Below, piece after piece: positions 1 to 22,016 of a stretch of DNA of 22,016 nt. The notes beneath the pieces were generated by a model. That model made no database searches and had not been told where the DNA came from. It saw nothing but the letters and a program-made list of their open reading frames with translations. The DNA comes from a virus. The translations under genes were made by a program, and so were the position numbers. The stretch lies in the IMG/VR virus record IMGVR_UViG_3300027782_000402, positions 1 to 22,016 of that record; one strand, given 5' to 3'. How positions within the stretch are numbered: position 1 is the stretch's first letter; each line of letters begins with the position of its first letter.

Positions 1-3000
1 AATAAGTACACCAATGGCACCAGTGGATATTATGTGAACGAAACACCACAAGGCCAAGCAGCTAAAAAAATATGGGACGCTGCTGTTGCCGCAGATAATC
101 TTGATATTATTGCTAGGTATGGTTCTTTAGAAGGCTATGCCAAACAAGATTATTTAAATCAAATAACAGATCCAACAAAAAGTAGTCAAGCCATTGCTGC
201 TATTCGTGGCAGTCAATCAACTGCTTTATCGCCTCTTGTAACAGGTTATCGTGAACAAGTGTTTCCCGATGCAACAAAACAACAAACACTTGATCAAGTT
301 CAAAATAAAATTTTTGGTTTAATCCCAACAACAAAAGTCGGTGCAACCGGATATGAGTTTAGGGATATTCAACAAGGCTTATCTGATTTGGTTGCAAATG
401 ATCCAACCGCAAATAAACTTTGGACAGATGCAAAAACTGAAATCACCCTAGGGCAAACAATAGGGGGAATCCCTGGTCCCTGGACGCAATTAATAACTAG
501 TCTGGGAGTCAATGACTCCATGATCACAAACCAGGATTCATTTGGAACATTGCTATCACGTGTTGCAACTTTAAATCCAGCACTTACTTCTGATAAGACA
601 ATTATTGATAGTAACAATGCTTTATTTAAATCTATCTCAGGGCTTAAAAGCAATGCTACATTTCAAGATTTAATTTCTTACACTCCCGAAGTTAATGACG
701 CATTTACGTCTTCTGTACAAGCAACAGAAAAAGCACAAACTGAAAAGTTTGGACAGATGCGCCAAAGTATTCTTCAAGATACTATTGATCAATTAAAAAT
801 TGCAAAACAACAAGAGGCTAATCTTGCTTTCTTTAAATCTAGTTCTGTTGGCCAAGAAATTACTGGGCTTACACAAGATATTAAAGGATCATTGCTAGGT
901 GATCTAGGCATTGGAGGTATATCCCCCCTTGGTACGTCCCAACAAAATTTTACTAATCAAATAGATTTGGGACTTGGAGATATTTTTGGAACTAAAAACG
1001 GACTTATTTACAATTGGGAAGACTGGTTTAATAATCAAATAGAACAAAAATATGCAGGGGGCATTGATATTCCCAATGATTACGTTGCGTCAAAATTTAG
1101 AACTTTATCAAATGGTTTTGTAGATGCAACAACTGCTGCCAATTGGAAACAATACGATGATGCATATACAGTTTTGCAAACAAGCCCTAATGATTTATTT
1201 GCAAAAGCTGTTATTGATACCGTGCCTGTTGATTATGTTCCAGTAGCAGATCGTAAGACCGTAAATCAAACATGGCTTGACTATGATACACAGTTAAAAG
1301 CGGCTGGATACGTAGATCCACAGACTCTTGCCAGCTGGTCAAAATATGATGATGCATATAAAACATTACAAACCAATCCTCAAGATGCTGCTGCACTAGC
1401 AGTTTATAATTCAAAACCTGCGGATTATGTTATTCCTGAACAGCGAATGAACCAAGATGTTCAATTTGCTAAAGACTTTTTCAGTACCTATTTAAAACCA
1501 CGTTTTGATGCTTCTCAATCAATTACTGAATTTGAAGATTATATTGATGTTACAAAAAATACTCAAAACCCTTTTCAAACACAAGATCGTTTAGACGCAT
1601 TAAAACTTGCAGCGCAAACAAGTGTTTCAAAATGGTTTACCGATTTACAAAAAGCAGGTGATAGTAAGTTCAATTCCGATTATTACTTTGATCCAAACGG
1701 ATATTTAAAAGCAAATGGCGTTGGAGACCCAAACAATCCTTTGCTCCCTGGTGCTGCTTTCACTGATTATTCACTTACGGATGCAGGAAAAACAGCGCAA
1801 CAACAAAAAAACAAGGTAAATGAAGATTGGGTAGCGGCTAAGGCAGGTATTAATACCACCGATGCGTATGGTAATACTATTAACTGGCTACAACAAGCTT
1901 ATAACTACGGTGTTGATTTAAACAATAAAGCTGCTTTTGCACAACTACATTATCAACTTGTTGGTTTAAATGCTCCAGCGCTAGATGCAAATGGAAACAT
2001 TGTTAAAAATCCTGATGGCACACCTGTCAAAAGACAGTTTGATGCGGCGCCGGATGTTTACGCACCTCAAATTGCTAAGACATATATTACTCAAATTTTA
2101 ACTCCTTACCTTGTTGATAAGGCCAACAAAATAGGAAGTGTCTTTGGTGAGTTTGTTAAACCTTCTGATTATGTAGATCAATTTTTAAAGGCGGTTAACT
2201 TACCCGAGAATAAAGACCAATGGGCAAATATATTAAAAAGCAGCGGGTTAGATCCCAACACATCGTTAAACGAACTTAAGACTACGTTGACAGATGCGTT
2301 GACTCAAGATTCAACTCTTGATATCAAAACAAAAATTGGCAACTTAATTAAAGAAGGTAAAAAACCTACACAAACAGAATTAGGCGTTGAATATCTTCAG
2401 AAAGCAGCAGTAAGTGGCACAGCAACACCGGCTAGTGGTATTTATGCAATATTTAAAAATGCTGGGTACAGCGGAAACGAAAGCGATTTTTATGCCACGT
2501 TTCTCCCTGGGGCTTCACAACAAGATATCAGCATTATGAATGCTGCCTACACACCGGCAGGACAGGCAAGTTCTTTATTACCAACAATTAGCGGTACCGG
2601 GACGGAACAAATTGCTTCTATGGCCCAACTTTTTGGGGATACAAGCATTACAGAAGTACTTGGTACGGCTGGTATCTCGGTACCCACTACCCAGACCAGT
2701 GCCCTTGGGGGTTTATTTAGTACATCTGAAGGTGATGTAGGCATTGGAGATCCTTTTGCAGATACATCTACACCTTTTGTTACTACAACCAGTAAAAAAA
2801 ATGCGGATCAAATAGGCATTGGTAATCCTTTTGATGTTGTGGGAATCACTGATCCTTTTGCAGAAGATTCAGATCCTTTCTCAAGTAGCAACCCTTTTGC
2901 AAGTATTGGCTCTACTTCAAGCGTGAGTTCTCCTACAATAAAGACAAACGTAAATGTTTTTACTCAAGGATTTTCTTCTACCAAGAATACTTCCACTGGG

Positions 3001-3039
3001 TCTTTATTTGATAGTTTTGGTGGTTCGTTTGGTTTCTGA
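1..3039 (+). CDS. Large virion-like protein, 5' end outside window
   Basis: The reading frame is open from base 1, so the GTG at 34 is probably not the true start and the gene begins upstream. At least 1,012 residues are visible. I recognise no catalytic domain. The composition is rich in Gln, Asn, Thr, Ala and Asp with long helical stretches, as in phage internal-virion or other large structural proteins. An imperfect internal duplication lies at about residues 352-480 counted from base 34: the motif W-x2-YDDAY-x2-LQT recurs 67 residues apart, each copy followed by a DYV segment. The C-terminal 100 residues are Ser/Thr/Gly-rich with six short PF motifs (DPFA, TPFV, NPFD, DPFA, DPFS, NPFA). 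The stop overlaps the next start by one base (TGATG), so the two genes are translationally coupled. The structural role is inferred from size and neighbours only. Confidence 0.6.
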   Translation, partial: NKYTNGTSGYYVNETPQGQAAKKIWDAAVAADNLDIIARYGSLEGYAKQDYLNQITDPTKSSQAIAAIRGSQSTALSPLVTGYREQVFPDATKQQTLDQVQNKIFGLIPTTKVGATGYEFRDIQQGLSDLVANDPTANKLWTDAKTEITLGQTIGGIPGPWTQLITSLGVNDSMITNQDSFGTLLSRVATLNPALTSDKTIIDSNNALFKSISGLKSNATFQDLISYTPEVNDAFTSSVQATEKAQTEKFGQMRQSILQDTIDQLKIAKQQEANLAFFKSSSVGQEITGLTQDIKGSLLGDLGIGGISPLGTSQQNFTNQIDLGLGDIFGTKNGLIYNWEDWFNNQIEQKYAGGIDIPNDYVASKFRTLSNGFVDATTAANWKQYDDAYTVLQTSPNDLFAKAVIDTVPVDYVPVADRKTVNQTWLDYDTQLKAAGYVDPQTLASWSKYDDAYKTLQTNPQDAAALAVYNSKPADYVIPEQRMNQDVQFAKDFFSTYLKPRFDASQSITEFEDYIDVTKNTQNPFQTQDRLDALKLAAQTSVSKWFTDLQKAGDSKFNSDYYFDPNGYLKANGVGDPNNPLLPGAAFTDYSLTDAGKTAQQQKNKVNEDWVAAKAGINTTDAYGNTINWLQQAYNYGVDLNNKAAFAQLHYQLVGLNAPALDANGNIVKNPDGTPVKRQFDAAPDVYAPQIAKTYITQILTPYLVDKANKIGSVFGEFVKPSDYVDQFLKAVNLPENKDQWANILKSSGLDPNTSLNELKTTLTDALTQDSTLDIKTKIGNLIKEGKKPTQTELGVEYLQKAAVSGTATPASGIYAIFKNAGYSGNESDFYATFLPGASQQDISIMNAAYTPAGQASSLLPTISGTGTEQIASMAQLFGDTSITEVLGTAGISVPTTQTSALGGLFSTSEGDVGIGDPFADTSTPFVTTTSKKNADQIGIGNPFDVVGITDPFAEDSDPFSSSNPFASIGSTSSVSSPTIKTNVNVFTQGFSSTKNTSTGSLFDSFGGSFGF

Positions 3040-3326
3040 TGTCAGAACAACATAGAAAAGCAGCAGGTGCCGCGCATCGTTATCAAAAAGATAAGATGAC
3101 GTGCAACAAACCTCAAAAGGCACCACCTGGGGATACCCATAAGTGGGTTGTTAAAAGTTGTTACGATGGTGAAGAAAAAATTGTAAGGTATGGTCGCCGC
3201 GGTTACGAAGACTACACCCAGCATCATGACAAAGATCGCCGTACCAACTTCAGGGCACGTATGGGATGCGATAAAGCAATGGACAAAAACACTCCTAGAT
3301 ACTGGGCCTGTTCTCGGCTCTGGTGA
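3039..3326 (+). CDS. Small basic Cys-containing viral protein, unknown function
   Basis: This 95-residue basic protein has its ATG overlapping the stop of the large upstream gene. The second half carries a pattern I recognise from uncharacterised proteins of phages and large algal viruses: a K-x-VRYG core, then RRTNFRARMGCDKAMDKNTP and RYWAC ending in a C-terminal Trp. Cys residues lie in the N-terminal part (CNKP), the middle (KSCYDG), and in GCDK and WACS, so metal binding is possible, but the spacing matches no standard zinc finger. Function is unknown. Position beside the large virion-like gene suggests late expression and perhaps a virion component. Confidence 0.75.
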   Translation: MSEQHRKAAGAAHRYQKDKMTCNKPQKAPPGDTHKWVVKSCYDGEEKIVRYGRRGYEDYTQHHDKDRRTNFRARMGCDKAMDKNTPRYWACSRLW

Positions 3327-3363
3327 TTTGTGGTAATCTATTGACGGAATATTTTCAACCCTC

Positions 3364-3486
3364 ATGGCAAAACCAAAGTCCACTACATCCCTTAAGATTG
3401 AGTCCAAGCCTAAGCGCACCAAACAAGGGGACGGCAAACACTCAAAATCAAATCATGGCCGCAAACTTAGTCGCGGCCAAGGCTGA
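3364..3486 (+). CDS. 40-residue Lys/Arg-rich small phage protein
   Basis: This short open frame starts with ATG at 3364 and stops with TGA at 3484-3486. It encodes 40 residues, rich in Lys, Arg, Ser and Gly, including KRTKQGDGKHSKSN and ending RGQG. Small basic proteins with a (R/K)xxQGxGxxSK core and an RGQG tail occur next to structural genes in other phages, which supports a real gene. It follows the 95-residue gene by 37 bases on the same strand and precedes the lysozyme. The charge suggests nucleic-acid or capsid-surface binding, but this is inference. Confidence 0.6.
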   Translation: MAKPKSTTSLKIESKPKRTKQGDGKHSKSNHGRKLSRGQG

Positions 3487-3505
3487 CATTTAATTTCAAT
3501 TTATG

Positions 3506-3513
3506 TATACAAT
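3506..3513 (+). promoter_or_regulatory. Candidate TATACAAT promoter box before lysozyme
   Basis: TATACAAT lies 21 bases before the lysozyme ATG, at the spacing of the other TATANT boxes in the window. No -35 element is evident. If transcription starts six or seven bases downstream, the RNA would begin inside the hairpin at 3514-3534. Confidence 0.35.
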
Positions 3514-3534
3514 GGGAGTACTTATTGTGCTCCC
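3514..3534 (+). promoter_or_regulatory. Hairpin abutting the lysozyme start codon
   Basis: Bases 3514-3521 (GGGAGTAC) pair with 3527-3534 (GTGCTCCC) in an 8-base-pair stem with one G-T pair and a TTATT loop. The 3' arm ends at the base before the ATG at 3535. The only Shine-Dalgarno-like string, GGGAG, is in the 5' arm. No T-run follows, so it is not an intrinsic terminator. A role in controlling lysozyme translation is inferred. Confidence 0.45.
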
Positions 3535-4185
3535 ATGTTTTACTTTGTAAATGCAATAGACATTATTTGTAAATACGAAGGGTTTAACGAAAGAGCGTAC
3601 CCCGACCCTATAACGGGAGGAATGCCATTTGTCTTGGGATACGGCACCCAGTATTATCCCGATGGTAGTCCCGTCAAGGCTGGCCAGTACTGCACCAAAG
3701 AAAAAGCATTGGAGTACGTGCAGCATGAAATTACTTGTATTGAAGATGACTTAGATAATTTACATATCCATATTGACAACTCAATGCGACAGGCTTTAAT
3801 CTCGTTTATTCATTCCATTGGCTGGAAACCTTTTCTTTACAGTTCAATTATCGACTATATTGAACAGGAAAACTGGGTGGCGGTAACGGAAGAAATTAAA
3901 TGTTGGATCTTTGACCAAGATCACCAAGTGGTTGGAAACCTCCTGGAACGCCGCAGAGAAGAAGCTCGTCTGTTCTTAAACCGTATTCATGCTGATACCA
4001 GCCATGCCGGGGAAATTCTTCTTGCAGCATTTAAAAATTACTCTGGTTCCCCACATGAAATACAAGCTATCAAAAAATTAGAAGAAGATACCAACCCTTA
4101 CTTGCTTGCTGAATTTGCAAATACATTCCAAATAAAACAAGCTGATTGGATCGAACAAATGGAAGATGACTTTCATCTGATCTGA
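3535..4185 (+). CDS. GH24 (T4-type) lysozyme / endolysin
   Basis: This 216-residue protein should cut the glycan strands of host peptidoglycan at lysis. The GH24 signature is visible: KYEGFNERAYPDP near the N-terminus with Glu15 and Asp24 at the spacing of the catalytic Glu and Asp (E11 and D20 in T4 lysozyme), then GGMPFVLGYGT, corresponding to the usual TIGYG block. The conserved catalytic-region Thr of that block is Val33 here. Further family marks are SMRQALISF-x3-IGW and NLLERRREEARLFL. The lysozyme fold ends near residue 152, and about 60 extra residues of unknown role follow. There is no signal peptide or membrane segment, so a holin would be needed, and none is obvious beside it. A second cell-wall hydrolase lies at 14363. 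The ATG is preceded directly by a hairpin. Confidence 0.88.
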   Translation: MFYFVNAIDIICKYEGFNERAYPDPITGGMPFVLGYGTQYYPDGSPVKAGQYCTKEKALEYVQHEITCIEDDLDNLHIHIDNSMRQALISFIHSIGWKPFLYSSIIDYIEQENWVAVTEEIKCWIFDQDHQVVGNLLERRREEARLFLNRIHADTSHAGEILLAAFKNYSGSPHEIQAIKKLEEDTNPYLLAEFANTFQIKQADWIEQMEDDFHLI

Positions 4186-4192
4186 TTTGCAC

Positions 4193-4198
4193 TATAGT
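4193..4198 (+). promoter_or_regulatory. Candidate TATAGT promoter box before NblA-like gene
   Basis: TATAGT, in the context CACTATAGTCTTAG, ends 23 bases before the ATG at 4222. It belongs to the recurring TATANT set in this window. No -35 box is apparent. Confidence 0.35.
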
Positions 4199-4221
4199 CT
4201 TAGAATATTGATACCAGATTC

Positions 4222-4530
4222 ATGAAGAACGCAATGGAGCGGTCAGTGGAACCACGGGAATTTGAACTTCCCCTAGAACTACAGTTCTCCATGCGTAAGG
4301 CTGAGATTGCAGCCCAAGAAATGACTTGGGACGAGTTGCAGGCTGCTTTACTAAACCTTTACCATCAACGTTTGATGGAATGGCAAGCGGTCAAAGAAAT
4401 TCTTGCAGGTGAAAATATTGAGTTGTCTTTTGATATCCCAACAGATTTAGAGTTGGCAGAACTTGCCGCCGCCTGCATATACTATGAAGACGACGGCGAA
4501 GATGACGAAGAAGAACTTCAACCGTTTTGA
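4222..4530 (+). CDS. nblA: NblA-like phycobilisome degradation protein
   Basis: The 102-residue product resembles cyanobacterial NblA, which binds phycobiliproteins and delivers phycobilisomes to Clp protease. Residues 14-60 read FELPLELQFSMR, then MTWDELQAALLNLY and an amphipathic helix. This follows the NblA pattern FEL-x-LE-x-QF-x-(I/L/M)R, then (M/L)S-x-E-x4-LL. Cellular NblA is about 55-70 residues long. This one adds a C-terminal segment with a strongly acidic patch (EDDGEDDEEE) that cellular NblA lacks. NblA genes are known in freshwater cyanophages such as Ma-LMM01 and PaV-LD. A TATAGT box lies 23 bases upstream, and its 3' end overlaps the convergent DUF3310 gene by 13 bases. The family match is by eye. 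Another small helical protein is the alternative. Confidence 0.62.
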   Translation: MKNAMERSVEPREFELPLELQFSMRKAEIAAQEMTWDELQAALLNLYHQRLMEWQAVKEILAGENIELSFDIPTDLELAELAAACIYYEDDGEDDEEELQPF

Positions 4531-4946
4531 TTAGCCGCATCAAATATAATAAGCCGTTCTAGATACCACTTATTTTTTTTCAAAGACTCAATACCGCCCT
4601 TATGGCGTTCACGCCACAAATATTTTGCGCAATTACCTTTTAAGTAACCCCTAAATTCTTCAGGTGTTAATTGAGCTTCAATTGCCTCGATACATTCAAT
4701 ACCACCGTCCACATAATGAGGTGGGTGATTGACCATATCTGGTTTCATCTCTGGACGTGAAGGAATTGTTGCCCATGGAACAGGGCACACCCCATCTTTA
4801 CACTCTAGAGTGACGTTACGAGCTTCTGGCCCATCGGTAACGTTCCCGGATACTGGTACGCTTCCTCCATCGACGGGATGAAACCAGTCACTCCTGGCCG
4901 ATTCCCTTCCAGGGCTAGGTTGACCCTTGGGTTGCTGTCCTGACAT
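4518..4946 (-). CDS. DUF3310 protein (phage nucleotide-kinase-like annotation)
   Basis: The 142-residue frame has a DUF3310 domain at about residues 70-137: VNHPPHYVDGGIECIEAIEA, then LTPEEFRGYLKGNCAKYLWR and KKNKWYLERLI. This small helical family is common in phages and often labelled a nucleotide kinase, although no P-loop is visible here and the activity is unproven. The ATG at 4946 puts the first 47 codons over the 3' end of the 115-residue gene at 4805-5152 in another frame. An ATG at 4748 (residue 67) would remove that overlap and still keep the whole domain. Residues 45-66 (including ECKDGVCPVPWA) look like normal protein, so I retain the long start with doubt. It converges on the NblA-like gene with a 13-base overlap. 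Confidence 0.75.
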   Translation of the reverse strand: MSGQQPKGQPSPGRESARSDWFHPVDGGSVPVSGNVTDGPEARNVTLECKDGVCPVPWATIPSRPEMKPDMVNHPPHYVDGGIECIEAIEAQLTPEEFRGYLKGNCAKYLWRERHKGGIESLKKNKWYLERLIIFDAANQNG

Positions 4947-5152
4947 AGGGTAAGACCACGGTTGTATTGGTCGTACAATGCTACATCATGATTTTTGGTT
5001 GCGAGTGGAACCCCAAAATCACAGCAACAAGCCATGCGCTTCAGAAGTTCGTCATCTGAAGTAATGAATTTTTGCAGAAAATCATCAGGGTCTTGACGCC
5101 CCTCTAATTGCTCTGCATCATTTTTATAAGCATACATAGTAGCAGCCGCCAC
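4805..5152 (-). CDS. Unknown 115-residue protein
   Basis: No family is recognised. The product has an N-terminal helical, acidic part with DPDDFLQKFITSDDELLKR, then RMACCCDFGVPLA and a Pro/Gly-rich C-terminus. The chosen start is GTG at 5152, preceded by a purine-rich GAGAG six bases upstream. An ATG five codons later (5137) is the alternative. Its last 142 bases overlap the long version of the downstream DUF3310 frame, shifted by one base. It is transcribed divergently from the gene at 5179, with only 26 bases between the starts. That it is real is inferred from plausible protein composition and from filling the space; confidence is moderate. Confidence 0.55.
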   Translation of the reverse strand: MAAATMYAYKNDAEQLEGRQDPDDFLQKFITSDDELLKRMACCCDFGVPLATKNHDVALYDQYNRGLTLCQDSNPRVNLALEGNRPGVTGFIPSMEEAYQYPGTLPMGQKLVTSL

Positions 5153-5178
5153 TAAATTCTCTCGTTTACAATACTATC

Positions 5179-5604
5179 ATGGAAAGATTTTACGACCCAA
5201 GAAGAGGACAGGAATCAAAACCGATTCCGTCTAACTATGACCCAACAGTAGATGCGGGTTCTTCCGGTGGCGACACAAGTGATTTAAACCCTGGGCGTGC
5301 ATATAAAACAGATACTCGACATTTTAGTAACGAAGAAAAAATAACAGCTGGCAAGGCAGGTACCAGTAATGTCAGGGGGGAATCAAAAGTTAATAAATAT
5401 TTAGCCGCAGCCAAAAGCGCAGGTAAATTTAAACAACAAGCTTTGATTGATGAGCCGCAAATTCGTGGCCGCACTCCAAGGACGGAAGCCAATATCAAAG
5501 GTACTAACGTGCCAACACTAGGTGACAGGATTGGTATGGGTGGTAGCACCAACTACGCAACTAAACCAACTAGCTCCGCCGGTAAATTTGTTGGTTTTCA
5601 ATAA
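5179..5604 (+). CDS. Unknown 141-residue hydrophilic protein
   Basis: No domain is recognised. The protein is basic, Gly/Ser/Thr/Lys-rich and likely disordered, with no hydrophobic segment. It opens MERFYDPRRGQ and ends with a KFVGFQ tail. A segment VNKYLAAAKSAGKFKQQAL could form a basic helix. Composition of this kind is common in small virion-associated phage proteins, but no function can be assigned. It is a single plus-strand gene between two minus-strand blocks. TACAAT (5167-5172) sits just before the ATG, too close for a usual leader. Its stop overlaps the convergent gene at 5598 by seven bases. Confidence 0.7.
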   Translation: MERFYDPRRGQESKPIPSNYDPTVDAGSSGGDTSDLNPGRAYKTDTRHFSNEEKITAGKAGTSNVRGESKVNKYLAAAKSAGKFKQQALIDEPQIRGRTPRTEANIKGTNVPTLGDRIGMGGSTNYATKPTSSAGKFVGFQ

Positions 5605-5813
5605 TCAATATAATTAGATTCTTCCAAATCTAATACATGTTCCAGTTCATCAAAGATCCCCTGGAGCACATTCAAAACCCATTGGGTATTGTCTGAGCTG
5701 TACTGAGAAAGTTGACCGGCTAGCTCTTCGTTTTCAAGCAGCATGATTGATCGATAAAGAATATCAACAATATTTAAGCGTTGCTCAATATCACGTAAAT
5801 CTGTCATGGTCAT
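5598..5813 (-). CDS. Small acidic helical protein, end of dcd operon
   Basis: This 71-residue acidic protein starts with ATG at 5813 inside the stop of dcd (four-base ATGA overlap), so translation is probably coupled to Dcd. The sequence is almost entirely predicted helix: DLRDIEQRLNIVDILYRSIM, then a segment rich in Leu and Glu ending ESNYIDY. There are no Cys residues, no metal motif and no signal peptide. Similar small acidic proteins of unknown role sit in cyanophage nucleotide operons, but I know no specific homologue. It is the last gene of the minus-strand operon that begins at 8281. Confidence 0.7.
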   Translation of the reverse strand: MTMTDLRDIEQRLNIVDILYRSIMLLENEELAGQLSQYSSDNTQWVLNVLQGIFDELEHVLDLEESNYIDY

Positions 5814-6397
5814 GCCTTACTATATACAACTTCTTGTAATTGATTTTGATATTTACCTTTCCGATCTTGATAACTTACTTCACAAGGATTACCTCTAAAA
5901 AATAACAATTGAGTAACACCTTCATTAGCGTAAATACGATTAAATAACCCAGTACAATTACTGATTTCCAAGGTTAAATAGCCTTCCCACATTGCTTCTG
6001 CAGGTGTAATATTTACCATAATCCCAGAACGTGCATAGGTACTCTTGCCAACCGCGACAACGGTTACATCTCTAGGTAACTTAAGCCGTTCTTCTGCAAC
6101 ACCCAAGCAATAACCATAAGGTGGCAAAATAAAATAAGAGCCCTTTTCATCTTTTAGTAGTTCGGTTGGCACCAAAATATCACTGTCAAAATCTTTAGGA
6201 TCACAATCACCTGCTTGGATACGACCAAAAATTAAACATTGTTTAGGCGACAACCGAATGTCATACCCATAAGAACTTAGTCCATAACTAAGAATTTTTT
6301 GTCCGTTTTCTTTACTGACCAAATGATCCTGGAATGGGGAAATCATACCCTCTTCAAGGGCAAGCCGTTTGATTTCTGCGTCACTCAGGATCGACAT
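5810..6397 (-). CDS. dcd: dCTP deaminase
   Basis: Dcd converts dCTP to dUTP plus ammonia, the first step of one route to dTTP during phage DNA synthesis. The 195-residue product opens MSILSDAEIKRLA, as cellular Dcd does. It carries SYGYDIRL, GKSTYARSGI (the nucleotide-binding strand) and the catalytic segment EGYLTLEISN, whose Glu is the presumed general base. The frame extends four codons further to a TTG, but the ATG at 6397 matches the family N-terminus and lies 21 bases after a TATACT box. No thymidylate synthase or dUTPase is visible here, so those steps must come from elsewhere in the phage or the host. It follows the methylase-like gene by 33 bases and overlaps the 71-residue gene by four. 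Confidence 0.92.
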   Translation of the reverse strand: MSILSDAEIKRLALEEGMISPFQDHLVSKENGQKILSYGLSSYGYDIRLSPKQCLIFGRIQAGDCDPKDFDSDILVPTELLKDEKGSYFILPPYGYCLGVAEERLKLPRDVTVVAVGKSTYARSGIMVNITPAEAMWEGYLTLEISNCTGLFNRIYANEGVTQLLFFRGNPCEVSYQDRKGKYQNQLQEVVYSKA

Positions 6398-6418
6398 AAA
6401 TTTTTTCAATCGTCCTTT

Positions 6419-6424
6419 AGTATA
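6419..6424 (-). promoter_or_regulatory. Candidate TATACT promoter box before dcd
   Basis: On the minus strand TATACT (context CTGTATACTAAAGGAC) ends 21 bases before the dcd ATG at 6397. It could let dcd be transcribed separately from the upstream operon. AAAGGA just after it is a possible ribosome site but lies far from the ATG. Confidence 0.35.
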
Positions 6425-6430
6425 CAGAGT

Positions 6431-7015
6431 CTAATAAAGGATTCGGCCCTTTCCTTTGTAAATATCAATAAATTTTTCAGTGGCATCGCCGCTGTTACGC
6501 TTTGGTTGAAGGTATGCTATGAGCGAAGTGCTGGTCTTATGTGTCCCAATACCTTCACTTGTATTCTTGATTAGTGTCGGAGCCGTCTTTAAAAAACAAA
6601 CCGGAAAATCAAAAATACGTTGATCATACCGAACCATATCCGTACAGTTGGTAAAGTACAAACCTTCGGTTACAACGTCTGCCATCCAAAGGCGATACAA
6701 CTTACGAAACCACAAGGCATGAGAAGAAGTCAAAGAGCCTGACGATGCCCTGGTCATTTTCCATTTATCAAGATATTTATCAAAATAGTAAGCACCGCTT
6801 GGTGGAAATACATATACTTTCCCTACCCACTCCTGAATGTTTAAACCATCATCTTGAGGAGAGTAAAATTTATCAGCTTGTACAAATGAATTAGCTACCT
6901 TGGAGCTCGCTGGATCCAAGTCAATACCACCCATAAGAGAATGTGCGGCACCAATTAAATCTTTATTTGTAATTAACTCAAGATCTTCACATTTGTTTCT
7001 GAATTTTCTTGTCAT
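6431..7015 (-). CDS. Phage DNA N6-adenine methyltransferase-like protein
   Basis: The 194-residue protein resembles the phage Dam-type adenine methylase family. Residues 31-38 read IDLDPASS, followed by ANSFVQADKFYS and QDDGLN, and then W-x-GKVYVFPPSG. In standard members the last block is (W/Y)-x-NPPY, the catalytic DPPY/NPPY motif. Here Asn is Phe70 and the Tyr position is Ser73. The rest (SSHALWFRKLYRLW, YFTNCTDMVRYDQRIFDFP) matches the layout of a cyanophage/cyanobacterial hypothetical family of this size. It may be an inactive or altered-specificity methylase, or a DNA-modification accessory protein. The ATG overlaps the stop of the preceding gene by one base. Confidence 0.68.
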   Translation of the reverse strand: MTRKFRNKCEDLELITNKDLIGAAHSLMGGIDLDPASSKVANSFVQADKFYSPQDDGLNIQEWVGKVYVFPPSGAYYFDKYLDKWKMTRASSGSLTSSHALWFRKLYRLWMADVVTEGLYFTNCTDMVRYDQRIFDFPVCFLKTAPTLIKNTSEGIGTHKTSTSLIAYLQPKRNSGDATEKFIDIYKGKGRILY

Positions 7016-7401
7016 TACACATCGATACCTTGGTTGTAATTAACAACAAAATAACGAATGCCTTCAGCATCGTTAATGATGTAACCAGCGGATTCCGCAG
7101 GATCAATTTTTTGTGCTGCTTCCAAGATGCGACGAAATGTTTCAGCCAGATCACCATTGTTTTCATTTTCACACAACTCTTGCGCTGAGTGTAACTCTTC
7201 AAATGACATATAGAACATTGAGTGTTCTTTGTTGTCAGGCTGGAAACAAATAACACCAGGCCCAGCTGCTTCCCAAAACTGCATATAAAGATTTCCCATG
7301 TCACCAAGAATTAACTTGACGACAGCATCCAGATATTTGGCTTCTTGTTCTCCAGTTTTTCCGTTGAGTGCGGCAGAGATCAATTCTTCACGACGGCTCA
7401 T
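7015..7401 (-). CDS. Unknown 128-residue operon protein
   Basis: No family is recognised. The product is acidic and mainly helical: SRREELISAALNGKTGEQEA, LDAVVKLILGD, then an aromatic stretch FYMSFEELHSAQEL and a C-terminal part with beta-strand character (GYIINDAEGIRYFVVNY). There is no membrane segment. It starts in the stop of the upstream 152-residue gene (ATGA overlap) and its stop overlaps the methylase-like gene by one base, so it is firmly part of the operon. A role linked to DNA metabolism is inferred only from company. Confidence 0.72.
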   Translation of the reverse strand: MSRREELISAALNGKTGEQEAKYLDAVVKLILGDMGNLYMQFWEAAGPGVICFQPDNKEHSMFYMSFEELHSAQELCENENNGDLAETFRRILEAAQKIDPAESAGYIINDAEGIRYFVVNYNQGIDV

Positions 7402-7856
7402 GGCTCAAGTAACCCCTGCTTAGAAAGTGATTCTAAAAGTTTTGGTAACGGCCTGTAGATAACTACAAGTTTTCCAAGGTTACCACGTTTCTTGACAAGC
7501 TTTCCACGTTCGTCTCGAAGTTTGTCAAATTCACCAGATCGAATTAAATATTCTGCAACACAACGCAAGCGTCGTTTAAGGGGTAATTCAGCCTGGGGGA
7601 ATTTACCACAGATTGTGTCGGATTCTAAATTTTTAAAAGCTAAACGCAAACGATTGGCCAGTGTCATGTTGGAATTGGCGTCTTCCTCTTCATATGAGCA
7701 AAGATTTTCTAGGTAACGCTGCAAGCAACCATCATCAAAAGATCCAAAGGGAGGCAAAAACTCTTCCACCTGGAGCACTAAGGACTCAGGTAATAACTGA
7801 GAATGATTCTCAATAGTGATGGCAGATAGGTCTAGGCCGTTAAAACGATTTGTCAT
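7398..7856 (-). CDS. Unknown 152-residue operon protein, possible winged-helix C-terminus
   Basis: No named family is recognised. Residues 1-60 are acidic with ESLVLQVEEFLPPFG. Residues 85-152 are basic: a helix LKRRLRCVAEYLIRSGEF, a charged segment KLRDERGKLVKKRGNLGKL, then VVIYRPLPKLLESLS. A helix followed by a basic hairpin and strand is compatible with a small winged-helix DNA-binding fold, but this is a guess. It overlaps both neighbours by four bases (ATGA), so translation of the HTH gene, this gene and the next is likely coupled. Confidence 0.7.
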   Translation of the reverse strand: MTNRFNGLDLSAITIENHSQLLPESLVLQVEEFLPPFGSFDDGCLQRYLENLCSYEEEDANSNMTLANRLRLAFKNLESDTICGKFPQAELPLKRRLRCVAEYLIRSGEFDKLRDERGKLVKKRGNLGKLVVIYRPLPKLLESLSKQGLLEP

Positions 7857-8281
7857 GGTTGCAATCCATCGTCCATGGCCCTGGTATTGACCGAGTTATA
7901 CATGACGCCAGGATTAAAATCAGCCAACTCAACGTCTTTGTTTCTAGCAAAGGACTGAACAAGTTGATTCCAGGGGATTCGGATGACTGCTTTCTTACCA
8001 ATATCTGGACAGACATTGACATAATGAATGCCTTCCGTCCAACCCTTCCCTTTATTTTTTTTGCCTTGGCTGATCCAGTTGCGAAGAGTTTGATCAGATA
8101 CCCCCAAGCGCCTAGCACATTCTTCTGTAGGGATGTACTCATCAGCAAAAGCTTCGGGATTTAAACGGTCTGTTTCTCCATCCGAATAACGGCTATGCCA
8201 CATGGAAGCCAAGATATTTCTAATGCCTTTTAATTCGTGGGCCACATCTTCCAAGCCTTTACGAATTCCAAAAGTTGCCAT
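7853..8281 (-). CDS. Helix-turn-helix DNA-binding protein
   Basis: The 142-residue protein has a clear MerR/excisionase-like helix-turn-helix at residues 48-75: YIPTEECARRLGVSDQTLRN followed by WISQGKK. A basic loop, WTEGIHYVNV and a strand (KKAVIRIPWNQLVQSF) complete a winged fold. Such proteins act as phage transcription regulators or recombination directionality factors. No integrase is seen here, so regulator is the more cautious reading. It is the first gene of the minus-strand operon and divergent from the membrane protein at 8337, with 55 bases between the starts, so it could control both. A TATAAA string (8298-8303, minus strand) lies 16 bases before its ATG. Confidence 0.75.
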   Translation of the reverse strand: MATFGIRKGLEDVAHELKGIRNILASMWHSRYSDGETDRLNPEAFADEYIPTEECARRLGVSDQTLRNWISQGKKNKGKGWTEGIHYVNVCPDIGKKAVIRIPWNQLVQSFARNKDVELADFNPGVMYNSVNTRAMDDGLQP

Positions 8282-8336
8282 ACGTCTATAAACCTTTTTT
8301 ATATGTTAGTGTGTGTGGAAACGTTTTGTCACGAAA

Positions 8337-8681
8337 ATGGAAGAACAACTTCCGCCTAGCGCACCGGCCCCTGACAACTTCTTTCAAACGCCGCCGCCTA
8401 TGCCAACCATTACACCTGAAATGATTGAGCAGATGAAGTTGCGTGCTCGGCAAGAAGCCATTCGCATCACCATGGAACAACGCCAAATTCCCCTGGCTGC
8501 ACCAACACAAACACCTCCTTCTTTTACGCCACCTCCTCAAGTAGTCTACGTACGTCGTAATTTAACAATTGCTGAACTATTAGTAACCCTTGCTTTGGCT
8601 TGTGGCATTGTATTAGGCGTCCAGGTAAGTTGGAATTTTGCTACTCAAATCCTTCCTCGTATTGAAGTTAAGATGAAATGA
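8337..8681 (+). CDS. Single-span membrane protein with Pro-rich N-terminus
   Basis: The 114-residue product opens with a Pro-rich disordered part (LPPSAPAPDN, PPPMPTITPE), then a Gln/Arg-rich helix, another Pro-rich linker, and one hydrophobic segment at about residues 76-100 (LLVTLALACGIVLGVQV). A short basic tail follows. I chose ATG 8337 over a GTG eight codons upstream (8313). With the N-terminus inside, it would be an inner-membrane anchored protein. It lies before the fibre genes and could be a virion membrane contact or a lysis accessory such as a holin-like or spanin-like protein. Neither is supported by a specific motif. Confidence 0.7.
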   Translation: MEEQLPPSAPAPDNFFQTPPPMPTITPEMIEQMKLRARQEAIRITMEQRQIPLAAPTQTPPSFTPPPQVVYVRRNLTIAELLVTLALACGIVLGVQVSWNFATQILPRIEVKMK

Positions 8682-8696
8682 GTTGAGCACAGGTCG

Positions 8697-8722
8697 CCTA
8701 TAATTTATTTTATAGGGTTTTT
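8697..8722 (+). terminator. Weak AT-rich hairpin with T-run, possible terminator
   Basis: CCTATAA (8697-8703) and TTATAGG (8710-8716) are a perfect 7-base-pair inverted repeat with a six-base loop, followed by GTTTTTG. It could end transcription of the membrane-protein gene. The stem is AT-rich and contains the TATAAT box used below, so the signal is ambiguous. Confidence 0.25.
8699..8704 (+). promoter_or_regulatory. Candidate TATAAT promoter box before first fibre gene
   Basis: TATAAT (context GTCGCCTATAATTT) ends 29 bases before the GTG at 8734. It resembles the other TATANT boxes in the window and lacks a convincing -35 element. Confidence 0.35.
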
Positions 8723-8733
8723 GTAATTAAATA

Positions 8734-10977
8734 GTGGCCAACAGGCGTATATCCGAATTACCTGTATTACAAGGCATTGATCTCAACAATGCTGATCTTT
8801 TTACTGTTGTTCACGTAAGCGAAGTTGACCCAGGGTTAAAAAATAAAAAAATTCAAACGTCCGAATTCCGTACGTATTTAAACGGTTATTACCTAACGTT
8901 AACGGGTGGTACGGTCGGTGGCAACACAACGTTTACCACGGGCCTTACCGTTTCCGGTACATCGTTATTAAACAATCTTACGGTAACTGGCACTGCTACA
9001 TTCTCTACTTTTTCAATTGATAACATCACGGTTACCGGTGTTATTAGTGGAAAAACCATTACAGGAGACACTGTTCAAGCCAGTACTTTTACAGCCGTTA
9101 CCGGAAACATAGATACATTCACAGCGGCTAGAGCGACTGTTGTCAGTGGTATCTTTACATCTTTAAGTGGAACCACAATTACTGGTACTTCTGTCAATGC
9201 AACTACTGGTAATTTTCAAACTGCTTCTGGCGTAACAGTTATTGGTGGTACTGTAAGTGGCACTGTTGTCACCGGTAATACCGGTAGGTTTGCAAATATT
9301 ACAGGTGTCAGTGGCGTTTTCACTTCTCAAGTTTCTGGTGCTGTAGTCACAGGAGATACTGGCAGATACACAACAATTACTGGTGGTACAGGCGTCTTTA
9401 CTACTAGTCTGAGCGGTGCCAATATCACCGGTGTTTCTGGTGTTTACACAACGCAATTATCTGGTGCTGTTATTACAGGAGACACCGGTAGGTTTGCAAA
9501 CATAACGGGTGTTAGCGGTACTTTTACTACTCAACTATCTGGTTTAACCATTACAGGTGCAACTGGTTTATTCAGCACGGTAACGGGTATTTCTGGTGTT
9601 TACACAACGCAATTGTCGGGTGCTGTTATTACGGGAGACGCAGGGCGTTTTTCAAACATTACTGGTGTCAGTGGCGTCTATACAACACAACTTTCAGGTG
9701 CTGTAATTACAGGTGACGCAGGACGCTTTAGTAATGTTACTGGTGTTAGTGGTGTCTTTACTACCAGGCTCTCAGGCCAAACCATTACTGGTGTCAGTGG
9801 TCTCTATCAAATTGTTACGGCTGCAACCGGTATATTTACTTCCACAATTTCAATTCCATCCATCACAACCACAGGGGGTTTGACTGCAGGTGGCAATTTA
9901 ATTGTTAGTGGAAGTGGAGTTATTTCCTCAGGTTTAACTGTTAGTGGCACATTGTCGGGTACAACCGTAACAGGTACAACCGCTGCATTCACTAATATTA
10001 CTGGCAGCGCTATCTACGGAACAACCAGTATCTCTGGTCTTTTTATCTCTGGTGATACAGCAGCTTTCACATCTGTTACTGGGGCAACTGGTGTATTCAC
10101 TAGTGTGTTATCCGGAAATGTCATTACAGGCAATACGGTTTCAGGAGGAGCAGCCGTATTTACTACAGGTACTTTTACTAATTTTTCAGGGACAGTTATT
10201 AGTGGAGCTACTGGTCGTTTCACAACTGTTACGGGTATAAGCGGTGTTTATACGGCGCAACTTTCAGGTGCAACCATTACGGGAAACACTGGTCAATTTA
10301 CCAATATTACTGGAGTATCTGGTGTATTTACCACAGCATTAAGCGGTGCAATTATTAGTGGTGATACCGGTTTGTTCACGCGGATCACAGGTATTACCGG
10401 GACATTCACACAACTTACTGGTACAAACTTTAGTAGTACCAGCGGTCAAATCACATCTTTACAAAGCACTAGCGGAGTCTTTGCAACGTTCCTATCTGGT
10501 TTTACAATCAGCGGCGCTACGGCAAATTTTGGTCAAGCCAATGCTACTTCTGGTTCTATTACATTTATATCAGGGCAGAGCGTAACAGCACTTAGCGGTA
10601 ATGTTGACTACCTCAGTGGGGTTAGGGTTATTGCTAATGACAGTATTTTGGGCGGTACATTTTCCGGCCTGCAATACAAAGTATCTGGCAACATAACCGT
10701 TATTGATACCTCCGGTGGTGTTAGGCCGTACGGACAGTTTACATTCCCCGCTTCCCCCGGTACTAATAACTACATTCTGACGAGTAACGGGGATGGCACC
10801 ACGATGTGGCGCTCAACCACATTCCCAAGTCAAGGTGTTATTCTTGAAAGTATTATTGTAATTACAGTAAATACTTCAATTACCAGCGGTAATAATGGTT
10901 TATCCGTTGGCCCGGTAACTGTGGCATCTGGCGCAGTCGTTACAGTTCCAAGTGGCTCTGTTTGGGGAATTTTTTAA
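8734..10977 (+). CDS. Repeat-built tail fibre / adsorption protein 1
   Basis: The 747-residue protein starts at GTG 8734. Residues 1-60 form a conserved head (ANRRISELPVLQGIDLNNAD, then VHVSEVDPGLKNKKI), a pattern of phage fibre proteins that bind the tail. From about residue 60 to 640 it is built of Thr/Ser/Gly/Val beta-repeats. The clearest period is 26 residues, for example NITGVSGVYTTQLSGAVITG followed by DTGRFA, as expected for an elongated trimeric beta-helix or beta-roll. The C-terminal 100 residues leave the repeat pattern (YGQFTFPASPGTNNY, TSNGDGTTMW) and may be the knob or the chain-joining end. It is followed after 39 bases by a second fibre gene whose N-terminus has the same repeats. 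Host-surface attachment is inferred. Confidence 0.8.
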   Translation: MANRRISELPVLQGIDLNNADLFTVVHVSEVDPGLKNKKIQTSEFRTYLNGYYLTLTGGTVGGNTTFTTGLTVSGTSLLNNLTVTGTATFSTFSIDNITVTGVISGKTITGDTVQASTFTAVTGNIDTFTAARATVVSGIFTSLSGTTITGTSVNATTGNFQTASGVTVIGGTVSGTVVTGNTGRFANITGVSGVFTSQVSGAVVTGDTGRYTTITGGTGVFTTSLSGANITGVSGVYTTQLSGAVITGDTGRFANITGVSGTFTTQLSGLTITGATGLFSTVTGISGVYTTQLSGAVITGDAGRFSNITGVSGVYTTQLSGAVITGDAGRFSNVTGVSGVFTTRLSGQTITGVSGLYQIVTAATGIFTSTISIPSITTTGGLTAGGNLIVSGSGVISSGLTVSGTLSGTTVTGTTAAFTNITGSAIYGTTSISGLFISGDTAAFTSVTGATGVFTSVLSGNVITGNTVSGGAAVFTTGTFTNFSGTVISGATGRFTTVTGISGVYTAQLSGATITGNTGQFTNITGVSGVFTTALSGAIISGDTGLFTRITGITGTFTQLTGTNFSSTSGQITSLQSTSGVFATFLSGFTISGATANFGQANATSGSITFISGQSVTALSGNVDYLSGVRVIANDSILGGTFSGLQYKVSGNITVIDTSGGVRPYGQFTFPASPGTNNYILTSNGDGTTMWRSTTFPSQGVILESIIVITVNTSITSGNNGLSVGPVTVASGAVVTVPSGSVWGIF
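9295..9810 (+). repeat. Degenerate 78-bp (26-codon) tandem repeats in fibre gene
   Basis: Units start at 9295, 9421, 9499, 9577, 9655 and 9733, each 26 codons, plus one short 16-codon unit at 9373-9420. All follow (N/T)(I/V)TG(V/I/G)(S/T)G-(V/T)(F/Y)T, then LSG and ITG. Synonymous positions have drifted, so the repeat is much stronger in protein than in DNA. A second, less regular block lies at about 10160-10420. Confidence 0.85.
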
Positions 10978-10996
10978 TTTCTGTTATTATTGTTAG

Positions 10997-11002
10997 TATA
11001 AA
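10997..11002 (+). promoter_or_regulatory. Candidate TATAAA promoter box before second fibre gene
   Basis: TATAAA (context TTAGTATAAAGAAC) ends 14 bases before the ATG at 11017, closer than in other members of the set. The two fibre genes may also share a transcript. Confidence 0.25.
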
Positions 11003-11016
11003 GAACGAGTATTATT

Positions 11017-13434
11017 ATGGCTTACGGTGGAATTAAGTTTGATAATATCACTTTTACCAATGCGGGCGTCGATACAAATATTACGGTCTCAGGTTTGTAT
11101 GCTTCTACTACTTCCGGTTTAACTGTTACCGGCACCATTTCAGGCAACCTGGTTCAAGGTGCAACAGTTTCAGGCACCACTGTAACAGGCACATCAGCTA
11201 ACTTTGCCTCTGGTGTATTTACTACACAGATATCAGGCACAATAGGTATTTTTGGCGCCGGATCTGCTACAGCACCAGGCCTTGCAGTTGGCGTCGGCAC
11301 AACCTATAAACCAGGTATTTACTCCCCTGGTACTGACCAGCTGGCGATCTCGACGGGGGGCACGGGGCGGCTGTTTGTGGATGCAAGTGGGACTGTGGGG
11401 ATTGGTGTTGGATCAGATTTAGGCGCATCCAAATTTTTTATAGCTGGCAACGGTACTGCTGGCTTGACAAATATCTTTACTCTTCGTACGGCAAGTGGAA
11501 ATTCATATGGGCTTCAAGTTAAAGGCAACAATACCAATGATGAATGGTTAATCCAAAATTACTACAACGCCGCCTTAGCTTTTGGAACAAACAACACCGA
11601 GCGGATGCGCCTAACCTCCGCTGGCCTTTTAGGTCTGGGGACTAGTGCGCCTAACTATCAACTGCATGTCACTACAAGTTTTGCCGTTGGAGCAAGTGGT
11701 TTTAATCAGCAGCTTAGCTTTACTAATGACACCATTCAGTCCTTAATACTTGGAACTGGTTATACCGCGCTAAAGCTTAACCCCTTGGGAGGCAACGTCG
11801 GCATCGGGACGAGTAGCCCTCTGAAAAAAACCGAAATACGAAGTGCTCCAACAACCGCAGACACTGACGGATTGCGAGTCAGCGACGGAACTCGATACAT
11901 GGAGTTTGCTCAGACCGGGGCAACTTACAGCTACATGCAAGTTGGTGCAAACCAGAACCTTTTGTATTTTTCTGGTTCCGATCTTCATGTCTCCACTGAT
12001 GGCGCAAATGCAATTACTTTAAACACCAACGCTCTTGAACGCGCCCGCATCGACTCCTCCGGCAGGCTCTTAGTTGGCACGTCTACTAGCCTTGATGTAA
12101 ACGCGGGATTGCAAATTGCTGTAAATAGTTCATTCAGTGATTTTTACCCCTTACAAATTTTCCATTTTGATTCTACAAATGATGCGTCAGGCCCAACAAC
12201 AATTTATACACGATCCAAGTCGGACACTGTTGGGACTATTTCTGCCGTAAATGTAGACGATGGTCTAGGGGTAATTTTATTTAGAGGGGCGGGTACATCT
12301 AATTATGTTAATGGTGCACTAATTAAAGCAGAGGTTGACGCTGGAACTGTAAGCAACACATCAATGCCAACTCGCCTAGTGTTCTCCACTACGGCAGACG
12401 GAGCGGCAAGTCCGACGGAGCGGATGCGAATCGACAGCTCCGGCAATCTTGGCGTAGGTGTCACTAGTCCAGCAACTGCATCTTTCGGAAATGTAATTAG
12501 GAATAAAGCGCCTTTGGGCACGGGTGCTGCTGGTTATTTTACCGAAGGTTCCAACTCTGATACATGGTTCGGAATCTATTCCGGTACAGGCACAAGCGAC
12601 AGTGCCGCCTTGGTATACCCAAGCACTGGCAGCCTTCGTATTGCCACTACCACTGGTGTAGGTGTTGGAGGATTCAGTGAACGACTGCGAATCACATCCG
12701 CTGGCCTTGTAGGCGTGGGGACTTCTACGCCAACATATAAGTTCCAAATAAATTCAGGTTCAAATCCTGGCGGAGAGGCTGGAGCAATTGCATTTGGAGA
12801 TGTTGGCCCTGGTACGCCTTGTGCGCGTATTAATGCTTATCGAGTTGATGGATCGTTTTCAGGGGAACTTCAGTTCTTTACAACTGTCGGCGCTGGCACA
12901 GAAACCCGCGCAATGACCATTGACTCGTCACAGCGCGTACTTGTCGGCATTACTTCCGCCAACACATCTGGCGCCAAGCTTCAAACATCAGACGGCCTGA
13001 CCTTCCCCGCAACGCAAGTCGCCTCGTCCGATCCAAACACCCTCGACGATTATGAAGAGGGGACGTTTACGCCGGTTATTCAAGGAAGCACTACTGTTGG
13101 CACGGCTACTTATGCAACTCGGAGTGGTTTTTATACAAAAATAGGAAGACAAGTTACAGCACACATTGCAATAAACTGGAGTTCGGGTACAGGCACTGGC
13201 AATCTTCAAATAGGTAGTTTGCCATTTAATACAGCATTGGCAGACGGTTCTGTAAGTTTTGGACTTGTTGACAATGTAACTTTAACTACACTCTCTATTT
13301 TAACTGGAACCGCAGCCGTCGGCTCCGCTCGTATTGATTTGACAAATGCAATAGTTGGAGGGGGCAGTTATGCTTTTTCGCCTTATGATGCATCCGGTTT
13401 CCTGGTGCTGACAGTAACTTACTTTGCCACGTAA
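11017..13434 (+). CDS. Tail fibre / spike protein 2 with ERMRIDSSG repeats
   Basis: The 805-residue protein has three visible parts. Residues 1-80 repeat the Thr/Gly beta-motifs of the preceding fibre (TVSGTTVTGTSANF, GVFTTQISG). Residues about 95-665 carry at least five spaced copies of a motif known from many phage fibres and spikes, of the form ERMRIDSSG-x-LGVGT-x2-P (for example at NTERMRLTSAG, LERARIDSSG, PTERMRIDSSG, FSERLRITSAG). The C-terminal 130 residues open NTLDDYEEGTFTPVIQG and continue with YTKIGRQV, a C-terminal module also seen in unrelated phage fibres. This fits a long receptor-binding fibre whose tip can be exchanged. Local GC-rich stretches (for example about 11340-11400) differ from the first fibre gene and suggest mosaic origin. 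Specific receptor unknown. Confidence 0.8.
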   Translation: MAYGGIKFDNITFTNAGVDTNITVSGLYASTTSGLTVTGTISGNLVQGATVSGTTVTGTSANFASGVFTTQISGTIGIFGAGSATAPGLAVGVGTTYKPGIYSPGTDQLAISTGGTGRLFVDASGTVGIGVGSDLGASKFFIAGNGTAGLTNIFTLRTASGNSYGLQVKGNNTNDEWLIQNYYNAALAFGTNNTERMRLTSAGLLGLGTSAPNYQLHVTTSFAVGASGFNQQLSFTNDTIQSLILGTGYTALKLNPLGGNVGIGTSSPLKKTEIRSAPTTADTDGLRVSDGTRYMEFAQTGATYSYMQVGANQNLLYFSGSDLHVSTDGANAITLNTNALERARIDSSGRLLVGTSTSLDVNAGLQIAVNSSFSDFYPLQIFHFDSTNDASGPTTIYTRSKSDTVGTISAVNVDDGLGVILFRGAGTSNYVNGALIKAEVDAGTVSNTSMPTRLVFSTTADGAASPTERMRIDSSGNLGVGVTSPATASFGNVIRNKAPLGTGAAGYFTEGSNSDTWFGIYSGTGTSDSAALVYPSTGSLRIATTTGVGVGGFSERLRITSAGLVGVGTSTPTYKFQINSGSNPGGEAGAIAFGDVGPGTPCARINAYRVDGSFSGELQFFTTVGAGTETRAMTIDSSQRVLVGITSANTSGAKLQTSDGLTFPATQVASSDPNTLDDYEEGTFTPVIQGSTTVGTATYATRSGFYTKIGRQVTAHIAINWSSGTGTGNLQIGSLPFNTALADGSVSFGLVDNVTLTTLSILTGTAAVGSARIDLTNAIVGGGSYAFSPYDASGFLVLTVTYFAT

Positions 13435-13483
13435 TCAACAGCCCGCAACCCGGCTTAAAACTACGACCCATCTAAACCTGTCT

Positions 13484-13497
13484 CCGGCTGTCGCCGG
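13484..13497 (+). promoter_or_regulatory. Short GC-rich hairpin before the 67-residue gene
   Basis: CCGGC (13484-13488) and GCCGG (13493-13497) form a 5-base-pair stem with a TGTC loop, nine bases before the ATG at 13507. No T-run follows. It may influence translation or mRNA processing; significance is uncertain. Confidence 0.25.
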
Positions 13498-13506
13498 TCC
13501 CTAAAC

Positions 13507-13710
13507 ATGGCTCTCGTCAAAGAAGTCGTCATCGACAAGATCGAAGTCCTGGAATCTGGTGCAATCCAGGTGCGCCAGGCCACCCGCGTCCTAGAAGATG
13601 ACGTGGTGCTGTCCACCTCCTACCACCGTCACGTGTTGGAGAAGGATGCAGACCTGACCAATGAAGACCCCAAGGTAGCGGCTGTTGCTACCGCTGCGTG
13701 GGCTGAATAG
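13507..13710 (+). CDS. Small conserved phage protein after fibre gene
   Basis: The 67-residue product (MALVKEVVIDKIEVLESGAI, then a segment with STSYHRHVLEKDADL) is a small beta-rich protein of a type I recognise behind tail-fibre genes in many phages, with no known function. The SYHRHV core and the ADL-x-NEDPKV segment are the family marks. G+C is about 56% by hand count over 13501-13680, clearly above the surrounding intergenic and downstream sequence, so it was probably acquired together with the fibre tip. A role in fibre attachment or assembly is inferred from position. Confidence 0.75.
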   Translation: MALVKEVVIDKIEVLESGAIQVRQATRVLEDDVVLSTSYHRHVLEKDADLTNEDPKVAAVATAAWAE

Positions 13711-13747
13711 TTCAAAACATGTAAATAATCCTTACAAGTTTTTGTTC

Positions 13748-13753
13748 TATAAT
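13748..13753 (+). promoter_or_regulatory. Candidate TATAAT promoter box before 107-residue gene
   Basis: TATAAT (context TTGTTCTATAATTAACC) ends 22 bases before the ATG at 13776, matching the spacing of the other boxes. It sits in an AT-rich 65-base gap after the GC-rich upstream gene. Confidence 0.4.
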
Positions 13754-13775
13754 TAACCATAGCTACTAAATTAAA

Positions 13776-14099
13776 ATGGCTGATACTTATACCTGGCACA
13801 TTGCCCAGTTAGAACGTAAAATTTCTGATGGTGTGGTTTACACTGCACACTGGACCGTTACTGCTAACCGCGAAGTCACCGATAGTGATGACCTCACTAC
13901 TAGCAGCTACGGCTCTATTGGTTTTGGTGATCCAGACCCTGATAACTTCACACCTTACGAAGATCTTACAGAAGGTCAAGTCGTTGGTTGGGTGTTATCC
14001 GCTCTTGGTGATGAACAAGTTGAAACTATCTGTAGTGGATTGTCTGCTCAACTTGATCTTCAACAGAATCCGGTTGATGCATCTGGCATTCCTTGGTGA
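13776..14099 (+). CDS. Conserved phage protein, unknown function (YTWHIAQLER type)
   Basis: The 107-residue acidic protein opens ADTYTWHIAQLERKISDGVV and continues with beta-strand character (VYTAHWTVTANREV), then FTPYEDLTEGQVVGWVLSAL, a helix with ETICSGLSAQL, and a Pro-Trp C-terminus. This layout matches a widespread phage family of unknown function found near structural genes. The features recognised are the N-terminal YTW, the Y-E-x-LTE-x-Q-V-x-x-WV segment and the C-terminal PW. The gene has its own TATAAT box 22 bases upstream and is followed by another small gene. A virion or tail-associated role is likely but unproven. Confidence 0.78.
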   Translation: MADTYTWHIAQLERKISDGVVYTAHWTVTANREVTDSDDLTTSSYGSIGFGDPDPDNFTPYEDLTEGQVVGWVLSALGDEQVETICSGLSAQLDLQQNPVDASGIPW

Positions 14100-14106
14100 T
14101 TATTGC

Positions 14107-14112
14107 TATACT
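14107..14112 (+). promoter_or_regulatory. Candidate TATACT promoter box before 63-residue gene
   Basis: TATACT (context ATTGCTATACTTTTTG) ends 21 bases before the ATG at 14134. It is one of the regularly spaced TATANT boxes. Confidence 0.35.
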
Positions 14113-14133
14113 TTTTGAAAAGCTTTAAACATC

Positions 14134-14325
14134 ATGGCCCCCAAGAAAAGTCAACTGGTTTCGGCAATCAATTCATTTGGTTCCGCCCGTGCTTCTGGCG
14201 ACGGTACCCTTATTGCTTTTGCTGCTAATTTGATTGGTGAACTTATTGATAACCTTGAGTTTGCACCAGAAGAAACAAAGGAATCTGAAGAAGTTACTGA
14301 AGTCACTCCTGAAGTTCTTGATTGA
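14134..14325 (+). CDS. Small helical acidic-tailed phage protein
   Basis: The 63-residue product starts APKKSQLVSAINSFGSARAS and then forms a hydrophobic helix (LIAFAANLIGELIDNLEFA) with an acidic tail rich in Glu and Thr. Proteins of this type, with the (K/S)xLVxAINxFGSAR opening, are common near tail and lysis genes in cyanophages. The helix is amphipathic rather than a clear membrane span. It lies directly before the two-domain endolysin, so a lysis-accessory role is possible but not shown. Confidence 0.68.
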   Translation: MAPKKSQLVSAINSFGSARASGDGTLIAFAANLIGELIDNLEFAPEETKESEEVTEVTPEVLD

Positions 14326-14331
14326 ATTGAT

Positions 14332-14363
14332 TGGGCCTAAACTTAATTAAAACATTAGGCCCA
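14332..14363 (+). promoter_or_regulatory. Hairpin overlapping the endolysin start codon
   Basis: TGGGCCTAA (14332-14340) and TTAGGCCCA (14355-14363) are a perfect 9-base inverted repeat with a 14-base AT-rich loop. The last base of the 3' arm is the A of the endolysin ATG, and the only nearby AGG lies inside that arm. No T-run follows, so it is not a standard terminator. Translational control of the endolysin is inferred. It parallels the hairpin at the GH24 lysozyme start. Confidence 0.5.
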
Positions 14364-15457
14364 TGACAATTAACCTACGTGATGCGGCAAAGTTCGACGA
14401 GCAACTCGAACATCAAATAACCGCATGGAATTGGCTTCAGGCTCAGCTTACCCCTGAGATCCTGGAGTCTTTTGCTATTAAGTATCGACAAAATCAAACA
14501 CCTTCAGTTGAAATTCCAAATACTTGGGATGGTATTATCCAAGCTGCGAAACAAGCTGGTGCCAAATTTCCAGAAGTTGTTGCAGCCCAATGGCAACTAG
14601 AAAGTGCTGGTGGTACCGCCACATCTGGAAAAAATAATTACTTTGGTCTTAAAGGTAGCGGTACCAACGTTGACACCAAAGAATTTGTCAATGGACAATG
14701 GATAACAATTAAAGCAGGGTTTATTGATTTTCCAGGGTTACAAGCCTGTGTTGATTATCTGGTCAGCCACTGGTACAAAGACTTTGGAACATACAAAGGT
14801 GTAAATCGTGCAGACAATAGAAATGCATGTGCTGATTCATTGGTAAAAGAAGGGTATGCAACTGATCCCAACTACGCAACAAAACTAATTCAAATCATGG
14901 ACCAGAAGTTAAAAACTCCTGGTACTACTCCAATACCAAAACAAAATCCACTCCCTGTCATCTACATGAGTCAACGGGATAATTACCGTGATGCATCCCG
15001 CACATGCTTTAGCTCAAGCTGTGCAATGATGTTAAAATTTCTTGACCCAACCTCAATCTCTGGCGACGATGAATACCTTCATACTGTCTTCAGCTTTGGC
15101 GACAGCACTGATAGTAACGCTCAGTTGTCTGCCCTAAAACACTATGGTGTTACCGCCAAATTTATTAAAAATGGCAATCGGGATTTAATTAAAAAACAAA
15201 TTGATTTAGGTAAGCCTGTTCCGGCAGGTTTTCTCCATCATGGCACCGTGCAAAATCCGCAGGGTGGAGGGCACTACCTTTGTATCATCGGATACGATAT
15301 TAATGGCTATTGGGTTCACGATCCCTGGGGGGAATGTGATTTAATAGGTGGTGTTTACCAATCTTCCGATGGTAAAAAATTACACTACAGCTATAAAAAT
15401 TTTGAACCCCGTTGGTTAGTCGAGGGTCAAAATTCTGGTTGGTGTGTAATTGCCTAA
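14363..15457 (+). CDS. Two-domain endolysin: glucosaminidase (GH73-like) plus C39-like peptidase
   Basis: The 364-residue protein should attack both glycan and peptide parts of peptidoglycan. Residues about 52-182 match FlgJ/GH73-type glucosaminidases: FPEVVAAQWQLESAGG with Glu80 as the expected catalytic acid, NNYFGLKG, FIDFPGLQACVDYLVSHWY and GYATDPNYATKLIQIM. A Pro-rich linker at 185-198 follows. Residues about 200-364 match a C39-like papain-fold peptidase: DNYRDASRTCFSSSCAMML with Cys215 as probable nucleophile, GGGHYLCIIGYD with His304, and YWVHDPWG with Asp320. No signal peptide is seen, so it is either holin-released or virion-associated. The plus-strand neighbours are virion genes. 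It converges on a minus-strand gene with only four bases between the stops. Confidence 0.85.
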   Translation: MTINLRDAAKFDEQLEHQITAWNWLQAQLTPEILESFAIKYRQNQTPSVEIPNTWDGIIQAAKQAGAKFPEVVAAQWQLESAGGTATSGKNNYFGLKGSGTNVDTKEFVNGQWITIKAGFIDFPGLQACVDYLVSHWYKDFGTYKGVNRADNRNACADSLVKEGYATDPNYATKLIQIMDQKLKTPGTTPIPKQNPLPVIYMSQRDNYRDASRTCFSSSCAMMLKFLDPTSISGDDEYLHTVFSFGDSTDSNAQLSALKHYGVTAKFIKNGNRDLIKKQIDLGKPVPAGFLHHGTVQNPQGGGHYLCIIGYDINGYWVHDPWGECDLIGGVYQSSDGKKLHYSYKNFEPRWLVEGQNSGWCVIA

Positions 15458-15461
15458 GTAA

Positions 15462-15632
15462 TCAGCGTTGCTTGGTACGCTTGGTAACCATAGCAAGCAA
15501 TTCAATTACACGATACACCCTACGAACGGCAGAGTCATCTTTGGGCGTGGGAGTTAGTGCGGTAATGGCACTAGCAGCGGCATGAAGCGCAAGTGCTGTT
15601 TGGATTGCTGTATCCAGTTTAGAAGAGTCCAT
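15462..15632 (-). CDS. 56-residue helical protein
   Basis: This short frame on the minus strand starts with ATG at 15632 and stops with TGA at 15462. The product opens MDSSKLDTAIQTALALHAAA, then SAITALTPTPKDDSAVRRVY and a basic helix ending KRTKQR. It is mostly predicted helix, Ala-rich at first and basic at the end, with no membrane span. It fills the only gap between the endolysin and the next minus-strand gene, and its composition is protein-like. Function is unknown. Confidence 0.55.
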   Translation of the reverse strand: MDSSKLDTAIQTALALHAAASAITALTPTPKDDSAVRRVYRVIELLAMVTKRTKQR

Positions 15633-15656
15633 AACATTTAAGTAGATGACAACATT

Positions 15657-16088
15657 CTACCAACCTTTTTTATAAAAGAAAAAAGATTTGTAATCTTCAT
15701 TGATTTCCCATGTAATATCTTCATGCCTTTCAAACCATTTCTTCCATACACGAAATTGTTTCTCAGGTAATGCTGACTCACACCGCAACGTTATTGAGTG
15801 GCCCAGGGGTAATTCCTCTATCCATTTACGAACTTGACGGATAGCAATTGCCTGAACACCATTACCAATCTTACCGGTCAAAGACATATCCAGATAGCGA
15901 ACCCTTGCATTTTTGCGGCGTGCCATCCAATCGTTTAATTGCCTGTTGCTTTTTGCGACAGCCAAACTTGCAAGCCACACACATCCCTTCGTTGTGGGTA
16001 TCCAAGGAGCTAAACGCATTTTCAAGAGATATCCCTTCCCAATATTCTTTGTAAATACCTTTCTTCTTTTTTTGATTTGAAAAGTCAT
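15657..16088 (-). CDS. Basic Trp-rich protein, unknown function
   Basis: The 143-residue basic product contains APWIPTTKGCVWLASLAVAK, then LTGKIGNGVQAIAIRQVRKW and CESALPEKQFRVWKKWFERH. It ends in an aromatic Lys-rich tail (FFFYKKGW). It resembles a cyanophage hypothetical family, but I know no function. The high positive charge and paired Trp/Arg helices suggest nucleic-acid binding. The first 22 residues are low-complexity and Lys-rich. An ATG at 16022 (MRLAPWIP) is a plausible alternative start that keeps all recognisable sequence. The upstream gene ends five bases before the long start. Confidence 0.65.
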   Translation of the reverse strand: MTFQIKKRRKVFTKNIGKGYLLKMRLAPWIPTTKGCVWLASLAVAKSNRQLNDWMARRKNARVRYLDMSLTGKIGNGVQAIAIRQVRKWIEELPLGHSITLRCESALPEKQFRVWKKWFERHEDITWEINEDYKSFFFYKKGW

Positions 16089-16093
16089 TCATT

Positions 16094-16837
16094 TTACGGT
16101 TCAGTTGTAAGCGGTACAAGAACAGCGGGAAACGGATTAGAGTCTTGGTGCTCTCGTTTCCAGGCAGTATCCCATTCACTTAGAGAATGTGCGTGTAAAT
16201 CAACAACTTGATAATTGTCTGTTGTGTCGGCAATTACATAACTAGGGTCAGTGTCTTCAAACAACAGATATGTATAATCTTCTAGTAGTAAGAAGAAACT
16301 AGTATCAGGAAACTCAACAACCATTGCCACTTCATATGAAATGGGCTCATTCCTGGTACTAGAAATACATAATAAATACTCACCTACCTCCAAAGGAAAG
16401 TAACGTTGGTCGCCTCTGTCAAGACGGTTTGGATCGTATATATTATACAGATCTGATTGAGCAGCCATCATCTGCCCAACGTAAGGATGGTAAATTTCTC
16501 CGTTGGTATTAACGACTACACTATCTGCATCAAAGATGCCGCGACTTTCAATTGGATTTAAATTTAAATCGTAAGTAGAAATGTTGATATATTTGGAACG
16601 CTGACCGCCTTTAGCAAAGATTAACCAACCTGGATCCATCAAGCCAATCTTAAACCAATGGTTGTAAGTACCGCCGCCATGACCACCGTTCGAACTAGAG
16701 TTTGTATCAGCACGCCCGACTACCTTATTCTCAGGACCAAGACTACCCTTTAAATAACGTATGGAAAGTTGATCAAAAGTTCCCAGGTTTAAAGGATCTT
16801 TCTGTGTTCTTTGCCTTTGGGTAGACTGATTCCTCAT
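16094..16837 (-). CDS. Unknown 247-residue beta-rich protein
   Basis: No enzyme motif is recognised. After a basic N-terminus, residues 50-75 contain NGGHGGGTYNHWFKIGL, then WLIFAKGGQRSKYINISTYD, a segment GIFDADSVVV, YHPYVGQMMAAQSDLYNIYD, and RYFPLEVGEYLLCISSTRNE. Many aromatic residues and alternating hydrophobics indicate a beta-rich fold, as in virion decoration or adsorption proteins. The C-terminal 60 residues are acidic. It is downstream of the two HNH-like genes on the same strand with an 18-base gap. A structural role is a guess from composition. Confidence 0.65.
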   Translation of the reverse strand: MRNQSTQRQRTQKDPLNLGTFDQLSIRYLKGSLGPENKVVGRADTNSSSNGGHGGGTYNHWFKIGLMDPGWLIFAKGGQRSKYINISTYDLNLNPIESRGIFDADSVVVNTNGEIYHPYVGQMMAAQSDLYNIYDPNRLDRGDQRYFPLEVGEYLLCISSTRNEPISYEVAMVVEFPDTSFFLLLEDYTYLLFEDTDPSYVIADTTDNYQVVDLHAHSLSEWDTAWKREHQDSNPFPAVLVPLTTEP

Positions 16838-16855
16838 TATTTTGAAATATATGCC

Positions 16856-17527
16856 CTATCCCTCATCATACTCGGGAGGTTCCTTAGCATCTAATGGGTG
16901 TGTAATTGTGTTTTTGTATTCTTTCTCAACAATTGGTCTGATGCTTTGACCGGTGTTTAGTTGACGGGTGTACAACATTAATTTCTCTGCTTTGAACTCA
17001 ATATCAAAAGGATGCACCCGTTGTGGTGGCGTCATACGATTCCAGTTTGATACCATGTGCAGTGGATTGCCGCACTTAGTATTGCTACATGTCCTGGTAA
17101 CAACAAGCAAACCAACATCCCCCCAAGCTGCTTGGTATAAAGCTTTGTGAATGTTGACGTTTTCGGCACGTTGCTTGCTGTAATCAGAGCGATAAGAAGG
17201 CATGCAAATTCTTCTGGGACTAGACCCAGTAGGAGAAACAATAGGCCAACAATCTTCTGGAAAACCTATCTGTACCTTCTTCCATAACGCAGCATATTTA
17301 GCTTTGTAGTCAGCGTGCATGTAGTTGACATCAAAACCACACACATTAGAAAGAATTTTTTTGGCACAGTGGTAACACCAGTGGCCAGCAGAATCTCTAA
17401 TTACATGACCATGGGGGCACGGATAACCAAGGTAGTAGCCATTGGTTTTTAGTTGAGACTCATCGAGATTGTCAATGAGATTGATGTGCCTGAATGTTGC
17501 GTTTAACTCGGGAATCGAATAAGCCAT
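16856..17527 (-). CDS. HNH endonuclease-like zinc-binding protein
   Basis: The 223-residue protein has two Cys/His clusters. The first, residues 37-54, reads CPHGHVIRDSAGHWCYHC and should bind zinc. The second carries the mark of many phage HNH nucleases: HKALYQAAWGD (His127 at the expected first-His position), then RTCSNTKCGNPLHMVSNWN, which contains Cys147, Cys152, the NPLH turn with His157, and Asn161 or Asn163. It would cut DNA in a metal-dependent way, either as a free-standing homing-type nuclease or in recombination or packaging. A one-base gap separates it from the upstream 112-residue HNH-like gene, so the two are probably one transcript. Activity is inferred. Confidence 0.7.
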   Translation of the reverse strand: MAYSIPELNATFRHINLIDNLDESQLKTNGYYLGYPCPHGHVIRDSAGHWCYHCAKKILSNVCGFDVNYMHADYKAKYAALWKKVQIGFPEDCWPIVSPTGSSPRRICMPSYRSDYSKQRAENVNIHKALYQAAWGDVGLLVVTRTCSNTKCGNPLHMVSNWNRMTPPQRVHPFDIEFKAEKLMLYTRQLNTGQSIRPIVEKEYKNTITHPLDAKEPPEYDEG

Positions 17528-17528
17528 C

Positions 17529-17867
17529 TTAAGTCCAGTCTGATTTGCGACGGTTGCGACGAGAGCGGGGCGTGGGAGTTTTTCTTTTGTGTAGGACCAA
17601 CTCTCCGTTTTCTTTTTTTAGTACATCTGAACTACCTGGGTCCTCGCCTGTACGCAAGTAGTACACCAGCCGGTGGGCATGGTACTTCTCGTTGTCAAGA
17701 CTAAGAACGTAGTACAAGCCAGAGCTATCCAGCCGTCCTGCCACATCACCAGGCTTGTGCCAACCAGTTTCCTCCACCCATACCAAGCCACTGGGGGAGT
17801 CGTCTGAGAGCCCTAGCCGTTGCCTTAAGACCTCCAGGGGGACTAATGGTTTGTACGTACGAGCCAC
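17529..17867 (-). CDS. Small HNH-like protein (N-terminal half of HNH fold)
   Basis: The 112-residue basic product starts at GTG 17867. Residues 25-78 follow the front part of common phage HNH proteins: SGLVWVEETGWHKPGDVAGR, then GLYYVLSLDNEKYHAHRLVY and YLRTGEDPG. In complete members this leads into (I/V)DH-x-NG with the catalytic His. Here the corresponding segment is SDVLKKENGELVLHK, so the DH pair is missing and the normal C-terminal half is replaced by a short Arg/Lys tail (RSRRNRRKSDW). It may be a degenerate or partner protein rather than an active nuclease. A TATAGT box in the outer end of the inverted repeat lies 22 bases before its start. Confidence 0.62.
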   Translation of the reverse strand: MARTYKPLVPLEVLRQRLGLSDDSPSGLVWVEETGWHKPGDVAGRLDSSGLYYVLSLDNEKYHAHRLVYYLRTGEDPGSSDVLKKENGELVLHKRKTPTPRSRRNRRKSDWT

Positions 17868-17889
17868 AGGGTAAGTGCAGACTTTTCAG

Positions 17890-17895
17890 ACTATA
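17890..17895 (-). promoter_or_regulatory. Candidate TATAGT promoter box before small HNH-like gene
   Basis: On the minus strand TATAGT, within the left arm of the inverted repeat, ends 22 bases before the GTG at 17867. This is the same spacing as the boxes before other genes in the window. Confidence 0.4.
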
Positions 17896-18094
17896 CCATA
17901 ACTTTTATCTTTATATAAGCCAAATGACACTTTAGCCCAAAGTGTAATTATTTGCAGCACTTTGCCCCAACATCTAGTCCAAACTGGAGTCTCACCCAAT
18001 ACTCCTGATCCCCAGGTAGACGTACTTATGTACCACTACTAATTACACTTTGCCCCAAAGTGTCATTTGCTTCATATAAGGGTTAAAACATAGG

Positions 18095-18100
18095 TATAGT
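18095..18100 (+). promoter_or_regulatory. Mirror-image TATAGT box facing the other way
   Basis: The right arm carries the mirror copy, GGTATAGTCTGAAAAGTCTG at 18093-18112, pointing rightward. No convincing plus-strand gene follows, only a TTG frame of about 23 codons. Transcription from it would run antisense into the terminator and glycosyltransferase gene. Confidence 0.35.
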
Positions 18101-18144
18101 CTGAAAAGTCTGCACACATCCCGTCTTTTGTATCAAGCGGACAA

Positions 18145-18172
18145 CAAAAAACCCCCACCTTGCGGCAGGGGT
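18145..18172 (-). terminator. Intrinsic terminator of the replication/glycosyltransferase operon
   Basis: Read on the minus strand, ACCCCTGCC pairs with GGTGGGGGT in a nine-base-pair stem with two G-T pairs, capped by a GCAA (GNRA) tetraloop and followed by TTTTTG. It lies 24 bases after the glycosyltransferase stop and should end the transcript coming from the primase-helicase and speD. Confidence 0.8.
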
Positions 18173-18195
18173 CATACTTCTCAACACCAACAACC

Positions 18196-19467
18196 TTAGC
18201 CCTTGGTTCCCACCAACCGTTTTTCGCGCTTCACCTTCTTCTTCTTTTTCTCCTTCTCCACCCCTACCTCTGCCTCACCATCAGCAGCTTGCAGCGCATC
18301 CTGGAACACACCATTGAATTGAGCAGCGACCGTATCCCAGTCAAACTGAGTGCCAGTACAGCGTTCGTAACACGCATCAGCCACGGCTGAAAGCTTGTCG
18401 CGGTTGTCGTACAGGTCCGTGAGGATGGCTGCGAGGTGGTCACTGGAGGGGCAAGGCATCTCCCGTGCGTAGTTGGTATCCACATCAACGTGGTTGCACT
18501 GGATGAGGGGTGCGTAGCCGTCAAAGATCTCTTTGCAGGACGTATGGTTGGGCACCACTTGAGCCACGCGGCAGGCCGCATTCTCAAAATTAACCAGTCC
18601 CCAGCCCTCTCCCTTGCAGGTATTAACACCTACATCGACAGCGTTATAGATCAAGTTAAGGGTTTCAACCTTGACATTTGGCGGGCTTTCCGATTGTGCG
18701 GTCAAGATGATGCGACCATTTGGATCAAGACCTTCCCGTTGCATTGCACGTCCAAAAACCGGCAGTACATCCCATCCCTGGTCCTTCAACCCCATATGTA
18801 GATACAACTGGGTATCCGGCTTATCCTTGGCAAATTTTGCAAAAGCCTCAATTGTAATATCAATCCGCTTACGGAATTGATTGCGATTTCCATTGAACAC
18901 AATAAAAATATCATCTTTCAAATTAAGTTGCTTTCGTGCTTCAGACTTATCCATGGGGTAGAACTGACCACGTGTCACACCATGGGGAATCACAGCAATA
19001 GGCCTGTTGATGCCACCTGCAATAAATTCGTGGGCACCAAATTCCGTATAAGAAATTACGGCATCCCAATCGTTGGCGGTTTCACCAAGGCACCCAGTCC
19101 AGGCGTAGCTGTCCATGGGTGCATAACCCACAAATTTAAATTTTTTCTCCTTGTGTAAATCAGCAATACGTTTGTACTGTTCATTAATGATCCACATATC
19201 ATTAATGGTAAACACAATATCAGGCTTCTCTTTCTCAACAACTTCTCTAATGCGTTCCTCACCGAAGGGCGCCGTCTGGAACCTATTAGATGAAGGGTAC
19301 ATCTTGTAGTGTTCCTGTAGAGGAGTCGGGTCACCCCACCAGTTATGCGATAGGACCACAACATCGTATTCATCCCGAATGCGCTCAAGGACATTTTCCG
19401 TCACTCGCGCAAATCCGGTCATGGCAACAATGTCGCCACACCAAAGCAATTTCTTTTTAGTAGTCAT
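18196..19467 (-). CDS. GT4-type (GT-B fold) glycosyltransferase
   Basis: The product, 423 residues from ATG 19467, is a retaining glycosyltransferase that moves a sugar from a nucleotide donor. N-terminal acceptor part: LLWCGDIVAMTGFARVTENV, then DIVFTINDMW and GGINRPIAVIPHGV. C-terminal donor part: FIVFNGNRNQFRKRIDITIE, and GEGWGLVNFENAAC with the E-x7-E pair typical of GT4. A Lys/Glu-rich tail of about 30 residues (VEKEKKKKKVKREKR) ends the protein. The frame extends three codons to a TTG, but ATG fits better and lies 22 bases after a TATAGT box. The target may be phage DNA, virion protein or host surface glycan; the sequence does not say. It follows speD by 29 bases. Confidence 0.85.
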   Translation of the reverse strand: MTTKKKLLWCGDIVAMTGFARVTENVLERIRDEYDVVVLSHNWWGDPTPLQEHYKMYPSSNRFQTAPFGEERIREVVEKEKPDIVFTINDMWIINEQYKRIADLHKEKKFKFVGYAPMDSYAWTGCLGETANDWDAVISYTEFGAHEFIAGGINRPIAVIPHGVTRGQFYPMDKSEARKQLNLKDDIFIVFNGNRNQFRKRIDITIEAFAKFAKDKPDTQLYLHMGLKDQGWDVLPVFGRAMQREGLDPNGRIILTAQSESPPNVKVETLNLIYNAVDVGVNTCKGEGWGLVNFENAACRVAQVVPNHTSCKEIFDGYAPLIQCNHVDVDTNYAREMPCPSSDHLAAILTDLYDNRDKLSAVADACYERCTGTQFDWDTVAAQFNGVFQDALQAADGEAEVGVEKEKKKKKVKREKRLVGTKG

Positions 19468-19489
19468 GCAAGACAAGATATCTCGCTTT

Positions 19490-19495
19490 ACTATA
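19490..19495 (-). promoter_or_regulatory. Candidate TATAGT promoter box before glycosyltransferase
   Basis: On the minus strand TATAGT (context TTAAGTATAGTAAAGCG) ends 22 bases before the ATG at 19467. It starts just inside the speD stop region and could express the glycosyltransferase apart from speD. Confidence 0.4.
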
Positions 19496-19496
19496 C

Positions 19497-19850
19497 TTAA
19501 TTAACTGGTGTTGTGGACCGAACTAATTCTTTTTCTTCCGTAGTTTGTGCTTTTAATTTATTCTTTAAAAACTCAGCAGCCTTATGAGTATTGGTTGTAT
19601 CACCACATGTATACAAATCAACCGCCGCATACCCAAGCTCTGGCCATGCATGAATAGATGCATGGGATTCAGTCAGCAAAGCAAGAAGCGTAACCCCCTG
19701 TGGCTCAAACTTTTCACCAAAGATCCTTAAAATATTGGCACCTGCTAGTGCTAATGATGTCTCCAGGTAAGCCTGGAGTTGATCGTAGTCATCAAGAATC
19801 TCTGGATCACAGTCATACAGGTCCAGGATTAGGTGCCGTCCATTGCTCAT
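19497..19850 (-). CDS. speD: S-adenosylmethionine decarboxylase proenzyme
   Basis: SpeD decarboxylates S-adenosylmethionine to supply the aminopropyl group for spermidine, a polyamine that helps condense DNA. The 117-residue size fits the short prokaryotic class. The key residues are present: LLTESHASIHAWPELGYAAV gives the self-cleavage site Glu61-Ser62 (Ser62 becomes the pyruvoyl group) and His67, and VDLYTCGDT gives Cys82. These match Ser63, His68 and Cys83 of the Thermotoga enzyme. The N-terminal GRHLILDLYDCDPEIL is also typical. The ATG lies inside the stop of the primase-helicase (ATGA overlap), so the two are coupled. speD is a known host-derived gene in marine cyanophages. No speE is visible in the window. 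Confidence 0.93.
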   Translation of the reverse strand: MSNGRHLILDLYDCDPEILDDYDQLQAYLETSLALAGANILRIFGEKFEPQGVTLLALLTESHASIHAWPELGYAAVDLYTCGDTTNTHKAAEFLKNKLKAQTTEEKELVRSTTPVN

Positions 19851-22016
19851 TCATCAATACTTAACTCATCCTCCATTTTCGCATTAGTATCTGCAGTTAG
19901 GTCCATCCCATAAAATTCTTTGTATTCATCTTTGTTAGATGCAACCTCTACAACTGAGGGCCAGCCTTCATATTTAATATCAGATTCACGGACTGCCACA
20001 TTAATGATGCGTACACCCCTGGTATTACGTGTAGCAAATACCTTAATCTTCAACTGGTGTGTACAGATATCCATGAAGAGTGGTTCAAATCGATTTCTGG
20101 ACATCACCCCTACATTGCACTGGCGACAGAACTCGGCATAACTTGCGTATAACCACTTATCATTCTGTGCATAAATATTGGATGAACCCATCGGTGCATT
20201 CTTAGTAAACCCAACAGCCGAGCTAACGCCTGGGTCATAGATGAGCTTATGTTCCATCCAATCCAACAATGGATTAGATCGTAGGTTTTGCATCTTCTCA
20301 TACTTCTGGAAGAACCTTACCTTCTTACTGGTTTCCATCAGGTATTCCCGCATGGTTTCCTCAGGCATATCCAGTAACCAATTCACCAACCCTGGCAGCA
20401 AAGGCGAAAATTCACCCTGTGGTTCTCCTTTTGAATTGAACTTAATCAATTCCTTTTGTTCCGCCTGCGTACCAGTGAATGGTCTATCGAATGGAATTGT
20501 GAGACGACGACGAGCCAAACCAGATGTGTAGTCGGTTGACTGAATAGCTTCATTAGCTGTAATCATTACCATCCCATGGTATTGAAAAGGATCAAGCGTC
20601 TCACCTTGATACTTACGCTCCGAACGAATCCAGTCATTACCTGTGATTGCTTTCAGTTTCGAAACGGAGCCACCCCAACGGTCTGCATCTTGGAACAACA
20701 ATAGTTTTTTACCCATATAAGCAGCAGCTTCAAAACGGTTTTTCTCCATATTCTCAAAGTCGGTAGAATATGTATTTCCCCTACCCACCAATGCAACCGC
20801 CAGGTTTGCGTAGGTAGACTTACCAGATTTACCAGGGCCTACAATCTCTACAAACTTTTGAATTTCATAACGCCCCAGGAGTGTGGCCCGCAACCAAGCC
20901 CTCAAAACCTGGGTGCGATCCCAGCTATCATGCTGCGTATGCTTCAGCCATTTAACAATGTCATCACAAGTTGCCCCTGCATCGTAGGCATAGGGCATCT
21001 GTTGCGTTAGATACAAATCTTTACTAAACGGTAGCAGCTCACGCGTCTCAATATTTAAGACACCATTAGTGAAAAGCAAATAGTCTGAACCGTCATACCA
21101 ATCATCAAATGTAACGATTGATTGCAACTGTGAAAACACATCATTCATCAGATTGCTACTGAACCCTTTCGGTACAAAATCACCCAACTCAATCAGCTTG
21201 CAACGAATGTCACCCAACATCTCAATCCTGGTCAAAGGCGACCAAAGACCCTTGGATTCCCGACCGTACCCAAAGAATTGCCCGTGCGGCTGACTAAAAA
21301 CCAACTTCCCCTGGTACATTTGCAGCAACACTTCCGTGATGGTGCTTGCCGGTGGGTTCTTTACGCGCGGTTCTTTGTCTGAGTCCACTGCTTCTGCTGG
21401 GGCAGTTTGTGTACCAACCCGCTTCCTTGGCTTCTTTACAGCCGGTTTTGTTTCCTGGGGCTGAGCCACCATTGCTTCAAGATTCATTTGTAGTTCCTGT
21501 TCAAGTTCATCCAATTGCCTTGCCAATTCCACAGACTGATCAAGTGTCACATCGTCTACATTCATTGCACGATGTTCTTGCGAAGGTTTCCAACCATGCT
21601 CTTGGGCGATATGTATCAGTGACCCCAAGCCACGACCCCCTCCTTTACTAAAGGAAAGCCAACGTCTGTGGCATTCACCTTCCACATATTTATCTGATTG
21701 CTGGGACCATTCATCCCATGCATCAAGCAACGATTCATCCGTTGAGTGAAGTGATTGTCCAATCGTTATCCAAATGTCGTAATCATCACAGGCTTCTGGA
21801 GGCAATGACAACATTGCTTCCTGCGCCAGTTGCATGTCACGTTCAAGACTGATCTCAGCATTTACCGCAAAATGCGGACCAACAATCCTGGTAGTTTCCT
21901 TTGCTGGTACCCCCTGCTTAACATTTTTATTAATGATGGAATTCAAAAGCCAGTCCGGAAAATCAGGCAACCGATCAACCCACTCAAAGCCCTGCCCTTC
22001 TGCGGTGTAGTAACCA
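19847..22016 (-). CDS. Primase / SF3 (D5-like) helicase, 5' end outside window
   Basis: The frame is open to the right edge (EGQGFEWVDRLPDFPDWLLN is continuous across the TTG at 21970), so the N-terminus, probably a primase-polymerase domain, lies outside. Numbering from 21970: residues 45-127 match a PriCT-2-type primase C-terminal domain (DDYDIWITIGQSLHS, WDEWSQQSDKY, GLGSLIHIAQEHGW). Residues 140-210 are an acidic, Gln-rich linker. The superfamily 3 helicase follows, with Walker A GPGKSGKST (378-386), Walker B KKLLLFQDAD (421-430), motif C MVMITANE (467-474) and the Arg-rich LARRRLTIPFDRPF. It would prime and unwind DNA at the phage fork. Downstream it is coupled to speD by an ATGA overlap. 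Confidence 0.9.
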   Translation of the reverse strand, partial: GYYTAEGQGFEWVDRLPDFPDWLLNSIINKNVKQGVPAKETTRIVGPHFAVNAEISLERDMQLAQEAMLSLPPEACDDYDIWITIGQSLHSTDESLLDAWDEWSQQSDKYVEGECHRRWLSFSKGGGRGLGSLIHIAQEHGWKPSQEHRAMNVDDVTLDQSVELARQLDELEQELQMNLEAMVAQPQETKPAVKKPRKRVGTQTAPAEAVDSDKEPRVKNPPASTITEVLLQMYQGKLVFSQPHGQFFGYGRESKGLWSPLTRIEMLGDIRCKLIELGDFVPKGFSSNLMNDVFSQLQSIVTFDDWYDGSDYLLFTNGVLNIETRELLPFSKDLYLTQQMPYAYDAGATCDDIVKWLKHTQHDSWDRTQVLRAWLRATLLGRYEIQKFVEIVGPGKSGKSTYANLAVALVGRGNTYSTDFENMEKNRFEAAAYMGKKLLLFQDADRWGGSVSKLKAITGNDWIRSERKYQGETLDPFQYHGMVMITANEAIQSTDYTSGLARRRLTIPFDRPFTGTQAEQKELIKFNSKGEPQGEFSPLLPGLVNWLLDMPEETMREYLMETSKKVRFFQKYEKMQNLRSNPLLDWMEHKLIYDPGVSSAVGFTKNAPMGSSNIYAQNDKWLYASYAEFCRQCNVGVMSRNRFEPLFMDICTHQLKIKVFATRNTRGVRIINVAVRESDIKYEGWPSVVEVASNKDEYKEFYGMDLTADTNAKMEDELSIDE

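Follow-up and report, generated by a model that had tools for sequence, protein, structure and literature searches.

A long inverted repeat between two operons

What does a long inverted repeat do in the gene-free gap between two operons of a cyanophage? The window analysed here, a stretch of 22,016 bases, is a 22-kb fragment of an S-EIV1-like cyanophage, with Synechococcus phage S-EIV1 as its nearest named relative (glycosyltransferase 68% in DNA and 63% in protein; primase 54%). A gap without genes, from 17867 to 18196, separates two minus-strand operons, of which the upstream one reads primase-helicase, speD, glycosyltransferase and then an intrinsic terminator that was absent from the initial annotation of this DNA. 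The inverted repeat lies behind this terminator, about 1.7 kb downstream of the primase-helicase gene. We consider it probable that the element is the replication origin of the phage, worked by its own Prim-Pol/SF3 primase-helicase. Its neighbours are:

16856–17527, minus strand: second endonuclease-like gene (phrog_1872, E = 7e-9)
17529–17867, minus strand: small HNH-endonuclease-like gene (phrog_99 HNH endonuclease, E = 6e-10), whose start adjoins the outer end of the left arm
18150–18173, minus strand: predicted intrinsic terminator of the glycosyltransferase operon, with a similar one in relatives
18196–19476, minus strand: glycosyltransferase, last gene of the upstream operon
19497–19850, minus strand: speD (S-adenosylmethionine decarboxylase), in the primase-helicase operon
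19847–22015, minus strand: primase-helicase, candidate initiator, truncated by the window end; PriCT_2, D5_N, DUF5906 (SF3) and a C-terminal domain that appears to resemble an origin-binding winged helix

The phage-borne speD between primase and glycosyltransferase is kept in most relatives and missing in some (e.g. L158, L165, L185), and the 112-aa HNH gene has relatives at up to four sites per phage genome (G003, G006, G008, G012). The plus strand of the window encodes two long proteins of 747 and 805 aa (8734–10977 and 11017–13434), of which the first, with its repeats of the unit ITG(V)SG...FTTQLSGA, has the look of a repetitive tail-fibre protein.

The element itself spans 241 bases. Its dimensions as given in the initial annotation (arms of 76 bases, 62 of 76 positions complementary, a spacer of 89 bases and an exact outer block of 23 bases) were reproduced exactly, and the half copy of the palindrome and the small central hairpin described there are both present. 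Palindromes are also found in the arms; here the initial annotation needs a correction, since their loops differ from one arm to the other. The parts are:

17875–17950: left (HNH-side) arm, ungapped, 62/76 complementary to 18040–18115
17875–17897: left outer exact block, 23/23 paired; contains CAGACTTTT-CAGACTATA, an imperfect 9-bp tandem
17898–17922: drifted AT-rich segment TTTTATCTTTATATAAG, candidate unwinding element; the AT peak lies on the HNH side across clusters
17927–17945: palindrome ACACTTTAGCCCAAAGTGT of the left arm
17951–18039: spacer of 89 nt, with GTCTCA (TGAGAC) at 17989–17994 inside the small hairpin at 17986–18005
17958–17970, plus strand: half copy CACTTTGCCCCAA of the palindrome, in the spacer
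18040–18115: right (glycosyltransferase-side) arm, paired with the left arm
18045–18063: palindrome ACACTTTGCCCCAAAGTGT of the right arm
18093–18115: right outer exact block, 23/23 paired

Pairing is perfect over the outermost 23 nt (17875–17897 with 18093–18115) and the innermost 13 nt of each arm, and the segment between these blocks has drifted. The central hairpin has the form GGAGT-N10-ACTCC, and the GTCTCA within it sits on the dyad centre (17995). Matches to CACTTTGCCCCAAAGTG with up to three mismatches were observed five times, compared to 0.15 expected. With an ungapped score of 41, the repeat stands far above the runner-up of the window (12) and the maximum (14) among 30 shuffles of the whole window under a first-order Markov model, and no second copy of the element was found in the window.

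Conservation of the dyad in related cyanophages

Relatives were collected as 80 loci by means of the glycosyltransferase and 80 by alignment of the primase, which gave 85 gap regions after removal of near-duplicates. Apart from some losses and insertions, the relatives keep the order primase, speD, glycosyltransferase, gap, HNH, endonuclease. Of the 83 non-redundant clusters with enough flanking sequence, 70 have the strongest inverted repeat of the whole locus in this gap, compared to 3.8% expected by length, and a score of at least 17 is reached by 52 gaps vs one flank. The sole flank exception is probably L079, which has a second dyad further from the glycosyltransferase. A weak dyad (score below 17) is present in 31 of these 83 clusters. 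Among nine near-complete genomes, the repeat is the top-scoring one of the genome in six. A search of viral contigs with the exact outer-arm sequence gave no match because the arm sequence is not conserved: the arms diverge almost completely between contigs, yet pair within each contig. The initial annotation had staked its claim on the occurrence of paired arms in close relatives, and they are present there.

S-EIV1 itself (KJ410740, ~7700–7955) carries nested inverted repeats (16-bp outer, 13-bp inner GGATATGTAAGAT); the 13-mer recurs a third time close to where the next gene begins. Phage S-CBS4, a relative by its glycosyltransferase, does not share the synteny and provides no test of the element. 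Two of the contigs, G003 and G010, have identical 127-base ends, which probably represent an assembly overlap of circularly permuted genomes.

The centre of the repeat precedes the next gene by 145 ± 46 nt and follows the glycosyltransferase stop by 255 ± 168 nt, the distance to the HNH/endonuclease start thus being the steadier one (sd 46 vs 168 nt). Long gaps contain same-strand genes (cupin-like) inserted on the glycosyltransferase side. In L061, L163, L180 and L196 the cupin insert between glycosyltransferase and dyad, on the same strand, resembles the cupin domain of type II mannose-6-phosphate isomerase.

Sites within the arms

Several short motifs recur despite the divergence of the arms. 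TGAGAC/GTCTCA occurs in 60 of the 85 clusters, compared to 10.6 in shuffles; it is mostly present in one to three copies, concentrated no more than ~40 nt from the dyad centre. ACACTTTG is found in 26 of the 85 (1.0 expected). CACTTT-N-AAAGTG palindromes are present in two of the nine near-complete genomes, only at this site. Tandems are clear in few arms, and those of 9 bp in the cyanophage outer arms (16% vs ~10% in shuffles) are not general beyond a few loci. In close relatives the mid-arm differences between the two arms follow the same pattern, and of the 46 clusters whose arms differ in AT content, 39 have the higher value in the HNH-side arm (p = 2e-5); we therefore conclude that the arms carry sites and are not merely pairing partners. 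The AT content peaks at 73%, 60–75 nt from the dyad centre on the HNH side (52 clusters), and the minus strand TTATATAAaGATAAAA of the segment 17898–17922 is retained in relatives.

Such sites might also serve transcription, and the main, serious rival to the origin reading is an operator/promoter of the HNH-endonuclease operon. A phage regulator would bind the paired arm sites, perhaps with looping, and the promoter would lie in the HNH-side arm (minus strand TGGTATAGT, extended −10). This rival remains serious because of the fixed distance to the operon: in nearly all relatives the dyad is found ~80–230 nt upstream of the HNH/endonuclease start, despite insertions on the other side. The AT-richness of the HNH-side arm and a TATAGT conserved in close relatives point in the same direction. 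Nevertheless, we regard the operator as unlikely, since arms of 60–100 nt with full dyad symmetry are larger than a usual operator, the promoter scan called no minus-strand promoter there and the genomes examined hold no second such site. In addition, unrelated Prim-Pol/SF3 phages carry an inverted repeat beside the primase, ahead of other genes. Origin and promoter functions may also coincide.

Two other regulatory candidates were set aside. A global operator was rejected, as the palindromes and motif clusters occur at this site only. The divergent promoter suggested in the initial annotation is disfavoured: no convincing divergent gene was found, and the genes inserted on the glycosyltransferase side run in the glycosyltransferase direction, except for one large antisense ORF (L198).

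Selection on DNA

Among arm positions that had changed on both sides in pairwise comparisons of alignable loci, 51 stayed complementary and 10 did not, compared to about four compensated changes expected under independence, a count to be read as descriptive since the pairs are non-independent and the loci were chosen for having an inverted repeat. These compensated double changes and the conservation of the repeat in the gap confirm what the initial annotation had proposed from one sequence, namely selection on both arms and not recent duplication.

Selection for pairing in RNA would favour G-T on the transcribed strand. The arm mismatches comprise 159 G-T vs 180 A-C (p = 0.28), and given the lack of a G-T excess, selection therefore acts on DNA and not on RNA. 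This bears directly on the large structured RNA that the initial annotation had named as a further candidate, which could be a leader riboswitch, an anti-terminator or a decoy made by transcription through the region. Folding of the strand is much stronger than that of shuffles (z = −13) and the concerted arm changes would suit an RNA stem, but we consider this reading very improbable: G-U tolerance is seen on neither strand, Rfam and tRNA scans found nothing, the arm-specific AT-rich differences are conserved, not paired, and the spacer varies from ~7 to 270 nt among relatives. Least credible of all is a link with mobile DNA, in which the element would be a recognition site of the neighbouring HNH homing endonuclease, a relic of it, or a MITE-like mobile element. 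The HNH gene does directly adjoin the repeat, and some genomes have further HNH relatives at other places, but the dyad is also present at loci that lack the HNH gene (S-EIV1, L006, L072, L081, L185, L197), the window lacks a second copy and the synteny is fixed in >80 clusters.

The primase-helicase as candidate initiator

Of the functions named in the initial annotation, a replication origin is best supported. It explains the uniqueness of the element, its dyad symmetry, the fast concerted turnover of the arms, the central motifs, the AT asymmetry and the recurrence of such repeats with one class of initiator. GC skew, which the initial annotation had proposed as a check, does not support an origin: over nine whole genomes the skew does not switch sign consistently at this position, and the local step there is opposite in sign to that of a bidirectional origin.

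The full-length primase of S-EIV1 contains Prim-Pol, PriCT_2, D5_N and DUF5906 domains, and the copy in the window lacks only the N-terminus, which is cut by the contig end. In an AlphaFold model of its C-terminal 239 residues (mean pLDDT 65), only the part from about residue 90 onwards is well modelled. The best PDB match of the model is 1KA8, the origin-binding domain of phage P4 (Foldseek probability 0.99, E = 0.018), and an ORC winged helix comes next. With moderate confidence, the primase C-terminus thus resembles an origin-binding winged helix. The alpha protein of phage P4 shares a homologous SF3 helicase region (E = 5e-18) and a similar predicted C-terminal origin-binding domain (1KA8), but its primase domain is of the Toprim type and the P4 origin (ori1-crr) is made of iterons (PMC4234260).

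If the element is an origin, the C-terminal domain would bind repeated sites in both arms and at the centre (the outer blocks, the ACACTTT palindromes and TGAGAC), and the dyad would allow a pair of SF3 helicase rings to be assembled in opposing orientations, possibly aided by extrusion of a hairpin or cruciform. The AT-rich part of the HNH-side arm would then melt and the Prim-Pol domain would lay the first primers. On this view the arms would turn over fast because initiator and sites co-evolve. In SV40-type origins, inverted initiator sites are combined with AT-rich DNA, and SF3 helicases assemble on them in opposite orientation; the layout is alike, but sequence, size and host system are unrelated, so that this is a resemblance only.

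pRN1 and other Prim-Pol/SF3 phages

A precedent is known from the Sulfolobus plasmid pRN1, in which a stem-loop of ~100 bp, located behind a terminator and downstream of the Prim-Pol/SF3 gene, is the origin and is necessary and sufficient in cis; among relatives the stem is maintained without conservation of its sequence (Berkner et al. 2014, PMC4234260). The authors suggested a comparable stem-loop for Bordetella phage BIP-1, on the 3' side of its replication protein. The cyanophage locus shares with pRN1 the Prim-Pol/SF3 initiator, the terminator followed by a large looped inverted repeat downstream, and pairing that is kept despite divergence. In contrast, the pRN1 element of ~100 bp has a 21-nt stem and a 58-nt loop, lies 54 bp after the gene and lacks iterons, whereas that of the cyanophage extends over 241 bp, has 76-nt arms with internal palindromes and a central TGAGAC, and is further from its putative initiator gene since speD and the glycosyltransferase intervene; its origin function is a prediction. 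A cyanophage stem-loop origin of the pRN1/BIP-1 kind was not found in the literature searched.

Bordetella phage BPP-1 encodes a protein, Bbp29, with the same four Pfam domains as the S-EIV1 primase. Our scan located an inverted repeat with 48-nt arms ~470 nt 3' of this gene (score 28 vs 14.5 elsewhere), which may or may not be the structure drawn for BIP-1/BPP-1 in PMC4234260. Like the cyanophage element it is exact in its outer and inner blocks and has drifted between them, but its outer block is a perfect 9-bp tandem and its spacer is only 8 nt long. The strongest repeats of BcepC6B (score 29), Acinetobacter phage 4316 (19) and AchV4 (21) are centred within ~130 nt of the primase stop, and perfect 9-bp tandems form the outer blocks in BPP-1, BcepC6B and Acinetobacter phage 4316. 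Of 12 such phages overall, 8 have the strongest repeat of the locus no more than 1.5 kb 3' of the primase, compared to 12% expected (p = 2e-5, uncorrected for relatedness); the other four are negative or tied, and some positives are weak. Chi, SS2019XI and UF_RH7 have only a weak dyad. In UF_RH7 (L221), the region 7700–7901, 3' of the primase, contains several copies of CTAAGTGCC / CCTAAGTT in both orientations, which suggests a multi-iteron version of the dyad. P4-type primases of cyanobacterial plasmids (DUF3854/Toprim, no Prim-Pol match) were not accompanied by a comparable inverted repeat.

More tentatively than for the cyanophage element alone, we propose that Prim-Pol/PriCT_2/SF3 phages may share a general class of origin, common to cyanophages, proteobacterial phages and plasmids of archaea. 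Such an origin would have its initiator sites arranged as an inverted repeat with an AT-rich centre, 3' of the initiator operon; its sequence would turn over fast, and its dyad would be kept by co-evolution of initiator and sites. If true, the widespread S-EIV1-like cyanophage lineage would gain a predicted replication origin, and a suggestion made in 2014 from one phage group would become a testable rule, namely to seek the origin at the strongest inverted repeat 3' of the Prim-Pol/SF3 gene. The numerous variants found in nature, with their paired changes in the arms, constitute a dataset for the co-evolution of initiators and origins.
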